A stretch of 64,000 bases of DNA. Origin: Treponema sp. (GTDB lineage: Bacteria; Spirochaetota; Spirochaetia; Treponematales; Breznakiellaceae). The position numbers and the translations under genes were made by a program. Location of the stretch: NCBI GenBank assembly GCA_031256035.1, contig JAIRRJ010000041.1:1-64000 (forward strand). The letters run 5' to 3'. Of this stretch, positions 1 through 64,000 are shown one piece after another; the first letter of the stretch is position 1, and each line of letters opens with the position of its first letter. Under the pieces are notes generated by a model that was not told the origin of the DNA, made no database searches, and saw only the letters and a list, made by a program, of their open reading frames with translations.

Positions 1-2029
1 TGACCGTTTCAAAAGTTCGCGAGATACCGTCAGAATTTTTTATTTTTTCTTCAGTAACAACTTTCCGGCCTTCTCTGAGAGTGGTCCGGTCCGCCTCCAT
101 TATCAGTTCCGCCACATCGGCGGGGAATCCAAAACCTTCCATGTCACTCTTCCCGATTATATCTTTTTCCTTAACACAATTAATTTCTTCCGCAAATTTA
201 TTGCACCGCGTATAGTTTAATTTCATATCCTTGCAAATAACAACATCAGGAATTGAATCGAATATCGCGTTAAGTAAAGCGTTCCTCTCCGTGACAAGGT
301 GTTCAAGGCGTTTCCCTTCGTTACGGTTTCTGTAGTACATGAATATTAACAGGACAAGCACGACTAAAGACAGGCTTACCGCGCCTATAAGCCACGGGCG
401 CTGCGCTTCCGCCAGCTTCCTTTCATAGTCGAACATCCGGCTTTTCCAGTAGGTGTTGATTCTTTCAATGTTTATTTGTTTCTGTGCTTTTTTGATGATA
501 GAAGCCAGTATTTCTTCGTTTTTATTAAAGCCTAAATATACTTCTTCCTGCGTGCTAAAAATAATGTTAGCCATATATCCGGGTTTTTCAAAGTAATTAT
601 TCATGGTGAAAAGCGCGTTTTCTGAAGCCATTACAAGGTCTACTTCGCCTCTTTCCAGCGCATACATGGCCTCGATAATCGAATCATAATATACGAGATT
701 GGAATCATATTTGAACCATGATTTGTACATCTCCTCGTAGTTTGTGCCGCGGCTGATGCCAACCCTTGCACGGGCAACCTGATACATATCCAGCTGAGGG
801 TAATCAATTTTTGATAATAGCGCGTAATAGCATGTATAATAACGTTCTGACCACAAATATTTTTCTTTGCGTTCCGGCGTGTAACCCAAAGCTGAAACAA
901 ATGCCGCTTCGCCTTTGTCTACCATTTCCAGCGCTCTATAAAACGGTGTGTCTTTATCTGTTACGATTTGGAATTGTATACCGGTGAGCAGCGATATTTC
1001 TTTGAGCATATCCGGCATAGAGCCTTGAAACTCGTTATCTTTTTTGTTGAAAAAACAAACCGGATAATAATCATGTTCAAGGGCGGCAGGTATTTTCAAA
1101 CCGCTTTTTTCCAGGTTTTCTATATACGCAATCTCTTCGCTGGTGAATGTTCTGCGCAGTTCATGTTTAGCGTATTCACGCCTGCCGTGATCGTAAAGAT
1201 AAAACAGATTATCAATCCCGCCCGCTTCAATATATTTGTCAACAACCGATATAATCGGTCTAAGATCGGGATTTTTTGTCGTCATGGACACAGGTGCGTA
1301 AACAAGCGGGAAAAAATTCTTGGATAGAATCCATGGATAATCTTCAAATTCAACAGAGATAACTGCATCAGTAACAAAGGCGTCAATTTTGCCGGAGGCT
1401 AAATTCTCAACCAGTTCCTGTGAATTAAGCAAATGCACAAATTCAAAACTCAGGCCGGGATATGCTTCCATGATAGACTGAGCGATGACACCTCCTTCAT
1501 AAAAACCAATTCTTAAACCGTTTACATCCTCTTCTTTTTTAAATTTGTCCCTGTTTGCATCAGAATAAAAAATCCCAAATGAACGTGCGGCTATAGGGTT
1601 TGTCATGAAATAAACCTGCCTGCGCTCAGGTGTTAGTATCATATCGCCGGTGAAATCCAGACTGTTTTCAAGTCTGCTTATTATGGAATCCCAACCATGG
1701 GTCTCCTGGACAAAAGGGATGTTGAATAATTCCGACAGAAATTCACAAAACAGAGTCGAAAAGCCCGCGTTTGTACCATCAGATCTTTTGAAAGCTTCTG
1801 TTGTCCTCATGCTGCCGTAAGAAAAGCTGCGCCCTGAAGCCTGAAATGCCTCTATCGCGGCTATTTCACCGCTCGTTATACCGGGAACATCACGGTAAGA
1901 CTTTATATTGCTAATGCCATTAAGCGGCTTCGCTGATTTAGGGGAGCATCCTGATAAGCCGATTACCAGAGGAAGCAGCAATATGATACTCCTTAAGGAG
2001 TATCTTGCCATTGTAACTTTAGTTTTCAT
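1..2029 (-). CDS. Hybrid-type sensor kinase, N-terminal part (two periplasmic solute-binding domains, TM, PAS); cut by window start
   Basis: About 676 codons are visible; the C-terminus lies beyond base 1. The start is the ATG at 2029, 30 bases after the stop of the upstream kinase, so it is probably the last gene seen of a three-kinase operon. The N-terminus has basic residues, a hydrophobic stretch and a lipobox-like LSGC (Cys about residue 28). Two successive SBP_bac_3-like domains follow (about 40-270 and 285-545), then one membrane helix (about 560-582, after the motif AQRPWLIGA) and a PAS domain (from about 600, motif VVICKDMKLNYTRCNKF). The order matches the adjacent 838-residue kinase, which has only one binding domain, so HisKA, ATPase and receiver domains are expected outside the window. 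Periplasmic sensing of an amino acid or similar small ligand is inferred; the ligand is unknown. The lipobox on a membrane-spanning kinase is unusual. Confidence 0.85.
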   Translation of the reverse strand, partial: MKTKVTMARYSLRSIILLLPLVIGLSGCSPKSAKPLNGISNIKSYRDVPGITSGEIAAIEAFQASGRSFSYGSMRTTEAFKRSDGTNAGFSTLFCEFLSELFNIPFVQETHGWDSIISRLENSLDFTGDMILTPERRQVYFMTNPIAARSFGIFYSDANRDKFKKEEDVNGLRIGFYEGGVIAQSIMEAYPGLSFEFVHLLNSQELVENLASGKIDAFVTDAVISVEFEDYPWILSKNFFPLVYAPVSMTTKNPDLRPIISVVDKYIEAGGIDNLFYLYDHGRREYAKHELRRTFTSEEIAYIENLEKSGLKIPAALEHDYYPVCFFNKKDNEFQGSMPDMLKEISLLTGIQFQIVTDKDTPFYRALEMVDKGEAAFVSALGYTPERKEKYLWSERYYTCYYALLSKIDYPQLDMYQVARARVGISRGTNYEEMYKSWFKYDSNLVYYDSIIEAMYALERGEVDLVMASENALFTMNNYFEKPGYMANIIFSTQEEVYLGFNKNEEILASIIKKAQKQINIERINTYWKSRMFDYERKLAEAQRPWLIGAVSLSLVVLVLLIFMYYRNRNEGKRLEHLVTERNALLNAIFDSIPDVVICKDMKLNYTRCNKFAEEINCVKEKDIIGKSDMEGFGFPADVAELIMEADRTTLREGRKVVTEEKIKNSDGISRTFETV

Positions 2030-2059
2030 GACTTTCCATCCTCATCAAATTCTGCCGCG

Positions 2060-4576
2060 TCAATTTGACGCGTTCACCGGCGTTAGGTGCCTCAAGAGGC
2101 AGTTCCATAATTCCTGTGATGTGAAAGGCTTGCTGACGCAGTCTTCCATTCCGTTTGTAATGTATTGCTCCCGGTTATCAGACATGACGTTAGCTGTCAT
2201 GGCTATAATGGGCGTTCCGGTGTCCAGTTTAATTATTTCTACTGTTGCTTCAAGCCCGTCCATCACCGGCATATGTATATCCATAAAGATCAAATCAAAG
2301 CGTTTTTCACCGCTTTCCATACGCCGCCTGACCGCTTCCACCCCTTCTTTTCCGTTTCCCGCTACAACGGTTTTTAGCCCCACCCGTGCAAAATGTTCGC
2401 ATATGAGCTGCTGGTTCATTTTGTTATCGTCGCAGAGCAGAACTTCTCCTTCAAAAACAGGTTTCTCAATCTGTTTTACCTTGATGGGGCGATCCCGCTC
2501 AGGCACGTCTATTGTTTTGAAGGTTAAATCAAAACTGAACTTGCTGCCCAAACCGGGCATACTTTCCACGGAGAGCGTACCGCCCATCAAGTTGATGATG
2601 CTTTTCGTTATGGTAAGCCCAAGCCCTGAGCCGCCGTATTTGCGCGTTGTGCTTACTTCCGCCTGCATGAAAGGTTCGAATATTCTCGCTGTCTGTTCAG
2701 CCGTCATGCCGATACCGGTATCTTTTATCACAAAACTAATTGTTATGTTCCCGTTCGGTTTTCCCTTGACCGTGGCTGCTATTTTGACCGAACCGGTATT
2801 GGTAAATTTTACCGCGTTGGAAAGAATGTTGATTATAACCTGACGCAGACGCGTCGGATCGCCAAGCAGTTTCTTGCCGACCGGCGGTTCAGCGTAAAAG
2901 TGCAGGGCGATGCCTTTTTCCTCGGCTTTTGGCGCAATCAGCGTCCGGCAGGCGGCGAATATTTCGTGCAGGTCAAAAGAAATTGTTTCCAGCTCCATTT
3001 TTCCCGATTCGATTTTTGATATATCCAGAATGTCGTTGATTATTTGCAAAAGCCACTCTGAGTTTTCCAGAATTTTACTTAGGTATTCTTTTGTTCTTTC
3101 GGGGATTTCGCCGTCCATTGCCAATTCGGAAAAGCCTATGATGCTGTTCATGGGCGTGCGTATCTCGTGGCTCATATTGGCGAGGAATGTGGATTTTGAG
3201 CGTGAAGCCGCCTGCGCCGCCTCTTCCGCCGCTTTGCGCCGGGTTACATCACGCGATATGCCCATGATCCCGATTACTTCTCCGTTGTGAAAAATCGGAG
3301 ACTTTATAGTTTCAACTAACACTCCTTTTTCATCACCGGACTGCTTCATGATGTGTTCTTCAAAAACAAAAGGCTTTTTTTCATTTATAACTTTTCTGTC
3401 TTCTCCGATAAAGTCTTCCGCTGTTTTTTCTGCAAAATTAAAAGCTTCCGTGTCGGTTTTGCCGATTATATCCTTTTCGCTGATGCCGAAATATTTTTCT
3501 ATACTTTTGCTGCATCGTGTGTAACGGGATTCCAAATCCTTGCAAAAAATAAAATCCGGTGATGTATCAAATATTGCCATGAGTTTGGAAGTTTCAAGTT
3601 CAAATTCTTCTGTCCGCTTTGCGACTAGACGTTCAAGCCTTTTTTTCTCGCTTGCGCGTCTTTGGAATAAAATAAAAAGCAGAATAAGTACGCACAATGA
3701 CATGACAAGCGCGCCAGTCAGCCAGGGACGCTGCGCCTGCAGCAGCTTTTTCCGGTAATCGTATGTTTTGTGCGACCATTGTTCCGATATTAATTTTGTG
3801 TCGATTTGCGCAAGCGCTTTGTCAACGATGGAGCGCAGGACAGCTTCATCTTTGTTAAACCCGAAATTTGATTTGAATGTATTGTCGAATATGATGTTGG
3901 CTTTATAGCCTACATATTCCTGATAATGTGTCAGGGCATACAGATGATTTATTCTCGACATCATCATGTCTATCTCATTTTTTTCCAGAGCATGAAAGAC
4001 ATAGCTTGGGTTATCATATTCAAAAATATATTTATGGCTGGGAAACCGCGAATAAAACAATTCGGCATGCGCGGTGTTCTTTACCACGCCCACTTTCACG
4101 TTGTACACGTCATTGATACTGATATTCGGGAAACTTGATTTGGATAAGAGCGCGGAGTTGTCTGTAATCATTGAGGTTTCTGACCATAAGAAGTTCCCCT
4201 CGCGTTCTTCCGACCTGAGCAGCTCGGAAAGCATGGACACTTCACCGCTCTCCAGCATATTCAGCAAAACAGTCCATGTTGCGTCCTTGTCGTTAGCAAT
4301 CTTAAAAGACAGCCCCGTGATTTTCTCCACTGCGCCCAGCAAATCAATGGCAATCCCCTGCCATTGATTTTCATAGGGATTGTAAAAACAGACCGGATAG
4401 TTGCTGATTTCCGCCGCGATGCGCACAACATTGTTGTTTTCCAGATATGCCTGTTCTTCTTCACTAAACTCGATGGCGTTGATTTTACCGCAAAAAACTA
4501 ACAAAATGACAACAGAGATCGCTAAACGTAATCGCCAACTTTGTCGGCGCCGCAATATTTTTGTTTCTTTAAACAT
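2060..4576 (-). CDS. Hybrid histidine kinase: periplasmic SBP_bac_3 sensor, TM, PAS, HisKA, HATPase, receiver
   Basis: This is an 838-residue membrane sensor kinase. An N-terminal signal/anchor helix (about 16-33) leads into one SBP_bac_3-like periplasmic domain (about 38-270), a membrane helix (about 287-305), a PAS domain (about 325-440), HisKA with the phospho-acceptor His near residue 470 in MSHEIRTP, a HATPase with the DTGIGM and GGSGLGL boxes, and a receiver with the phospho-acceptor Asp near 766 in FMDIHMPVMDG. No HPt domain follows, unlike the upstream paralogue, so phosphate may pass to a separate HPt protein or to the neighbour's HPt (inference). It starts one base after the stop of the upstream kinase, which implies cotranscription and probably translational coupling. 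Its HisKA-to-receiver half is strongly similar to that of the upstream gene, a sign of recent duplication. Confidence 0.9.
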   Translation of the reverse strand: MFKETKILRRRQSWRLRLAISVVILLVFCGKINAIEFSEEEQAYLENNNVVRIAAEISNYPVCFYNPYENQWQGIAIDLLGAVEKITGLSFKIANDKDATWTVLLNMLESGEVSMLSELLRSEEREGNFLWSETSMITDNSALLSKSSFPNISINDVYNVKVGVVKNTAHAELFYSRFPSHKYIFEYDNPSYVFHALEKNEIDMMMSRINHLYALTHYQEYVGYKANIIFDNTFKSNFGFNKDEAVLRSIVDKALAQIDTKLISEQWSHKTYDYRKKLLQAQRPWLTGALVMSLCVLILLFILFQRRASEKKRLERLVAKRTEEFELETSKLMAIFDTSPDFIFCKDLESRYTRCSKSIEKYFGISEKDIIGKTDTEAFNFAEKTAEDFIGEDRKVINEKKPFVFEEHIMKQSGDEKGVLVETIKSPIFHNGEVIGIMGISRDVTRRKAAEEAAQAASRSKSTFLANMSHEIRTPMNSIIGFSELAMDGEIPERTKEYLSKILENSEWLLQIINDILDISKIESGKMELETISFDLHEIFAACRTLIAPKAEEKGIALHFYAEPPVGKKLLGDPTRLRQVIINILSNAVKFTNTGSVKIAATVKGKPNGNITISFVIKDTGIGMTAEQTARIFEPFMQAEVSTTRKYGGSGLGLTITKSIINLMGGTLSVESMPGLGSKFSFDLTFKTIDVPERDRPIKVKQIEKPVFEGEVLLCDDNKMNQQLICEHFARVGLKTVVAGNGKEGVEAVRRRMESGEKRFDLIFMDIHMPVMDGLEATVEIIKLDTGTPIIAMTANVMSDNREQYITNGMEDCVSKPFTSQELWNCLLRHLTPVNASN

Positions 4577-4577
4577 A

Positions 4578-7500
4578 TTAGTTCATCTCCATCCATTTTA
4601 TTTTCAGTTTGACGAAAGTTTTCGCCGCCGTGTCAAAATCAAAATCTTCCATCTGCTCCATGAGCTTTTCACTTCCCGGTAAATTACGAAGACCTTCAAT
4701 CAGTTTCAGACACGCCGGGTTGCCGCTTTTAAGCAGAGGTTCCAGTTCTTCAATCAAAGCGCGGGCTTCTTTCGCGTCAATGGGTCTTGGGGGAGCGGCT
4801 GCATGAACAGCGGTGTCAGCCGTCATCAGTGAAAACTCTTTCAAAGCCGCGTCCAATTCAGCTTTAAGCGCGTTCATTTCCTCAGGCGTTACAATGTTTT
4901 TCTCGTTCAATAAATGGCTTTCCACAACGGCGGCGGCTTTTTGCAGATCTGTTTTACCGAGTTGTCCCGCGTTGCCTTTCAGTCCGTGAACCAGCCGGTG
5001 CGCCAGCTTGATGTCTCCGCTTTCTATCGCTTTATCAATCTCATTGTATCTATTTTGACCTTCCTTAATAAAATTGCGGATCAGCCTTTGCCGCAGCTCT
5101 TCATCGGCTTGAGCAAATTGAATTTCCGTTACGGATTGTTTTTTCACCGGCGTTAAGTGCCTCAGGAGGCATTTCCACAATTCCTGTGAGGTGAAAGGTT
5201 TGCCCATGCAGTCTGCCATCCCGTTCGCAATGTATTGTTCCCGGTCATCGGACATGACGTTTGCTGTCATGGCTATTACCGGTGTTTCTGTTTTCAGTTT
5301 GATTATTTCCGCCGCCGCCTCAAGCCCGTCCATCACAGGCATATGAATATCCATGAAAATTAAATCAAAGCGTTTTTCGCCGTTTTGTATACGCTGTTTG
5401 ACCGCTTCCACCCCTTCCCTGCCGTTTTCTGCTACAACAGTTTTAAGCCCCACCCGCGCAAGATGTTCGCATATAAGCTGCTGGTTCATCTTGTTGTCTT
5501 CGCAGAGCAGAATCTCTCCGTCAAAAACAGGCTTCTCAATCTGTTTGTTACCGGAGAACCGTTCATGCTCCGGTATGTCTGTTGTTTTGAAGGTCATCTC
5601 AAAACTAAACTTGCTGCCCAAACCGGGAGCGCTTTCCACGGAAAGTGTACCGCCCATCAGATCAATAATGTTTTTGGTTATGGCAAGACCTAAGCCTGTG
5701 CCGCCGTACTTGCGTGTCGTCCCCGATTCCGCCTGGGTAAAGGGTTCAAAGATTTTAACTATCTGTTCACTTGTCATGCCGATGCCGGTGTCTTTAATCT
5801 CAAAATGTATGGTGATGTCGCCATTCGCCGTTCCGGTTTTTTCAGAGACTGACGCTGCCATTTTGACTGAGCCGGTATTGGTGAACTTTACCGCGTTGGA
5901 GAGCATATTAATAATCACCTGGCGCAGCCTTGTCGGATCTCCCATCAGTTTTTTGCCGATGAACGGCTCTGCATAAAAATGCAGGGCAATGCCTTTTTCT
6001 TCGGCTTTCGGCGTGATTAATACCCGGCAGGCGGAGAACAATTCATGCAGGTCAAAAGGAATGTTTTCCAGTTCCATTTTTCCTGACTCGATTTTTGATA
6101 TATCCAGAATGTCGTTAATTATCTGTAAAAGCCATCCTGAATTATCGATAATTTTTTTTAGATATTCTTTTGTTTTGAGGTTGACCGCGTTATACAATGC
6201 CAATTCTGAAAAACCGATGACGCTGTTCATGGGCGTCCGCAGCTCGTGGCTCATGTTGGCAAGAAACATGGATTTGGCATGGGAAGCCGCTTCCAGTTTT
6301 ACCAGAGTGTGCCGCATATCCCTGGCAATCTCGCCCCGCTGCATTATGCTCACAACGATTATACCCCATGAGCGCAGGGCGTATTCTTCTTCTTTGGTAA
6401 AAAAACGCTGGCTGCTGAGGTCATCATAGCTCACCAGTCCCCAGAATTCTCCCTTGAGGAATACCGGAACAACCAGTTCTGATTGAATGCCATATTGTTC
6501 CAGATGCCGCCGCGCCTGTTCGGATAAACGGCTGATCGGGCCGCTTACGCTTTTCCCGCCTGCCAATATTTTCTCCAGCATCGGCGACACGTCTTGATAC
6601 AGGAACGTTGTTCCCAACGGTACGCCCGAAAATCCCTCTTTTGTCCATTGATAGAGCATTTTGTACCGGAGTTTTCCATCATCCCCCCGGTGGTTCTGCC
6701 AAATATTGAAACGGTCAACAGCCGTGTAACAGCAGATCATTTCAAAGCCCTGCGCAATTGCGTTTTCATAGTTCTCTGGTTCTGATTCAAGGAGAAACGC
6801 GGCAGCTTCATTAATTATGCCTAATAGGGCATAATGTTTTTCACGCTCAGCGGAGCGCTTTTGAACGAGTTCTTCAAGTTCGGCTTCCGCCTCATCCCTC
6901 CGCTTTGCCATCTCAGAGGCAATTTTTTTCTCTTCGGTAATGTCCTTTAACGCACCCGCGATTCTGAGCGGATACCCGTTTTTATCGCGGATACTTTCGC
7001 CATAAGCATGAAAATAACCGTATTCTCCGTTTTTCTTTAACAGCCGGTATTCCGTGTCGAATGATGTTTTACCGGTCATGTCAAGCAAATGCTTCACATA
7101 ATTGTCAACAGCCCTTTCTTTATCGTCCGGATGCAGCAGGTCAGTCAGACTGTTGAGTACATTGGGAAAATCAAGCTCATTTGCATATCCAAGCATTTTT
7201 CTGATCTGATCCGACCAATTAAACGCATTTGCAAGGTTTGTCGGATCATCCTTCACAAGCTCTGTATCCCACAAGCCGATTTTAGCCGCCTGAACAACAA
7301 GTTTTAATTTTGCTAATTGCAGTTCATTTAACTCATGCGCTTTAGTGATAATTTCGTTTTGCTTTCTTTCATCATGGATGTCCCGCAGCAAACCGGCTGC
7401 CCTTACGGGTTCTCCTGTTGATTTTCGCATAGTGTCACCTAATGCCTGAAAATAGCGGTATTCTCCGTTTTTTATTTTCAAACGGTATTCGACATTGAAC

Positions 7501-7946
7501 GGCGTTTTGCCCGTATAATCCGTCAGATGCCGGGTAAAGGCATCAAGCGTCCGTTCTTTGTCTTCAGGGTGAAGACGGTCGCTCCAGCTATTGAGCCTGT
7601 TGGGAAAATCCTTCTCACCGGTAAATCCCAGCATTTGGCGGAATTCGTCCGACCAAATAAATACATTGTCCGGATTGACCGGGTCGCCGTCTGTTACGTC
7701 CATGTCCCACAGACCTGCTTGAAGGGCTTTCTCCGCGAGTTTGTATTTCATGATTTCATATCGCGTACTGTATTGCTGATATTGAATCGCAAGCGAAAGA
7801 TTTTCGAATATTTCTTTTATTTCCGGGGAAACGCCGGCAGCCGGCGTTTTTATGGATATGTCTTTTGATCCGCTCTCTTTTAACAGGCGTCTGCTTTCCG
7901 ACAGCAGCACCTCAATGCCCGAATACTGAGGGGCGGAATTATTCAT
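4578..7946 (-). CDS. Soluble hybrid histidine kinase: PAS-PAS-GAF-HisKA-HATPase-REC-HPt
   Basis: This is an about 1122-residue kinase with no membrane segment, so it is cytoplasmic. Two near-repeat PAS_3 domains (about 85-190 and 220-345; motifs GLWDMDV and GLWDTEL) precede a GAF-like domain (about 390-545), HisKA (His about 568 in MSHELRTP), HATPase (DTGIGM, GGTGLGL), receiver (Asp about 866 in FMDIHMPVMDG) and an HPt domain (His about 987 in LVHGLKGNAGQLG). All elements of a complete internal phosphorelay are present. An upstream TTG at 7964 is also possible, but I prefer the ATG at 7946, which sits six bases after a perfect TATAAT. It is the first gene of the minus-strand kinase operon and diverges from another hybrid kinase. 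The PAS and GAF domains suggest an intracellular redox, gas or small-molecule input; the ligand is not readable. Confidence 0.9.
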   Translation of the reverse strand: MNNSAPQYSGIEVLLSESRRLLKESGSKDISIKTPAAGVSPEIKEIFENLSLAIQYQQYSTRYEIMKYKLAEKALQAGLWDMDVTDGDPVNPDNVFIWSDEFRQMLGFTGEKDFPNRLNSWSDRLHPEDKERTLDAFTRHLTDYTGKTPFNVEYRLKIKNGEYRYFQALGDTMRKSTGEPVRAAGLLRDIHDERKQNEIITKAHELNELQLAKLKLVVQAAKIGLWDTELVKDDPTNLANAFNWSDQIRKMLGYANELDFPNVLNSLTDLLHPDDKERAVDNYVKHLLDMTGKTSFDTEYRLLKKNGEYGYFHAYGESIRDKNGYPLRIAGALKDITEEKKIASEMAKRRDEAEAELEELVQKRSAEREKHYALLGIINEAAAFLLESEPENYENAIAQGFEMICCYTAVDRFNIWQNHRGDDGKLRYKMLYQWTKEGFSGVPLGTTFLYQDVSPMLEKILAGGKSVSGPISRLSEQARRHLEQYGIQSELVVPVFLKGEFWGLVSYDDLSSQRFFTKEEEYALRSWGIIVVSIMQRGEIARDMRHTLVKLEAASHAKSMFLANMSHELRTPMNSVIGFSELALYNAVNLKTKEYLKKIIDNSGWLLQIINDILDISKIESGKMELENIPFDLHELFSACRVLITPKAEEKGIALHFYAEPFIGKKLMGDPTRLRQVIINMLSNAVKFTNTGSVKMAASVSEKTGTANGDITIHFEIKDTGIGMTSEQIVKIFEPFTQAESGTTRKYGGTGLGLAITKNIIDLMGGTLSVESAPGLGSKFSFEMTFKTTDIPEHERFSGNKQIEKPVFDGEILLCEDNKMNQQLICEHLARVGLKTVVAENGREGVEAVKQRIQNGEKRFDLIFMDIHMPVMDGLEAAAEIIKLKTETPVIAMTANVMSDDREQYIANGMADCMGKPFTSQELWKCLLRHLTPVKKQSVTEIQFAQADEELRQRLIRNFIKEGQNRYNEIDKAIESGDIKLAHRLVHGLKGNAGQLGKTDLQKAAAVVESHLLNEKNIVTPEEMNALKAELDAALKEFSLMTADTAVHAAAPPRPIDAKEARALIEELEPLLKSGNPACLKLIEGLRNLPGSEKLMEQMEDFDFDTAAKTFVKLKIKWMEMN

Positions 7947-7952
7947 CCCTTC

Positions 7953-7958
7953 ATTATA
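7953..7958 (-). promoter_or_regulatory. -10 element placed for a leaderless transcript of the PAS-PAS-GAF kinase
   Basis: A perfect TATAAT on the minus strand ends six bases before the ATG at 7946 (intervening GAAGGG). Transcription from it would begin about at the A of the start codon. The -35 region is weak (TATCAA-like at 17 bp). The GAAGGG could alternatively act as a very close ribosome-binding site for a start further in. Confidence 0.45.
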
Positions 7959-8020
7959 CAGCAAAAAAATCCAATTTGATATGGGTTTGCGCCATTTTTT
8001 TTCTCTTTTTTCTTTGTTAA

Positions 8021-8049
8021 TTGCTCATAACCCTCTGTCATGGTACAAT
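8021..8049 (+). promoter_or_regulatory. Promoter of the Cache hybrid kinase (leaderless geometry)
   Basis: TTGCTC at 8021-8026 is followed by a 17-bp spacer and TACAAT at 8044-8049. Only six bases (TTGCTT) separate the -10 box from the ATG at 8056, and no Shine-Dalgarno sequence precedes that ATG. The predicted transcription start coincides with the start codon. Confidence 0.55.
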
Positions 8050-8055
8050 TTGCTT

Positions 8056-10851
8056 ATGTCGATGCGTGTAAAAGCCGCCCTGGTTATCATGTCGATTGTT
8101 TTCGGTGTAACCGTGGCTTTCTTTTTTTTAAGTTTGTCATTTACAAGCCAAAATCTTGTCAAAACCATAGAGCAGGATCTGTCTCTTGTCAGAGATATAG
8201 CCGATGATCTTGTCGCTACCAAAATCCGCCTGTTAAAATCAGACGGAGCCACGGTAGCTGAACGCCTGCTTAATGCCGGCTCAACCAAAGAAATGACGGA
8301 ACTCATGGAACTTCAACTGGATGAATTTCCTGATTTTATTTCTTTGACTGTTTATGACCGGCAGGATGTTATCGTCAACTGCGGCGAACCTATTTCAGAT
8401 AATATTTTCGCTGTCGAAGACAATAACATACAGGTGGCCTTTGACGGAGAAAGTATTTTTTCCACAACGCATTATAACATCGCATCCGGAACATTTATCA
8501 TGCATCTATTCGTGCCAATGGGTGAGGAGTTTGTGTTATCTGCAACTGTTTCCGGGATGTTGTTTGCCGATCTGCTGTCAGGCTACCGGCTGTGGCGGAC
8601 GGGCAATCTTTTTATACTGGACGAGTCAGGCACTTTTATCGCGCACTTCCGCCACGACATGGTTTTGAACCGGTACAATTTTGTTGAAGAATCCAAAATA
8701 AATCCCGATTACCGGGTTATCGGTGAATTCTACCAAAATATGTTAACAACCGAGGAAGGCTCAGGTACTTACAACTTTGAAGGAGTAGAACGGCTTTGCA
8801 TTTATAAACATATTACAGGTTCAAGGGCGGGCTGGCGTATAGCAATATCCGTTCCATTAGACGAAAGCCCCCTCGTGAGCCTGCGGAAGGATTTGCTGTT
8901 TTCCGCCTTGTACTTTATGATCGCGGGCGTACTGATTTCAATCTTTGTCTCCGGACTTGTTGCGCGCCCTTTTTACAAAATCGAAGAACAAAACCGCAGC
9001 CTTGCCGAACTTAACGAATCTGTCCGCGCCGCTTCCGAAGCAAAGTCCAATTTTCTGGCGCGAATGAGCCATGAAATGCGCACCCCTCTTAACGCAATAA
9101 TAGGCTTGTCTTCTCTTGCTTTGGAAGCCAATCAGTTGAACGATGAAACTTCATCAAACCTTGAAAAGATAAACAATGCAGGCACAACTCTCCTCAGTAC
9201 CGTTAACGACATACTGGACATTTCAAAAATCGAAGCGGGTAAGCTTGAACTGGTAACGGCGGAATACGAAGTCGCCAGTATTCTGAATGACACCATAACA
9301 CAAAGTATTCTGCACATTGGTGAAAAGCCCATCAAATTTGCCCTTGAGATTGATGAAAATCTGCCCATACGCCTGTGCGGTGATGATTTGAGGGTTAAGC
9401 AGATTATGAATAACCTTTTGTCGAATGCTTTCAAATATACAAAAGAAGGCACGGTAGAACTTAACGTTAGTTGTAACCAGGACAATGATACAGTTTGGCT
9501 GATTGCGCGAATCAGGGACTCGGGTATCGGTATACGGAGCGAGGATGTAGGCAACTTATTCTCCGAATATGCGCAGATGGATGTGAAATCAAACCGTAAG
9601 GTAATGGGAACCGGTCTTGGGCTGCCAATTGTCAAAAGACTCGCTGAGATAATGGATGGTTCTATAACTGTTGAAAGTGAATACGGAAAGGGAAGCGTTT
9701 TCACGGTGCAAGTTAAACAAAAATTTGTTACTGACAAAATAATAGGGGCGGAGGTTGTGAACAGTTTGAAAAACTTCCGTTTTTCCGATCAAAAACGCCG
9801 TAATGGTTCCGCCTTGTTGCGAATTAATCTGTCTTATGTGCGGGTGCTGGTGGTGGACGATGTCGAAACCAATCTTGATGTGGCAAAGGGTATGATGAAG
9901 CCTTATAAGATGAAAATTGACTGCCGGATGAGCGGAAGGGAGGCAATTGACGCCATACGAAATGAAGAAGTCCGCTACAATGCGATTTTCATGGATCACA
10001 TGATGCCGGAAATGGACGGGATAGAAGCTGTGAGGATTATCCGTGAGGAAATTGGAACTGAATATGCCAAAACTGTGCCAATAATTGCCTTGACAGCTAA
10101 CGCAATCCTGGGAAATGAAGAAATGTTTTTAAGCAATGGTTTTCAGGCTTTTTTGTCCAAACCCATTGAAATTGGCCGCCTTGACGCTGTACTGCGGCAA
10201 TGGGTACGGGACAAAACCCTTGAAGCTGAACTTAAGATCAAAGAAAACGAACTGCCGGAAATGACAACGGTGCGAACTCTCTCTTTTCAGGTTGACGGTG
10301 TTGATTTACAAAAAGGACTTGATCGTTTTGGCGGCGATGAAGAATCCTATCTGCAAATTCTGCGCTCTTACACCACAAATACCCCGCGCCTGCTTACGGT
10401 TGTGAAGGGGCTGAATAAAGAAAATCTGGCGGACTATGCAATTACGGTTCATGGGATAAAAAGTTCCAGCCGGAGCATTGGCGCGGAATCTGTGGGAAGC
10501 AAGGCGGAAGCTTTGGAAAAAGCGGCGAAAGAAGGCGATTTTAATTTTGTAACCGCCAATAATTCCGTTTTTATTTTTGAAATAAAAAATCTCGTTGACA
10601 ATTTGGCAAAGGCGCTTGAGCAGATAACGCCGCAAAAACAGAAAACAAAAAAAGACAAACCCGGCAGGGAAGACCTGCTAAAACTCCGCGCCGCCTGCGA
10701 GAGTTTTGATATGGACAGCCTGGAAGCAGCGATGGCGCAGATTGAAACTTATGAATATGAAAAAGACGGCGAACTTGTAACATGGCTCAGGGAAAACGCA
10801 GACCAGCTAAATTTTTCGGAAATTACTGAAAAATTGTCGGCTATAGCGTAG
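8056..10851 (+). CDS. Membrane hybrid histidine kinase: Cache-type sensor, HisKA-HATPase-REC-HPt
   Basis: This is a 931-residue sensor kinase. A first membrane helix (about 5-27), an extracytoplasmic Cache-like domain (about 30-278) and a second helix (about 280-302) precede HisKA (His about 339 in MSHEMRTPLNAIIG), HATPase (DSGIGI, GTGLGLPI), a receiver (Asp about 647 in FMDHMMPEMDG) and an HPt domain (His about 798 in VHGIKSSSRSIG). The frame stays open upstream to 7981, but the ATG at 8056 is chosen because a well-spaced promoter ends just before it and the preceding codons look non-coding. It is paralogous to the kinase at 48106-50877 (shared FMDHMMP receiver motif and domain order). The ligand is unknown. 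It converges with the hydrogenase-like chemoreceptor, overlapping its 3' end by 11 bases. Confidence 0.9.
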   Translation: MSMRVKAALVIMSIVFGVTVAFFFLSLSFTSQNLVKTIEQDLSLVRDIADDLVATKIRLLKSDGATVAERLLNAGSTKEMTELMELQLDEFPDFISLTVYDRQDVIVNCGEPISDNIFAVEDNNIQVAFDGESIFSTTHYNIASGTFIMHLFVPMGEEFVLSATVSGMLFADLLSGYRLWRTGNLFILDESGTFIAHFRHDMVLNRYNFVEESKINPDYRVIGEFYQNMLTTEEGSGTYNFEGVERLCIYKHITGSRAGWRIAISVPLDESPLVSLRKDLLFSALYFMIAGVLISIFVSGLVARPFYKIEEQNRSLAELNESVRAASEAKSNFLARMSHEMRTPLNAIIGLSSLALEANQLNDETSSNLEKINNAGTTLLSTVNDILDISKIEAGKLELVTAEYEVASILNDTITQSILHIGEKPIKFALEIDENLPIRLCGDDLRVKQIMNNLLSNAFKYTKEGTVELNVSCNQDNDTVWLIARIRDSGIGIRSEDVGNLFSEYAQMDVKSNRKVMGTGLGLPIVKRLAEIMDGSITVESEYGKGSVFTVQVKQKFVTDKIIGAEVVNSLKNFRFSDQKRRNGSALLRINLSYVRVLVVDDVETNLDVAKGMMKPYKMKIDCRMSGREAIDAIRNEEVRYNAIFMDHMMPEMDGIEAVRIIREEIGTEYAKTVPIIALTANAILGNEEMFLSNGFQAFLSKPIEIGRLDAVLRQWVRDKTLEAELKIKENELPEMTTVRTLSFQVDGVDLQKGLDRFGGDEESYLQILRSYTTNTPRLLTVVKGLNKENLADYAITVHGIKSSSRSIGAESVGSKAEALEKAAKEGDFNFVTANNSVFIFEIKNLVDNLAKALEQITPQKQKTKKDKPGREDLLKLRAACESFDMDSLEAAMAQIETYEYEKDGELVTWLRENADQLNFSEITEKLSAIA

Positions 10852-12994
10852 CTTCTTTCTTCTCCATGTGAATCAACTTTTCGATCATTTCACGATCGTT
10901 ATTCTCTATGGCGCGGACAATATCCGCCGACATTGCGGCAAGGAAATTAATATCGTAACGGAGTTTATCAGTAAGGGATAACATTTCGCCGTAATCAGTT
11001 TTTACTATGGTGCTTGTTTCACGCAGATTCCCCAGCGCATTTGTAATGCCGGAACTTTCGGTTGAAAGTTCACCCAAAGTATCAATAAGCTGAGTCATTG
11101 TACCCGCGAAACCGTTAATTTCCTTGGACATACTGTTAATCAGGGCGCCGGTATCGTCCGAGCGTTTTGATGTAGCGTTGATTCCGGCAATGATGTTTGC
11201 AAGGGTTTGGGAGATATTCCGCGAATTTTCCCTCGTGCTTTCGGAAAGATGGCGAATTTCATTGGCTACTACAGCGAAGCCCTTGCCCGCATCGCCGGCG
11301 TGAGCCGCTTCGATGGCGGCATTCATGGAAAGAAGATTGGTGTTAGACGCAATTACGCTGATGATCCTTATCGCTGACGCTATGCCGTCTATGGACTGGG
11401 AAATGCCCTGAACAGCCTGTATCGTCTCTCTCATGGCTTCCTGTCCCCTGGCGGCGTTATCAATTAATGTCTTTATGGAATCCCGTTTCTGCCGCGAAAG
11501 TTCGGAAGTACTCTTTATGGAAGTTATCATTTTTCCCGTAAGCGCGGAAGACTCATCAACCGATGCCGATTGTATATTAATGCTCTTGTCCAGCTGCTCT
11601 ACCAGATTATTGATCTCTTCGATCATACCAAGCGCGCGGGAAATGTGTTCCTTAAGCTGTTGATTGATGTATATTGTAGTCTTTTTTTCTTCTTCAAGAA
11701 GCGCCATGTTATAGTGGGCGCAGTTGTCAGGCTTGTTGAGTTTATTAAAAATCGCCGTTGCCATTGACTTGCAGCTTCCGTAACCGCAGGCTGTACAATC
11801 GAATATATCATCCTTGGAGAGTTTTTTCAGACTGTGGTAGACCTTGGACAATTCACTTTCGTTGGGATGCACCACCTTGTAATTTCCTGAAAGGTCCTGA
11901 TATTCCCGTTTGTATTGACCGGGTTTCCAGTAACGATTCAAAACCTTGTGATATTTTTTGTACAACCTTTCCTGTTGTTTTGGATTAAGCTGATTTTCAA
12001 GCTTGGCGCTGCGTTTGCGAACGGGGCTTTCAAGTTCGTCCATTGTTTTGTGGACATTCCCCGTACCGGGGCCGCCGTTGCAGCCCATTTCACAGTTGAG
12101 GCAGTCCACGAGCAGCGGAAATTCAATATCCGGCTCATTGAGTTTTCCGGCAACTCCGCGTAAATAATGGTAGATTGTATGAACACCTTCGATTTTGCGC
12201 GTATTCCGCCTGATGCCGGGCACAAAACGTTCGGCAGTATCCAAAAGGCCGCCGGGAGCGGAAAATGTTACCGCCCGTTCAGCCGGCGCTCCCACATATT
12301 CCACTGCGGGATAATTTAAAAGGTCTATCTTTTTCTGCTCAAGAGATTGTTTAAGTGCAAGCATGGTAACGTTGTAATCCCCCAATCCGGTTTCTTCAAA
12401 TTCACGCTTCTTGGCAATACAGGGAGAAATAACCGCAACCTTATAACTTTGATATTCAGGGTAATAACTTTTAATCATTTTGATTGTATGCAGCATGGGG
12501 CTGTCCGCCGGCGCAAGATAGGGCAGCAACTCAGGACGGTAAATTTCGATATAACTTACGATGGCGGGGCAGGGCTGTGCAATCACCATTCTGGGTTTTT
12601 TTTCCTTGATGTAATTAACATAGGAAACAACGGTAAGTTCCGCGCCGAAGCTCACGTCAAACATTGCCTTGACGCCCAAAGACTGAAGATAACCGTTTAA
12701 TCTGAGATAATTTCCTGAAAAGACCGAAGCGACCGCCGGGGCGACAACGGCAATTATTTTCTCCCTTTGTTTAAGGTCTTCAAAAAAACGATCCGTATCG
12801 TCTATAGGTTTACGGGCATCGTGGTGGCATGATGCGATACAGTTTCCGCAGCCCAGGCACAGATCGTGGTTGATCATTATCTTTTTCCCTGAACCGTCCG
12901 CGCAGTATTTTACAGGGCATGCAGTTATACAGGCATAACAATTAATGCATTTTTCTTCATCAATTTTAATTACCGGGGCAAGTCTACCTGTCAT
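10841..12994 (-). CDS. Soluble chemoreceptor fused to a [FeFe]-hydrogenase-like H-cluster domain (HydS/HsfB-like sensor)
   Basis: The protein has 717 residues. A 2x[4Fe-4S] ferredoxin domain (Cys16/19/22/26 and 46/49/52/56) leads into an H-cluster domain (about 75-320) that keeps four candidate ligands: Cys142 in AQPCPA, Cys192 in SPCIAKK, and Cys301 and Cys305 in NCEMGCNGG. A further Fe-S motif follows (Cys400/403/408/425), then a methyl-accepting chemotaxis signalling domain (about 455-700) with the hairpin-tip sequence VVANEIRHLSEST. The proton-relay Cys of catalytic enzymes (the first Cys of TSCCP) is a Pro here, and the TS is replaced. That fits the sensory hydrogenase groups better than a bulk H2 enzyme. 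There is no membrane helix, so it is a cytoplasmic receptor that probably reports H2 or redox state to CheA/CheW (inference). A good ribosome-binding site (AGGAG) precedes the ATG, and a CheY-like gene lies 23 bases upstream. Confidence 0.9.
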   Translation of the reverse strand: MTGRLAPVIKIDEEKCINCYACITACPVKYCADGSGKKIMINHDLCLGCGNCIASCHHDARKPIDDTDRFFEDLKQREKIIAVVAPAVASVFSGNYLRLNGYLQSLGVKAMFDVSFGAELTVVSYVNYIKEKKPRMVIAQPCPAIVSYIEIYRPELLPYLAPADSPMLHTIKMIKSYYPEYQSYKVAVISPCIAKKREFEETGLGDYNVTMLALKQSLEQKKIDLLNYPAVEYVGAPAERAVTFSAPGGLLDTAERFVPGIRRNTRKIEGVHTIYHYLRGVAGKLNEPDIEFPLLVDCLNCEMGCNGGPGTGNVHKTMDELESPVRKRSAKLENQLNPKQQERLYKKYHKVLNRYWKPGQYKREYQDLSGNYKVVHPNESELSKVYHSLKKLSKDDIFDCTACGYGSCKSMATAIFNKLNKPDNCAHYNMALLEEEKKTTIYINQQLKEHISRALGMIEEINNLVEQLDKSINIQSASVDESSALTGKMITSIKSTSELSRQKRDSIKTLIDNAARGQEAMRETIQAVQGISQSIDGIASAIRIISVIASNTNLLSMNAAIEAAHAGDAGKGFAVVANEIRHLSESTRENSRNISQTLANIIAGINATSKRSDDTGALINSMSKEINGFAGTMTQLIDTLGELSTESSGITNALGNLRETSTIVKTDYGEMLSLTDKLRYDINFLAAMSADIVRAIENNDREMIEKLIHMEKKEATL

Positions 12995-13017
12995 GTTATT
13001 TCTCCTTACATCAGGAA

Positions 13018-13386
13018 TTAAGGTATATATTTTTCTATCGTTTCAATCAGTACATCCCGTACTACCGGTTTGGTCAGGACATCGGCAGCGCTGGAATTCC
13101 TCGCCTTGTCAAAAAAATCCTGCCCGGTGTTGCCGCTGACAATAATGATCGGTACATCAATATAACTGGGGATTTTCCGTATGTCCTTAAGAAATTCAAA
13201 ACCGGATATGTTCGGCATTTCGATATCCAGCAGAATAATATCCACTTTGTTCTGATTCAAAAAGCTGAGGGCTTCCGCCGCTGATTTAACAACCCGGAGA
13301 TCGTACCTGTGGCTCAAAATTACGTTAAATTCCTTTAGTTGCTGCACATTGTCGTCAATTGCCAGAATTACCTTTTTACCTGCCAT
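13018..13386 (-). CDS. Single-domain CheY-like response regulator
   Basis: This is a 122-residue stand-alone receiver domain. The acidic pair is in AIDDN (about residues 10-12), the phospho-acceptor Asp is in LLDIEMPN and the conserved Lys is in LTKPV near the C-terminus. There is no output domain, so it acts by protein contact, either at the flagellar switch or as a phosphate sink or relay. It starts with ATG after GGTGG and is followed 23 bases later by the hydrogenase-like chemoreceptor, so the two are very probably one transcription unit. That context suggests a receiver dedicated to this receptor or to a nearby kinase (inference). Confidence 0.88.
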   Translation of the reverse strand: MAGKKVILAIDDNVQQLKEFNVILSHRYDLRVVKSAAEALSFLNQNKVDIILLDIEMPNISGFEFLKDIRKIPSYIDVPIIIVSGNTGQDFFDKARNSSAADVLTKPVVRDVLIETIEKYIP

Positions 13387-13484
13387 TTTTCCACCTTATC
13401 AATATATTATAATATATGGGGGAAAATGGGGCAAGTTTATTTTACCTGAATTCCCTGTAAAATTAGGTAAGCAGGAGGCGCCAA

Positions 13485-14291
13485 ATGCTGTGGGAAGAAT
13501 TGAGGGCAAATCAGTTTTCGGACTGTATCCGCATGAGCGGCGGCGTGTGCCTGCTGCCCATCGGTGTATTGGAGAAGCATGGGAATCATCTGCCTCTGGG
13601 CACCGATATGTATACAGGTACGGCAGTATCTAAACGGGCAGCCGAAATCGAACCATCAGTTGTTTTTCCCTATTACTTCTTGGGGCAAATCTCTGAAGCC
13701 AGGCATTATGCTGGGACCATTGCCGCCTCTCACCGGCTTTTGATGGATTCGCTGCTGGAAATGTGCGATGAAATCCGCCGCAATGGTTTCAGCAAAATAA
13801 TCATCGCCAGCAGCCACGGAGGGAACGCGCATTTCATTCCGTTTTTCCTCCAGGAGATGCCGCGGCTAAACAGGGACTATAATGCGTATACATATTTTAT
13901 TCCCGAATTAAAAAAAGAGCAGACACGCGCCATTTGTGATTATGCCAAAACTGAAGATATGGGTTATCACGCGGGTCTGACAGAGACATCGATCATGATG
14001 CACCTGCGGCCTGATTTGGTAAAAATGGACGCACAGGACCCACATGAAGGCAGCAATCATAATCGCCTCGCCGATTTGCGGGAAAGGGGAGTTGATACAG
14101 GCTTTAACTGGTATGCTCAATATCCCCGCCATATAGCCGGAGACCCCAGCCCCGCTTCATCTGAACTGGGTAAAATGATTTTTGAAATGATGAGCGAAAA
14201 TCTAGCCGAAATCATCCGTCTTGTTAAAGCGGATAATGTATCAGAAAAAATGATAAAAGAATTCCGTCTGCTTGGTGAAAAGCCGCAGTGA
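13485..14291 (+). CDS. Creatininase-family amidohydrolase
   Basis: This is a 268-residue protein of the creatininase/FAPy-deformylase superfamily, whose members are metal-dependent hydrolases of cyclic or linear amides. The metal-ligand motifs are visible: LPIGVLEKHGNHLPLGTD near residues 24-41, SSHGGNA near 106-112, and a Glu in HAGLTETSIM near 160-170. The ATG follows AGGAGG with eight bases of spacing. It stands alone on the plus strand between two minus-strand operons, and its 3' end is ten bases from the convergent TIGR02757 gene. The substrate cannot be told from the sequence: creatinine, a riboflavin-type intermediate and mycofactocin-type maturation are all known in the family. Confidence 0.8.
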   Translation: MLWEELRANQFSDCIRMSGGVCLLPIGVLEKHGNHLPLGTDMYTGTAVSKRAAEIEPSVVFPYYFLGQISEARHYAGTIAASHRLLMDSLLEMCDEIRRNGFSKIIIASSHGGNAHFIPFFLQEMPRLNRDYNAYTYFIPELKKEQTRAICDYAKTEDMGYHAGLTETSIMMHLRPDLVKMDAQDPHEGSNHNRLADLRERGVDTGFNWYAQYPRHIAGDPSPASSELGKMIFEMMSENLAEIIRLVKADNVSEKMIKEFRLLGEKPQ

Positions 14292-14301
14292 TGTAATTAC
14301 A

Positions 14302-15057
14302 CTACCGGTATGCAAAAAGCGCGAAATCGTACTTTACCGGATCTGCCGGGCAAAACTCCCGCAATTTTTCCGTAAGGGCGATGACCGCTTTTTTATCATT
14401 GGACTTGCGCTCCAAAAGTCCGAGTTTGCGGGCTGTACGCGCAACGTGGACATCAAGCGGGATGTAAAGCGCCGCAGGTTTTATGCTTTTCCAAATACCC
14501 AAATCAACCGGCCCTTTGCGCACCAGCCAGCGCAGCGCCAGATTGATTCGCTTGCACGCTGAGCCGCCGCCCGTTTCTATTCCGGGATCGGCAATATGTT
14601 TGGAGTAATTGCCGTTGTTGGCGGCTGCCATTTCTTCGCGGAACAGAGCGATCCCTGCCCAAATATTGTGTCCGGTCGCTTGTGGATTATCGGACAGTGC
14701 AGACGCAAACAATTTTTCCATGTTGCCGTATTTCACATAACAGCGCTTAAATCCGCTGCAGAAATATTTCAGATCATCTTCAAAAAAAGTGCGGTGAATA
14801 TTGTTATTTTTCAGTTTCTTGTAACCGCCGTTCTGCACAAAGGCAAAGGGGCTTTTTTCCATCAATCCGAACATTTTTTCCGCAGAACGAAGAATGATGT
14901 CGCGCCTGCCCCATGCGATTGTCGCCGAAAGAAACGCGGCGATTTCAATATCTTCCCGTTTCGTGTAACGCCGCGGGAATTGAACCGGATCAGGGGCAAT
15001 AAAGGAGGTGTTGCAGATTTTTTCGTACCACTGATCCAGTTCCTGTTTTAGCGGCAT
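14302..15057 (-). CDS. TIGR02757/DUF2400 family protein
   Basis: This 251-residue protein matches the conserved bacterial TIGR02757 family in features I recognise: an N-terminal QFPRRY and DIEIAAFLSATIAWGRR, a central GGGSACKRINLALRWLVR, and IPLDVHVARTARKLGL near the C-terminus. No biochemical role is established. The helical pattern and conserved basic and acidic residues resemble DNA-glycosylase-like folds, but this is only a resemblance. It starts 14 bases after the guaB stop, so it is the last gene of a purB-guaB-TIGR02757 operon. No signal peptide or membrane segment is present. Confidence 0.8.
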   Translation of the reverse strand: MPLKQELDQWYEKICNTSFIAPDPVQFPRRYTKREDIEIAAFLSATIAWGRRDIILRSAEKMFGLMEKSPFAFVQNGGYKKLKNNNIHRTFFEDDLKYFCSGFKRCYVKYGNMEKLFASALSDNPQATGHNIWAGIALFREEMAAANNGNYSKHIADPGIETGGGSACKRINLALRWLVRKGPVDLGIWKSIKPAALYIPLDVHVARTARKLGLLERKSNDKKAVIALTEKLREFCPADPVKYDFALFAYR

Positions 15058-15071
15058 AGTTCCCCGCGCAT

Positions 15072-16508
15072 TTATGATCTTGAATAATTGGGCGCTTCCT
15101 GCGTGATGGAAATGTCATGGGGATGACTCTCCCGCAGTCCGGCGGCGGTTATCTTTACGAATTTGCGGTACTGTTTCAGCTCCGCAATGTTCCTGCAGCC
15201 GCAATAGCCCATGCCCTTTCGCAGTCCGGCTATTAGCTGGTTCATGTAGGTACGCAGTTCTCCTTTATACGGAACGCGCCCTTCAATGCCTTCCGGCACA
15301 GGTTCTTCATCCTTGCCTATCTGATAACGGTCGCCCGCGCCGTCCGCGATTGCGCCCATGCTGCCCATGCCCCGGTACTCTTTGTAAATCCTTCCGTCAA
15401 AGATAATTTCGCCGCCCGGGGCTTCTTTAAGCCCTGCGAACAGATTGCCTATCATCACCACACTCGCTCCCGCGCCTATAGCTTTGGTTATGTCGCCTGA
15501 AAATTTTACGCCTCCGTCTGCAATTACCGGAATTTTAGTTTTTGCCGCTTCTTCGGCGCAGTCCAAAACTGCGGTAAACTGGGGAACGCCGATTCCGGCG
15601 ACAACCCGTGTGGTGCAGATTGAACCCGGTCCGATGCCCACCTTCACCGCATCTGCACCGGCTTCGATCAGCCTTCGGGTTCCTTCCTTGGAAGCCACAT
15701 TCCCGCCGATTACCGGAATGTCAAATTGTTTTTTTATTTCACGAACCGCGTCCATAACATTTTTTGAATCACCGTGGGCGGTGTCGAGGACTACAAAATC
15801 AACTTTGGCTTTTTTGAGCAGGGGTATGCGCACCGCGTAATCCTGCGGGGAAATTGCCGCGCCGACTATGAGCCTGCCACCTTTGTCAGTCGCCGCTCTT
15901 GGGAAGTTTTCATTTTTTTCCATGTCCGTTACGGTGATAAGGCCTGTGAGCCTGCCTTCGTTATCCACCACCGGAAGTTTTTCAATCCGGTGTTCATAAA
16001 ATTTCTCCCGCGCTTCAGCGGCGGTCGGTTCTCCCTTCACCACCACCAGATTCTTTGACATCACAGTGGTAACCGGCGTGGAATCATCACGGCAAAAACG
16101 CAGGTCGCGATCGGTGATAATGCCTTTGGCTTTCCCTTCGCCGTCAACAACCGGCAGGCTTGAAACGCCGAACTTCGCTATTATTGTTTTAACGTCCCGC
16201 ACATAGGCGTCAATGGGAACGGTTACAGGCGAATCAATTATCCAGTTGAGAAAACGTTTAACACTTGCTACCTGCCGCGCCTGTTCTTCCGGCTTCAGAT
16301 TACGGTGGATGACTCCGGCGCCTCCTTCCAGCGCAATGGCGATGGCAAGTTTTTCTTCCGTTACCGTGTCCATTGCGGCGGAGATAATCGGTACATTTAA
16401 GTTTATGCCTGTGCACAGCAGGGTTTTAATGTCGCAGTCCCTCGGCAGAATTTCTGAGTGCCCCGGCATCAAAAGAACATCGTCATAAGATAAGCCTTCA
16501 CTAAACAT
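15072..16508 (-). CDS. guaB: IMP dehydrogenase
   Basis: This is a 478-residue enzyme oxidising IMP to XMP with NAD, the committed step of GMP synthesis. The TIM-barrel core is interrupted by two CBS domains (about 95-205). The catalytic Cys lies in [13 protein letters not shown], the phosphate-binding residues in [12 protein letters not shown], and the mobile flap in GSMGAIADG and YKGELRTY. Length and motifs are normal. Its start overlaps the end of purB by eight bases, which places both purine genes in one operon with likely translational coupling. Confidence 0.97.
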
Positions 16509-17937
16509 TTTTTGTTGCTCCCATTAATTTTCTGTATTTTTGCGCCAATGATTTTGCTTTTTTCGCCGCGATGCCGCTGTAACGCTGCGGTTTTTCAAAG
16601 AACGACACAACCTCACTTGAATTGGCAATTAGCCCCAATTCCGCCAGCTTTCCGCTGATTTTGGCAAGCATTACCGGCTCTTTGCTGAGGGCGGCGGCGA
16701 AACTTATTTTTTCCTTTTCGGCGGCAAGGGTGATCTTGCGAATAACTTCGTGAGCATCGGATACTCCCGTTTCAGCTAACAGAATGTAGGCAGGTTCCGC
16801 CATTATTCCGCCGGGAATGTTCCCGCCAAGTAAATTGGCAAGCAGCCGTTCCCGGTCTGCGTCTAAGCCTTGCATTACCCCCGTCATACGGGAAACCGCA
16901 AGGCAAAAACCGGCGATATAATCGGCGATGAATCGCTGGCTTGCCGAATTGGTCAAATCCCGCTGATGTTCGCTTATCTGATCCATGAAGAAAGTATTTA
17001 CGCGCGGCATAAACGCCTTCCACAAACTTTTGACATGCTCCGAATTCCACGGGTTGCGTTTTTGAGGCATGGTAGAGGAGCCGACCTGATCCGCCGCGAA
17101 CCCTTCGCGCACTTCGCCGATTTCGCTGCGCTGCAAATTACGCAAATCATCGGCGAGGTTGGCGATGATACCAAAGGCGACATTGTATTCCAGAAGCAGC
17201 CGCAATAAATATTCAGGCTCCGCAAGCTGTGTTGAATGTTCCGAAGGTTCAAGCTCAAGTTCCGCAAGATAAATGCGCTCAAGCTCAAGTGGGTCTTTCA
17301 CTATCATGCTTGTCGCGTTGTATGCACCGACCGCCCCTGACAGTTTTCCTTTTAATTCCTTTGAACGTTTTTCAATTTCAAGGATTGACTTTCCCAGCCG
17401 GGAAACATACTCGGCGATTGCGAAACCCAGAGTGATAGGCACGGCGTGCTGTCCGTGAGTGCGCCCCACCTGCGGAGTTTCCGCTTCCCGTTCGGCAAAA
17501 TCGCAAAGCAGTAATTCCAGTTTTTTAAGGAGTGGAAGCGCCGCCTCGCGGGTAACTCCCGCCATCCGCCACGAAAGGCTGGTATCAAGGATGTCCACGC
17601 TTGTCGCACCAAGGTGAACAAGTGGGGCAAATTCAGGCGGGATTTTGCGTTTCAACACATTGACCAGCGCCCGTATGTTGTGGCTGGTTTTTTCTTCCTC
17701 AGCGTACACATCCGCCGGGTCAACTGTAATTTTTTCAAATTCCGCCCTGATTGCCGGGGTGATCTTCCCCCGCATTGCAAGATGTGCGCAAATCAGGGCA
17801 ATCTCCGCCTTTACGCAGGCTCGTATGGACGCTTCTTCTGAAATCCAGGGGACAAGGGCCTCGTAGACGGCTTTTTCGGAAATGGAATAGCGGTGATCAA
17901 TTGGGGATATATTTTGAAAGATGGTTCGGGCTTCCAT
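16501..17937 (-). CDS. purB: Adenylosuccinate lyase
   Basis: This 478-residue member of the fumarase/aspartase superfamily removes fumarate from SAICAR and from adenylosuccinate in purine synthesis. The superfamily signature is in GSSTMPQKRNPWNSE; the His motif GRTHGQHAVP and TSHNIRALV are also present. It is the first gene of a purB-guaB-TIGR02757 operon, and purB and guaB overlap by eight bases. No Shine-Dalgarno sequence is seen before its ATG. Instead a TTGACA box and a CATGAT -10-like box end five bases upstream, which again suggests a leaderless message. Confidence 0.95.
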   Translation of the reverse strand: MEARTIFQNISPIDHRYSISEKAVYEALVPWISEEASIRACVKAEIALICAHLAMRGKITPAIRAEFEKITVDPADVYAEEEKTSHNIRALVNVLKRKIPPEFAPLVHLGATSVDILDTSLSWRMAGVTREAALPLLKKLELLLCDFAEREAETPQVGRTHGQHAVPITLGFAIAEYVSRLGKSILEIEKRSKELKGKLSGAVGAYNATSMIVKDPLELERIYLAELELEPSEHSTQLAEPEYLLRLLLEYNVAFGIIANLADDLRNLQRSEIGEVREGFAADQVGSSTMPQKRNPWNSEHVKSLWKAFMPRVNTFFMDQISEHQRDLTNSASQRFIADYIAGFCLAVSRMTGVMQGLDADRERLLANLLGGNIPGGIMAEPAYILLAETGVSDAHEVIRKITLAAEKEKISFAAALSKEPVMLAKISGKLAELGLIANSSEVVSFFEKPQRYSGIAAKKAKSLAQKYRKLMGATKNV

Positions 17938-17942
17938 ATTCG

Positions 17943-17972
17943 ATCATGACATAATGCAGCGGGGAATGTCAA
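17943..17972 (-). promoter_or_regulatory. Candidate purB operon promoter (leaderless geometry)
   Basis: On the minus strand a consensus TTGACA (17967-17972) is followed by an 18-bp spacer and CATGAT (17943-17948), five bases before the purB ATG. The -35 box is perfect; the -10 box matches four of six positions. The start codon has no Shine-Dalgarno sequence. Confidence 0.45.
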
Positions 17973-18033
17973 TGACTGTGGCGGGACCCCCTTGTGTAAA
18001 ATTATCCAAATGATGAAAATATATACATGAGGC

Positions 18034-18077
18034 TTTTTCAAAACTAGCCCGAACCACAGGTTCGCAGTTTTTGAAAA
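18034..18077. repeat. Long imperfect palindrome before thioredoxin
   Basis: Outer arms TTTTCAAAACT and AGTTTTTGAAAA (one bulged base) enclose inner arms CGAACC and GGTTCG around a two-to-three base loop. No T-run follows, so it is not a standard terminator. The same inner CGAACC-NNA-GGTTCGCAG core recurs near 51790 before an InlB-type lipoprotein gene, which suggests a small dispersed repeat or a shared RNA structure. Confidence 0.5.
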
Positions 18078-18101
18078 TGGCTCGGCATGGGAGGATTTTT
18101 C

Positions 18102-18422
18102 GTGAGTTCTATAGAAATAACCGATGATAATTTTCAGACCGAAGTTCTTCAATCGTCTGTTCCGGCATTAATAGATTTTTGGGCGCCTTGGTGCGGCCCC
18201 TGCAAAATGATCGGTCCCATGATCGAGCAGCTTGCCGAAGAATACAAAGGGCGCATCAAATTCTGCAAAGTCAATGTGGACGAGGAAAACGCCCTTGCAG
18301 AACAGCATGGGATTGTTTCAATACCCACGCTGGTTCTGTACAAGAACGGGGCGCTTGCCGCCCAAAAAATCGGCGCAGCTCCCAAACGCGACATTGAAGC
18401 TCTGTTCAGGGACTTGGTTTAA
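18102..18422 (+). CDS. trxA: Thioredoxin
   Basis: This is a 106-residue thioredoxin, the cytoplasmic dithiol reductant. The active site is WCGPC in FWAPWCGPCKMIGPM, and the cis-Pro lies in VSIPTLVLYKNG. I take the GTG at 18102 as the start because GGGAGG lies seven bases before it and the product then begins MSSIEITDDNF, as is usual for the family. An in-frame ATG at 18087 would put the ribosome-binding site inside the gene. Its stop overlaps the convergent lipoprotein gene by four bases. Confidence 0.95.
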   Translation: MSSIEITDDNFQTEVLQSSVPALIDFWAPWCGPCKMIGPMIEQLAEEYKGRIKFCKVNVDEENALAEQHGIVSIPTLVLYKNGALAAQKIGAAPKRDIEALFRDLV

Positions 18423-19429
18423 GGAACATAACGTTTTGGGTTATTTGGACCTCCCGGAGTTGCAGAGCTTGTTGCGGTAATATACCAGTCTGCGGCTGTG
18501 TTTGTATTTTCAACTGTTTCATCACGGCAGATGGTTCGTGTATTTGTCGTACCTGTGCTTCTTACCGCATCTGCGGGACGGCAGATATTTCCGTCTGTGG
18601 ATTTCCATGCGCCCTGGCTGTAAAGAAATTCGGCAGCCTCAGCCAAATAATCTTTCGTCCACCAGCCGTCCTGGGAATTTGAGAGCATAACCGCTGCAAG
18701 TACACGATCATCCTGATCCATTACATAAATTGCCGTGGCTTCTTTGTGCATCAGCTTTACATTTCCGGGAAACCAAATGTCACGCGCTGTCGGCGATGAA
18801 TTCTTTCCGCCTGATGCGGAAAGGTTTTCACCGTATTCATCCACGCAATCAGGCTCTACCTTGCGTAAATGAAGCGTTATGTATTCATCTTTCTTTACTT
18901 CCGCAGGTAAAAACTCGTAAATTGTTTGTTGGGTCGCCTTTGTATTTCCAAGGATGAATACACGCATCGCGCCGAGATTCCCCGCAGAGAGAGTTTTGAA
19001 TTCGATGAATTCAGTTTTCGGGTTAGACCAATCCGTGCAGATTTCATTGATCACTAACTGCGGCATCCGGTTGTTTCTTGAACGGATCGAAACAAGCACA
19101 TTGATTGTGTTTCTTTGCTCATCTTCCGCCAGCAGGTCGGCTGTAAATTTCAAGCCCGGTTCCTGTCTTTCTTTTAGCCGTACCCTTACGACACTGCCGT
19201 CTTCAACCGAAGCAATTGAAAGATCAGGCTCGAAATTAATGGATGTTACCTTTACCGCTTTAGAAAAGCTGAATTCGATAACATCCTCCGAAGCCGCCTT
19301 ACAGTCTAAAAAAAGCAGCGCTTGCGAACTGCCTCCCGATAAAGCCGCTGATCCGGCGGCGGCTTCCCCTGTAGAACAGGAGCCAAAAATGACAAAGGCG
19401 CCCAGCAGGGCAAAATAGATATATTTCAT
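18419..19429 (-). CDS. Lipoprotein with a lamin-tail-like domain
   Basis: This is a 336-residue exported protein. The signal peptide ends in FGSC, a good lipobox with Cys at about residue 18. The middle (about 125-235) shows a lamin-tail pattern: LVINEICTDWSNPKTEFIEF followed by AMRVFILGN and an ITLHLRKVEPDC strand. The C-terminal part is rich in small and aromatic residues (GWWTKDYLAEAAEFLYSQGAWKS). Such proteins are usually surface-attached or envelope-associated; no enzymatic motif is seen. It is a single-gene unit converging on thioredoxin. Function is unknown. Confidence 0.78.
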   Translation of the reverse strand: MKYIYFALLGAFVIFGSCSTGEAAAGSAALSGGSSQALLFLDCKAASEDVIEFSFSKAVKVTSINFEPDLSIASVEDGSVVRVRLKERQEPGLKFTADLLAEDEQRNTINVLVSIRSRNNRMPQLVINEICTDWSNPKTEFIEFKTLSAGNLGAMRVFILGNTKATQQTIYEFLPAEVKKDEYITLHLRKVEPDCVDEYGENLSASGGKNSSPTARDIWFPGNVKLMHKEATAIYVMDQDDRVLAAVMLSNSQDGWWTKDYLAEAAEFLYSQGAWKSTDGNICRPADAVRSTGTTNTRTICRDETVENTNTAADWYITATSSATPGGPNNPKRYVP

Positions 19430-19549
19430 AAAAACCTCCGCCCTATATATGGCACGAGGATGTATGGCGCTTTAGTCAAAAATGAAAAATTTTTGCTTTT
19501 TCTGTCCCAAAAATCGTGCTTTTTCTGCCATTTTCGGCATACATTTTTG

Positions 19550-19578
19550 TTGACGGTTGTAATTTTAGGGGGTATTAT
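19550..19578 (+). promoter_or_regulatory. Promoter of the carbohydrate-utilisation locus
   Basis: TTGACG (19550-19555), a 17-bp spacer and TATTAT (19573-19578) form a good sigma70-type promoter. The predicted start near 19585 gives a leader of about 100 bases with two hairpins before the AAGGAG ribosome-binding site of the first gene. Confidence 0.6.
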
Positions 19579-19591
19579 GTCCTTAATGTGT

Positions 19592-19654
19592 AGATAAACG
19601 GTATTTTATGATACCGTCTATCAGATTTGTAATTACCGCTTATGGGGTAATTAC
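19592..19654 (+). promoter_or_regulatory. Structured 5' leader: two consecutive hairpins
   Basis: The first hairpin has ACGGTAT paired with ATACCGT (19598-19617), extended by flanking GATA/TATC. The second has GTAATTACC paired with GGTAATTAC (19629-19637 with 19646-19654, an eight-base loop). Both lie between the promoter and the first ribosome-binding site. They could be operators for a dimeric regulator, mRNA stabilisers or a cis-regulatory RNA; I do not recognise a known riboswitch class. Confidence 0.5.
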
Positions 19655-19686
19655 GAATTTATATATTTTATTTAAGGAGAAAGGCG

Positions 19687-20265
19687 ATGAAGAAAATTTT
19701 AACTGTATGTTTGATGCTGTCATTTGTGTTTGTGTTTTCCTGCGCTTCAGGCGGGGGCGGAGCCGCGCAGGTAACCGGCGAGTTATTTCCCGGAACCTGG
19801 GAATGGGAAGTGGAAAATGATGCGAATGACGGGGGTACTTCCACAATAGAAATGATTGACAACGGAGATGGCTCCAGAACTTTTAAGGGGACAGTAACAA
19901 ATAAATACCAGTATGGCATGGGATCGGTAACGCTTAAACCCGATGCGGCGACTCTGGAAAAATTGAAGGTGGCAAAAGCCATTAAGTTTAAAATGCAATC
20001 AGTAGAAGGTAAAGCCTATATAGCGGAAGCGTGTTTGAGTAGCGTTACGGATTGGGGTTTCCATCAAAGGATACTTCGTACCAACCCGGGGGAGGCAATG
20101 GACTTTCATTTACAGTTCAAATCATTCATTCAGCCGCCTTGGGGAACTCAGAAACGGTTCAATACAGAACTCCTTACCCATATCAGGATTTTGACGAAAA
20201 ATGCTGCCGAGGGAGGGCTTGGCGACTATGAGTTCAAGGTCTGGGATTTTGCGCTGGAACTGTAA
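19687..20265 (+). CDS. Lipoprotein with a beta-sandwich, carbohydrate-binding-like domain
   Basis: This is a 192-residue protein. The signal peptide ends VFSC (Cys about residue 19), followed by a Gly-rich linker (ASGGGGAA), so it is a lipoprotein. The mature part has the strand-rich pattern of CIA30/CBM11-like domains (GTWEWEVENDAND, AKAIKFKMQSVEGKAY, MDFHLQFKSFIQPPWG, YEFKVWDFALEL). It is the first gene of the locus and is followed 14 bases later by the GH5 lipoprotein, so it may help hold polysaccharide at the cell surface (inference). The family assignment is tentative. Confidence 0.7.
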   Translation: MKKILTVCLMLSFVFVFSCASGGGGAAQVTGELFPGTWEWEVENDANDGGTSTIEMIDNGDGSRTFKGTVTNKYQYGMGSVTLKPDAATLEKLKVAKAIKFKMQSVEGKAYIAEACLSSVTDWGFHQRILRTNPGEAMDFHLQFKSFIQPPWGTQKRFNTELLTHIRILTKNAAEGGLGDYEFKVWDFALEL

Positions 20266-20279
20266 GGAAGCGTAAATAA

Positions 20280-21524
20280 ATGAAGGGACTGATCATTAGT
20301 TTGATGCTGTTAACTTTTTTGGGCTGTTCATCAGCAAAGCCTTCCGGCAGCAACATCAGCGTTGGTCATGTCCCTTCAATTCCCGATAGGGAAAACAATA
20401 TTGAGCCTCAGCCCGTGAGCGGCAAGACGGCTGCTGATTTTTTTAGAGACGAAAAAATATATTCCGGCTGGAATTTGGGGAATACCCTTGATTCCCACGC
20501 CGCCGGCGAGGGAGACGAGACCACTTGGGGAAATCCCCGTGTGAATCAGACGCTCATGAACGGCATCAAGGCGGCAGGATTTGACATAATCCGTATTCCC
20601 GTAACATGGATGGGGTGTTATGACGAGGATCGCGAATACCGTCTTGATGAACACCGCCTTAAACGCATCGCCCAGGTTGTTGAAATGGCGAACAAGGCGG
20701 GACTGAAAGCGATCATCAATCTGCACCATGACGGCGCGGTTGAAAACGCCAGTAAAGACATCGGCTGGCTTTCGATCAACAAAGCCCGCAGGAGCAAGGA
20801 AGGTTATCACGAGGTAACATTCCAGTTTCTGCGCATCTGGACGCAAATAGCGATTTATTTTAGAAATTACGGCGACTGGCTCATGTTTGAGTCATTCAAT
20901 GAAATACATGACGGCAACTGGGGCAACAGTATGTTTACCCTGATGCTGCCCCAATTCGATATTATTAATGAATGGAATCAATTATTTACAGATATTGTGC
21001 GCCATACCGGCGGCAACAACACGAACCGTTATCTTTTAATCCCCGGCTATGTTACCAACCCCAAACTTACGCTGGGTCAATTTTTCAAAATGCCGAAGGA
21101 CAGTTCCCCGGGTAGGCAGCTTGTTACTTTCCATTACTATGATCCGTATCAATTCGGCATAGAAGGTTCACGGGCAAACTGGGGTTCGGATGCGGATAAA
21201 GCGACTCTGGATGGGGATTTTGCGCCTTTTAAGGAACAGTTTGTTGATAAAGGCATACCGGTAATAATCGGCGAGTGCGGCGCGGTTTTGCAGTTGTATC
21301 CTGACAATCCTGAAAGAGAGGAACTGGCACGGAAGTCCCGGCTTGATTATTTTTCCGGTGTTTTTGGTACAGCCAAAAAATACGGGCTTGTTCCTGTTTA
21401 TTGGGACAACGGCGCTACAACCGGTAAAGGTGAAAAATTCGGGCTTTTTAACCGCAATAACGGTCAGCCGAATTCACCCGACAGCGAAGCTCTGATAAAA
21501 GCTATGATAAATGCAGTAAGGTAA
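20280..21524 (+). CDS. GH5-family endo-glycanase lipoprotein (endoglucanase-like)
   Basis: This 414-residue protein has a signal peptide ending FLGC (Cys about residue 16), so it is membrane-anchored outside the cytoplasm. The GH5 fold is clear: YSGWNLGNTLDS near 61-72, DIIRIPVTW, INLHHDG, the acid/base Glu near 208 in FESFNEIHDG and the nucleophile Glu near 332 in IIGECG. GH5 enzymes cut beta-1,4-glucans or mannans internally by retention. The GWNLGNTLD signature is common in the cellulase/xyloglucanase-type subfamilies, so an endo-beta-glucanase is favoured, but mannan cannot be excluded, especially with a GH130 enzyme in the same locus. It probably supplies oligosaccharides to the downstream transporters. 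Confidence 0.92.
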   Translation: MKGLIISLMLLTFLGCSSAKPSGSNISVGHVPSIPDRENNIEPQPVSGKTAADFFRDEKIYSGWNLGNTLDSHAAGEGDETTWGNPRVNQTLMNGIKAAGFDIIRIPVTWMGCYDEDREYRLDEHRLKRIAQVVEMANKAGLKAIINLHHDGAVENASKDIGWLSINKARRSKEGYHEVTFQFLRIWTQIAIYFRNYGDWLMFESFNEIHDGNWGNSMFTLMLPQFDIINEWNQLFTDIVRHTGGNNTNRYLLIPGYVTNPKLTLGQFFKMPKDSSPGRQLVTFHYYDPYQFGIEGSRANWGSDADKATLDGDFAPFKEQFVDKGIPVIIGECGAVLQLYPDNPEREELARKSRLDYFSGVFGTAKKYGLVPVYWDNGATTGKGEKFGLFNRNNGQPNSPDSEALIKAMINAVR

Positions 21525-21534
21525 GGAAGTAGAA

Positions 21535-24420
21535 ATGAACCTAAGGATTGGCAGAATTAATATTGCTGCGGTAATTGCCGCTGTTCTCGTTGTTGGGGCG
21601 CTTGTTTTTCTGTTTACAAGAAAAAGCGATGCGGATTTTTCCGCCAAGTATGCCGGCTTCGATCTGAGCGGAGCAAGTTCAGGAAGAACCAATATTTATT
21701 CCCGTTACATGGAACGTTATGCGGATGTTCCGAATGGCGAGCGGGATATACCTTTCGATATTTTTTCATGGACACGGGCAGACGGAGTTTCTGTTGTTGA
21801 AAATTTTGAAGACGAAGACCGGGTTCTTTATACCGAAGAAAAAAGTTTTTTAGAGTACAGGGTAAACCTTGAAAAAGAAGGTTTGTATAATTTTTACATT
21901 GAATATTTCCCCATTGAATCGCGCGGTATAAATATCGAACGTTCCCTCCTGATTAACGGCGAAATTCCCTTTTTGGGCGCCGACAGGCTCACGTTCCAGC
22001 GTGTCTGGGGCGATGGGGCGAATGTCCGCATAGACAATCAAGGTAATGAGATTCGCCCTCCTCAGGTTGAAAAACCAAATTGGGAGAACGCATGGTTCAA
22101 AGACCCTCTCGGATATGTAGTTGATCCTTATGTTTTTTATCTGAAAGCCGGTGAAAATACCATCCGTTTTGAGGGTATTAACGAGCCGGTAGCGTTACGC
22201 GCTTTTTCAATAAAAGCTCCCCATCAGACCAGAAGTTACAGCGAGTATATGGCAGGGCGGTATTTGGATGAATACAAAAGCAACCGGAGCAATTATGCGT
22301 TGAGAGTTCAGGGTGAAAGAGCCGTACGCCGTTCAGATCCGTCCCTGTATGCCATTTATGATCGTTCTTCCGGCGCCACTGAGCCGCCAAGTGTCGCGAA
22401 AATCAGGCTTAACATGATCGGCGGTCAAAACTGGCGCGTGGCAGGGCAGTGGATAGAATGGGAATTCAATGTGCCGGAAAACGGAATGTACCGTTTTTCC
22501 ATCAAGGGGCGGCAGAATTATAACCGCGGCTATGTTTCAAACCGCACTGTTTTGATAGACGGCGAAATCCCATGCAGGGAACTTGCGGCAGTGCCTTTCA
22601 GATACAGCAATAAATGGGAGCTTCAAACCTTAAAAAACGAACAGGATGATTTATATTTCCCTCTGGAAAGGGGCAGGCATACTCTCCGCCTTCAGGCGAC
22701 GCTTGGCGGTATGGGTGAAATGCTTAATGTCATGGAAGAAAGCGTATACCGCCTGAACGCGATTTACCGCAAGATATTGGTATTAACCGGAACCGATCCG
22801 GACAGATTCCGCGACTACCGCGTGGATGTGGTATATCCCGAAGTTATAACCGCAATGGAACTGGAAAGCAAAATACTTTACAAACTGGTTGATGATTTAA
22901 CCCGTTATTCTGGCGAGCGCAGCGGCGAAGTTGCCGTAACATTGACGCTTGCCCGGCAGCTTGAACTTTTTGTCAGGCGGCCTGATAAAATCCCCAAAAC
23001 TTTTACCAATTTTAAGGCCAATATAAGCGCGCTTGGCGACAGCCTTTTGTCCCTTTCACAGTCACAGCTTGATGTTGACTACATTGTAGTAAGCGCAGCA
23101 GGCGCAAAGCTGCCCAAACCCGGAGACAATATTTTTGTCGCCATTTCGCACGAGATTCGCTCTTTCTTTGCCTCTTTCTTTGTTGATTACAACACTTTGG
23201 GCGATGTGTACCGCAAGGGTTCGCAGGTTATTGAGGTATGGATGCTCGCAGGACGTGATCAAAGCACCATCCTCAAGGCAATGGTAGATGACACCTTCAC
23301 CCCGCAAACCGGGATTAGGGTGAATGTAAAACTTGTAACACCTGACGCGGTAATGCCTGCGGTAGTAGCGGGTACGGGGCCGGATATGGTGCTTACCATA
23401 GGGCCGGGCGAACCTGTTAACTATGCTGTACGTAAAGCCGTTATTGATATTTCCAAATTTGACGGCTTCGATGAATTAACGCGGCAGTTCAATCCCAGCG
23501 CGCTGGAGTCTTACCGTTTCCGCGGCGGCGTGTACGGTCTGCCGGAAACCCAGTTTTTCCACATAATGTTCTACCGTAAAGATATTTTTGAAGAGCTGGG
23601 GATTGATGTTCCCCAAACATGGGATGATCTGATCAGCATTCTTCCCATTATCCAAAAGAACAATATGAACGTGGGTATCCCCTCTGTGGCGAACGCCGCG
23701 GCGCCCGATTTTTCAAACTTCCTGGCGCATCTGTATCAGCGTAAAGGTACTCTTTACAATGCTGAAGGTTCACGTACCATGCTGGACAGTGAAATCGCCA
23801 TTGAAGCCTTCGATGTTTATACAAAGTTTTATACCCACTACAAAACGCCCGTAGTGTATGACTTTGCAAACCGGTTCCGTTCCGGTGAAATGCCGCTTGC
23901 CTTTGCCGATTACACCTTTTTCAATATGTTCGAGGTTTTCGCTCCTGAGATTCGCGGCCTTTGGGGTTTTGCCATCATGCCCGGTATCAGGAAGAGCGAC
24001 GGCAGCATAGACCGTTCAATACCAACCGGAACTGTGGCTGCAATGATTTTTTCAAAATCAAAGTATCCTGAACGCGCCTGGGAATTTATGAAGTGGTGGC
24101 TCAGCGCCGATACCCAGCTTCGATTTGGACGGGAATTGGAGAGCATCATGGGAGCCGCCGCGCGTTACCCCACGGCAAATTATAATGCCTTTAAGCGGCT
24201 TTCATGGGGTTCGGAACAAATGGCTGTGCTGGATGAACAGCGCTCATGGACAGTGGGTACGCCGGAAGTGCCCGGCGGTTATTTTGTCAGCCGTCACATA
24301 ACCAACGCGGTGCGCCGTATTTTGAATGAGGGCGAAGACACTCGGGAAACCCTGCTTGATTACAGCATTACAATAAATGACGAGTTGATTAAGAAACGCA
24401 AGGAATTCGGACTGGAATAG
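21535..24420 (+). CDS. Large membrane-anchored solute-binding protein with N-terminal carbohydrate-binding-like domains
   Basis: The protein has 961 residues. An N-terminal helix (about 10-28), with no lipobox, anchors or exports it. Two jelly-roll-like segments follow (about 70-235 and 260-400; repeated pattern of a R-x-L-L/V-I-N/D-G-E-I-P strand). The C-terminal 400 residues are a family-1-type ABC solute-binding domain: MVDDTFTPQTGIRVNVKLVT, GTGPDMVLTIGPGEP, GGVYGLPETQ and ELGIDVPQTWDDL. Usual binding proteins have about 450 residues, so this is a double-length fusion like YtcQ-type proteins. It sits ten bases before a permease pair and is presumably their receptor for oligosaccharides. 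Confidence 0.85.
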   Translation: MNLRIGRINIAAVIAAVLVVGALVFLFTRKSDADFSAKYAGFDLSGASSGRTNIYSRYMERYADVPNGERDIPFDIFSWTRADGVSVVENFEDEDRVLYTEEKSFLEYRVNLEKEGLYNFYIEYFPIESRGINIERSLLINGEIPFLGADRLTFQRVWGDGANVRIDNQGNEIRPPQVEKPNWENAWFKDPLGYVVDPYVFYLKAGENTIRFEGINEPVALRAFSIKAPHQTRSYSEYMAGRYLDEYKSNRSNYALRVQGERAVRRSDPSLYAIYDRSSGATEPPSVAKIRLNMIGGQNWRVAGQWIEWEFNVPENGMYRFSIKGRQNYNRGYVSNRTVLIDGEIPCRELAAVPFRYSNKWELQTLKNEQDDLYFPLERGRHTLRLQATLGGMGEMLNVMEESVYRLNAIYRKILVLTGTDPDRFRDYRVDVVYPEVITAMELESKILYKLVDDLTRYSGERSGEVAVTLTLARQLELFVRRPDKIPKTFTNFKANISALGDSLLSLSQSQLDVDYIVVSAAGAKLPKPGDNIFVAISHEIRSFFASFFVDYNTLGDVYRKGSQVIEVWMLAGRDQSTILKAMVDDTFTPQTGIRVNVKLVTPDAVMPAVVAGTGPDMVLTIGPGEPVNYAVRKAVIDISKFDGFDELTRQFNPSALESYRFRGGVYGLPETQFFHIMFYRKDIFEELGIDVPQTWDDLISILPIIQKNNMNVGIPSVANAAAPDFSNFLAHLYQRKGTLYNAEGSRTMLDSEIAIEAFDVYTKFYTHYKTPVVYDFANRFRSGEMPLAFADYTFFNMFEVFAPEIRGLWGFAIMPGIRKSDGSIDRSIPTGTVAAMIFSKSKYPERAWEFMKWWLSADTQLRFGRELESIMGAAARYPTANYNAFKRLSWGSEQMAVLDEQRSWTVGTPEVPGGYFVSRHITNAVRRILNEGEDTRETLLDYSITINDELIKKRKEFGLE

Positions 24421-24429
24421 GGGGATAAT

Positions 24430-25362
24430 GTGAGTCTGGCAAGTTATATATCTAAAAAAGACAAAAGTATATCCAAAATGGTAAACAGCATCGAAAGATA
24501 CAAGGTGTGCTATATCTTCATCGCGCCTTATGCGGTAATTTTTGCGCTCTTCTTTATTGCGCCCCTTGTAGTTTCGGTTTTCTACAGTTTCACCTATTTC
24601 AATATTCTTGAACCGCCGCGTTTTATCGGCCTGCGCAACTACATCAATCTGATGCTGGGGGATGATGTATTCCTGAAAGCAATGAAGAACACCTTTATAA
24701 TGGCGGCGATTACCGGTCCTGTCGGTTACATTATGTCTTTCCTTTTTGCATGGTTTATAAACGAACTGCCGCGTTATATCCGCGCTGTGGTAACCCTGAT
24801 CTTTTATGCCCCGTCAATTTCAGGCGCGGTCTACATGATTTGGGCGTTTATTTTTTCCGGCGACGCTTACGGTATCATGAACGGATTCCTGATGGAGATA
24901 GGAATACTGGATCAGCCTACGTTATGGTTGACCGATCCCAAATATATGATGGCTGTAATCCTCGTTGTCATTTTGTGGTTAAGCCTTGGGACAGGCTTTT
25001 TGGCATTCATTGCGGGCTTAAGTACCATTGACGTGTCGCTTTACGAGGCCGGCCTCGTGGATGGCATCACAAACCGCTGGCAGGAACTGTGGTACATTAC
25101 CCTGCCCAATATGAAGGGGATGTTGATGTTCGGCGCGGTCATGGCGATTACCCAATCTTTCGGCGTGGCGGATGTTACCATGGTTTTGGCTGGATTCCCA
25201 AGTACGGACTATGCGGTACATACCGTGGTAAACCATTTGATTGACTACGGCGGAATGCGTTTTGAGATGGGTTATGCATCGGCAATAGCGACTATTCTGT
25301 TTTTTGCAATGATTTTGTGTAACGCCCTTGTACAGAAAATGCTGCGCCGGGTGGGGACATAA
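24430..25362 (+). CDS. Carbohydrate ABC transporter permease, MalF/UgpA type
   Basis: This 310-residue inner-membrane protein has six predicted helices. The EAA loop that contacts the ATPase is EAGLVDGITNRWQELWYITLP near residues 205-225. The start is GTG at 24430 after GGGGGAT; the ATG two bases upstream runs straight into a stop. It forms a heterodimer with the next gene product. Spacing is ten bases from the binding protein and ten to the partner permease. No ATPase gene is in the window, so a shared MsmK-type ATPase elsewhere is expected. Confidence 0.93.
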   Translation: MSLASYISKKDKSISKMVNSIERYKVCYIFIAPYAVIFALFFIAPLVVSVFYSFTYFNILEPPRFIGLRNYINLMLGDDVFLKAMKNTFIMAAITGPVGYIMSFLFAWFINELPRYIRAVVTLIFYAPSISGAVYMIWAFIFSGDAYGIMNGFLMEIGILDQPTLWLTDPKYMMAVILVVILWLSLGTGFLAFIAGLSTIDVSLYEAGLVDGITNRWQELWYITLPNMKGMLMFGAVMAITQSFGVADVTMVLAGFPSTDYAVHTVVNHLIDYGGMRFEMGYASAIATILFFAMILCNALVQKMLRRVGT

Positions 25363-25372
25363 GGGGTACAAT

Positions 25373-26248
25373 ATGGCAAAGAAGAAGTATAAGAAATTAG
25401 TAGGCGGAAGAAGGCTTAACCGTTCATTCGGCGGCGATACTTTTATTTTTACTATCCTTATCGTATTCGGCATATTTTTTGCCTATCCGCTGGTTTACGC
25501 CATTAACAATGCGTTCAAGCCATTGAACGAGCTTTTTATTTTCCCGCCGCGGGTTTTTGTGCGTAATCCCACATTAAATAACTTCCAGGACCTGTTTATC
25601 ATTATGAGCAAATCCTGGGTTACTTTTTCCCGTTATGTTTTTAACACCGTGTTTATTACTGTAGCGGGAACGGTGGGGCTGATCATTGTCGCTTCGATGG
25701 GCGCGTTTGTGGTTTCCAAATACCAATTCCCCGGCGCAAAAGTATTCTTCAACCTTGTAATTATAACCCTGATGTTTTCCGGCTATGTTACGGCAATTCC
25801 CAACTATCTGATTATGGCAAAACTCAAGTGGGTAGATACCTATCTTTCAATAATTGTTCCCGCCTTTGCCATGCCTATGGGTTTCTTCCTGCTAAAACAA
25901 TTTATTGACACCATCCCGGATACGCTCCTTGAAGCCGCAAAGATAGACGGCGCGAAGGAATGGCGCATTTTCCTTTTGATAATTATGCCCATGATAAAAC
26001 CGGCATGGCTTACGGTGATGATTTTCTCGGTGCAGGGTCTCTGGAACACGAGAGCTTCAAATCTTATTTATTCGGAACAGCTTAAAACTCTGCCCTACGC
26101 GCTTTCGCAGATTGTAATGGGCGGCATTGCGCGTGCCGGCGTTGGAGCGGCGGTTGGTCTCTTTGTAATGATCGTGCCTCTTGTGATGTTTATATTGGCG
26201 CAGAGCAATGTTCTGCAAACCATGGCGAATTCGGGGATAAAAGAATGA
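25373..26248 (+). CDS. Carbohydrate ABC transporter permease, MalG type
   Basis: This permease has about 291 residues. I choose the ATG at 25373 (MAKKKYKKLVGG), which is preceded by AAGGGG; the frame is open further upstream inside the previous gene. The six-helix CUT1 permease pattern is present, with the EAA motif EAAKIDGAKEWRIFLLIIMP and the typical N-terminal start TFIFTILIVFGIFFAYPLVY. It partners the MalF-type permease just upstream. Its stop overlaps the following NHL-repeat gene by four bases (ATGA), so the two are translationally coupled. Confidence 0.93.
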   Translation: MAKKKYKKLVGGRRLNRSFGGDTFIFTILIVFGIFFAYPLVYAINNAFKPLNELFIFPPRVFVRNPTLNNFQDLFIIMSKSWVTFSRYVFNTVFITVAGTVGLIIVASMGAFVVSKYQFPGAKVFFNLVIITLMFSGYVTAIPNYLIMAKLKWVDTYLSIIVPAFAMPMGFFLLKQFIDTIPDTLLEAAKIDGAKEWRIFLLIIMPMIKPAWLTVMIFSVQGLWNTRASNLIYSEQLKTLPYALSQIVMGGIARAGVGAAVGLFVMIVPLVMFILAQSNVLQTMANSGIKE

Positions 26249-27687
26249 AAAAGTTATTTATTTTTGTTGTTTTAATTTTAAGCCTGTTCCTCTACTCCCT
26301 ATACGCTGAGCCGAGCAATTACACATACAATTATGATTATTGGAGTGAGCAGGTGGCTTCTCCCGATGCCTACCGTGTGAGCGCCTACATACTGGGTACA
26401 ACTTTGGGGACAGAGAACTTCCGCGATCCGCAGGGGCTTTTTATCAAGGATAACCGCATTTATATCTGTGATTCCGGAAACAACAGGATACTGGTGCTTG
26501 AAGCGCGGGAAAACGGGGAACACGTTCTTGTTTCAAAAGTTTCATCTGTAATGATTGACGGAGTAGAATCTTCTTTTAATTACCCAATGGATATCTTTGA
26601 AAGCAGGGACGGTTTTCTGTATGTTACCGATACCAACAACCACCGGGTCTTAAAATTGGATCATAACTGGAATTTTGTTTACGCCATACACAAACCGGAT
26701 GATGAAAGCATAGATGAAAATACCGAGTTTCTTCCGGTTAAGCTGGTTGTGGATTTTGCAAACCGTATTTTTGTACAGGTGCGTAATATAAACAAAGGCT
26801 TGATGGAATTTGACAGCCGCGGGGATTTTTCCGAATATATGGGCGCAAACAAGGTGTATGTCAATCCCATTGATTATGCGTGGAAACTTGTATCAACTCA
26901 GGCGCAAAGAGCGCGGATGGATCTTTTTATCCCCACCGAATATTCAAACCTCTGTCTTGATCGCGATGGTTTTGTCTATGTTACCAATTCCACAGGCCAG
27001 ACTGAGCCGGTCAGAAGGCTTAACGCGATGGGGCAGGATATTTTAATCCGCAACGGTTATGAAAAGCCGATAGGCGATTTAATGTTCGGCAATGCGGGCG
27101 GCATATCGGGACGGTCAAAATTTATTGATGTCGCCGCAATGGATAATGACTCCTATGCCTGTTTTGACAGGACGCGCGGCCGTATCTTTATGTATGATTT
27201 TCAGGGGAATCTTCTGTATGCTTTTGGCAGCCTTGGCAACCGTGAAGGCTGTTTTCTCCAGCCGGTCGCGCTTGAAAGAATGGGTACTTCGTTATACGCC
27301 CTGGATTCCAGAGCCGCCTCTCTTACCCGTTTTGACTTGACTCTTTACGGTAAAAAAATAAACGAAGCCCTGGACGAATATAAAGCCGGCCGGTATGAGG
27401 CTTCCGCGGCAATATGGGAAGAAGTTCTGAAAATGAACGGAAATTACGACCTTGCCTATATCGGCATAGGCCGGGCTGCGCTCAGGCAGGGCGAATATCT
27501 AAAGGCAATGAAGTACTACAAACTTAAACATTACCGTGAAGGTTACGGCAAGGCTTTTCAGTTGTACCGCAAACAGTGGACGGAGGAAAACCTCTGGAAA
27601 ATGCTTCTGGTTCTGGGAGTTGTATTGTTTGCCGCGCCTGTAGTAAGGACTATCATTAAAATCAGCAAGGAGATTCGGGAAGAATGA
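26245..27687 (+). CDS. Exported NHL-repeat protein with TPR-like segment and C-terminal membrane helix
   Basis: This 480-residue protein has a signal peptide ending SLYA (about residues 1-21), then NHL-type beta-propeller repeats (FRDPQGLFIKDNRIYICDSGNNRI, YPMDIFESRDGFLYVTDTNNHRV, and later blades), a TPR-like helical segment (about 370-435; AGRYEASAAIWEEVLKMNGNYDLAYIG with GEYLKAMKYYK) and a single membrane helix (about 453-472). The propeller is thus outside and the tail inside. It overlaps the permease and the Yip1-like gene by four bases each, which ties it to the transporter. A scaffold or ligand-sensing role is plausible; no function is known to me. I recall similar NHL-Yip1-DUF5696-permease sets from Firmicutes. 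Confidence 0.8.
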   Translation: MKKLFIFVVLILSLFLYSLYAEPSNYTYNYDYWSEQVASPDAYRVSAYILGTTLGTENFRDPQGLFIKDNRIYICDSGNNRILVLEARENGEHVLVSKVSSVMIDGVESSFNYPMDIFESRDGFLYVTDTNNHRVLKLDHNWNFVYAIHKPDDESIDENTEFLPVKLVVDFANRIFVQVRNINKGLMEFDSRGDFSEYMGANKVYVNPIDYAWKLVSTQAQRARMDLFIPTEYSNLCLDRDGFVYVTNSTGQTEPVRRLNAMGQDILIRNGYEKPIGDLMFGNAGGISGRSKFIDVAAMDNDSYACFDRTRGRIFMYDFQGNLLYAFGSLGNREGCFLQPVALERMGTSLYALDSRAASLTRFDLTLYGKKINEALDEYKAGRYEASAAIWEEVLKMNGNYDLAYIGIGRAALRQGEYLKAMKYYKLKHYREGYGKAFQLYRKQWTEENLWKMLLVLGVVLFAAPVVRTIIKISKEIREE

Positions 27688-28340
27688 AATACCTGCCGGA
27701 CAAATCATGGTGGATTTACCTCGGAAAGACTCTTAAATATTCAATGTATACCGCTGTGCGTCCTCTTGACGGTTTTTGGGATCTGACTCATGAGAAAAGG
27801 GGTTCTCTTGCCGCAGCCAATGTAATTGTCGGCATGGCGGTCATTGTAGAAATTTTGCGCCTGACGCTGACCAATTTTCAATTTATCAGCATTAACATGG
27901 AATATTTTAATGCAATCATAGTAGCCTTGCGGATACTGCTGCCGATATTCCTGTGGACTGTGGCAAACTGGAGTCTGACAACGCTTATGGACGGCAAGGG
28001 GCGGATGGTTGATATTTACATGGCTGTAGCTTATGCGCTCGCGCCTTCTGTTCTGATCAACGCCGGAATGATCATACTCAGCCAAGTCATCACATTTGAC
28101 GAAGGCGCGGTTTACTGGGTTCTTGCCAGCTTTTCAGTATTGTGGACGGCCATACTGCTTCTTGCCGGCATGATGATGATCCATGACTACAGCCTGGCGA
28201 AAACATTGGGTTCCAGCTTTCTCACCATTGTAGGAATGGGCGTAATGGTGTTCATCTTCGTGGTTTTCTTCAGTTTGATAAGCGATGCGATAGCGTATTT
28301 CGTTTCGCTTTATAAAGAAATATTGTTTAGGGTGATTTAG
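27684..28340 (+). CDS. Yip1-family polytopic membrane protein
   Basis: This 218-residue protein has about five hydrophobic helices after the amphipathic start MKYLPDKSWWIYLGKTLKYS. The WDLTHEKRGS segment before the first helix and the NWSLTTLMDGKGRMVDIYM loop between helices match bacterial Yip1-type domains. The molecular role in bacteria is not known. It overlaps the NHL-repeat gene by four bases and is followed five bases later by the DUF5696 lipoprotein, so it is made as part of the transporter-linked set, perhaps as a membrane partner of these exported proteins (inference). Confidence 0.75.
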   Translation: MKYLPDKSWWIYLGKTLKYSMYTAVRPLDGFWDLTHEKRGSLAAANVIVGMAVIVEILRLTLTNFQFISINMEYFNAIIVALRILLPIFLWTVANWSLTTLMDGKGRMVDIYMAVAYALAPSVLINAGMIILSQVITFDEGAVYWVLASFSVLWTAILLLAGMMMIHDYSLAKTLGSSFLTIVGMGVMVFIFVVFFSLISDAIAYFVSLYKEILFRVI

Positions 28341-28345
28341 GAGGA

Positions 28346-30886
28346 ATGGTGAAAAAAATCGTTTGGCTATTCACAATTTTTAACATTCTTCTGATTACCG
28401 GCGCCTGTACCAAGCAGGCTGCTGGAGCCAGGAATGTTATCATATATGAAAACGATGGCAGTACTGATGATATTGTTTTGGAAAATGAATTCCTTGAATT
28501 GCGTTTCTTGCCGCCGACTGCGGAAATAATACTTACCGACAAGGCTAATGGTATGCAATGGCGGTCTAACCCTCCGGGGCATGCTTCTGATCCGCTGTCG
28601 GATACTGTTACCAGACTCCTCATGGAATCTCAATTTTCGCTGGAATATGCCGATGTGTCCGGCGTCGGCATGACCCTGTATTCGGGTGAGCAGAGCATTG
28701 AGCCTGGCGCTTATCATTACGGTGTTGTTAACGGCGTACTGGAGGTCAGTTATACAATAGGAAATCTTGCGCGTACTTATGTGATACCTCCCGCGGCTCC
28801 TGAAGAAAGAATGCTGCCCTTCCTGGAAAAAATGGATCCGGATGACCGGCGTTTGGTGCTTTCATCATACCGTCTTTATGATATAAACAACCTGCGTCAA
28901 AACGATAACCGGGCGCAGTTATTGGCGCTGTATCCCGATCTTTCCCGGAAAAAAATATATGTATTGCGTCCGGAGACCCAGGAATACCAGAAAGAAGAGT
29001 GCGAAGAATTTTTTGCCGAGGCCGGCTATACCTACGATGATTATGTTGAAGATACTGAGCATTATCCTTCCATGAGCGGCAGGGAAAAGCCGGCATTCAA
29101 CATTACTCTTTTTTATTCCCTTGACGGAAAATCGCTTGTTTTGAATGTGCCTTTTGACAGAATAGCGTACAGACCGGCATTTCCCATAACAAGACTGTCT
29201 CTTTTGCCCTACATGGGAGCGGGAGGCTTAAGAGAAGAAGGTTATCTGCTTGTTCCGGACGGCGGAGGCGCGCTGATACGTTTTAACAACGGCAGGCAGA
29301 ATCAGATATTATACAGTAATGTTGTATACGGCTGGGATGAAGGAATGCCCCGTGATGCGATCATCGTTGATAACAAGGCGCCGTTTCCGGCTTTTGGCAT
29401 TCAGAGAAGCGGAAAGGCTTTGTTATGCATAATCGAAGACGGCGCTTCCTATGCCAGCGTACGGGCTGATGTTGCCGGGCGAAACAGTTCATGGAACAAC
29501 ATATATTCCCGTTTTGAAATGATCCACAGCGCGAAGATGGATATTTCATCCAGATCAGAACGTGCGGTTTATCTTTATGAGCGCAGCCTGCCTTCTGGAG
29601 AGAGCATAACCCTGCGTTACACCCCATGCTCGTCGGACGGATATGTCGGTATGGCAAAAGAATACCGCTCCTGGCTGCTGGACAGGTATCCGTCATTGCG
29701 TGACGGAAAGGTTGATGACGTCCCCATTGCCGTGGAAATTCCGGGGGCAGTAAACAAGACGCAGCACCGTCTTGGCATACCGTTTGATTTACCCCTCAAG
29801 CTTACTTCCTACAAGGAAGCAAGGGACATGATCAGCGATTTTGGGGATTTTGGCTGGAAAAATGTTCAAATAAAACTCAATGGCTGGTTTAACCGAAGCG
29901 TTGATCATTCCGTGCCGACAAAAATAAAACTGATAAACATACTTGGAAGCAGGGGTAATTTCAAGGATTTGGTAAAAGAGGCGGAGAAGAATGGTTATAA
30001 TGTTTTCCCCGAAGTTGATTTCATATATCTGAAAGATACCAAACCTTTTGACGGATTTAACATTTACCGCGATGCAGCCCGTTATGCGAACCGCAAGCGG
30101 ATAGAAAAATATCCTTTTAGCTTTGTATGGTTCGGCGAGCGTATGCGGTGGGGTAAACTCAGTTATGTTTCCCGGCCTGCCTATATGTCGTCTCTTATTG
30201 ACGGCTTCAAGAAGAAATCGGCTCCTCTGGGCCTGCATAACATTGCGTTCAGGAGTTTAGGCTCAACATTATCGGGCGACTACAATGAAAGGCGCCATGT
30301 CAGTCGTGAACAATCGATGAAGATGCGGCAGAAAATACTTGCCGGACTTTCGGATTCAGGAACAGGCATTATCATTAATACCGGTTATGCCTATGCCGTA
30401 CCCTGGGTCGATTTTATTACCGATATGAATTTGGCAGATCAAAGTTTCGGCATTACTGATGAAGCGGTGCCGTTTTATCAGATTGTTTTGCATGGTCTTG
30501 TGCCGTATACCGGCAGAGCCATTAACCTTGCGGAAGATTATACAAAAAATTTATTAAAAACAATTGAATGCGGAGCCGGGCTGTATTTCAGCTTTATGAA
30601 AGAGGAATCCGCCCTGTTGCAGGAAACAAAGTTCAGACAATTTTATGCCAATGAATATGACAAATGGGTGGGTGATGCTGATGCTCTGTACAGGAAATTC
30701 TCCAGTGATTTTGGCGGTTTGTACAGTCAGGCAATTGTTGATCATGTTATTTTATCCGCAGGAGTGACAATGACAAAGTACGAAGACGGAACCAGGGTTA
30801 TTGTGAACGCAAGCGATAATTTCTGGCGCTACAATGACACATATATCGCGGCGGACAACTATATTGTATTGAGGCAGGGGGATTAA
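28346..30886 (+). CDS. DUF5696-type large lipoprotein
   Basis: This 846-residue protein has a signal peptide ending ITGAC (Cys about residue 20), so it is a lipoprotein. The ATG at 28346 is only two bases after GGAGG; the GTG at 28349 in the same frame is an equally good start. The mature part begins with a beta-sandwich-like region (LENEFLELRFLPPTAEIILTDKA broken by loops) and has a central region with YLLVPDGGGALIRFNNG and a barrel-like C-terminal half (WKNVQIKLNGWFN, NVFPEVDFIYL, GIIINTGYAYAVPWVDFITD). I match it to DUF5696, seen next to sugar ABC transporters in Firmicutes. The shape suggests a glycoside-hydrolase-like barrel, but no catalytic pair is proven. Its stop and the next start share one base (TAATG). 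Confidence 0.75.
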   Translation: MVKKIVWLFTIFNILLITGACTKQAAGARNVIIYENDGSTDDIVLENEFLELRFLPPTAEIILTDKANGMQWRSNPPGHASDPLSDTVTRLLMESQFSLEYADVSGVGMTLYSGEQSIEPGAYHYGVVNGVLEVSYTIGNLARTYVIPPAAPEERMLPFLEKMDPDDRRLVLSSYRLYDINNLRQNDNRAQLLALYPDLSRKKIYVLRPETQEYQKEECEEFFAEAGYTYDDYVEDTEHYPSMSGREKPAFNITLFYSLDGKSLVLNVPFDRIAYRPAFPITRLSLLPYMGAGGLREEGYLLVPDGGGALIRFNNGRQNQILYSNVVYGWDEGMPRDAIIVDNKAPFPAFGIQRSGKALLCIIEDGASYASVRADVAGRNSSWNNIYSRFEMIHSAKMDISSRSERAVYLYERSLPSGESITLRYTPCSSDGYVGMAKEYRSWLLDRYPSLRDGKVDDVPIAVEIPGAVNKTQHRLGIPFDLPLKLTSYKEARDMISDFGDFGWKNVQIKLNGWFNRSVDHSVPTKIKLINILGSRGNFKDLVKEAEKNGYNVFPEVDFIYLKDTKPFDGFNIYRDAARYANRKRIEKYPFSFVWFGERMRWGKLSYVSRPAYMSSLIDGFKKKSAPLGLHNIAFRSLGSTLSGDYNERRHVSREQSMKMRQKILAGLSDSGTGIIINTGYAYAVPWVDFITDMNLADQSFGITDEAVPFYQIVLHGLVPYTGRAINLAEDYTKNLLKTIECGAGLYFSFMKEESALLQETKFRQFYANEYDKWVGDADALYRKFSSDFGGLYSQAIVDHVILSAGVTMTKYEDGTRVIVNASDNFWRYNDTYIAADNYIVLRQGD

Positions 30887-31812
30887 TGTATTTCATAAAA
30901 AAACAGGGTAAACTAACACTAACTCTGGAAGGCAGGAATGCGGTAGCCGGATACTTGTTTATACTTCCTTTTGTGATCGGCTTTATAGCGTTTATGCTTT
31001 TTCCCCTTCTGGAATCTCTGCAAATGGTGTTCAGCAACGTAAGTATCGACATTGTAAAGCATGGATTTTCCATGAGGTTTATCGGGCTTGATAATCTGAA
31101 ACGCGTTCTTGCGATTGATCCTGAATTCAACCGGCTGCTTACCGAAGAAATTTTAAGGATGGGGTTGATTGTTCCCGCCATTATAATCTTTAGCCTCTTT
31201 ATTGCGCTCATTCTTAATCAGGAATTCAAGGCAAGAGGTTTTGTCCGTGCGGTATTCTTTCTGCCGGTAATTCTTTCTTCCGGCGTCATGATTGGTCTTG
31301 AAACCAACAATTCACTGTTAAGCAGCATGGCTGAAATAATCAAAGAAGGGAATTTGATGAAGACGTCGATTACCGGCGTGCTTGAAAAAATTCTCGCTAC
31401 CGAAGGCGCGACAGCCGATTTTATGAAATATATTTTCCGTATTGTAAATCAAATCTACGATATCGCGATGGCTTCCGGCATTCAGATAATTATCTTCCTT
31501 TCCGCTTTGCAGACCATTCCGCCCAGCATGTTCGAAGCGGCCAGAATAGAAGGGGCGACAAGCTGGGAGTGTTTTTGGAAGATTACATTCCCCATGGTCA
31601 GCTCCTTGATTCTTGTCAATGTTGTGTATAGCGTGGTGGATTATTTTATCAGGACGGATAACCGCGTCATGGAAAAAATAAGCCTGACAATGGTGCGGCT
31701 CATGGAATTCGGTTTTTCTACCGCTATGGCCTGGGTATATTTTCTTGCGGTTATCGTAATCATCGGAATCGCTATGACCCTGATTTCAAGGAAGGTGTAC
31801 TACTATGAATAG
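30886..31812 (+). CDS. Carbohydrate ABC transporter permease, second pair, MalF type
   Basis: This is a 308-residue inner-membrane permease. The EAA loop is EAARIEGATSWECFWKITFP near residues 220-240, and the first helix is AGYLFILPFVIGFIAFMLFP. It lacks a good separate ribosome-binding site because its ATG shares a base with the stop of the DUF5696 gene, which suggests reinitiation. It overlaps the next permease by eight bases. This is the second CUT1 permease pair in one operon, so the locus encodes two transporters or one transporter with alternative membrane subunits. Confidence 0.92.
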   Translation: MYFIKKQGKLTLTLEGRNAVAGYLFILPFVIGFIAFMLFPLLESLQMVFSNVSIDIVKHGFSMRFIGLDNLKRVLAIDPEFNRLLTEEILRMGLIVPAIIIFSLFIALILNQEFKARGFVRAVFFLPVILSSGVMIGLETNNSLLSSMAEIIKEGNLMKTSITGVLEKILATEGATADFMKYIFRIVNQIYDIAMASGIQIIIFLSALQTIPPSMFEAARIEGATSWECFWKITFPMVSSLILVNVVYSVVDYFIRTDNRVMEKISLTMVRLMEFGFSTAMAWVYFLAVIVIIGIAMTLISRKVYYYE

Positions 31813-32812
31813 CAGTGAAAAAGCCGTTGGTAAAAGCCGCATGACCACATATATGCTGAAAAGATCGGCGGTAGACTATGTCTATAAATTTTTCCGGGCA
31901 ATACTCCTTTTTGGGTTATGCTTCCTTATACTTCAGCCTTTGCTGGACAAATTAAGCGTGAGCCTCATGGAGCAGCAGGATTTGTATGACGCAACGGTCA
32001 TCAGTATTCCACGGCATTTTACGCTTGGGAATTTCACCATAGCGAGCGGGCTGCTTAAATTCTGGCCTTCTCTTTTTCAGACTCTGATAATTCTGTTAAT
32101 CAGTTCGGTGTTTCAGATATCCGCCTGTACGCTGGCGGCGTATGGTTTTGCCCGCTATAAATTCCCTTTCAAAAATCTCTTGTTCATGTGCGTTATGTTG
32201 ATAATCGTGGTGCCTCCGCAAACCATAATGTCCTCGCTGTACCTAAACTTTTACTTTTTTGACATTTTTGGCTTGATACGGCTTATTGCAGGCCAGCCGT
32301 TAAATTTGTTGAACAGCGTTGCGGGTTATTGGTTACTTTCCATTACCGGTATGGGTTTAAAAAGCGGGTTGTATATTTTTATGCTCAGGCAGTATTTCAG
32401 AGGCGTACCAAAGGAACTGGAAGAAGCGGCTTATGTGGACGGCTGTGGAAGGTTCAAAACTTTTATCCAGATTATGCTCCCCGATGCGGCTCCGATGCTT
32501 ACCTCCTGTTTCCTGTTCTCCTTTGTGTGGCAGTGGACAGATTCTTTTTTTACAACGCTGTTTTTGCGGAATTACAATATGCTTTCCACCGGCCTGAGCA
32601 GGATTACCGAAATGTTTATACAGTACTGGGGAGCGATAAATAGTCTTGGAGGCGGAGGCGCAGGTAATATGGCATGGATGCCGCCGGCGGGATATATCCA
32701 GGCGATAATTGCCACGGGTATGTTGATGTGTCTTGCTCCGCTCGTATTACTTTATCTGGTGGCGCAAAGAGCATTTGTTGAGTCCTTGAGCCAGACAGGT
32801 ATAAAGATGTAG
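31805..32812 (+). CDS. Carbohydrate ABC transporter permease, second pair, MalG type
   Basis: This 335-residue permease is longer than usual (about 280) because of an N-terminal extension (MNSSEKAVGKSRMTTYMLKR) and a Gly-rich loop near the end (SLGGGGAGNMAW, about 280-291). The EAA motif is EEAAYVDGCGRFKTFIQIMLP. It is the partner of the preceding gene, which it overlaps by eight bases. An 80-base gap then separates it from the two soluble binding proteins, which carry their own strong ribosome-binding sites. Confidence 0.9.
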   Translation: MNSSEKAVGKSRMTTYMLKRSAVDYVYKFFRAILLFGLCFLILQPLLDKLSVSLMEQQDLYDATVISIPRHFTLGNFTIASGLLKFWPSLFQTLIILLISSVFQISACTLAAYGFARYKFPFKNLLFMCVMLIIVVPPQTIMSSLYLNFYFFDIFGLIRLIAGQPLNLLNSVAGYWLLSITGMGLKSGLYIFMLRQYFRGVPKELEEAAYVDGCGRFKTFIQIMLPDAAPMLTSCFLFSFVWQWTDSFFTTLFLRNYNMLSTGLSRITEMFIQYWGAINSLGGGGAGNMAWMPPAGYIQAIIATGMLMCLAPLVLLYLVAQRAFVESLSQTGIKM

Positions 32813-32891
32813 GTTTTTGTGTCAGGTTTCAACGCGGAAGCCGTTATTCGGTCAACCGCTTGAGATAAATTATTTTTTTCGGAGGTAGAAA

Positions 32892-34244
32892 ATGCAAAAA
32901 AAGAGAATGTGGACAGGACTTATCCTGTTGGCGTTGATGCTCGTTATGGTGTTCCCGGTATGGGCAGGCGGCGCGGCAGCTCTCAAGGGTAAAGAAATCG
33001 TTATCGGAAACTTTTGGGAAGATTACGATGTAAACACCTTCAAACCGAGAACAGAAATTGAAGAGCAGGAACTTGAGTGGCGCAAAAAGATGCAGAAGGA
33101 CAACGGCTTTACCATGAGGACAAAGCAGGTTGCCGGCTGGGGCGAAATGCTGCAGGAGGTTACCACCTCTATCATGGCCGGTAAACCGCTTGCGCACGCT
33201 TTCTGGATGACGCCGGACTGGGCAATGGCTTTGTACAAACAGGGATTGCTTGCGGCGGTAAGCGATCAAAAATCCACCAAGCTGACTACCAATACGCCTA
33301 TTCCCAATAAACAGGTTGCCTATAACCAGGATGTTGCCGCTTTGTTTACATTTAGCAAAAAGCAGTATGCCCTTGGCATCGGATACGGAGACAGTCAGCA
33401 CGGAGCCGGAATCTATTTTAACAAAAGGCTTTTCAGGGAAGCGGGTCTTGATCCGAACCTTCCCTATGATTTGCAGAAAAACGGCAAATGGACATGGGAT
33501 GAGTTCCTTGGTGTCTGCAAAAAGCTGACACGGGACAGCAACAATACCGGACGTATTGATACCTACGCAATGCCCGCCGACCTTTCAACAGAAATTCTTG
33601 ACCAGATTGTATTCTCAAACGGCGCCAATTACGTTGGAAGGGATAAGGCCGGTAAATTTACCAATGCCACAAACACGCCGGCATTTATTGAAGCTCTGCA
33701 ATTCTCCAGAAGGCTCATGAATGAAGGCGTAATGATGCCGAGGCCCGAAGGTTCCAACTGGGACTGGTATTGGCCTGCATTCCATGACGGGAAAGTCGCG
33801 ATGATGATGGAACCTGAGTGGAGAAGGGGTCAGATGAGGGAAATGGCTGATGACTGGGGCTTTGTACTTTTCCCCAAGGGACCCAAGGTTAAAGACTATC
33901 GCTTCCCCAACGATGAAAACGTACTGGTTATTCCTGTAACCTACAAAGATCAAGTGGACGCAATTGTCGCCGCCATCGATCTCTGGTATAAGCCTGTTAC
34001 CGATGACTGGAAAACCGGCATGTATCCGTTCTTCCGCGATCGCCGCGCTGTTGATGAGACAATGGCCATGATCCGCTCTCCCAAATACGGCGCTTTCCGT
34101 AACTACATCATGATCCCCGGTCTTAACCGCGGTGAAATTGCATGGGAAATGTGGTGGTTTGACGGCGAACCTGCCCAGCTTGTTGAACAGGTTTCCCAGA
34201 ACTGGAACGCCTTGATCAAAGACGCAAACGAAATGGATTATTAA
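32892..34244 (+). CDS. Extracellular solute-binding protein of a sugar ABC transporter (paralogue 1)
   Basis: This 450-residue family-1-type binding protein has a signal peptide of about 25 residues (LALMLVMVFPVWA, cleavage likely before GGAAAL) and no lipobox Cys. The binding-protein fold is seen in [41 protein letters not shown] and KNGKWTWDEFLGVCKKLTR. GGAGG lies seven bases before the ATG. It probably serves the second permease pair directly upstream. It is highly similar to the next gene, and an intrinsic terminator lies between them. Abundant Trp and Tyr (WDWYWPAFHDG) fit a carbohydrate ligand. Confidence 0.92.
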   Translation: MQKKRMWTGLILLALMLVMVFPVWAGGAAALKGKEIVIGNFWEDYDVNTFKPRTEIEEQELEWRKKMQKDNGFTMRTKQVAGWGEMLQEVTTSIMAGKPLAHAFWMTPDWAMALYKQGLLAAVSDQKSTKLTTNTPIPNKQVAYNQDVAALFTFSKKQYALGIGYGDSQHGAGIYFNKRLFREAGLDPNLPYDLQKNGKWTWDEFLGVCKKLTRDSNNTGRIDTYAMPADLSTEILDQIVFSNGANYVGRDKAGKFTNATNTPAFIEALQFSRRLMNEGVMMPRPEGSNWDWYWPAFHDGKVAMMMEPEWRRGQMREMADDWGFVLFPKGPKVKDYRFPNDENVLVIPVTYKDQVDAIVAAIDLWYKPVTDDWKTGMYPFFRDRRAVDETMAMIRSPKYGAFRNYIMIPGLNRGEIAWEMWWFDGEPAQLVEQVSQNWNALIKDANEMDY

Positions 34245-34256
34245 ATCCGGCTTATT

Positions 34257-34287
34257 CCCCGGCATTTTTTGCCGGGGATTTTTTTTA
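34257..34287 (+). terminator. Intrinsic terminator between the two binding-protein genes
   Basis: A perfect eight-base stem, CCCCGGCA paired with TGCCGGGG (34257-34264 with 34270-34277), has a T-only loop and is followed by A plus a run of eight T. It is the clearest terminator in the window. It lies 13 bases after the first binding-protein gene and should limit transcription of the second copy and of the GH130 and esterase genes, or protect the 3' end of the highly expressed first part. Confidence 0.85.
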
Positions 34288-34333
34288 TTAAAAAAGACAT
34301 TTGAAAAATTTATTAACAACCAGGAGGCATAAC

Positions 34334-35686
34334 ATGTTGAAAAAAAGAAAGGGAACAGGGTTTCTCCTGTTTACGTTGATGATCGTAATCGCACTTCCGG
34401 TGTGGGCAGGCGGCAGCGCTGACCTAAAGGGCAAGGATATCGTCATCGGAGGTTTTGCCGGTGATTACGATGTAAACACCTTCAAACCGAAAACAGAAGT
34501 TGAAGAGATGGAACTTGAATGGCGCAAAAAGGTTATGAAGGAAAACGGATTTACCATGAGGGGTAAGCAAGTTGCCGGCTGGGGTGAAATGCTGGAGACA
34601 GTCGCCAGTTCCATAATGGCAGGCAAACCGGCAGCTCATGCGTTTTGGGTGCAGCCGGACTGGGCTATGACTCTCTATAAACAGGGGCTGCTTGCACCGT
34701 TAAGCGACAGCAAAGCCGTAAACCTGAAAAATCCAACGGCTGTTGTGGGTAAACAAGTGGCTTATAATCAGGATGTTGGAGCTTTATTTACTTTTGACAA
34801 GAAGCAGTACGCCATTGGTATCGGTTACGGGGGCAGCCTGCACGGCGCCGGTGTGTATTTTAACAAGCGGCTGTTCAGGGAAGCGGGGCTTGATCCCAAT
34901 CTCCCCTACGATATGCAGAAAGCCGGTACATGGACATGGGATAATTTTTTTGATGTTTGCAAAAAACTGACCCGTGACCGCAACAATACCGGACGTATTG
35001 ACACTTATGCAATGCCCAGAGACCTTGCTCAGGAAATACTTGATCAGATAGTTTTTTCAAACGGCGCCAATTATGTGGTAAAAAATTCCTCCGGTAAATT
35101 TACCAATGCGAGTAACAGGCCTGAATTTATTGAGTCGCTTCATTTTCTTAAAAAACTTGTGAATGAAGGCGTAATGATGCCGAGACCTGAAGGTACCAGC
35201 TGGGACTGGTACTGGGCGGCGTTTTATGACGGCCATGTGGCGATGCTGATGGAACCGGAGTGGAGAAGGGGTCAATTGCTGGATATGACAGACGACTGGG
35301 GCTTTGTACTTTTCCCGAAGGGACCGAGAGTCAAGGATTACCGTTTCCCCAATGATGAAAATGTGCTGGTTATTCCGTCTACCTTTAAGCCTGCGGAAGT
35401 GGACACAATTCTTGCCGCTATCAATCTCTGGCATATTCCCGTTACCGATGACTGGAAAGCCGGTTTGTATCCCATCTTTCGTGACCGCCGCGCTGTTGAC
35501 GAAACTATGGCTATGATTCGTAATCCAAAACACAGCGCTTTCAGGAACTTTATAATGGTTCCCGGGTTTAACCGCGGTGAGCTTGCCGTGCAGATGTGGT
35601 GGTATGACGGCGAACCTGCGATGCTTGTTGAATCTTTTTCACAGAACTGGAATGCCCAGATTGAAGATGCCAATAACATAGAATAA
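34334..35686 (+). CDS. Extracellular solute-binding protein of a sugar ABC transporter (paralogue 2)
   Basis: This 450-residue protein is a close paralogue of the preceding gene (shared [32 protein letters not shown]-type segments, and WYWAAFYDG for WYWPAFHDG). The signal peptide ends ALPVWA before GGSADL. I choose the ATG at 34334, which follows AGGAGG by seven bases, over upstream in-frame codons. Differences cluster in segments likely to line the ligand cleft (for example [15 protein letters not shown]), so the two copies may bind related oligosaccharides. It is followed 11 bases later by the GH130 gene, linking uptake to phosphorolysis. Confidence 0.92.
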
Positions 35687-35697
35687 GGAGTAAAAAT

Positions 35698-36690
35698 ATG
35701 AGCAAACTTATTATTAACGGAAGCAGCCTGCCCAATATACCCTGGGAAGACAGGCCGGTTTCAAGCGATCCTAAAAAAGAATTGATGTGGCGGTATTCAC
35801 GCAACCCGATCATTCCGCGGGACTTAACCCTGCGTTCAAACAGTATTTTCAACAGCGCGGTTGTTCCGTTTAATGGCACATTTGCCGGCGTGTTCCGCTG
35901 TGATGATACCTGCCGTCACATGAACCTTCACGCGGGGAAAAGCAAGGACGGAATAAAATGGGAAATTGAGGATGAGCCGATTCAATTTATCAAAACCGAT
36001 CCAGAGTTGCCCGATTCTGACTACAAATATGATCCGCGCGTCATTTTTGTCGAAGACAGGTACTATATTATTTGGTGTAACGGTTACCACGGGGCAAGTC
36101 TCGGTCTGGGGTATACTTATGACTTTCAAAAGTTTTACCAAATGGAAAATCCGATGATGGTTTACAACCGCAATGGCGCGCTCTTCCCCCGCAAGATTGG
36201 GAAGAATTACGCCATGCTCAGCCGGCCGAGCGATTCAGGCCATACTCCCTTTGGCGACATCTTCTATTCGGAAAGCCCGGACTTGATGTATTGGGGGAAA
36301 CACCGCCATGTCATGTCGCCGTCCGGCGGCTGGCAGAGTACCAAGATTGGCGCCGGCCCCTGTCCCATTGAAACCACCGAAGGCTGGCTCCTGCTCTACC
36401 ACGGAGTGCTTACAAGCTGCAATGGTTTTGTGTATTCATTCGGCTCAGCCCTTCTTGATTTGGACAAACCCTGGAAGGTAATCGCCCGCGCCAGACCATA
36501 CATCATCAACCCACGGGAGATTTACGAGCTTGCGGGTGATGTCCCGAACGTAACATTCCCCTGCGCGGCTCTTGTCGATAAGGACACAGGCAAGGTTGCG
36601 GTTTACTACGGCTGCGCTGATACGGTAACAGGGCTTGTCTTTGGCAACATTGACGAAATTGTAAATTGGACAAAAGCCAATCGTATGTAA
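35698..36690 (+). CDS. GH130-family beta-mannoside phosphorylase
   Basis: This 330-residue cytoplasmic enzyme has no signal peptide. The five-bladed GH130 pattern is clear: [11 protein letters not shown] near the start, [17 protein letters not shown], the conserved YDPRV with Asp near residue 112 (the proton donor in characterised members), [31 protein letters not shown] and [10 protein letters not shown]. Members phosphorolyse beta-1,4-mannosyl-glucose, mannobiose or longer mannosides to mannose-1-phosphate. Length is typical. The exact acceptor (glucose, mannose or N-acetylglucosamine) cannot be read by eye. It lies directly after a binding-protein gene, so the imported substrate is probably a mannose-containing oligosaccharide. 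Confidence 0.88.
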
Positions 36691-36700
36691 AGGATGCATT

Positions 36701-38251
36701 ATGAAAGGACAACTGCGCGCCGCGCCGATTTTTTCTGACAACATGGTTTTGCAGCACGGAAAACCTGTTCCCGTATGGGGAACAGGACCGGAAAACGGCG
36801 CGGTTCGCGTTTGCTGGATATGCGTTGAAAAACAGTCAGCAGAAGCAAGCGCGAAGGTGCAGGGAGGGCAGTGGAGACTAAAACTTCCTCCATTGGCTGC
36901 GGGTTTATCCGGCGAGCTTGTTATCAGTTGTGAAACAGAAGAATTGCGCTTCGGGAATGTAATCACAGGAGATGTGTGGTTCGCCGGAGGTCAGAGCAAC
37001 ATGGAGATGGAACTCGTAAACGTCAAAAACGGCGTTGCCGAACTTGCCGCCTGCGCAAATAAGAACATTCGCTGGTATCAGGTAGTCAAACGCGCGGTTG
37101 TTGACAATGATTATTTGCGCGAAGAAGCGGAGAGTAAATGGCAGGTTTGTGCGCCGGACACGTCCGCCATGTTGAGCGCCGCAGCTTTTTTCTTTGCGCG
37201 GAAGATCAACGCCGATTTGAATATACCCATAGGCATAATCAACTGTTCATGGGGCGGGACATCAATCAGTACATGGATGAGCAGGGAGCAGCTTGTCAAA
37301 AGCCGTGCCGGGCAGAAGTTCATTGATATTTACGCAGAGAAAGTCGGCGATAAAACTGACGAACAGTATAATGCTGAAATGGAACAGTATTTTGAATATT
37401 GGCGCAAATGGAACGACTGCATTGTCGCCAAGCGGGAAGAAGACCCCAACATTTCATGGGAAAGGCTGAACATTGAATGCGGTCAATGCCCCTGGCCTCA
37501 GCCTGCCGGAAACACAAGCCCCTACTGCCCTGTTAATCTGCATACCGCACGGGTGCGCCGTACCGCGCCATTCGCTATTAAAGGTTTTATTTACTATCAG
37601 GGAGAGGAAGACGATCTGCGCGCCGCCGATTACCGCGAGATGATGTACTATTTGATTGAGCAATGGCGCAAAGACTGGGAGGATGAAAAACTGCCCTTCC
37701 TCTTTGTGCAGTTGACCATGTACGTATCACAGGAAGAGATTGCATCCGGTAATCCTCCACGCCACTGGTGTCTTATGCGGGAGAGCCAGTATCTTGCTTC
37801 ACTTGATGTCGCCAATTCAGGGCTTGCCGTCATTATCGACTGCGGCGAATTCGACAACATACATCCCTTTGATAAACAGACTGTTGGCTTCCGCCTTGCA
37901 CTTCAGGCGCTGAAAAAAGTTTATGGCAAGGATATCGAAGCCGATGGACCGGTGTTTTCCTGGGTTGAAGTTCAAGGCGGCAGTTTACGAGTTCATTTTG
38001 ACAATGCGCAGAGCGGTCTTGAGTTCCGCGGAGAACCTGCCGGGTTTGAGATTGCGGCGGCGGAAGGAAAATATTTCCCGGCGAAGGCTGTCGTTGACGG
38101 CGCAAGTGTGGTCATCACTTCGGACAAGGTGGCTGAACCAGAGCGGGCGCGTTATGCATGGACAAAATTCGGACCTACGCCGCTCTACGCAAAAAACGGG
38201 CTGCCGGCAATGCCTTTCCGCAGCAACAGAAACGAACCGGCTGAACTTTAA
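36701..38251 (+). CDS. SGNH-type carbohydrate esterase (sialate O-acetylesterase-like)
   Basis: This 516-residue protein without a signal peptide matches the sialate-O-acetylesterase/acetyl-glycan esterase group. Features are the N-terminal FSDNMVLQHGKPVPVWGTG, the GQSN block with catalytic Ser near 99 in WFAGGQSNMEME, INCSWGGTSISTWM, YYQGEEDDLRA, and the C-terminal Asp/His block in EFDNIHPFDKQTVG. It should remove acetyl groups from imported oligosaccharides; acetylated glucomannan or xylan fits the locus. Lack of a signal peptide implies action in the cytoplasm after uptake. It is the last gene of the plus-strand locus and overlaps the convergent GH3 gene by four bases. Confidence 0.85.
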   Translation: MKGQLRAAPIFSDNMVLQHGKPVPVWGTGPENGAVRVCWICVEKQSAEASAKVQGGQWRLKLPPLAAGLSGELVISCETEELRFGNVITGDVWFAGGQSNMEMELVNVKNGVAELAACANKNIRWYQVVKRAVVDNDYLREEAESKWQVCAPDTSAMLSAAAFFFARKINADLNIPIGIINCSWGGTSISTWMSREQLVKSRAGQKFIDIYAEKVGDKTDEQYNAEMEQYFEYWRKWNDCIVAKREEDPNISWERLNIECGQCPWPQPAGNTSPYCPVNLHTARVRRTAPFAIKGFIYYQGEEDDLRAADYREMMYYLIEQWRKDWEDEKLPFLFVQLTMYVSQEEIASGNPPRHWCLMRESQYLASLDVANSGLAVIIDCGEFDNIHPFDKQTVGFRLALQALKKVYGKDIEADGPVFSWVEVQGGSLRVHFDNAQSGLEFRGEPAGFEIAAAEGKYFPAKAVVDGASVVITSDKVAEPERARYAWTKFGPTPLYAKNGLPAMPFRSNRNEPAEL

Positions 38252-41166
38252 CCGTTCTTAATTTCAAAACGCCAGAGACCGGTCTTTCCGTACATTACAA
38301 GATACAGATCATGTATACCGCAAATTTTCTCTGTGTGGTTTTCAACAAATGCCCACACCGGCAGCCGCCGATAGCTGTCGCGTGGCAGAGGGTAGAATGA
38401 AATATCTCCCGTGTTGGGTATGTCGAGCGTTCCCGCCAGCGCGCCGTCCGGCGCATCAAGGCGAATCTCGATGCGGCAGTTGTGGCTGCCCTGCACAATG
38501 GCGCTGAAATGAGAACAGCCTTCGCCGAAATCCAGCGCGGAAAAACGCACCCAGCCGCCGTTCTCTTTGTTGAATACTGCCGGGATTGCCTCACCTCGTT
38601 TTTCGTGCAGAAAACAGCCCGAATAGTCATCAAAACGTTCAGCGTAAATTGAACCCGCCGGTTTACGTGGCAGGAGGTTTTCACCCATAACATTAAAGCC
38701 TCCTGAAAGCCGTATGTCGGCGGAGGACGCTCCGACTAATACTGTGCAGTAACCTGCCTCGATACGGAAACCTCCGCTGAAACTGTCCCATACCGCTATC
38801 TCCTGTATCGGCATGGAAAAGTTGATGGTCTGCTGTTCACCCGGGGCAAGTGAAATGCGGGTAAAGCCTTTCAGAGTTTTTACGGGACGGCGGAAAACCG
38901 AACCGGAAACAGTTACATACATTTGAGAGACTTCTTCCGCAACAATGCGCCCGGTATTTTTTACTGTAAACGAAACATTTACAGTGTCATTCTTTCCGGC
39001 GGCAGTCTTGTCGATCTTCAGTTCAGAATATGCGAAAGCGCTGTAGGAGAGGCCATGCCCAAACGGCCACAGTACCGATCCGGGAAAATATTGATAGGTA
39101 GCGCCGCCCTTCATAATATCGTATTCCATAATATCGGGAAGCTGCTTTTCATCTTCGTACCAGGTAAGCGGGAGTCTGCCCGCCGGAGAATAATTGCCGC
39201 ATAAAACATCCGCGATACCGTGTCCTGTTTCCTGAATACCGTGCGCCATCCAAAGGATTGCCGGGACTTGCTTCGCGGTTTCCTTTATCGTATACGGGTA
39301 ACCGGAGATTAAAACCAGCACGGTTCTTGGGTTGACAGCGGCAATTTTACGGATCAATTCTTCATGACGGGGCGGCAGATTCATGCTTGGGCGGTCTATC
39401 TCTTCACGCCCGTTGATCATTGGATCGTTCCCCGCAAAGAAAATAACCTGTTCCGCTTTTGCCGCAGCTTCTGCGGCGGCGGAAAGGCCGTCTCGTTCAA
39501 TTTTCATCCTGAACAATTCTCCCGCGCCGGGAAGAGGATCATCATGTTGTTTAACCTGTTTGCCTGTTTCAAGAGCGGCAATGCGGCGGTTGTCATGAGT
39601 TTTTAACAAGACAGTGCCGCCTTCCTGTGGAACAACATTGAACAGGGTGAACCCAAACCATTGAAGGTTGTTTTTCGCACTTGCATAAATCGTTATTTCA
39701 GAATCGTCAAAGGGAACGCCTGCTTCCCGCCGTGCATAACTGCCCTGCAGCATTAAACCGCTTTCAATATCGGTAAAAGTACGGACGCCCCAGCCCCAGT
39801 CTTCCATATAGAAACGGGCGGGTTTCTCACTTGATTTTCCCGGCGCGAATGTTTTGCCGGCGGCATTTCCGGTATCAATCAGTACCATTGGCCTGTTGTC
39901 TTCTGTTGTAAAGGATACAATGTCTCGGCAGTCAGTATAAATAATTTTGTCGCCGTATATTTCTTTTAATCCGTCAAGCGGCGTACTGGTATAAGTCGGG
40001 AAACCCGTGTACCAGTCCAGGTGCAATTCATCCGCAAGAGGCCCCATTACCGCGATTGTCCCCTTCAATGTGTCAGGCCGCAGAGGAAGAAGCGGTTTAT
40101 CCCCGGCAGCATCATTTTTGAGCAGCACAACGGATTTTTTTACAGCTTCAAGCGATGCTTTGCGGTATTCATCTCTCATCAGGTAAGTTTCGTCAATTAC
40201 ATCGTATGGGCAGCGTCCCTCAGGATCAAATTGCCCCAGCCGGAAACGTATGGATAAAATCCGCTCCAGATGTTCGTCCAGTTCCGCTTCATCAATTAAT
40301 TTTCTTTCCAGCGCGTCTTTGACGGCGGCAATTATTTCTTCAGGAAGATCAGTCATGCTGTCTGCGCCGTTTTTCAGGGCAGCCGCCAGAGTTTCTCCGT
40401 GAGTTTCAAAATAATGATGCAGTTTAACAGTCTGCAAAAAATCGCCGCCGTCTGTTACTATGTGGCCGTCAAGCCCCCATTCTTTTTTTACCGTATCCCT
40501 TAAAATGGGATGCAGCATCATGGGAATACCGTTCACTTCGTTATAGGCGGTCATCATGGATACAGCTTTCGCTTTTTCTGTCGCGGCTTTGAAAGGGACA
40601 AGGTAGTATTCATTCAAAAGGCGGGGAGGGATTGAACAGTTGCAGCTTCCGCGGTTTTTCTCGTTGTTATTTGCAAAAAAATGTTTTGGGCCGCAGCTTA
40701 TCCGCAGGTAAAAGGGATCGTCTCCCTGCGCACCCCGAATGTAGGCGCAGGAAAGTTCGCTTGTCAGGAACGGGTCCTCGCCGTATCCTTCTTCGGTGCG
40801 CCCCCAGCGCGGATCGCGTTCCAGATCGATTGTGGGCGACCAGACCGAAAGCCCGCCCTTGCGGCCTTTCGCCTTGTAACAACAGCGGGCTTCCGTAGCC
40901 GCGATTTCACCGACCTTCCGCAAAACATCGCGATCCCAGCCAGCCGCTAAACCGATGGTTTGGGGGAAGGTTGTATTATGCCCTTCCCGGTCAACAAACC
41001 CATGCGCGCCTTCCGCGCCGATTGAGTATGCCGGAATGCCAAGCCTTTCTACCGCTTGGTTTCGTGTCGGGATAAAGCCCGTCTTTTCTTCGATTGTAAG
41101 CCGTGAAATTAAATCCCGGACACGCTCTTTCAGGGGTAACGCGGGATCATGAAATGGATAAGTCAT
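38248..41166 (-). CDS. GH3 glycosidase with C-terminal CBM6-like module
   Basis: This 972-residue protein is numbered from the ATG at 41166 (MTYPFHDPALPLKERV); upstream codons in the frame lack GH3 similarity. The GH3 N-domain has the nucleophile Asp near 239 in HIVTDGGDFL, and the C-domain has the FFAGNDP and ISGYPYT segments. An insert of about 120 residues in the C-domain resembles a PA14-like module (about 420-540), followed by the fibronectin-III-like GH3 tail (VSFTVKNTGR, LKGFTRISLAPGEQ). The last 150 residues look like a CBM6 module (IYAERFDDYSG and HDLYLVMYGKTGLWRFEI). There is no signal peptide. The activity may be beta-glucosidase or beta-xylosidase. Confidence 0.88.
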   Translation of the reverse strand: MTYPFHDPALPLKERVRDLISRLTIEEKTGFIPTRNQAVERLGIPAYSIGAEGAHGFVDREGHNTTFPQTIGLAAGWDRDVLRKVGEIAATEARCCYKAKGRKGGLSVWSPTIDLERDPRWGRTEEGYGEDPFLTSELSCAYIRGAQGDDPFYLRISCGPKHFFANNNEKNRGSCNCSIPPRLLNEYYLVPFKAATEKAKAVSMMTAYNEVNGIPMMLHPILRDTVKKEWGLDGHIVTDGGDFLQTVKLHHYFETHGETLAAALKNGADSMTDLPEEIIAAVKDALERKLIDEAELDEHLERILSIRFRLGQFDPEGRCPYDVIDETYLMRDEYRKASLEAVKKSVVLLKNDAAGDKPLLPLRPDTLKGTIAVMGPLADELHLDWYTGFPTYTSTPLDGLKEIYGDKIIYTDCRDIVSFTTEDNRPMVLIDTGNAAGKTFAPGKSSEKPARFYMEDWGWGVRTFTDIESGLMLQGSYARREAGVPFDDSEITIYASAKNNLQWFGFTLFNVVPQEGGTVLLKTHDNRRIAALETGKQVKQHDDPLPGAGELFRMKIERDGLSAAAEAAAKAEQVIFFAGNDPMINGREEIDRPSMNLPPRHEELIRKIAAVNPRTVLVLISGYPYTIKETAKQVPAILWMAHGIQETGHGIADVLCGNYSPAGRLPLTWYEDEKQLPDIMEYDIMKGGATYQYFPGSVLWPFGHGLSYSAFAYSELKIDKTAAGKNDTVNVSFTVKNTGRIVAEEVSQMYVTVSGSVFRRPVKTLKGFTRISLAPGEQQTINFSMPIQEIAVWDSFSGGFRIEAGYCTVLVGASSADIRLSGGFNVMGENLLPRKPAGSIYAERFDDYSGCFLHEKRGEAIPAVFNKENGGWVRFSALDFGEGCSHFSAIVQGSHNCRIEIRLDAPDGALAGTLDIPNTGDISFYPLPRDSYRRLPVWAFVENHTEKICGIHDLYLVMYGKTGLWRFEIKNG

Positions 41167-41241
41167 AATCCCAATGATAACGTTAATATGTTTTTTTGAA
41201 CAGGGGCGGCGCCCCGGGACGCGTGTTGATGATACGATATC

Positions 41242-41270
41242 TTCAATAACTCCTCTTTTTGGCGTACAAT
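41242..41270 (+). promoter_or_regulatory. Candidate mscS promoter (leaderless geometry)
   Basis: TTCAAT (41242-41247), a 17-bp spacer and TACAAT (41265-41270) end eight bases before the ATG at 41279. There is no Shine-Dalgarno sequence (intervening TATTCCAG). Confidence 0.45.
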
Positions 41271-41278
41271 TATTCCAG

Positions 41279-42649
41279 ATGAAACAAATTATTATTTTAA
41301 CGATATTCTTATTCCTGTTGCCGTTTGCTTTTTCCACCGCTCAGGAAGGCGGCGCAGATGTGTTACAAGAAAAATCTCCTGTGGAAGCTGAGATGCTCAC
41401 CGCGGAAAACGCGGCTGAAGAAGAGCCGGAAAAAACCATTGGTGAAGTCATAAACGGGGAGCTTACCGCTGTGCATACGGCAGAAGAAACAATAATACAA
41501 TTCGCGAAGAAGTTCGGAATTGCCCTTGCCGTAATTGCCGGGCAAGCTCTACTAATTTGGTTTATCTGGCGATTGTTCAAACGGCTGAATGTTAAAATAG
41601 AACATTCAGGGGGCGATAAAATCAAGCCACTTACAATAAAAAAATTAAAGCTTCTGACAGCAAAACAGATTATAACAGTAATTCAATTCCTCCTTCGAAT
41701 ACTCAAATATTTGATAACAGTTTTTTTGTTATTCCTTACTTTGCCTATCGTATTCAGTCTTTTCCCCGCTACGCGGAATCTCGCATCGACACTGTTCAGT
41801 TACATACTTACTCCGCTTAAAAATATCGCTATCGGCACAATCAGGTACATTCCCAACCTGTTTACCATAATCATCATTATCGTCATTACCCGTTATGTGC
41901 TAAAAGCGTTAAAATTTTTTGCCGCTCAGATAGCCAAAGGTAAACTGGTACTGCCGGGCTTTTATGCAGATTGGGCGGAACCAACCTTAAAAATTTTACA
42001 GGTGCTTCTCATTGCTTTTACGGTGGCAATTCTATATCCCTATCTGCCGGGTTCCGAGTCAAGGGTTTTTCAGGGAGTTTCGGTTTTTGTCGGTATTGTT
42101 TTCTCACTGGGGTCTTCAAGCGCCATCGGCAATCTTGTTGCTGGGCTTGTTATCACCTATATGCGTCCGTTTAAGATAGGCGACCGTGTTCAGATTAAAG
42201 AGATAACAGGTTTTGTTGTAGAAAAAAATCTGATGGTAGTGCGGCTCAAAACCCATAAAAACGAATATGTTACATTTCCCAATTTAATGATTCTCGGTTC
42301 GAATATCATCAATTATAATACATCATCCGATGAAGACGAGGAAGGTTTAATCATTCATGCCGAGATTACCTTCGGTTATGCGACACCCTGGCAGACAATT
42401 CACGAAATACTGATCAATGCCGCTCTGAGTACAGACCATGTGCAAAAAAGGCCTAAGCCTTATGTACTTCAAACAAAGATGGACGATTTTTACGCGCACT
42501 ATCAAATTAACTGTTTCACAAAAGAAGTTGGCAAGGTTCCCGCTATTTATACCATGCTTTATGAAAATATCCAAAACGGCTTTAAGGAAGCCGGTATGGA
42601 TATGACCACGCCTCATTATGAGATTAGCATTGAAAAGAAGGCTAAATAG
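41279..42649 (+). CDS. MscS-family mechanosensitive channel
   Basis: This protein has 456 residues from the ATG at 41279, which starts a clear hydrophobic signal (MKQIIILTIFLFLLPFAFS). An acidic Ala/Glu-rich segment follows, then a membrane helix (about 70-95) and four to five further hydrophobic helices, the pore-lining Gly/Ala-rich helix (SLGSSSAIGNLVAGLVITYMR, about 275-296), and the cytoplasmic beta-domain (FKIGDRVQI, VRLKTHKNEYVTFPN). It protects against hypo-osmotic shock by releasing solutes. It is longer than MscS (286 residues) and belongs to the larger YnaI/MscM-like type. A candidate promoter ends just before the start codon. Its stop is one base from the convergent hflX stop. Confidence 0.92.
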   Translation: MKQIIILTIFLFLLPFAFSTAQEGGADVLQEKSPVEAEMLTAENAAEEEPEKTIGEVINGELTAVHTAEETIIQFAKKFGIALAVIAGQALLIWFIWRLFKRLNVKIEHSGGDKIKPLTIKKLKLLTAKQIITVIQFLLRILKYLITVFLLFLTLPIVFSLFPATRNLASTLFSYILTPLKNIAIGTIRYIPNLFTIIIIIVITRYVLKALKFFAAQIAKGKLVLPGFYADWAEPTLKILQVLLIAFTVAILYPYLPGSESRVFQGVSVFVGIVFSLGSSSAIGNLVAGLVITYMRPFKIGDRVQIKEITGFVVEKNLMVVRLKTHKNEYVTFPNLMILGSNIINYNTSSDEDEEGLIIHAEITFGYATPWQTIHEILINAALSTDHVQKRPKPYVLQTKMDDFYAHYQINCFTKEVGKVPAIYTMLYENIQNGFKEAGMDMTTPHYEISIEKKAK

Positions 42650-42650
42650 A

Positions 42651-43799
42651 TCAATCAATATGAGATGATTTAATCTCTTTGAGCCTTTCAGCAATTCTGT
42701 TTTTTAACATTTCCAGCCCGGTTCCGTTTTTGGCTGAAACTGCGATACTGTCAGGGTAGCGGTTTTGCAGTTCCTGTATTGTTTCATAATTGTTCAAACA
42801 ATCGATCTTGTTCAATACGGTGATCATTGGAATATCCTGCGCGGGAAACTTCGTTGCAAGAGGTGCACCTAACTCTTTGAGTACCGAAAAAGTTGTCTCG
42901 CAGCAACTGTCAATGTCAACTTCCGATGCGTCCAAAATGTGAATAAGAATATCCGCCAGCGCCGCCTCTTCCAGCGTGGAGCGGAATGCTTTGATTAGTG
43001 AATGCGGAAGCTGGCGTATAAAACCGACAGTGTCAGTTAGCAGTACCGGCACACCCGGCGCGGGCTGGAAACGGCGCGTAACGGCGTCCAGGGTTACAAA
43101 GAGTTTATCTTCCGCCAAAACATCCGCGCCTGTCAGGGCATTGAGCAGGCTGGATTTACCAGCATTGGTATAGCCGACAATGGCGCATACCGGAAGGCCC
43201 TGCCGTTCCCGCTGCCGCCTTTGTGTCTGCCGCTGTTTACGCACGTCCTCAATATCTTTTTCAAGCTGACGGATACGCTTTTCAATCAGCCTGCGGTCGG
43301 TTTCCAGCTTTGTTTCGCCCGACCCTTTTGTGCCGTAACGCCCGCCACGCTGGCGGGAAAGATCGATGTATTTGTGGGTCAGGCGCGGCAGACGGTACGA
43401 AAGTTCAGCTAACTTAACCTGTAATTCAGCTTCTCTGGTGTTCGCCCTTTCCGCGAAAATGCGGATTATCAGTTCCTGCCTGTCCACAACTGGAATACCG
43501 GAAAGTTCTTCCCAGTTTCTCTGCTGGGAAGGTGTGGGGTTCCAGTCAAACACCATACAATCCGTCTTGAGGTCTGTGGCTTTCTGCGCCAGCTCAGCGG
43601 CTTTTCCGCTCCCCATGCCGAACTTGGCAGTTTTTTCCCGAACGCGGATTTTTTCATGCACGGCGATTTCCAACCCAAGGCTCTCCGCAAGACCGCGAAA
43701 TTCAACGGACATGGATTCCCCGCCGCCGGTTTCATTGTTAAGGATGCTGACCAAAAAAGCCTTTTTTGGTTTTTCCTGTATTTCGTAATGTTTTTGCAT
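42651..43799 (-). CDS. hflX: GTPase HflX
   Basis: This 382-residue ribosome-associated GTPase splits stalled or heat-damaged ribosomes. The N-terminal HflX domain (SVEFRGLAESLGLEI, GSGKAAELAQKA, FDWNPTPSQQRNWEE) is followed by the coiled linker with GRYGTKGSGETKLETDRR and a G domain with GYTNAGKSSLLNALTG (G1), DTVGFI (G3) and NKID (G4). The ATG at 43799 follows AGAGG; upstream codons in frame add an unlikely extension. It is divergent from the iron-sulfur membrane protein gene, with an AT-rich intergenic stretch that probably holds promoters for both. Confidence 0.95.
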   Translation of the reverse strand: MQKHYEIQEKPKKAFLVSILNNETGGGESMSVEFRGLAESLGLEIAVHEKIRVREKTAKFGMGSGKAAELAQKATDLKTDCMVFDWNPTPSQQRNWEELSGIPVVDRQELIIRIFAERANTREAELQVKLAELSYRLPRLTHKYIDLSRQRGGRYGTKGSGETKLETDRRLIEKRIRQLEKDIEDVRKQRQTQRRQRERQGLPVCAIVGYTNAGKSSLLNALTGADVLAEDKLFVTLDAVTRRFQPAPGVPVLLTDTVGFIRQLPHSLIKAFRSTLEEAALADILIHILDASEVDIDSCCETTFSVLKELGAPLATKFPAQDIPMITVLNKIDCLNNYETIQELQNRYPDSIAVSAKNGTGLEMLKNRIAERLKEIKSSHID

Positions 43800-43882
43800 A
43801 CTAACCTCTTTTAAGATGATCAAAAATGTTAATGCCTTAATAATATATTATGATATAATAAATTTGAACTCATGGGGGTAAT

Positions 43883-44773
43883 ATGAAAAAATATGCATAT
43901 TCTCTGATTCCATTACTTATAGGGACTGTTTTATCCGTATCAATGGGCCTAACAATATGGGTTGGATTTTTCTTTGTGTTTATTCCGATTGGATTGGGCG
44001 TATCAATAGGCTTTTTCCTCAGTATCCGTTTTGGAAATCCTGACCTTGGCAGAAAAATCAGCCTTTCAGTAGTTTCGCTGGTTTTTTTGATTTTTCTCGG
44101 GATAATGCAGCGCGAAAATATGCAAATCGAAGAAACGGTAATTTACTTTGCGTACTTCATCAGCACGGGAATTTTTACCCGCGTTTTAATTCATTACGCG
44201 ATAGCAAAAGTTTTTGGACCGTTGATTTGGGGAAGAGGGTACTGCGGCTGGGGATGCTACACAGCGGCGTTACTCGAATGGCTGCCGATAAAAGAAAACA
44301 AAACCATACCCAAAAAATATACGTTTATCAGGATTCCTGTTTTGATAGTGTCATTGTTAATTCCTTTCATCCTTATTCAAAGCGGGTATGACTATTACGC
44401 GAGACATATTGATTCCTCTTATAACAGTTTTTTCATAGAAAGCCGCAAGTTCGATCAGTTTATCTGGTTTCTTGCCGGGTATATTTCGTATTACATAATC
44501 GGAATAATACTGGCGTTTGTGTTCAAAAAGAAACGCGCCTTCTGTAAAATATTCTGTCCTGTTTCACTCATTATGAAACTGCCGGCGCGCCTTTCACTGG
44601 TAAAAATAAAACCAAGCCGAAACAAATGTATAAAATGCGGAAAATGCAGCGAGGTATGCCCAATGGACATAGATGTTAAAAAATACATTGAAAACGGGCA
44701 AAAAGTTTTATCAACAGAATGTATCTATTGCAGGAATTGCGCCCATATATGTCCGGCCAAGGCTATAGCGTAA
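43883..44773 (+). CDS. NapH-like membrane protein with two [4Fe-4S] ferredoxin motifs
   Basis: This 296-residue protein has about five membrane helices. Two Cys pairs lie at membrane edges, in GYCGWGCYTAALLEW and KKRAFCKIFCPVSL. The C-terminal domain carries two 4Fe-4S motifs, CIKCGKCSEVCPMDI and CIYCRNCAHICP. This is the NapH/MauN/CcoG type of electron-transfer membrane protein, which typically passes electrons between a membrane quinone or ferredoxin pool and a partner enzyme. No partner reductase is adjacent, so its physiological role is open. GGGGG precedes the ATG, and a TATAAT lies at 43854-43859. It is transcribed alone. Confidence 0.88.
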   Translation: MKKYAYSLIPLLIGTVLSVSMGLTIWVGFFFVFIPIGLGVSIGFFLSIRFGNPDLGRKISLSVVSLVFLIFLGIMQRENMQIEETVIYFAYFISTGIFTRVLIHYAIAKVFGPLIWGRGYCGWGCYTAALLEWLPIKENKTIPKKYTFIRIPVLIVSLLIPFILIQSGYDYYARHIDSSYNSFFIESRKFDQFIWFLAGYISYYIIGIILAFVFKKKRAFCKIFCPVSLIMKLPARLSLVKIKPSRNKCIKCGKCSEVCPMDIDVKKYIENGQKVLSTECIYCRNCAHICPAKAIA

Positions 44774-44824
44774 AATCAAAAACAGCGCATAACGGATGCT
44801 TTTCGACCGGCAGAGTTTTTTCTC

Positions 44825-45772
44825 CTATCTCATCAGTGATCGCGGATTTACCGTAACGCCGTTTTTATAAACTGTAAAATGTAGATGAGACCCGGTACTC
44901 AGGCCGGTGCTGCCGGCATCGCCGATGCGCTCTCCCGTGCCGACGTATGCGCCTGTTTTTACACGGATGACGCTCATGTGGCCGTAGAGGGTGCGGTAGC
45001 CGGAGTGGTGGCTTATTACGACATAATTCCCAAAGATGTGATCGTATCCTGTATTGCTGACACGGCCTGACATCGCCGCCCTGATGGGGGTACCGGTGGC
45101 TGCTCTGATGTCAATGCCGGAATGAAACTGCTGGTTGCTACCGAAAGGATTCCTTCTGTAACCGTAGGGTGAGGTTATTAAGCCGGATACCGGCCATATA
45201 AATAAATCGCCGTTAATTTCCTGCTTGTAAACCCAGTCAAGCCGCGCACCGGGGACAAATATGTCCGTTCCTTGTTTGATGTTATCCGTAAATAGTTCGT
45301 TTACGATTTGAATGGCTTTTGGATCGGATTTATATTTTTCGGCTATGGATGTTATGGTCTCGCCCTTATTTACAGTGTGAAAAACACCATCCTGATTGGG
45401 TATTTTTAGAATCTGGCCTATCTGCACAAGGCGTGTGTTTTTTACTTTGTTAGCTGAAATAATTGTATCATCATTAAGGCCGAATTTAACAGCGAGTCTA
45501 CTGATGTTTTCATTTTTTTGCATCACATGGGTATCGTATAATAACATGCGGGTTTTTGAAAAAGATTCGGGTTCAATCGCGACAGACTCAAGGTCTGCTC
45601 CCGCCAATCCAATATCAGCGGCGGAGATGACTGTTCCTGTAAAATTGCCCCCGCCGATACCGTACTGCGCCGGTGGTTTTTCCTGTTGATTTTTCCCGAA
45701 ATTTTGTTCTATAACGAAAGCCAGGCACAAGAGCATCGCAAGCCTGAAGATATTTCTGCCATTTCCCGACAT
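44825..45772 (-). CDS. LysM-M23 cell-wall endopeptidase
   Basis: This is a 315-residue protein. An N-terminal hydrophobic segment (IFRLAMLLCLAFVIE) exports or anchors it. Two LysM peptidoglycan-binding modules follow (about 78-122 and 130-174; HTVNKGETITSIAEKYKSD), then a Zn peptidase M23 domain (about 200-312) with the ligand motifs HSGIDI and HLHF and a YGHMSVI strand. The catalytic residues are intact, so it is probably an active D,L- or glycyl-endopeptidase of peptidoglycan turnover or cell separation, not an EnvC-like activator. It carries its own promoter in the 48-base gap after the DUF151 gene, with no Shine-Dalgarno sequence. Confidence 0.92.
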   Translation of the reverse strand: MSGNGRNIFRLAMLLCLAFVIEQNFGKNQQEKPPAQYGIGGGNFTGTVISAADIGLAGADLESVAIEPESFSKTRMLLYDTHVMQKNENISRLAVKFGLNDDTIISANKVKNTRLVQIGQILKIPNQDGVFHTVNKGETITSIAEKYKSDPKAIQIVNELFTDNIKQGTDIFVPGARLDWVYKQEINGDLFIWPVSGLITSPYGYRRNPFGSNQQFHSGIDIRAATGTPIRAAMSGRVSNTGYDHIFGNYVVISHHSGYRTLYGHMSVIRVKTGAYVGTGERIGDAGSTGLSTGSHLHFTVYKNGVTVNPRSLMR

Positions 45773-45778
45773 AATGTT

Positions 45779-45807
45779 ATTATACAGTATTTTTTCCGTG
45801 GAAGCAA
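45779..45807 (-). promoter_or_regulatory. Promoter of the LysM-M23 gene (leaderless geometry)
   Basis: On the minus strand TTGCTT (45802-45807), a 17-bp spacer and a perfect TATAAT (45779-45784) end six bases before the ATG at 45772. The predicted start is at the start codon and no ribosome-binding site is present. Confidence 0.6.
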
Positions 45808-45820
45808 GAAGAGACAGAAA

Positions 45821-46387
45821 TTACCTGTTTTCGTTTTCCAGCATTTTCAACATATCCCGAATTTGCGCGGCTTGCTCATATTCTTCGTTAATGACGGCGC
45901 GATCCAATTGTTCCATTAAAGACCCGTATTTGTCGGCAGCTTCCGGGCTTTCCTCAGGAGTGTCAATAAAGTAATCTATCGGGATGCCCGCCTGATCAAT
46001 AACTGAGGAAGCGACAAGGATGGGGCAGCGTTTCCTGGCTGCCAGCGCGAAAGCGTCTGATGGGCGGCTGTCAAGGACAAGCGGTTTCTCATTGAAATAT
46101 TCGCCGCCGGTAATGATAAGGCGCGCACGGAATGTATCATCTTTTAATTCATGCACTTCGACTCTTTTAATCAGGAGGTTTACCTGTTCCAACATGTTGA
46201 GAAACAGATCGTGGGTCAAAGGGCGCGGCAGTTTCATCCCCTCCTGGGCAATCAGAATGGACTGCATTTCCAGTGTGCCGATGAAAATAGGCACCGCAAT
46301 TTCCATATTTCTGGGTTTTAGCAATATTGCATTGCCATGCCCGGTTTTGACCATAGACCAGATTTCGCTGACAAACATATCCTGCAT
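45821..46387 (-). CDS. Bifunctional-nuclease-family (DUF151) protein with UVR motif
   Basis: This protein has 188 residues from the ATG at 46387 (MQDMFVSEIWSMVKTG), which has GAGG about nine bases upstream; the frame is open further back into the polyprenyl synthetase gene. The DUF151 domain (about 8-130) shows VPIFIGTLEMQSI, PRPLTHDLF and VLDSRPSDAFALAARKRCPI. A UVR-type helix follows at the C-terminus (LMEQLDRAVINEEYEQAAQIRDML). The family is named from a plant nuclease, but the bacterial role is uncertain; the UVR motif suggests contact with UvrC-, Clp- or McsA-type partners. It is the second gene of a two-gene unit with the prenyl synthetase. Confidence 0.85.
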   Translation of the reverse strand: MQDMFVSEIWSMVKTGHGNAILLKPRNMEIAVPIFIGTLEMQSILIAQEGMKLPRPLTHDLFLNMLEQVNLLIKRVEVHELKDDTFRARLIITGGEYFNEKPLVLDSRPSDAFALAARKRCPILVASSVIDQAGIPIDYFIDTPEESPEAADKYGSLMEQLDRAVINEEYEQAAQIRDMLKMLENENR

Positions 46388-46397
46388 CTGTTGATCC

Positions 46398-47438
46398 TCA
46401 ACGGATAAGATTGACAAGACCCGCAAGCAGATTGCGGCTTTTTTCATCTGCATTGGCGCCGTAGAGTTCGGGAGTCTTGAAAACCGTATGCGCATTTTTT
46501 AGAAAGCCAAGCCCCTTTTCTTCGGCTTCTTTTATCACGCCAGCATCATTAAGATGCTTGATAAAGTCTTCCACCTCGGTAATGGTGGCGCTGCTTTCTC
46601 TGGCATCATCAAAACATTTAAAAATCAGGTCTCGTTTATCAGGATGCTTGTTCATAAAAAGTAAAACGGGGAGGCTTTTTTTTCCTTCAACTACATCATC
46701 GCCGCGCATTTTGCCGGGAATACCGGTTGTCAGATTTTTTACATCATCAAGTATTTGAAAACCAATTCCGAGTCTTTCCGCCGCTTCGCCAAGTTTATGC
46801 ATCGTCTCATTTGAAGCGCCGGCGGTGTACGCGCCAAGCTCCGCTGCAAAACGGGCAAGGCTGCCGGTTTTCAAACCGCACATAACATAATAGTCATCGA
46901 TAGCCGGAACAAAAGTAACTTCACGATGCCACGCAATATCCATCGACTGCCCCAAATGAAGCCTTCGCAGACAATCCGCCCAAAGCCGGTATATGCGGCT
47001 TTTCTTTTCTTCTGCACACTGTTCGATGCAGCATGACGCAAGAAAATAAAAAAATGCCCCTGAGTTAATGGCTGTGTCAACGCCGTAAAGAATGTGAACT
47101 GCCGGTTTGCCGCGCCGTTCATCTGACTCGTCTTCAATGTCATCGTGAATTAAACTTCCGGTGTGGCAGAATTCAACCAGAGGAGAGAGGGGAAGGGCGG
47201 CTTCGCCTCCTCCAAGACTTTCGCAGACAAGATTCATCAGGAGGGGCCGCCAGCGTTTCCCTCCGCGTGAAAGCATATTCCTCCCCGGTGCAAGAATGTC
47301 TTTGAGTGACTCAGGTTTTATTTTTTTTTCCAGACCGGGACACACATACCCCACCCAAGCGGGAGCCGGAGTATCAGGCAGCCATTTTCCAAGCGCACCT
47401 TCAATCTTTTTAATTCGTTGTGTATACTCTTGATCCAT
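46398..47438 (-). CDS. Polyprenyl diphosphate synthase
   Basis: This 346-residue trans-prenyltransferase adds isopentenyl diphosphate units to an allylic diphosphate. The first Asp-rich motif is in SLIHDDIEDESDERRGKP and the second in GIGFQILDDVKNLT. It has the size and motif spacing of an octaprenyl/heptaprenyl-type enzyme, but the chain length is not readable from the sequence. I use the ATG at 47438 (MDQEYTQRIKK): a TATAAT ends five bases before it and there is no Shine-Dalgarno sequence. It is divergent from rlmE and overlaps nothing upstream. Confidence 0.93.
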   Translation of the reverse strand: MDQEYTQRIKKIEGALGKWLPDTPAPAWVGYVCPGLEKKIKPESLKDILAPGRNMLSRGGKRWRPLLMNLVCESLGGGEAALPLSPLVEFCHTGSLIHDDIEDESDERRGKPAVHILYGVDTAINSGAFFYFLASCCIEQCAEEKKSRIYRLWADCLRRLHLGQSMDIAWHREVTFVPAIDDYYVMCGLKTGSLARFAAELGAYTAGASNETMHKLGEAAERLGIGFQILDDVKNLTTGIPGKMRGDDVVEGKKSLPVLLFMNKHPDKRDLIFKCFDDARESSATITEVEDFIKHLNDAGVIKEAEEKGLGFLKNAHTVFKTPELYGANADEKSRNLLAGLVNLIR

Positions 47439-47443
47439 AAGCA

Positions 47444-47449
47444 ATTATA
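47444..47449 (-). promoter_or_regulatory. -10 element of the prenyl synthase gene (leaderless geometry)
   Basis: A perfect TATAAT on the minus strand is separated from the ATG at 47438 by five bases (TGCTT). The -35 region at 17 bp is weak (TGTTTT, 47467-47472). Confidence 0.5.
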
Positions 47450-47480
47450 TCATAAATAGAATCAGAAAAACAGGAGCAAA

Positions 47481-48116
47481 ATGGCGGATTACAAAAAGCC
47501 GGATTATTGGCAGCAAAAAGCGCGCAAGGAGGGGTATCCCGCCCGTTCCGTGTACAAGCTGATGGAGATCGATGAAAAGTTTAGTCTTTTCAAAACCTCT
47601 CCCATCCGCGTGCTTGATCTCGGCGCTGCTCCCGGAAGTTGGAGTCTTTATTTACTGCGCCTTATGCAGCGAAGTAAAACGGCGGGAAACAGTTTCCTTG
47701 CTGCCGCCGACCTTTCCCCCCTTTCCCGCGAATACGACAAGGGGCTTTTTGACAGCGGAAATTTTTTCTTTATTCAGGGCGACATTACCGGTGTGGCAGT
47801 ACGCGAAACTCTTTTTGCAAAAGGACCCTATTCAACGATAATCAGCGATGCCGCTCCTGCTACCACAGGCAATCACACAGTAGACGCCGCCCGTTCACTG
47901 GAACTTGCCGAGACGGTATTTTTTTACGCTGAAAACGCCCTCGCTCCCGGCGGCAATCTTGCGCTAAAAGTTTTTCAGGGCGGCGACAGCGCAACTCTGC
48001 TTAAAAGGATGAAAACGCTTTTTGGAACAGCAAAAAGTTTTAAACCTCAGTCGTGCCGCGGCGAATCGGTAGAAACATATTTTGTGGGATTGGGGAAAGA
48101 GTATAATGTCAAATAA
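47481..48116 (+). CDS. rlmE: RlmE/FtsJ-type 2'-O-ribose rRNA methyltransferase
   Basis: This 211-residue SAM-dependent enzyme methylates U2552 of 23S rRNA in characterised members. The substrate-facing ARKEGYPARSVYKLMEIDEKF, the SAM-binding VLDLGAAPGSWSLYLL and the catalytic Asp/Lys region SDAAPATTGNHTVDAARS with ALKVFQGG are all seen, matching the K-D-K-E tetrad pattern. AGGAGC precedes the ATG. It overlaps the next kinase gene by 11 bases, so the kinase is probably cotranscribed. The prenyl synthase gene lies divergently 42 bases away. Confidence 0.95.
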   Translation: MADYKKPDYWQQKARKEGYPARSVYKLMEIDEKFSLFKTSPIRVLDLGAAPGSWSLYLLRLMQRSKTAGNSFLAAADLSPLSREYDKGLFDSGNFFFIQGDITGVAVRETLFAKGPYSTIISDAAPATTGNHTVDAARSLELAETVFFYAENALAPGGNLALKVFQGGDSATLLKRMKTLFGTAKSFKPQSCRGESVETYFVGLGKEYNVK

Positions 48117-50877
48117 TATGGCAAACAAACCACGGGTAATGAATAAGTTTATCCTCTTTTCCGCAGTCCTTTTTTTGGTAATTCTCGCAGCGGGAAGCGT
48201 GGCTTTTATTTTTTCCATGCGGCAGATTATCAGAACAAGCAAGGGCAATGAGCTGTCGCAAATACTGGAAATTGAGCGCATAAGGCTGGAAACCTCGGTA
48301 AACGCGGAAATTGCCATTGTGCTTAAATTGGCGGATTCACCTTTGATTCAACGGTATTTTTTAAGCCCCGCCGATCGCGAACTGGAAAAACTAGCTTTTG
48401 ATGAGATGGCATCTTACCGCCGCGCTTTTTCCGAGCTGGTGATCTTCTGGGTAAACGATATTGACCGGATATTCTATTCGGATGATAACGATCCCTATTG
48501 GGTTGACTCCGATGATCCGGTCAATTACTGGTACAACATGACCCTATACGAAACTGAAGTTTATAACTTTAACATTAATTACAACCCCGAAATGAAACAA
48601 ATAAAACTCTGGATCAACGCGCCGGTATATGACAGCAATTCCCGGCCCATTGGAATGGTGGGAACCGGCATCGAATTAACAACATTTGTAAATTTAATTT
48701 TTCCGAACATCAGGGAAAGGGTAGATATTTACTTTTTTAACACCCTTGGAGAAATTACCGGTACAAAAAATATCGATTTGATTTCTGAAAAAAAGAACAT
48801 TGAAGAAGAGTTAGGCGACATCGGAGCAGGTATTTTCGCCCGGGCAAAGAATTTGAAATCCGGCGAAACTCAAACCTTTGATGTGCCGAATGGGAAAATA
48901 GCCATAGGAACTGTCCCTGCGCTGGAATGGTACACGGTAGCGTTTTTCCCCGACAGTATAAACGACTACAACACCCCTATGACCGTGTTGTTCTTTGTGA
49001 TGATTACCGTAATGGCATTGATCATTCTCATATTCAATTTGTTTATTTCAGGCTTTCTCAAATCCCTAAATAAAACGATGGAGTCTCTTGAAGTCGCGTC
49101 AAAAGCCAAGAGCATTTTCCTTGCGAATATGAGCCATGAAATCCGCACCCCCATGAACGCCATAATCGGCATGGCGGAATTGCAGCTGCGGGGCAGCCTT
49201 TCCGGTGAAACCCGCAGTTACGCGCAAGACATCAGACACGCGGGGAACAATCTTCTGTCCATCATCAACGACATTCTTGATTTTACCAAAATTGAAGCGG
49301 GCAAGCTGGAAATCGTTCCCGTTAAATACAGGCTTTCATCGCTTATCAATGACACCGCCAACATTATCCGCATAAGATTGGGAGAAAAACCTATCCGGTT
49401 TAGTACAAACATTGACGAAAACATTTCCAACAATCTTATTGGAGACGAAGTGCGACTGCGGCAAATACTCCTTAACCTATTGTCCAACGCGGTCAAGTAC
49501 ACGGAGGAAGGAACGATACAATTAACCGTTGACCTTGAGGAATTATCCACCGAAGACCACACGCAGATGTTAATTCGTTTTGCTGTTACCGACACCGGTA
49601 TCGGTATTAAACCTGAAGATCAGGAAAAGCTTTTCAAAGATTTTGTTCAGTTGGAAGCAAAAAAGAATCTAGGAATTGAGGGCACCGGGCTGGGACTTGC
49701 AATCACGAGGCGGCTGTGCCTGCTCATGGGCGGAGACATCAGCGTGAAAAGCGAGTACGGCAAAGGCAGTACATTTACCGTCATCATTCCGCAGGTGATT
49801 GATTCGCCCGGGCAGTTTACTCAAGCAGAACCGGAACTCTCAACAAGCCCGGCGGGCATTGGCTCAGAGAGCCGCGTTTCCAGAGTGCAGCAAGGTGCAG
49901 TCTGGTACACCTTCCCCAATGCGCGGCTCTTGGTAGTGGATGATATTGCCTTGAACCTCAAAGTTGCAAAAGGACTCCTCGCTCCCTATCAGGCAAAAAT
50001 TGACACCTGTTCAAGCGGGCTGGAAGCAATAGAAAAAGTAAAGCGTGGGCTCTCAACGAGAGCAAATTACGACATTATCTTTATGGATCACATGATGCCG
50101 GGAATGGACGGCGTTGAAACAGCCGCCGCATTGCGTAAAATTGAAGGGTATGCCCATACGCCCATTATTGCATTGACAGCTAACGCCATGAGGGGGCAGA
50201 GAGAATTCTATTTGGAACAGGGTTTTAACGATTTTCTTTCAAAACCGGTGGACCCAAAATTACTGGATGAGATACTCAGAGAACAGTTAGCGGTTAGCAA
50301 TGAGCAGTTTGTAATGAGTAATGAGCAGATGACAAAGAGCAGTGAACAGAGTACATCTGCTGCTTGTGCCTATTCCCCACTCGCCGCAGAAATTGAAGAA
50401 CAGCGGATTGATCTGCTGAACCACTTCCGCGAGTCTTTTGAAAGCGGCCGTGTAATTGATAACGGTCAACAAGTTGATCACGATTATTTTGCCAGATTTA
50501 CCGCGCTCATTGAATCGATGGACACAGGCGCGGATGTTAGTTTGCAGGAACAGGCGGCTCTTTTGGCGGAAGCCGGACGTCAGGAGGACGCGCACACTAT
50601 ACGGGAAAAACTTGGCGCTTTCTGTGAAATGCTTTGCAAAAAGAGCGACGGCAGCCATACCACGATGAGTGAAGTTTTGGGAGAAGTCCTTCCCCGTCTT
50701 AAAAAAGCGCTATTGAAAGGAGAAAACAATGCGGCTGGAAAGATATTGGCGGAGCTGGGTAGTGTTCAGCTCACTCCATCTGAACGAAAATTGTATCTTC
50801 TGCTCTATGGCATGGTGTTTAATGATGATACTGAAAAAGCTCTTGGCGCGTTACAATTATGGGATGCCCTAATATAA
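48106..50877 (+). CDS. Membrane hybrid histidine kinase: Cache-type sensor, HisKA-HATPase-REC
   Basis: This is an about 923-residue kinase from the ATG at 48106, which follows GGGGAAAG and overlaps the end of rlmE. Membrane helices lie at about 15-38 and 292-316, with an extracytoplasmic Cache-like domain between them (motif YWVDSDDPVNYWYNMT). HisKA has its His near 344 (MSHEIRTPMNAIIG), the HATPase has DTGIGI and GTGLGLAI, and the receiver has Asp near 661 (FMDHMMPGMDG). The C-terminal 200 residues begin with a Ser/Asn/Glu/Gln heptad repeat and end in helices without a recognisable HPt His. It is a paralogue of the kinase at 8056-10851. A LuxR-type regulator follows and is the likely partner. 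Confidence 0.9.
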   Translation: MSNNMANKPRVMNKFILFSAVLFLVILAAGSVAFIFSMRQIIRTSKGNELSQILEIERIRLETSVNAEIAIVLKLADSPLIQRYFLSPADRELEKLAFDEMASYRRAFSELVIFWVNDIDRIFYSDDNDPYWVDSDDPVNYWYNMTLYETEVYNFNINYNPEMKQIKLWINAPVYDSNSRPIGMVGTGIELTTFVNLIFPNIRERVDIYFFNTLGEITGTKNIDLISEKKNIEEELGDIGAGIFARAKNLKSGETQTFDVPNGKIAIGTVPALEWYTVAFFPDSINDYNTPMTVLFFVMITVMALIILIFNLFISGFLKSLNKTMESLEVASKAKSIFLANMSHEIRTPMNAIIGMAELQLRGSLSGETRSYAQDIRHAGNNLLSIINDILDFTKIEAGKLEIVPVKYRLSSLINDTANIIRIRLGEKPIRFSTNIDENISNNLIGDEVRLRQILLNLLSNAVKYTEEGTIQLTVDLEELSTEDHTQMLIRFAVTDTGIGIKPEDQEKLFKDFVQLEAKKNLGIEGTGLGLAITRRLCLLMGGDISVKSEYGKGSTFTVIIPQVIDSPGQFTQAEPELSTSPAGIGSESRVSRVQQGAVWYTFPNARLLVVDDIALNLKVAKGLLAPYQAKIDTCSSGLEAIEKVKRGLSTRANYDIIFMDHMMPGMDGVETAAALRKIEGYAHTPIIALTANAMRGQREFYLEQGFNDFLSKPVDPKLLDEILREQLAVSNEQFVMSNEQMTKSSEQSTSAACAYSPLAAEIEEQRIDLLNHFRESFESGRVIDNGQQVDHDYFARFTALIESMDTGADVSLQEQAALLAEAGRQEDAHTIREKLGAFCEMLCKKSDGSHTTMSEVLGEVLPRLKKALLKGENNAAGKILAELGSVQLTPSERKLYLLLYGMVFNDDTEKALGALQLWDALI
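50287..50349 (+). repeat. Three 21-bp tandem repeats inside the kinase gene
   Basis: Three consecutive degenerate 21-base units encode LAVSNEQ, FVMSNEQ and MTKSSEQ in the linker after the receiver domain. Unit length is exactly seven codons, so copy-number change would keep the frame. The sequence type (AATGAGCAG and AATGAGTAATGAG) looks unlike the surrounding code and resembles small dispersed repeats that invade linkers. Confidence 0.75.
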
Positions 50878-51002
50878 GCACAGCGTCAAGCTGTGTCGTT
50901 TGATAAAAGCAGTACGGCAAGAGCCCCAATGATTGCCGCTGTTACAATGAATGTAAGCATGCTTTAGTATGCGTAGGGGCGATGAGGAATGAGGAGTTAA
51001 CA

Positions 51003-51611
51003 ATGATTAAAATTCTTATCGTGGAAGATCAGACCATGCTGAGGGAAGCGCTTGAACATCTCATCTCGGAACAAGATGACATGGAAGTGGCGGGGACAAC
51101 GGATGATGCCGCTCGTGCGCCGGAACTCTGCCGCAGTTTACAGCCGGATTTGGTTTTAATGGATGTGGTAACGGCAAACAATTCCAACGGCATAAGCTTT
51201 GCCGCGAAGATACGCGAAGAGTTGCCAACCATCAAAATAGTGTTAATGACATCATTCCAGGATATTACATTTATTGACGAGGCGCGGAAAGCCAAAATAC
51301 ACAGTTTTATGGTCAAAAATACGGGAAACGAACATTTGTTTTATGTGATACGCAGTACCATGAAAGGAATCGGCATCTATCCCGGTCCTGCGGATATTTC
51401 TCCGTTTGCCGCTCAATTTTCGGAAAAAGAGATCGCCGTAATACGTCTGGTATGCCGGGGCATGGCGCGGGATGATGTCGTCAAAGAGCTGGCTATGTCT
51501 GAATCAGCGATCAAACAGCTAATAGCATCGATACTGGAGAAATCAGGATTTGACAATATTGCGCAATTCGCCATATACGCCGCAGGCAAAGGCTTAATTG
51601 TGTCAATGTAG
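51003..51611 (+). CDS. NarL/FixJ-type response regulator with LuxR helix-turn-helix
   Basis: This regulator has 202 residues from the ATG at 51003, which follows GAGGAG. The receiver domain has acidic residues in VEDQ, phospho-acceptor Asp near 54 in LVLMDVVTANNS and Lys near 105 in FMVKNTGN. The C-terminal helix-turn-helix is LuxR-like (about 138-195; FSEKEIAVIRLVCRGMARDD, AMSESAIKQLIASILEKSGF). It should be a DNA-binding transcription factor controlled by a kinase, most simply the hybrid kinase 125 bases upstream. It is the only clear DNA-binding transcription regulator in the whole window. Its targets are unknown. Confidence 0.92.
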   Translation: MIKILIVEDQTMLREALEHLISEQDDMEVAGTTDDAARAPELCRSLQPDLVLMDVVTANNSNGISFAAKIREELPTIKIVLMTSFQDITFIDEARKAKIHSFMVKNTGNEHLFYVIRSTMKGIGIYPGPADISPFAAQFSEKEIAVIRLVCRGMARDDVVKELAMSESAIKQLIASILEKSGFDNIAQFAIYAAGKGLIVSM

Positions 51612-51616
51612 CCAGC

Positions 51617-51700
51617 CAATAATGGCAAAAGTACCAAATAAATTGGCATTAATGCCAAAAAAAATAGTATTAATGCCAGAAAATATGGCCATCCGGCCAT
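51617..51700. repeat. About four degenerate 21-bp tandem units after the regulator gene
   Basis: Units of 21 bases at 51617, 51638, 51659 and 51680 share the pattern AA-TAnTGGCATTAATGCCA in varying degree, and the second contains the perfect palindrome TTGGCATTAATGCCAA (51643-51658). The first three align well, the fourth weakly. On the minus strand they read as a hydrophobic heptad repeat without a ribosome-binding site. The rest of 51701-51849 is non-coding, with a CGAACC/GGTTCG hairpin near 51790 and a T-run near 51838. Confidence 0.6.
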
Positions 51701-51849
51701 GCCGTTTTTCTTGACTATTAATGGAATAATTCCAAAATTAGAGTAATGAAGAAGCTCACGCATCGCATCGAAGGTACGCGAACGCTCGAACCAAAGGTTC
51801 GCAGGTGCGGAGGAATGGGCAATGGCGCCTGACGCTGTTTTTTTTAACA

Positions 51850-51878
51850 CTGAAAATCTTCTCACTTTGCACCATAAT
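51850..51878 (+). promoter_or_regulatory. Promoter of the first InlB-type lipoprotein (leaderless geometry)
   Basis: CTGAAA (51850-51855), a 17-bp spacer and CATAAT (51873-51878) lie nine bases before the ATG at 51888. The region is conserved with the promoter of the second InlB-type gene (shared CTTCTCACTTTG in the spacer and TCAACAATGAGC-type start). No Shine-Dalgarno sequence is present. Confidence 0.5.
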
Positions 51879-51887
51879 ATATCAACA

Positions 51888-53879
51888 ATGAGCAAAAAAA
51901 CCGTACTTTCAGGTCATAATTCCCATCCTTCATTGCTCATTTTTCTCTCAATTTTTTGCTTTTTACTTTCGTCCTGTGAAAACCCCTGGATGATACAAAT
52001 ACTCGAACCCAAAACAATTTATTTTGAAACTCACGGCGGCACCGCAGTATCATCGCAAAAACTCTACAAAGGCCAGAAAGTGTCAAAACCCTCAAATCCG
52101 GCCAGAGGCAAAGATAAATTTGAAGGCTGGTACGAGGACAACGGCTCGTTCAAAAACTTATGGAATTTCGACACCGTACCCACTGGAGACCTTACTCTTT
52201 ACGCGAAATGGAAACCATTGCCCCCCGGCCTTTACCGCGGCGCGCCAAATGCCGTCACCGCTGCCGACCGCATTGCTGCTGTCGCCGCTAACGATGTTGA
52301 AGCCGCTGTAAACCATGTTAACGCCAATCCCCGCACTTACACCCTAATACTTGATGCGGATGTTTCAAGCGTTCCCAAAACCATCGCCGGCGGTGTCAAT
52401 CTCACCCTCATAGGCTCCGGTAAGCTCTCGCTCTCTGAGCAAGGCTCGCTCTTTACCATCAGCAGCAGTGCGGAACTCACCATCGAAAACAACATCACCA
52501 TCAAAGGGCTTAGCGGCAACACCGCCGCCCTGATAAGGGTTGAAGGAAAGTTCACCATGACTGGCGGTACCATAAGCGGCAACACAACCACCGCAAACGG
52601 CGGCGGGGTGTATGTTTCCGGCGGCGGTAACTTTACCATGAGCGGCAATGCGCGGGTAGACCCGGATAACGATGTGTATCTTTCAACAGGCAGAAGCATA
52701 ACCATTGGCGGTGTCTTGAACAGCACTGGAACCGTAGCGACCATAACGCCTCAGACGTATGCCGTTGGTACGCAGGTTCTGACTGGCGCAGCGGTAGGAA
52801 CGCAATATGCGAAGTTTGCGGTAACGAAAGAGAACGGAACAATTGAGTGGAAAGTGAGGGTAGATGGGAGGCTGGCGCCCAAAAATTGGACTGCCATACC
52901 GGCGGGTAATGAAAACGGAACAACTGCGACATTCGGCACAAGCAATATCCAAAGTATCGCATACGGCAACGGAAGGTTTGTCGCCGGGGGCGCGGACGGC
53001 AAGATGGCGTGGTCAGATGACGGCATAAGCTGGACTAGCGTGAACAGCCCGTTCAGCTCAAGCATTAGGATCGATTGCGTCGCATACGTCAACGGAAGGT
53101 TTTTCGCCGGGGGCAATAACAACAGAAGTATGGCGTGGTCAACTGACGGCATTAACTGGGACGGCGATACACGCTCTGCCGATTTATTCGCACTAAGCAT
53201 CGGTGGTATCGCTTATGGCGCCGGAAGGTTTGTTATTGTGAACTCGGGTGGTTCGCCTATTAGTGTTTGCAGGACGACGTGGTCAAATGACGACGGCTTA
53301 AACTGGGAAACCGAAGACATAACTGATACATTCGCCTCCGGCGCGGCGCTCAGAGGCATCGCGTATGGCGGCGGGAAGTTTGTCGCTGTGAGCGATGCCT
53401 CATCTGGCGGCGGCATTGCGTGGTCAACTGACGGCATAGACTGGGGTACTAGAGCAGTAATAGGTTCTTACAATTGCGTCACCTATGTCTGGGGAAAGTT
53501 TTTTGCTGGAAGAGGCGGCTCCTTCACCAGCACTCGCGAAGTGAGATGGTCAAATGACGGCGAAGACTGGAATAACAGTTTGATATTCCAATCATCAAGC
53601 GGCGGCTATGATAATATCACTTGCTTCGCGTACGGCGGCGGAAAGCTTGTCGCTGTGAGCGAAAACGGCGACATAAGGTGGTCAACTGAAGACGGCTGCA
53701 CAACCCTAGCCTCATGGACTCTCATACAGGCGGGTGTGGGTGAGGAAGAGAGCAAATTCCCCACCACAACAAACCAAACTCGCCCTATCCGTGGTATCGC
53801 ATACGGCACATACGAGGGCAAAGGAAGGTTTGTTGCTGTGGGCGCTCAAGGCAGGATGGCGTATTGGTTTGACGATTGA
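51888..53879 (+). CDS. Surface lipoprotein: InlB-type repeat, beta-helix segment and beta-propeller repeats
   Basis: This is a 663-residue protein. The signal peptide ends FLLSSC (Cys about residue 29). An InlB B-repeat follows (about 45-108; YFETHGGTAVSS to DLTLYAKW). Next is a short right-handed beta-helix-like stretch (about 150-270; TMTGGTISGNTTTANGG), then about seven beta-propeller-like repeats of 45-50 residues with the core GRFVAGGADGKMAWSDDGISW. It resembles adhesins and sugar-binding surface proteins of gut bacteria. No catalytic residues are visible. Its first 100 residues are nearly the same as those of the gene at 54716, while the rest is unrelated. It opens an accessory region. 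Confidence 0.85.
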   Translation: MSKKTVLSGHNSHPSLLIFLSIFCFLLSSCENPWMIQILEPKTIYFETHGGTAVSSQKLYKGQKVSKPSNPARGKDKFEGWYEDNGSFKNLWNFDTVPTGDLTLYAKWKPLPPGLYRGAPNAVTAADRIAAVAANDVEAAVNHVNANPRTYTLILDADVSSVPKTIAGGVNLTLIGSGKLSLSEQGSLFTISSSAELTIENNITIKGLSGNTAALIRVEGKFTMTGGTISGNTTTANGGGVYVSGGGNFTMSGNARVDPDNDVYLSTGRSITIGGVLNSTGTVATITPQTYAVGTQVLTGAAVGTQYAKFAVTKENGTIEWKVRVDGRLAPKNWTAIPAGNENGTTATFGTSNIQSIAYGNGRFVAGGADGKMAWSDDGISWTSVNSPFSSSIRIDCVAYVNGRFFAGGNNNRSMAWSTDGINWDGDTRSADLFALSIGGIAYGAGRFVIVNSGGSPISVCRTTWSNDDGLNWETEDITDTFASGAALRGIAYGGGKFVAVSDASSGGGIAWSTDGIDWGTRAVIGSYNCVTYVWGKFFAGRGGSFTSTREVRWSNDGEDWNNSLIFQSSSGGYDNITCFAYGGGKLVAVSENGDIRWSTEDGCTTLASWTLIQAGVGEEESKFPTTTNQTRPIRGIAYGTYEGKGRFVAVGAQGRMAYWFDD

Positions 53880-53924
53880 CACCATTTTGCCCGTTTGGGC
53901 AAGAAAATATATGAAGGAGTTATC

Positions 53925-53999
53925 GCCGCCGTTGGCGGCAGCGTATCCGTAGGATACGACGATTATAATTACCGCTCACGCGGTGTAAAGAGAGGTTTT
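53925..53999 (+). ncRNA. Three-hairpin leader element, copy A
   Basis: Consecutive hairpins are GCCGCC/GGCGGC (53925-53939), GTATCC/GGATAC and ACCGC/GCGGT, followed by the AGAGGT ribosome-binding site of the gene at 54002. Copy B at 55798 shares GGCGGCAGCGTATCCG, the GGATAC arm and the CCGCTCACGCGGTGTAAA hairpin. In the first hairpin the 5' arm and loop differ between copies but pairing is kept. It could be a cis-regulatory RNA or a transcript stabiliser. A further GCCC/GGGC hairpin lies just upstream (53889-53901). Confidence 0.5.
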
Positions 54000-54001
54000 T
54001 T

Positions 54002-54589
54002 ATGAAGAACTTTGCTAGATTTATCGTGTTTATTGCGCTGGCAACACTGTTTGTATTTCCGGCGGCAGCAAGCGGTCTGTTGGACAGCAGTACAAGTACA
54101 ACCAAGCCCAAAAGCACTCCGTCTAAGAGCGCTCCGTCAAAGGATACCCAGTCGAGTGGACAGGGAACTTTAACTATTACCGGGCTTGGCGAGTACAACG
54201 GCCGTTTTGTTTACACAAGCGGATCGGGAGATAATGAAAAAGAAATTGTCGGAGCTGTTGTTTTTAATGAGTCTCCCGGCATGATGGTCCCCAGATGCGT
54301 AACCGGCGGTAAAATCGAAAATGGCAGAGTTACATTACCGGTTTGGCAGGTAGCGACTTCTCATTTAGATGATTATGGAGAATATAACTATACTTATGCG
54401 CGCTATGCCGGAAACGGCGCTTCTGAAATTCAGGTAATGATTTGGGAAGATGAAGAAGTTTATCTGGGCATGTATACTTTTCCCATAGCAGACGGAACCA
54501 TGTCTGTAACATTCAAAAACGGCATTGCTGAAGGCGCGGCTAACGTGAGTGTTAATGCTGTAAACGAATACGGCATGTATGAAAAGTAG
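54002..54589 (+). CDS. Small exported protein of unknown function
   Basis: This 195-residue protein has a standard signal peptide (about 1-24, ending PAAASG) and no lipobox. A Ser/Thr/Lys/Pro-rich linker (STSTTKPKSTPSKSAPSKD) precedes a compact beta-rich domain (about 55-195; LTITGLGEYNGRFVYTSGSG, VWQVATSHLDDYGEYNYTY, MYTFPIADGTMSVTFKNG). I do not recognise the family. It follows the first InlB-type lipoprotein after leader copy A, the same arrangement as the lipoprotein at 55879 after the second, so each pair may form a functional unit. Confidence 0.7.
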   Translation: MKNFARFIVFIALATLFVFPAAASGLLDSSTSTTKPKSTPSKSAPSKDTQSSGQGTLTITGLGEYNGRFVYTSGSGDNEKEIVGAVVFNESPGMMVPRCVTGGKIENGRVTLPVWQVATSHLDDYGEYNYTYARYAGNGASEIQVMIWEDEEVYLGMYTFPIADGTMSVTFKNGIAEGAANVSVNAVNEYGMYEK

Positions 54590-54599
54590 CAGAAAACGC

Positions 54600-54667
54600 A
54601 ACGGTGACGAACCGTCAGACTGTAAGTCTGCAAGATCGCAGGTCTGCGGTTCGATGACACCGTTTTT
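54600..54667 (+). terminator. Large cruciform-like terminator
   Basis: Outer arms AACGGTG/CACCGTT and CGAACCG/CGGTTCG enclose two small hairpins (CAGACT-GTA-AGTCTG and GCAG-GT-CTGC), and a run of five T ends the structure. It lies just after the stop at 54589 and before the promoter of the next InlB-type gene. The anticodon-like GACTGTAAGTC and a TTCGA motif give it a superficial tRNA look (see rejected items). Confidence 0.65.
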
Positions 54668-54677
54668 CCAACAATCA

Positions 54678-54706
54678 TTGAGAAACTTCTCACTTTGTAG
54701 TATATT
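54678..54706 (+). promoter_or_regulatory. Promoter of the second InlB-type lipoprotein (leaderless geometry)
   Basis: TTGAGA (54678-54683), a 17-bp spacer and TATATT (54701-54706) end nine bases before the ATG at 54716; no Shine-Dalgarno sequence is present. The layout is the same as before the paralogue at 51888. Confidence 0.55.
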
Positions 54707-54715
54707 ATATTAACA

Positions 54716-55783
54716 ATGAGCAAAAAAATCGCTGTTTCAGGGCATAATTTCAGTCCCTCATTTATTATTCTTCTTTCAATATTCCTCTTTTTACTTTCAT
54801 CCTGCGAAAACCCCTTCATGATTCAAATACTTGAACCCAAAATAATATATTTTGAAACTGACGGCGGCACCAAGGTTGATAATCAAAAACTTTACAAAGG
54901 CCAGAAAGTATCAAAACCCGCAAACCCAACCAGAAACGGAGATAAATTTGAAGGCTGGCACGATGGCAGCGGCAGAGAATGGGACTTCGATACCGTGCCC
55001 ACCGGAGACCTTACTCTTTTCGCGAAGTGGATATTGCAATTCACTGTAATGTTTGACAGCAGCGGAGGAACTGATGTTGACGCCAAAACGGTAACCGAAG
55101 GCGGATATTTGGCACAACCGCCGGACCCAGCCAAAACAAATGCATACAAATGTAAATTTGGCGGCTGGTATAAAGACCCGGATTTTGCCAATGCCTGGAA
55201 CTTTAAAAACGACACAGTTACTTCCGACATTACCCTCTATGCCAAATGGGAGGCCTATGCTGTCGGCGACAGAGGCCCCGGAAGCGGAATAATTTTCTAT
55301 AGAGCCCCTGCGAGCTTTACCGTTCAGGGCTACACAGGAGCGGCAGGATCATTCGCTTCTTATACCGCCTACTACCTTGAAGCCGCGCCGTTCGGTCTGG
55401 GGGAGCATGAGTGGGCTTCGCCGGAATGGGAAAGCAAAACTATTCCGGGTATGGTTGAATATGGTCAAGATTCAGATGATGCGGTTATTGGCGCAGGAAG
55501 GAAAAATACCGCCCTTATCCTTGCAAGCGATACGGCTGCCCCCGCCGCCCTGGCATGCAGAAATGCGGCATACGGCGGCAAAACCGACTGGTTCCTGCCC
55601 AGTTTGGACGAACTTGCGCAGCTCCGCATACAAAAAACTTACATAGGTAATCCAACCAATACTTTCATTTCTTCGACGCAGAACAGTTCCACGGATGGAT
55701 GTTGTTGTAATTTCAACTCAAACAATCCGGGGTCCACTCTAAAGAAATGGGCATGGTTTGTATGGGCAGTACGGGCTTTTTAA
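54716..55783 (+). CDS. Surface lipoprotein: two InlB-type repeats and a DUF1566/Lcl-like C-terminal domain
   Basis: This 355-residue protein has a signal peptide ending FLLSSC (Cys about residue 29). Two InlB B-repeats follow (about 42-105 and 107-180; DGTVPTGDLTLF-type ends and FGGWYKDPDF). The C-terminal domain (about 185-355) starts GDRGPGSGIIFY and has KTDWFLPSLDELAQL and the closing WFVWAVRAF, matching DUF1566/Lcl modules of adhesins. The N-terminal third is nearly identical to the gene at 51888, so the two arose by duplication with exchange of the C-terminal module. A Cys-rich SSTDGCCCNFNSN loop is unusual. Surface binding is likely; the ligand is unknown. Confidence 0.85.
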   Translation: MSKKIAVSGHNFSPSFIILLSIFLFLLSSCENPFMIQILEPKIIYFETDGGTKVDNQKLYKGQKVSKPANPTRNGDKFEGWHDGSGREWDFDTVPTGDLTLFAKWILQFTVMFDSSGGTDVDAKTVTEGGYLAQPPDPAKTNAYKCKFGGWYKDPDFANAWNFKNDTVTSDITLYAKWEAYAVGDRGPGSGIIFYRAPASFTVQGYTGAAGSFASYTAYYLEAAPFGLGEHEWASPEWESKTIPGMVEYGQDSDDAVIGAGRKNTALILASDTAAPAALACRNAAYGGKTDWFLPSLDELAQLRIQKTYIGNPTNTFISSTQNSSTDGCCCNFNSNNPGSTLKKWAWFVWAVRAF

Positions 55784-55797
55784 GGCAGGGGTGACTG

Positions 55798-55875
55798 CGC
55801 CAACAGAGTTGGCGGCAGCGTATCCGCAGGATACGGCGATTTTATTTCACCGCTCACGCGGTGTAAAAAGAGGTT
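55798..55875 (+). ncRNA. Three-hairpin leader element, copy B
   Basis: Hairpins are CGCCAAC-AGA-GTTGGCG (55798-55814), GTATCC/GGATAC and CACCGC/GCGGTG, followed by the AGAGG ribosome-binding site of the gene at 55879. The second and third hairpins are nearly identical to copy A at 53925; the first keeps its pairing with a changed 5' arm and loop. Confidence 0.5.
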
Positions 55876-55878
55876 AAT

Positions 55879-56433
55879 ATGAAAAACACATTCAAGCTAT
55901 TCGGCTTTGCTGCTATGGCGGCGATGATCATATTTTCACCGGCGTCGTGCAAGGGTAAAGACAGCGGTTCTTCCGCCGCTTCCGCTCTGGCTGCATCTGT
56001 TGCGGCGGAGCTTGGCGGTGATAACATCGGCACACTTATTCCGGCGGAACCTGTCGCATCCGTCAGCGAAGCTGAAAAAAGTACAGCCCAACCGGTAACT
56101 GTAACCCCGTCAGGCGGCGACAGAAGACCTGAGCTGGAAGGCTATTGGACAAAGGATGGCGGCAATGGCGGTGAAGAGTTCTATTTTTTTAACGGTGAAC
56201 TTGGTTATGAAATTGAGTTTAAGGGAGCTTTTGATTGGCCTGTCGGGTACATGGAAGTTAACGCATATATAATGTCGTACGATGGTTCAACCGTAAAGGC
56301 TGCGGGTTATGACGATGAAGTTCATGCATTTTCCGCGCGGCTGTCAGGAAAGAAACTTACGCTGAGCGGTTTGGAACAACTGGGAAACTATTATGTTTCA
56401 GGTTTTAACGGGACTTACACAAAATATGAGTAA
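55879..56433 (+). CDS. Small lipoprotein of unknown function
   Basis: This 184-residue protein has a signal peptide ending SPASC (Cys about residue 24), followed by KGKDSGSS and an Ala/Ser/Glu-rich linker (about 25-85). The C-terminal domain (about 88-184; ELEGYWTKDGGNGGEEFYFF, GSTVKAAGYDDEVHAFSARL, YYVSGFNGTYTKYE) is a small beta-barrel-like fold of the kind seen in lipocalin-like bacterial lipoproteins. No family is recognised with confidence. It occupies the same place after the second InlB-type gene as the exported protein at 54002 does after the first, and is followed by the LRR protein. Confidence 0.7.
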   Translation: MKNTFKLFGFAAMAAMIIFSPASCKGKDSGSSAASALAASVAAELGGDNIGTLIPAEPVASVSEAEKSTAQPVTVTPSGGDRRPELEGYWTKDGGNGGEEFYFFNGELGYEIEFKGAFDWPVGYMEVNAYIMSYDGSTVKAAGYDDEVHAFSARLSGKKLTLSGLEQLGNYYVSGFNGTYTKYE

Positions 56434-56493
56434 AACAGGAAACGCATAATGAGAATGAACCTCTTCTCGAATTAATTTTTAGGGGGAAAACTA

Positions 56494-59295
56494 ATGAGCG
56501 ATCAGGAAAAAATCGAACAGCTCAAGCTGGAGGTTCAGGCGCATTTGGATGTCACCTATGGCGCAAACACAACCATGTCCAAAATGATGATGAACGTCTA
56601 CTCAAGCAGCGACAAAGCTGTCAATTTGGGTTTTTGGGAAGGCGTAGTGCAAGCGGCGGCGGAAGAGGCTGAAAAAGCAAAAAAGAAACAGGCAGAAGCA
56701 CCCGCAGTAAAAACCAGCGATGATTCCGCCGCTATCGAACAAATCAAGCAGGAAGTAAAGGCGCACATAGACGCTACCTTCGGCCCAAGCGCCGCCATGC
56801 TCTGGAACGTCCAGATCAGCAACCCTGCCGCCGGAACGCTTGCGTATTGGCAAAGCATAAAGCAGTCGATGCTCGGCGGCGCGCCGGCACAACCCCCCGG
56901 GCAAAATTCAAGCGGAGACTGGCAGTATGAAATGAAAGACTCAAGTATTGTCATCGTTAAATATAAAGGTGAAGACAAAGAAATCAGTATCCCCACAGAG
57001 ATTGACGGAAAGCCTGTTACCGGAATCGGAGAACGGGCGTTTGCAAGAAAAGGTTTAACGAAGCTTACTATTCCTGACAGCGTTACCTTCATAGGCTATG
57101 AAGCGTTTGCGCGTAATGAGTTCACTGAGGTAACGATTCCGGGCAGCATCTCAGAAATCGGGGAAGGGGCATTTGAAAGGGGAAAACTCACCAGAGTAAG
57201 CTTCACAGATGGCGTGAAGACCATAGGCAGGAAAGCGTTTGAGGCTAACGAGATCGTCTCCATCTCATTCGGCTCAGTTGAAAAGATAGGCGATAGCGCT
57301 TTCCGCAACAATAAGCTGGCAGGCACCTTTACGATTCCGGATTGCGTCAAGTCCATAGGCAGCAGCGCTTTCGCTGACAACCCGTTTGAGATAGTCATTA
57401 TCCCGGACGGCAAGATTGAAATCAATGGTTCTTCAGCCTTCGGAAAAGCAAAAATCATAAAAGCCTCCGACTATGCGTTTGAGTCGAGCAATACCCATTA
57501 CACGAAACCCGAAGACTTCAAATGGCGTGCAACAAACGACGGCAAAGGCGTTATTGTTACTGGTTTTGTCGGGAAGGCTGCGGAATTGAATATCCCTCCG
57601 CAGATTAAAGGGCTGCCTGTTGTTTCAATAGAAAAGATCGGCCCCCTCGTAAAGCTGACAAGCGTCGTGATTCCCGACAGCGTTGTATCCATAAACTCAG
57701 GGACATTCAGCCACAAGAATATTGAAAGCATAACGATAGGCAAGGGTATTAAAGTTATCGGCAGTTGGATTAACGGTAATAAAAATTTGACCCAGGTTAC
57801 CATTCCCGGCAATGTTGAATCAATAGAACGCAGCGCGTTTGAAGACTGCGGGCTGACAAGCGTGGTTATTCCCAATAGCGTTAAATCCATAGGGAAAGAC
57901 GCATTCAGAAATAACGCGCTTGTCGAAGTGACCATGCACGATGGCATTACGTACATAGGGCCGGGCGCGTTTACAAAGAACAAACTGAAAAGCGTAGTCA
58001 TTCCCAAAGGCGTAACGTATATAGCTGAAGGCGCGTTTTCCAATAACGCACTGACGAGTGTTACACTGCATGACGGGATTACCCTTATTGAATATTGTGC
58101 GTTCTATGAAAACAAGCTCACCGGTATACAGTTTCCGGACAGCCTTAAGTCCATCGGACAAGACGCATTCCGGGAAAACAACCTAAAAAGCGTGACCATA
58201 CCGGATAGCGTTACCACAATCAACAAGCAGGCGTTTATGCAGAACAAGCTGACAAGTTTGACGCTTGGCAGAGGGCTTAAGGAAATCGGCTCTTGGGCTT
58301 TCGGGTGGAATAAATTTGAAAGCCTGATAATCCCTGAAAACATTACCAGTGTTGGCAGTGTATTTGTAGAGAACGACAAGCTTACCTGCGTGGCTGTCCC
58401 GAATCATATATATGCCCAGAATGGTTTTTTCTGTATGGAACCAAACGGCGGCTCCGGCTGTCTCAAAACCAGTATGTTAGGGAACGGCGGCGGCGATTTT
58501 AAGAAAAATCCGAACGGGCCATATCAGATCAACCATGCGAAGCCCCATGATGCCGAAGTACAGGCCTTCCATGCGAAAGCGGCGGCTCAGGAGCAAGCAC
58601 TGAAGGGTACGCCGCTCCATGTACTGTATCCGCTGCGGCCGTTAGACGACGCGATGAACCTGAGCATTGCGCCGAAAACGGATGCGGGAGCGGTACTTAA
58701 AATATCAAAAGACAGCCTGGCAATAGAAGATGTTAAGGCGTGTTATGCAGGTCTGCACCGGTTTAAGGATATTAAAGCGGCGGCAAACCAGTTGTGGAGT
58801 TTTCAGGTTGAAAACAACTTTTACAGCGTAACAATCACCGCATGGAAAAGCGAAGCAGACGCGGAGAATGCGTTAAAATCTTATGACGCCAAACGCAGTA
58901 CGCGCAGGGGTCATGTAACAGCCCGTGATGTTACCGTAAACAGTTCGGCTGGCGAAGGGCTGCCGCGGTTTAAGAAAGGGACAGAAATACTGCGAAAAGA
59001 AGATATCCTGGAGCAGTACAAAAACAAATCCATGAAGGTCAGAGAAATTAAGCCCGCGGGAAACTGGTTGTGGGAGCTTGAGCTTGAAGATGATGATTAT
59101 ATCGGCATCATTATCGGCTGGGCAAACAATGCCGACGCGGAAAAAGCCGAAAATCTCTACAAATCCAAACCTGAACTTCAGGTTACGCGCAGGCGAAACG
59201 TTACGGCATATTTCAGGAGCAGCAAGACAACAGCCAGCCCGTTTGTATGGCTTACAATGGCTGCAAACGATGAAGATTACGGCGGAAGGCGGTAA
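56494..59295 (+). CDS. BspA-type leucine-rich-repeat protein with duplicated flanking domains
   Basis: The protein has 933 residues, starting MSDQEKIEQLKLEVQAHLD after AGGGGG. There is no signal peptide or lipobox, which is odd for a BspA-like protein. Two similar N-terminal helical units (about 4-56 and 73-126; EQLKLEVQAHLDVTYG versus EQIKQEVKAHIDATFG) are followed by about seventeen LRR_5 repeats of 22-23 residues (about 145-650; pattern LTKLTIPDSVTFIGYEAF). The C-terminal part has two similar alpha/beta units (about 745-830 and 830-915; NQLWSFQVENNFYSVTITAW versus NWLWELELEDDDYIGIIIGW). Internal symmetry at both ends is notable. Either it is cytoplasmic, or it leaves by an unrecognised route. 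Confidence 0.85.
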   Translation: MSDQEKIEQLKLEVQAHLDVTYGANTTMSKMMMNVYSSSDKAVNLGFWEGVVQAAAEEAEKAKKKQAEAPAVKTSDDSAAIEQIKQEVKAHIDATFGPSAAMLWNVQISNPAAGTLAYWQSIKQSMLGGAPAQPPGQNSSGDWQYEMKDSSIVIVKYKGEDKEISIPTEIDGKPVTGIGERAFARKGLTKLTIPDSVTFIGYEAFARNEFTEVTIPGSISEIGEGAFERGKLTRVSFTDGVKTIGRKAFEANEIVSISFGSVEKIGDSAFRNNKLAGTFTIPDCVKSIGSSAFADNPFEIVIIPDGKIEINGSSAFGKAKIIKASDYAFESSNTHYTKPEDFKWRATNDGKGVIVTGFVGKAAELNIPPQIKGLPVVSIEKIGPLVKLTSVVIPDSVVSINSGTFSHKNIESITIGKGIKVIGSWINGNKNLTQVTIPGNVESIERSAFEDCGLTSVVIPNSVKSIGKDAFRNNALVEVTMHDGITYIGPGAFTKNKLKSVVIPKGVTYIAEGAFSNNALTSVTLHDGITLIEYCAFYENKLTGIQFPDSLKSIGQDAFRENNLKSVTIPDSVTTINKQAFMQNKLTSLTLGRGLKEIGSWAFGWNKFESLIIPENITSVGSVFVENDKLTCVAVPNHIYAQNGFFCMEPNGGSGCLKTSMLGNGGGDFKKNPNGPYQINHAKPHDAEVQAFHAKAAAQEQALKGTPLHVLYPLRPLDDAMNLSIAPKTDAGAVLKISKDSLAIEDVKACYAGLHRFKDIKAAANQLWSFQVENNFYSVTITAWKSEADAENALKSYDAKRSTRRGHVTARDVTVNSSAGEGLPRFKKGTEILRKEDILEQYKNKSMKVREIKPAGNWLWELELEDDDYIGIIIGWANNADAEKAENLYKSKPELQVTRRRNVTAYFRSSKTTASPFVWLTMAANDEDYGGRR

Positions 59296-59338
59296 AAGGA
59301 AAACGCGAAAATGGAGATATATGTGAAAAAGAAATGAA

Positions 59339-59652
59339 ATGAAAAGAATAATATATTTCTTTGCCGTTGTCTTTGCGCTGACTGCCTCGTGCGTCAGGAA
59401 GAATTGTCAGGTCTGCCCACTGTTTGGATAGATGACGAAACGCAAACAGTAAAATCACACGGAAAAGGCGGACACGCAGGTTTGATTTATTATTACAGGG
59501 AATATAAATGGGAATACGGGCAATTAATGCTGATGTGCAGTGAAAATCAGGACTATGATGAAGAATTGGACGCGTATATCCGCATAACCCGCACCCTGCA
59601 AAACGGGGTTTGGATAGAACAGACAGAAACGGTTTGGATAGAGGATTTATAA
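59339..59652 (+). pseudogene. Small lipoprotein gene split by a frameshift
   Basis: The ATG at 59339 opens a clear lipoprotein signal (MKRIIYFFAVVFALTASC), but its frame stops at 59429-59431 after 30 codons. The frame that begins at GTG 59389 continues for 87 codons (RQEELSGLPTVWIDDET near its start, ending TVWIEDL) and has no ribosome-binding site of its own. Joining the two near the lipobox Cys by a -1 shift gives a sensible about 104-residue lipoprotein. This is either a disrupted gene, a sequencing error, or a programmed shift; there is no classic slippery heptamer. The mature part is acidic and aromatic-rich with no known family. Confidence 0.6.
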
Positions 59653-59708
59653 TGCGGAATTGGAAAAGCTTTATATCGGAGAATAGTAAAAAAACTTTTG
59701 TCTCACAT

Positions 59709-59960
59709 TCATGAGTTCTTCATCACAAACGCCAGAATCTTCGCTGCCGCTTCCCAGCACCAGGGCGGAATGAAATCGCCCGGCTTTGCGCTTGTATCCA
59801 GCAGGGCAGCAAGCGCCGAATCCTCTACGACCGCGATTCCTTCCTGCTGCGCTATGGCAATTATTTGTTCCGCCTCCCTGCCTCTGCCCGATGCCAGCAA
59901 TGCGGGTGCGGGATCGCCCGGCGTGTACCCAATGGCTGATGCAAGTTTCTTTTTCTTCAT
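59709..59960 (-). CDS. FlhB C-terminal-domain-like protein (YlqH type)
   Basis: This 83-residue protein corresponds to the cytoplasmic substrate-specificity domain of FlhB/YscU without the membrane part. KKLASAIGYTPGDPAPALLASGRG aligns with the FlhB tail region. The NPTH autocleavage motif of full FlhB is absent, and the C-terminus (IPPWCWEAAAKILAFVM) matches the family. Stand-alone copies occur in Bacillus (ylqH) and in spirochaetes; they may assist flagellar export switching. It starts six bases after the stop of the FliK-like gene, the same order as ylqG-ylqH in Bacillus, which supports the call. Confidence 0.85.
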   Translation of the reverse strand: MKKKKLASAIGYTPGDPAPALLASGRGREAEQIIAIAQQEGIAVVEDSALAALLDTSAKPGDFIPPWCWEAAAKILAFVMKNS

Positions 59961-59966
59961 ATAACG

Positions 59967-60923
59967 CTACACCGTCTCATTTATTGCGAATAACGGATTG
60001 TCTTCGCAGCCCGACTCGCAGGGGAAAGATTCTGTCAAGTTTTTAACGGAAATACGCTCAAGCGGAATCTCCATGATCCGGGACAACTCTTTTGAAAACG
60101 CTGCAAGAATCTTGGGCTGTTGTTCAGGCTGCAGGTAAACAGCAAGCCTCGCCGCTTTATTTCTCGTATCCAACGCAAAAAGCCAGCGTTGTTTGTTTTC
60201 GCCGATTTCTGTAATGTCTAAGACCATTAGACCATTAGATGTCTGACCTTCAAGCAGTATTCTGAGCGACACTCTGAAGCGCCTGCCATTCTCGCAAAGA
60301 TCAAAGGGAAGCACAATCCAGCGCTGTCCGTTTTTGCACGGAAGCCTGTTTAATATAGCGAGTAAAGGTTCATTTTCCGCAGCTTCAAGAGCCAGTTCCC
60401 TTATGCCGGAAGCGGTGAGGGGGACGGTTTCATGTTCATCATTGTCTTTGTTCCGCCGCCGTTTGTCGCGGTTTTGCCGTTTGTGCAAATCCGGGTCAAC
60501 AGCTTCGGCAAACAGTTCAAGCGCTTCAGGCTGAAGCTCCACTCCTTTGCTTTCGGCGGCAGCGGCGGCAAGGGACAGAGCTTCCCTCAATTTTGCGGAG
60601 ACGCTGCCGCTTGAGTCAGCTGTTTCAACAGCCGTAGCCTGAGTCTTCACTGAATCAATTTGAGCCGCTGAAGCAAAAGCCTGACGGCGGATTGCGGTCA
60701 TCAACTCATGTTTTAACGGCAGAGAAAAAAAACGGGCAAATGAAATAATAGAAGCTGAAAGTTTATCCGCCGGCAGTCCAGCGGCTGCAATCATGGCAGT
60801 AACGGAACGGGGAACTATAGGTGCAGGAGGTTTCGCGGACGGTTTTCCTGCCTTTGCCGCCGGAGCATTTTCCAAAGATGGTTTAGGCGTTACAGATTTG
60901 GCGTTTGTTGTCTTGTTCAAATG
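59967..60923 (-). CDS. FliK/YlqG-like protein
   Basis: This protein has 318 residues from the ATG at 60923 (MHLNKTTNAKSV), which lies eight bases after the stop of the GH94 gene; an in-frame start at 60971 would overlap it. The N-terminus is Lys/Ala/Pro-rich and low in complexity, and a helical middle follows (PADKLSASIISFARFFSLPLKHE). The C-terminal 130 residues resemble the FliK hook-length domain (GQRWIVLPFDLCENGRRFRVSLRILLEG, AARLAVYLQPEQQPKIL). With the FlhB-like gene directly downstream it probably acts with the flagellar export gate. The assignment rests on pattern and context. Confidence 0.65.
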   Translation of the reverse strand, partial: HLNKTTNAKSVTPKPSLENAPAAKAGKPSAKPPAPIVPRSVTAMIAAAGLPADKLSASIISFARFFSLPLKHELMTAIRRQAFASAAQIDSVKTQATAVETADSSGSVSAKLREALSLAAAAAESKGVELQPEALELFAEAVDPDLHKRQNRDKRRRNKDNDEHETVPLTASGIRELALEAAENEPLLAILNRLPCKNGQRWIVLPFDLCENGRRFRVSLRILLEGQTSNGLMVLDITEIGENKQRWLFALDTRNKAARLAVYLQPEQQPKILAAFSKELSRIMEIPLERISVKNLTESFPCESGCEDNPLFAINETV

Positions 60924-60930
60924 CATCCGG

Positions 60931-63417
60931 CTATCCCAACAGCACTTCAACCTTATGCGTTTTTCCGTCATTGTGAGGTGTAATCAAATTGCCATGAATT
61001 TCACTTCCGTCAACTGTTATTGATTTTATTCCGTATTCAACGCCTTTCGGATTGCGTACATGGATTTCATAAACAGCACCACGGAAATTCCGTTTCGCCG
61101 TAAACTCTTTCCAATCCTTTGAGATTTTCGGGTTTATGATGAGTCCGTCATAATCCGGCTGTAAACCTAAAACCCACTCGGTAAGAGACTGATGCATTGT
61201 CGGAGCTGTTCCCGTAAGCCATGTATGTCCGCCCTGTCCAAAACCGAAACCGCCGCGTCCGCGGACATATTCGGGATAAACATACGGTTCGCTCTTGTAG
61301 CAGTCTTGATCGTTTGCCAGATTTTCGGGGAGACATTTTTCATAAAAATTAACTGCGTCCGTTCCCCTGTTCAAAATCGCGTAACTCTGAACAAGCCAGG
61401 CGTTAAGGTGCATAAAAATCGATCCGTTTTCCTTCATCGCAGGCGGCTCTTTTTCTATATTCCATGTTCTGCCCGGCAATTCTTCACGCTCTGCAAGCCC
61501 TGTATAAACAGGGAAACAAATTTGCGCGCCGAATTCACTGTCCAGATATTCCTCAACTTTTTGAATTACTATTTTCGCACGATTAACACCTGCGGTTTCG
61601 CAGTTAATTCCAAATACCTGCGGCTCAAGGAATATTTTTGCCTCAGAATTTTCGCTTCTTCCCAAATCTTTTTTACCGGCTACACAGGACAATGCGCGAA
61701 TGTAGTAACCTTCCTTGTCAATTGCATATTTTTCAATCGCATCGTATATTTTTTTTGCCCGCGAAATATATTCGCCTGCAAGAGCTGTTTCCTTGTTTGC
61801 CGCTTTAAGCAGCGCCGCCGTGTCAATTAACACCTTATACAACTGCTGTGCAACCATTACGCTTTCAACATCTTTGTTCCATTCACCGCCGGTGCGCAGT
61901 TCATTAAGGTCATCATTCCAGTCGCAGTCTTTCATGTACGGTAAATCACGGTCGCTTCTGTCTGTCCAGACACGGTCAATAGCCTTCTGGATATGCTCCA
62001 AAATTGTGCCGTAAACATCACCTTCTTTTTCGTGAACTTCGGCATAAGCGGCTTTTTCGTCTAAAAATGCAAAATCGCCTGTCTCTTTAATGTATTTGAT
62101 GACCGCCATCGGAAACCAAATCGGGTCATCGCTTGCCTGAATGTTTTTATTCCCGGGCTGGTCAATAAAAAAATTGTGATACGAAACGCCGTTGGAAAAC
62201 ATTTGCGTTGCGATATGTTTAAGCGCGGATTTTACTGTTTCCGCCGAATACGGTAAATTGAAATTCACATCCTGCAAAATATCGCGGAAACCCCAGCCGT
62301 ATTCATATCCCGTGTGATAGCGTGATTTCATTCTGTTAAGAATATACACAATGCGGCATTGATATTGCAGCCATTTGAAAGCGCGGTTTATTTTTGCGCT
62401 TGGAGTAACAATCATAAATTGCGACATCATCTCGTTCCACCAGTTTTTGACTTCGCAAAGCATTTTTTCTCTTGTGCTTGCGCATTTGATCATTTCAGTC
62501 GTTTTTTTTAGGTGCGATTTTTTATTTAAATAATAATCTTTCGTGGAACTTGCGATTAACGCGATTGCAAATTCAGCTTTTTCACCCGCTTTAAGCGTGA
62601 TCTTATTGCGGAAAACGCCGCAAGTTCTGCGCAAATACGCCTGATTTGTATTTGAAAGCGGTTTAGCGTCAATAATTCTTAACGGATCTGCAAGCGAGCG
62701 GAATCTATCGCCCGTAAAGCGTTCTTCGCTGGTTTCGTATTCAGTATCTTTGGTGTTAAGTGTTGAAACAAAGGCAGCGACATTTCCAAGCATCCCATTA
62801 ATTTCAATACCATCGTCATTTACACTTATCCCGTGATTTCTGCGAAATACAATCGCGTTCAAATCCTTATCCCAATTTGCGCCGCCGAAAAATCCGTCAT
62901 TGTCGCCGGCAAGCAAACGGACAAGCGCGTCCCCCATGTGGATTGGAACAAACGGATAAATTTCCAGTTCCTTTGTTTCGGTTGTAGTGTTTTCAATAAC
63001 AATATTTTGCACCCAGCCGTCAAAATCTTTGGGAACAAACATAGTTTCTTCGGTTTTAATTCCTTTGTATTCGGAATCAAACTTAATATATCCGAAGCCC
63101 AAAGTTGTTTTGAATTTCTGCCCGTCTTTTTTTACCGGCTGCCAGGTTGTTGTAAAATAATCACGGCTTTTTGCATCAACAATGTAGCAATAACGCCCTT
63201 TGTTGTCGGCATCGTTAAGGTGCAGCTGGGTATCCACAAAAGTGTTTTCATGTGTTCCGCGGACATCAAATCCGCCGCCTGAATAGCTTACTCCCGAACA
63301 GAATGTCTGCGTTCCGCTCTGGCCGGGTCTGATTAAATAATGCAGCCATGGTTCCGGTGTGCGCGGATTAAAAATCTCGAACTCGTCCTTTTCATTGAAT
63401 CTTCCGTATTCTGCCAT
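60931..63417 (-). CDS. GH94 cellobiose/cellodextrin-type phosphorylase
   Basis: This 828-residue cytoplasmic enzyme is numbered from the ATG at 63417, which follows TAGGAG; a GTG three codons earlier is possible. GH94 hallmarks are EIFNPRTPEPWLHYL at the N-terminus, RYHTGYEYGWGFRDILQD, the catalytic Asp near residue 499 in DCDWNDDLNE, and GGHTWLTGTAPTMHQSLTEWVLG near the end. Such enzymes phosphorolyse cellobiose or related beta-glucosides to glucose-1-phosphate with inversion. The exact substrate (cellobiose, cellodextrin, chitobiose or laminaribiose) is not readable. It directly follows a second GH94 gene, which suggests two phosphorylases with different substrates. Confidence 0.92.
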   Translation of the reverse strand: MAEYGRFNEKDEFEIFNPRTPEPWLHYLIRPGQSGTQTFCSGVSYSGGGFDVRGTHENTFVDTQLHLNDADNKGRYCYIVDAKSRDYFTTTWQPVKKDGQKFKTTLGFGYIKFDSEYKGIKTEETMFVPKDFDGWVQNIVIENTTTETKELEIYPFVPIHMGDALVRLLAGDNDGFFGGANWDKDLNAIVFRRNHGISVNDDGIEINGMLGNVAAFVSTLNTKDTEYETSEERFTGDRFRSLADPLRIIDAKPLSNTNQAYLRRTCGVFRNKITLKAGEKAEFAIALIASSTKDYYLNKKSHLKKTTEMIKCASTREKMLCEVKNWWNEMMSQFMIVTPSAKINRAFKWLQYQCRIVYILNRMKSRYHTGYEYGWGFRDILQDVNFNLPYSAETVKSALKHIATQMFSNGVSYHNFFIDQPGNKNIQASDDPIWFPMAVIKYIKETGDFAFLDEKAAYAEVHEKEGDVYGTILEHIQKAIDRVWTDRSDRDLPYMKDCDWNDDLNELRTGGEWNKDVESVMVAQQLYKVLIDTAALLKAANKETALAGEYISRAKKIYDAIEKYAIDKEGYYIRALSCVAGKKDLGRSENSEAKIFLEPQVFGINCETAGVNRAKIVIQKVEEYLDSEFGAQICFPVYTGLAEREELPGRTWNIEKEPPAMKENGSIFMHLNAWLVQSYAILNRGTDAVNFYEKCLPENLANDQDCYKSEPYVYPEYVRGRGGFGFGQGGHTWLTGTAPTMHQSLTEWVLGLQPDYDGLIINPKISKDWKEFTAKRNFRGAVYEIHVRNPKGVEYGIKSITVDGSEIHGNLITPHNDGKTHKVEVLLG

Positions 63418-63428
63418 GGAAAACACTC

Positions 63429-64000
63429 CTATCCCATTACAACTTCCACATTAACGCTGCTGCCTCTTGCAAAAGAAAGCGGAATAATGTTTCCGTCAAT
63501 CTCTTTTCCATCTACTTTTATTGACTTAACGCCCTTTTGAACGCTATTCGGATTGCTGTAACTGATGTTAAATGTAGTATTTCTGAATGTTCTCACTGCT
63601 GAGAATTTTTTCCATTGTGAAGAAACGCAGGGGTCAATCAAAAGCCCGTCATAAAGACGGCGAACGCCGAAAATCCAGTCAATGAGCACATTCAAGCGGG
63701 TGGGAGCCGTTCCGGTAAGCCATGTATGCCCCGCTTTTCCGTGATCGTTTGATGCCGGTCCCGAAACATATTCGGGATAAACAAAACGTTCTGCCGCATA
63801 CAAATACGGATCGTCCTTACTTGCAACAGCCGGAAGCGTTTTTATATAAAGATCATGCGCTTCATTTCCGTATCCAAAAATACAAAGGGAAGCGATATAC
63901 CACGATTCCAAATGCCTGAATTCGCCGCCGTTTTCTTTTTTACCGGGAGCGTTGCGTTTCCAGCCCTGAGTGTCAACCGGCACTTTTCCCTGCGACATCG
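63429..64000 (-). CDS. Second GH94 phosphorylase, C-terminal part; cut by window end
   Basis: About 190 residues are visible; the N-terminal part lies beyond base 64000. The C-terminal GH94 signatures are GKVPVDTQGWKRN, GEFRHLESWYIASLC, PEYVSGPASNDHGKAGHTW and LTGTAPTRLNVLIDW. It is clearly paralogous to the next gene (shared HTWLTGTAPT and the terminal VDGKEIDGN/VDGSEIHGN strand), but with many differences in substrate-near loops. Its stop is 11 bases before the ATG of the downstream GH94 gene, so the two are cotranscribed. Confidence 0.88.
   Translation of the reverse strand, partial: MSQGKVPVDTQGWKRNAPGKKENGGEFRHLESWYIASLCIFGYGNEAHDLYIKTLPAVASKDDPYLYAAERFVYPEYVSGPASNDHGKAGHTWLTGTAPTRLNVLIDWIFGVRRLYDGLLIDPCVSSQWKKFSAVRTFRNTTFNISYSNPNSVQKGVKSIKVDGKEIDGNIIPLSFARGSSVNVEVVMG

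Follow-up and report, generated by a model that had tools for sequence, protein, structure and literature searches.

In anaerobic guts and sediments, H2 is a main currency. [FeFe] hydrogen sensors of termite-gut treponemes were reportedly the subject of Ballor et al. (2012), a study which shares host type and idea with the present one. Searches of the open-licence literature brought up no bacterial receptor for H2 taxis whose molecular identity is known. The idea of a hydrogenase-type chemoreceptor is already catalogued in HydDB and hence is not new. In the available text of that resource (2016), [FeFe] group C2 is entered as 'chemotactic (putative)' and its role is given as undetermined (PMC5037454). 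TmHydS of Thermotoga maritima (group C / M2f) has, in common with the protein described here, two N-terminal clusters, an H-domain, a C-terminal Cx2Cx4Cx16C cluster and loss of the relay Cys, and its signalling domain likewise follows the C-terminal cluster, as far as the accessible parts of the two papers go (PMC8163306, PMC10055695). Excerpts of the first paper describe the Cx2Cx4Cx16C cluster for group C/D enzymes and report that TamHydS (group D / M2e), with Ser at M353 and Leu at M497, assembles a working H-cluster (PMC8163306).

The locus lies in a window (the whole stretch of DNA analysed, 64,000 nucleotides from Treponema sp.) with the following features:

10841-12994, minus strand: hydrogenase-domain chemoreceptor, 717 aa, coordinates including the stop codon (ORF list, Pfam)
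12815..12973, minus strand: two [4Fe-4S] ferredoxin motifs, residues 8-60 (C16, 19, 22, 26 and C46, 49, 52, 56; Pfam, invariant in the 48-row alignment)
12068..12760, minus strand: H-domain (Fe_hyd_lg_C), residues 79-309 (Pfam, structure model)
12569..12574, minus strand: P1 motif with Pro141 at the relay-Cys position and ligand Cys142 (alignment)
12401..12427, minus strand: P2 motif SPCIAKKRE, residues 190-198, with S190 at the M353 position, ligand Cys192 and Lys195 (alignment)
12080..12103, minus strand: P3 motif CLNCEMGC, residues 298-305, with extra Cys298, Leu299 at the M497 position and ligands Cys301 and Cys305 (alignment)
11717..11800, minus strand: C-terminal Fe-S motif C400-x2-C403-x4-C408-x16-C425 (Pfam PF04060)
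10904..11719, minus strand: long antiparallel coiled coil, helices 426-565 and 567-697 (structure model, pLDDT about 75)
11246..11323, minus strand: MCP hairpin tip, predicted CheA/CheW-binding region, residues 558-583 (core like that of the genome's other MCPs)
13018..13386, minus strand: stand-alone receiver-domain gene, 122 aa, 23 bp upstream of the receptor (ORF list; PF00072, 79 bits)

The receptor ORF starts with ATG. Pfam placed Fer4_10 at residues 9-56, Fe_hyd_lg_C at 79-309 (108 bits against a cut-off of 22), FeS PF04060 at 399-426 and MCPsignal at 512-672 (101 bits against 35), with scores far beyond chance. Structure prediction, which had been proposed as a check, gave [FeFe] hydrogenases as the closest folds, with a pLDDT of 90-98 in the H-domain. 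Among the 19 hydropathy rows listed for the genome, the receptor peaks at 1.44 and its paralogue at 1.63 in a 19-residue window (two rows each), and the other 15 at 2.4-3.6; no membrane helix is thus indicated in the receptor. Hairpin, conserved tip and lack of a membrane helix are those of a cytoplasmic-type MCP. An earlier sequence-only reading had described ferredoxin, H-domain, Fe-S and MCP parts in one 717-aa chain without a membrane helix, with four candidate H-cluster ligands; Pfam and hydropathy bear out the first, and C142, C192, C301 and C305 do align with ligand positions.

We consider, with moderate confidence, that the protein is a cytoplasmic chemoreceptor whose input module is a sensory-type [FeFe] hydrogenase, and that it steers the cell in H2 or redox gradients. 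Domain order, the ligand set, sensory ancestry, an intact MCP tip and the coexisting CheA/CheW and HydE/F/G are read from sequence or model. H2, or the ferredoxin pool acting via the two N-terminal clusters, would shift the H-cluster between redox states, and the change would pass on to the C-terminal [4Fe-4S] cluster, which sits where the coiled coil begins to extend. The MCP hairpin would be altered in turn, and with it the activity of CheA, whose output would steer the cell along the gradient. The earlier reading as an H2-taxis receptor is thus partly supported: sensing of H2 is plausible, and swimming may be a response to H2 or to the cell's own redox state. We infer that the H-cluster is occupied, that H2 is the signal, which way the cell responds, and that the receiver serves in feedback or as a phosphate sink; the literature search returned no experiment on any clade member and none on what this receptor type senses. 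With CheA activity as its defined readout, the soluble candidate offered by this clade would allow a direct test, in a reconstituted chemotaxis assay, of whether 'sensory hydrogenases' truly sense H2.

The active-site pocket was compared across relatives. C142, C192, K195, C301, C305 and all 12 accessory-cluster cysteines are invariant in a 48-row alignment that includes five C/D-like sensors; K195, retained in the window protein, is the lysine of the PCxxK motif. The 46 relatives comprise 45 of the 52 loci and the own-genome paralogue L004; L010, L050, L051 and L053-L056 were left out, having no strong match starting near the N-terminus. Pro141 had been singled out earlier as replacing the proton-relay Cys. 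The replacement is real but no peculiarity, Pro being the norm at this position (45/46 relatives). The extra Cys beside the ligand, at position 298, occurs in all 26 sub-clade tree rows and in 0/38 rows of other groups, and the motif DCL[N/S]C is present in 32/32 receptors from the same bacterial family. At the M353 position Ser is found in 25/25 'Q1' rows and 3/3 D-like rows, Met in 10/10 group A rows, and mostly Gly in PAS- and HK-type rows; at the M497 position the 25 'Q1' rows all have Leu and D-like rows have Met or Gln. Sensory types have lost relay Cys299 and carry G, S or T in place of M353; with P141 and S190 at these sites and C400/C403/C408/C425 present, the pocket is of the group C/D pattern, yet it copies no single studied group.

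A redox or ferredoxin receptor, in which the H-domain carries no more than its [4Fe-4S] cluster, or else an inactive site, and CheA is told of reduction of the ferredoxin pool and not of H2, is a real rival, possible although on present evidence doubtful. Pro is unable to carry protons. The stem of the receptor clade is long (0.96 changes per column in the 69-row tree, 1.7 in the 87-row tree) and may signal altered chemistry. The clade member L163 has Asn at the PCxxK Lys, and L106, a hydrogenase-like paralogue from the same bacterial family, has lost ligands; paralogues of this kind indicate that the fold can outlive its cofactor. All of these points speak for such a redox receptor. Against it, the four ligands are kept in the 31 clade rows, and the Lys in all but two, which exceeds expectation for an idle diiron pocket. 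Moreover, two sensory enzymes lacking the relay Cys bind the H-cluster, according to the portions available of the papers describing them (PMC8163306, PMC10055695).

The distribution of maturases bears on the same question. HydG, HydF and HydE are all above cut-off in the window genome, a point in favour of the H-cluster chemoreceptor. Among 51 genomes (its own and those of 50 of the 52 loci), HydG was over cut-off in 38 and HydF in 38, HydE in 11 of a subset of 20 checked, and none of the three in 7. At least two Fe_hyd_lg_C matches were found in each of the 51, so that missing maturases are not attributable to the receptor. No association was seen in 74 genomes of the same bacterial family, each at least 85% complete: any of HydE/F/G was found in 41/54 receptor carriers and 17/20 non-carriers (p 0.53). 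At the cut-offs used, all three were missing in 13 of the 54 carriers, including the single-contig G052 and the 99%-complete G084. These two results from the 74 genomes favour the redox receptor. However, each of the 13 also holds an Fe_hyd_lg_C match of at least 295 bits; their lack of maturases is therefore not decisive, and gaps in assembly may explain it. Maturase co-occurrence as proof of the H-cluster was given up. In a Clostridium survey, as far as its available text goes, group C2 matches were discarded by checks including an H-cluster motif test. These discards, the long stem, the mixed pocket and the maturase mismatch were counted against the H-cluster chemoreceptor that we prefer.

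It is unlikely that the receptor drives a response other than flagellar taxis, for example gene control via the paired receiver. The receiver has the phospho-acceptor Asp, acid pair and Lys, and is phospho-competent by sequence. In CheY, a switch aromatic stands three residues before the Lys. The beta5 segment of the receiver, ADVLTKP, has Val and no aromatic at K-3, and its best NCBIfam matches were PorX, BarA, PleD and DivK-like, none above cut-off. The single-domain receiver gene does directly precede the receptor on the same strand, as had been noticed, but the description 'its own CheY' is not supported. A search of the 14 kb around cheA with the receiver sequence matched no receiver ORF, and two other MCP genes of the genome also adjoin a receiver. 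These features, together with related H-domain modules that control hybrid kinases, would suit an output other than taxis. What stands against it is an MCP tip core close to that of the genome's membrane MCPs, a CheA among the genome's three CheW-domain proteins (ORF reading), and the lack of an adjoining receiver in most relatives. The receiver is directly upstream in the window and in L005-L008, L011 and L125-L128 (L126 being the same place as L011), that is, in eight close relatives. None was found upstream of L009, the own paralogue or L129-L156 (28 receptors, L146 with only 231 bp upstream), nor directly upstream in distant relatives, although at several of these loci the upstream sequence is short or absent. 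The receiver partnership was accordingly dropped as a general trait. At L019, a receiver-containing ORF of 356 aa lies just downstream of the receptor.

Phylogeny against sensory groups C and D had been named as a check. The 103 aligned sequences, once stripped of 11 near-duplicates and 5 short rows, gave an 87-row tree, and 69 rows were selected for a later one; reference groups were assigned from motifs and Pfam outputs, independently of HydDB labels. In the 69-row tree the receptor falls in a 31-row clade (support 100/100), nested in a 53-row set (97/84) of which all members keep the C-terminal cluster cysteines. D-like sequences form a separate clade, and group A is set apart (100/100). 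The receptor is thus inside the sensory half, and a sensory, not catalytic, ancestry is supported by these sequences. That it is a bulk catalytic hydrogenase carrying an accessory signalling tail is highly improbable and was discarded on the tree: the H-domain does retain every ligand, but the tree keeps the receptor out of group A (100/100), relay Cys, M353 and M497 are all substituted, and no electron-transfer subunit gene was recognised among window ORFs at 6-18 kb.

By record title, the nearest relatives are Treponema or Spirochaetes MAGs, and the clade spans at least 8 phyla. Outputs of the 46 relatives are MCP in 40 (L046 included), hybrid kinase in 2 (L036, L039) and none in 1 (L035); 3 are fragments (L045, L048, L049). 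The same sensor module was also found on one CheA-like kinase. An MCP-tip regex matched 20/46 relatives and 28/32 receptors of the same bacterial family; the Pfam MCP domain was present in 20/20 scanned proteins, of which the regex had missed 19, and the regex is therefore too strict. More tentatively, the module could be a distinct H2/redox domain with Pro fixed for the relay Cys and the new Cys298 by the ligand, its site reading H2 or thiol/redox state without turnover. It would have been joined to MCP, hybrid-kinase and CheA-like outputs, and one spirochaete lineage would have gained a dedicated tuning receiver, making a two-gene H2-taxis unit.

Among the described systems, the receptor clade is putatively HydDB group C2, with which it is equated by architecture: Pfam finds the H-domain of an Fe-only hydrogenase and an MCP signalling domain in one protein. 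In the entry as available, C2 is likewise an [FeFe] hydrogenase linked to a methyl-accepting chemotaxis protein, with H2 sensing proposed; the window adds a receiver partner gene. TmHydS differs in its PAS domain and in its pocket, with Gly for M353 and Ser for M497, whereas the window protein has an MCP output, Ser and Leu at these positions, a Pro in place of the relay Cys and the additional Cys298 (PMC8163306, PMC10055695, accessible parts). TamHydS shares with it Ser at M353, Leu at M497, the C-terminal cluster and loss of the relay Cys; it differs in that the available text reports no PAS domain and no fused MCP (PMC8163306). What appears new here, on comparison of the sequences, is the sub-clade signature of Pro for the relay Cys with an extra Cys, the non-MCP outputs, and a receiver limited to close relatives.

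The minus strand at 10841-13386 reads as two genes:

13018-13386, minus strand, receiver gene (122 aa)
10841-12994, minus strand, hydrogenase-domain chemoreceptor gene (717 aa), 23 bp downstream of the receiver gene

The upstream neighbour of the pair, at 13485 (plus strand), is divergent and the downstream one, 7981-10851 (plus strand), is convergent with the receptor gene, which it overlaps by 11 bp. Receiver and receptor thus form a two-gene unit. Two large ORFs that we read as hybrid sensor-kinase-like (7981-10851, plus strand; 4578-7964, minus strand) lie at the receptor's 3' end. From the N-terminus, Pfam places in the receptor a pair of ferredoxin motifs, then Fe_hyd_lg_C (108 bits), the FeS domain PF04060 and, last, MCPsignal (101 bits), and no membrane helix was detected in a hydropathy scan (19-residue maximum 1.44). 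The fused ferredoxin/H-domain/FeS/MCP chain proposed in the sequence-only reading is near certain. An AlphaFold2 model (mean pLDDT 85.7, pTM 0.66), a check suggested with that reading, is in line with it: the Fe-S/H-domain region is confidently predicted (10-residue pLDDT means of 82-98 over residues 1-330, falling to 73-77 at 331-350), followed by two predicted helices (pLDDT about 75), 140 and 131 residues long, that are joined by a turn at residue 566. All 50 of the 50 PDB matches listed by Foldseek were [FeFe] hydrogenases, the first with E 3.8e-19.

Phylogenetic placement was analysed in a careful tree of 69 H-domains and 244 columns, whose group labels are our own, from motifs and Pfam outputs, and not HydDB labels. 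The receptor lies inside a 31-row clade (support 100/100), nested in a 53-row set (97/84) in which every member keeps the C-terminal cluster Cys, whereas catalytic group A stands apart (100/100). Set against the bulk catalytic enzymes, as had been proposed, the protein falls on the sensory side, and its descent from sensory hydrogenases appears well supported. The closer grouping of the clade with PAS, HK and sigma-54 types (90/95) was not starred. The clade stem measures 0.96 changes per column, and 1.7 in a quick tree of 87 rows built without the family's hybrid kinases L157-L164.

The cofactor ligands were compared among 46 relatives (45 of 52 relative loci and the genome's own paralogue). 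The four H-cluster ligands said to be kept are indeed retained, C142 and C192, like K195, in 46/46, and C301 and C305 in all 45 having letters there. In a 48-row alignment that takes in five C/D-like sensors, all eight ferredoxin Cys, C142, C192, K195, C301, C305, C400, C403, C408 and C425 are invariant. Against the group A rows, Pro141, Ser190 and Leu299 align with what we take to be C299, M353 and M497 of CpI. The replacement of the relay Cys by Pro141 is thus seen in the alignment, with the qualification that Pro is common to 45/46 relatives; in the tree set it occupies the site in 23/25 rows labelled Q1, within the receptor's clade, and in 4/6 hybrid-kinase rows. Cys298 is present in 45/45 relatives. 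In the tree set, the 25/25 Q1 rows that carry it and L161, which carries it too, make up the whole of a starred 26-row sub-clade (98/94). The clade's 5 remaining hybrid-kinase rows do not have it, and neither do any of 38 rows of other groups: A (10), B (6), PAS type (11), HK type (6), sigma-54 type (2) and D-like (3). Within the window's family, 31/32 receptors carry QPC[A/P] and 32/32 carry DCL[N/S]C.

Most relatives (40 of 46) have an MCP output; two are PAS-HisKA-HATPase-receiver proteins (L036, L039), one has none and three are fragments. Related H-domains of the family lie on ORFs of 986-1165 aa (L157-L162, L164), of which L157 and L161, when scanned, showed a HisKA-HATPase-receiver architecture. 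In L163:450-3122 (minus strand, genome G062), a same-clade H-domain protein, the relay position is occupied by Cys (QCCP) and the PCxxK Lys is replaced by Asn; the protein ends in a HATPase that we read as CheA-like. Record titles of the relatives name Spirochaetota, Bacillota, Thermodesulfobacteriota, Acidobacteriota, Bacteroidota, Fibrobacterota, Ignavibacteriota and Hydrogenedentota, among others. Two near-identical loci, L032 and L033, are titled Alphaproteobacteria and Bacteroidales; one is probably mis-binned.

On the signalling side, the MCP tip (34 residues) is nearly the same as in membrane MCPs of the genome, which has 18 full MCPsignal places and two short pieces. From ORF reading, its three CheW-domain proteins include CheA and a fusion of CheW with a CheR-like part, the latter adjoined by a CheX-like gene. 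No ORF in 14 kb around cheA matched the window's receiver. This receiver conserves the acid pair, phospho-Asp, Ser and Lys. It lies directly upstream of the receptor in nine genomes (window, L005, L006, L007, L008, L011, L125, L127, L128), and not in L009, the own paralogue or L129-L156 (L146 having too little upstream sequence). Two further membrane MCP genes of the genome, L068/L079 (contig C73) and L069 (C42), adjoin stand-alone receiver genes of a related type with, however, an aromatic at K-3; receptor-receiver pairs thus recur in this genome. The receiver may act on the receptor by feedback or serve it as a sink.

H2 is a plausible signal, and we lean slightly towards it. A serious rival, which we hold to be less likely, is a receptor without a diiron site that reads ferredoxin or redox state instead. 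Maturases bear on both. HydE, HydF and HydG lie together on contig C81 of the own genome. Among 74 family genomes (E cut-offs: HydG 1e-100, HydF 1e-80, HydE 1e-60), 54 are carriers (receptor match of at least 45% identity, counting fragments in G087, G105 and G117). No association with the receptor was found for HydG (33/54 carriers vs 10/20 non-carriers, p 0.43), HydF (34/54 vs 17/20, p 0.09), HydE (36/54 vs 12/20, p 0.60) or any of the three (41/54 vs 17/20, p 0.53). None passed the cut-offs in 13/54 carriers, including single-contig G052 and 99%-complete G084. All 13 have an Fe_hyd_lg_C match of at least 295 bits, and in G052 and G084 the matching protein has intact P2 and P3 H-cluster motifs (the two examined). 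The co-occurrence test is thus neutral. In all, 16 family genomes (G052, G053, G084 and 13 more) lack HydE/F/G at the cut-offs, and all 16 have Fe_hyd_lg_C matches, with intact P2 and P3 motifs of group A type in the three examined; the absence reflects either assembly gaps or divergent maturation.

Eroded H-cluster motifs were seen in NuoG-like/hydrogenase paralogues of 468-479 aa, L002:775-2178 (plus strand, own genome, C72) and L106:1362-2798 (plus strand), the latter without the ligand Cys at P1 and P2; other genomes of the genus have matches on ORFs of 463-513 aa. Two H-domain sensors grouping with the HK type, L102:1074-2984 (minus strand) and L113:1792-3738 (plus strand), have Asp for an H-cluster Cys and Thr or Ser for the PCxxK Lys. 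From these residues they are candidates for natural sensors without cofactor.

No functional study of a hydrogenase-MCP fusion, and no bacterial H2-taxis receptor, was found in the open-licence literature searched, and the available portions of the work consulted on sensory hydrogenases contain no discussion of the extra Cys298. In the available text of PMC5037454, HydDB group C2, 'Chemotactic (putative)', is listed with an undetermined role, possibly H2 sensing with output through MCPs. The accessible parts of two surveys report C2 hits in Clostridium discarded at checks including an H-cluster motif test (PMC9431212) and one C2 sequence in Hydrogenedentota (PMC11406978). Among HydDB sensory sequences, an excerpt of PMC10055695 gives Pro in ~10% at the C299 site and Ser in ~32% at the M353 site. 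C400/C403/C408/C425 of the receptor match exactly the Cx2Cx4Cx16C reported for groups C and D in the available text of PMC8163306. Given the C2 listing and the literature found, the receptor is thus a member of an already catalogued putative kind, with lineage-specific additions.
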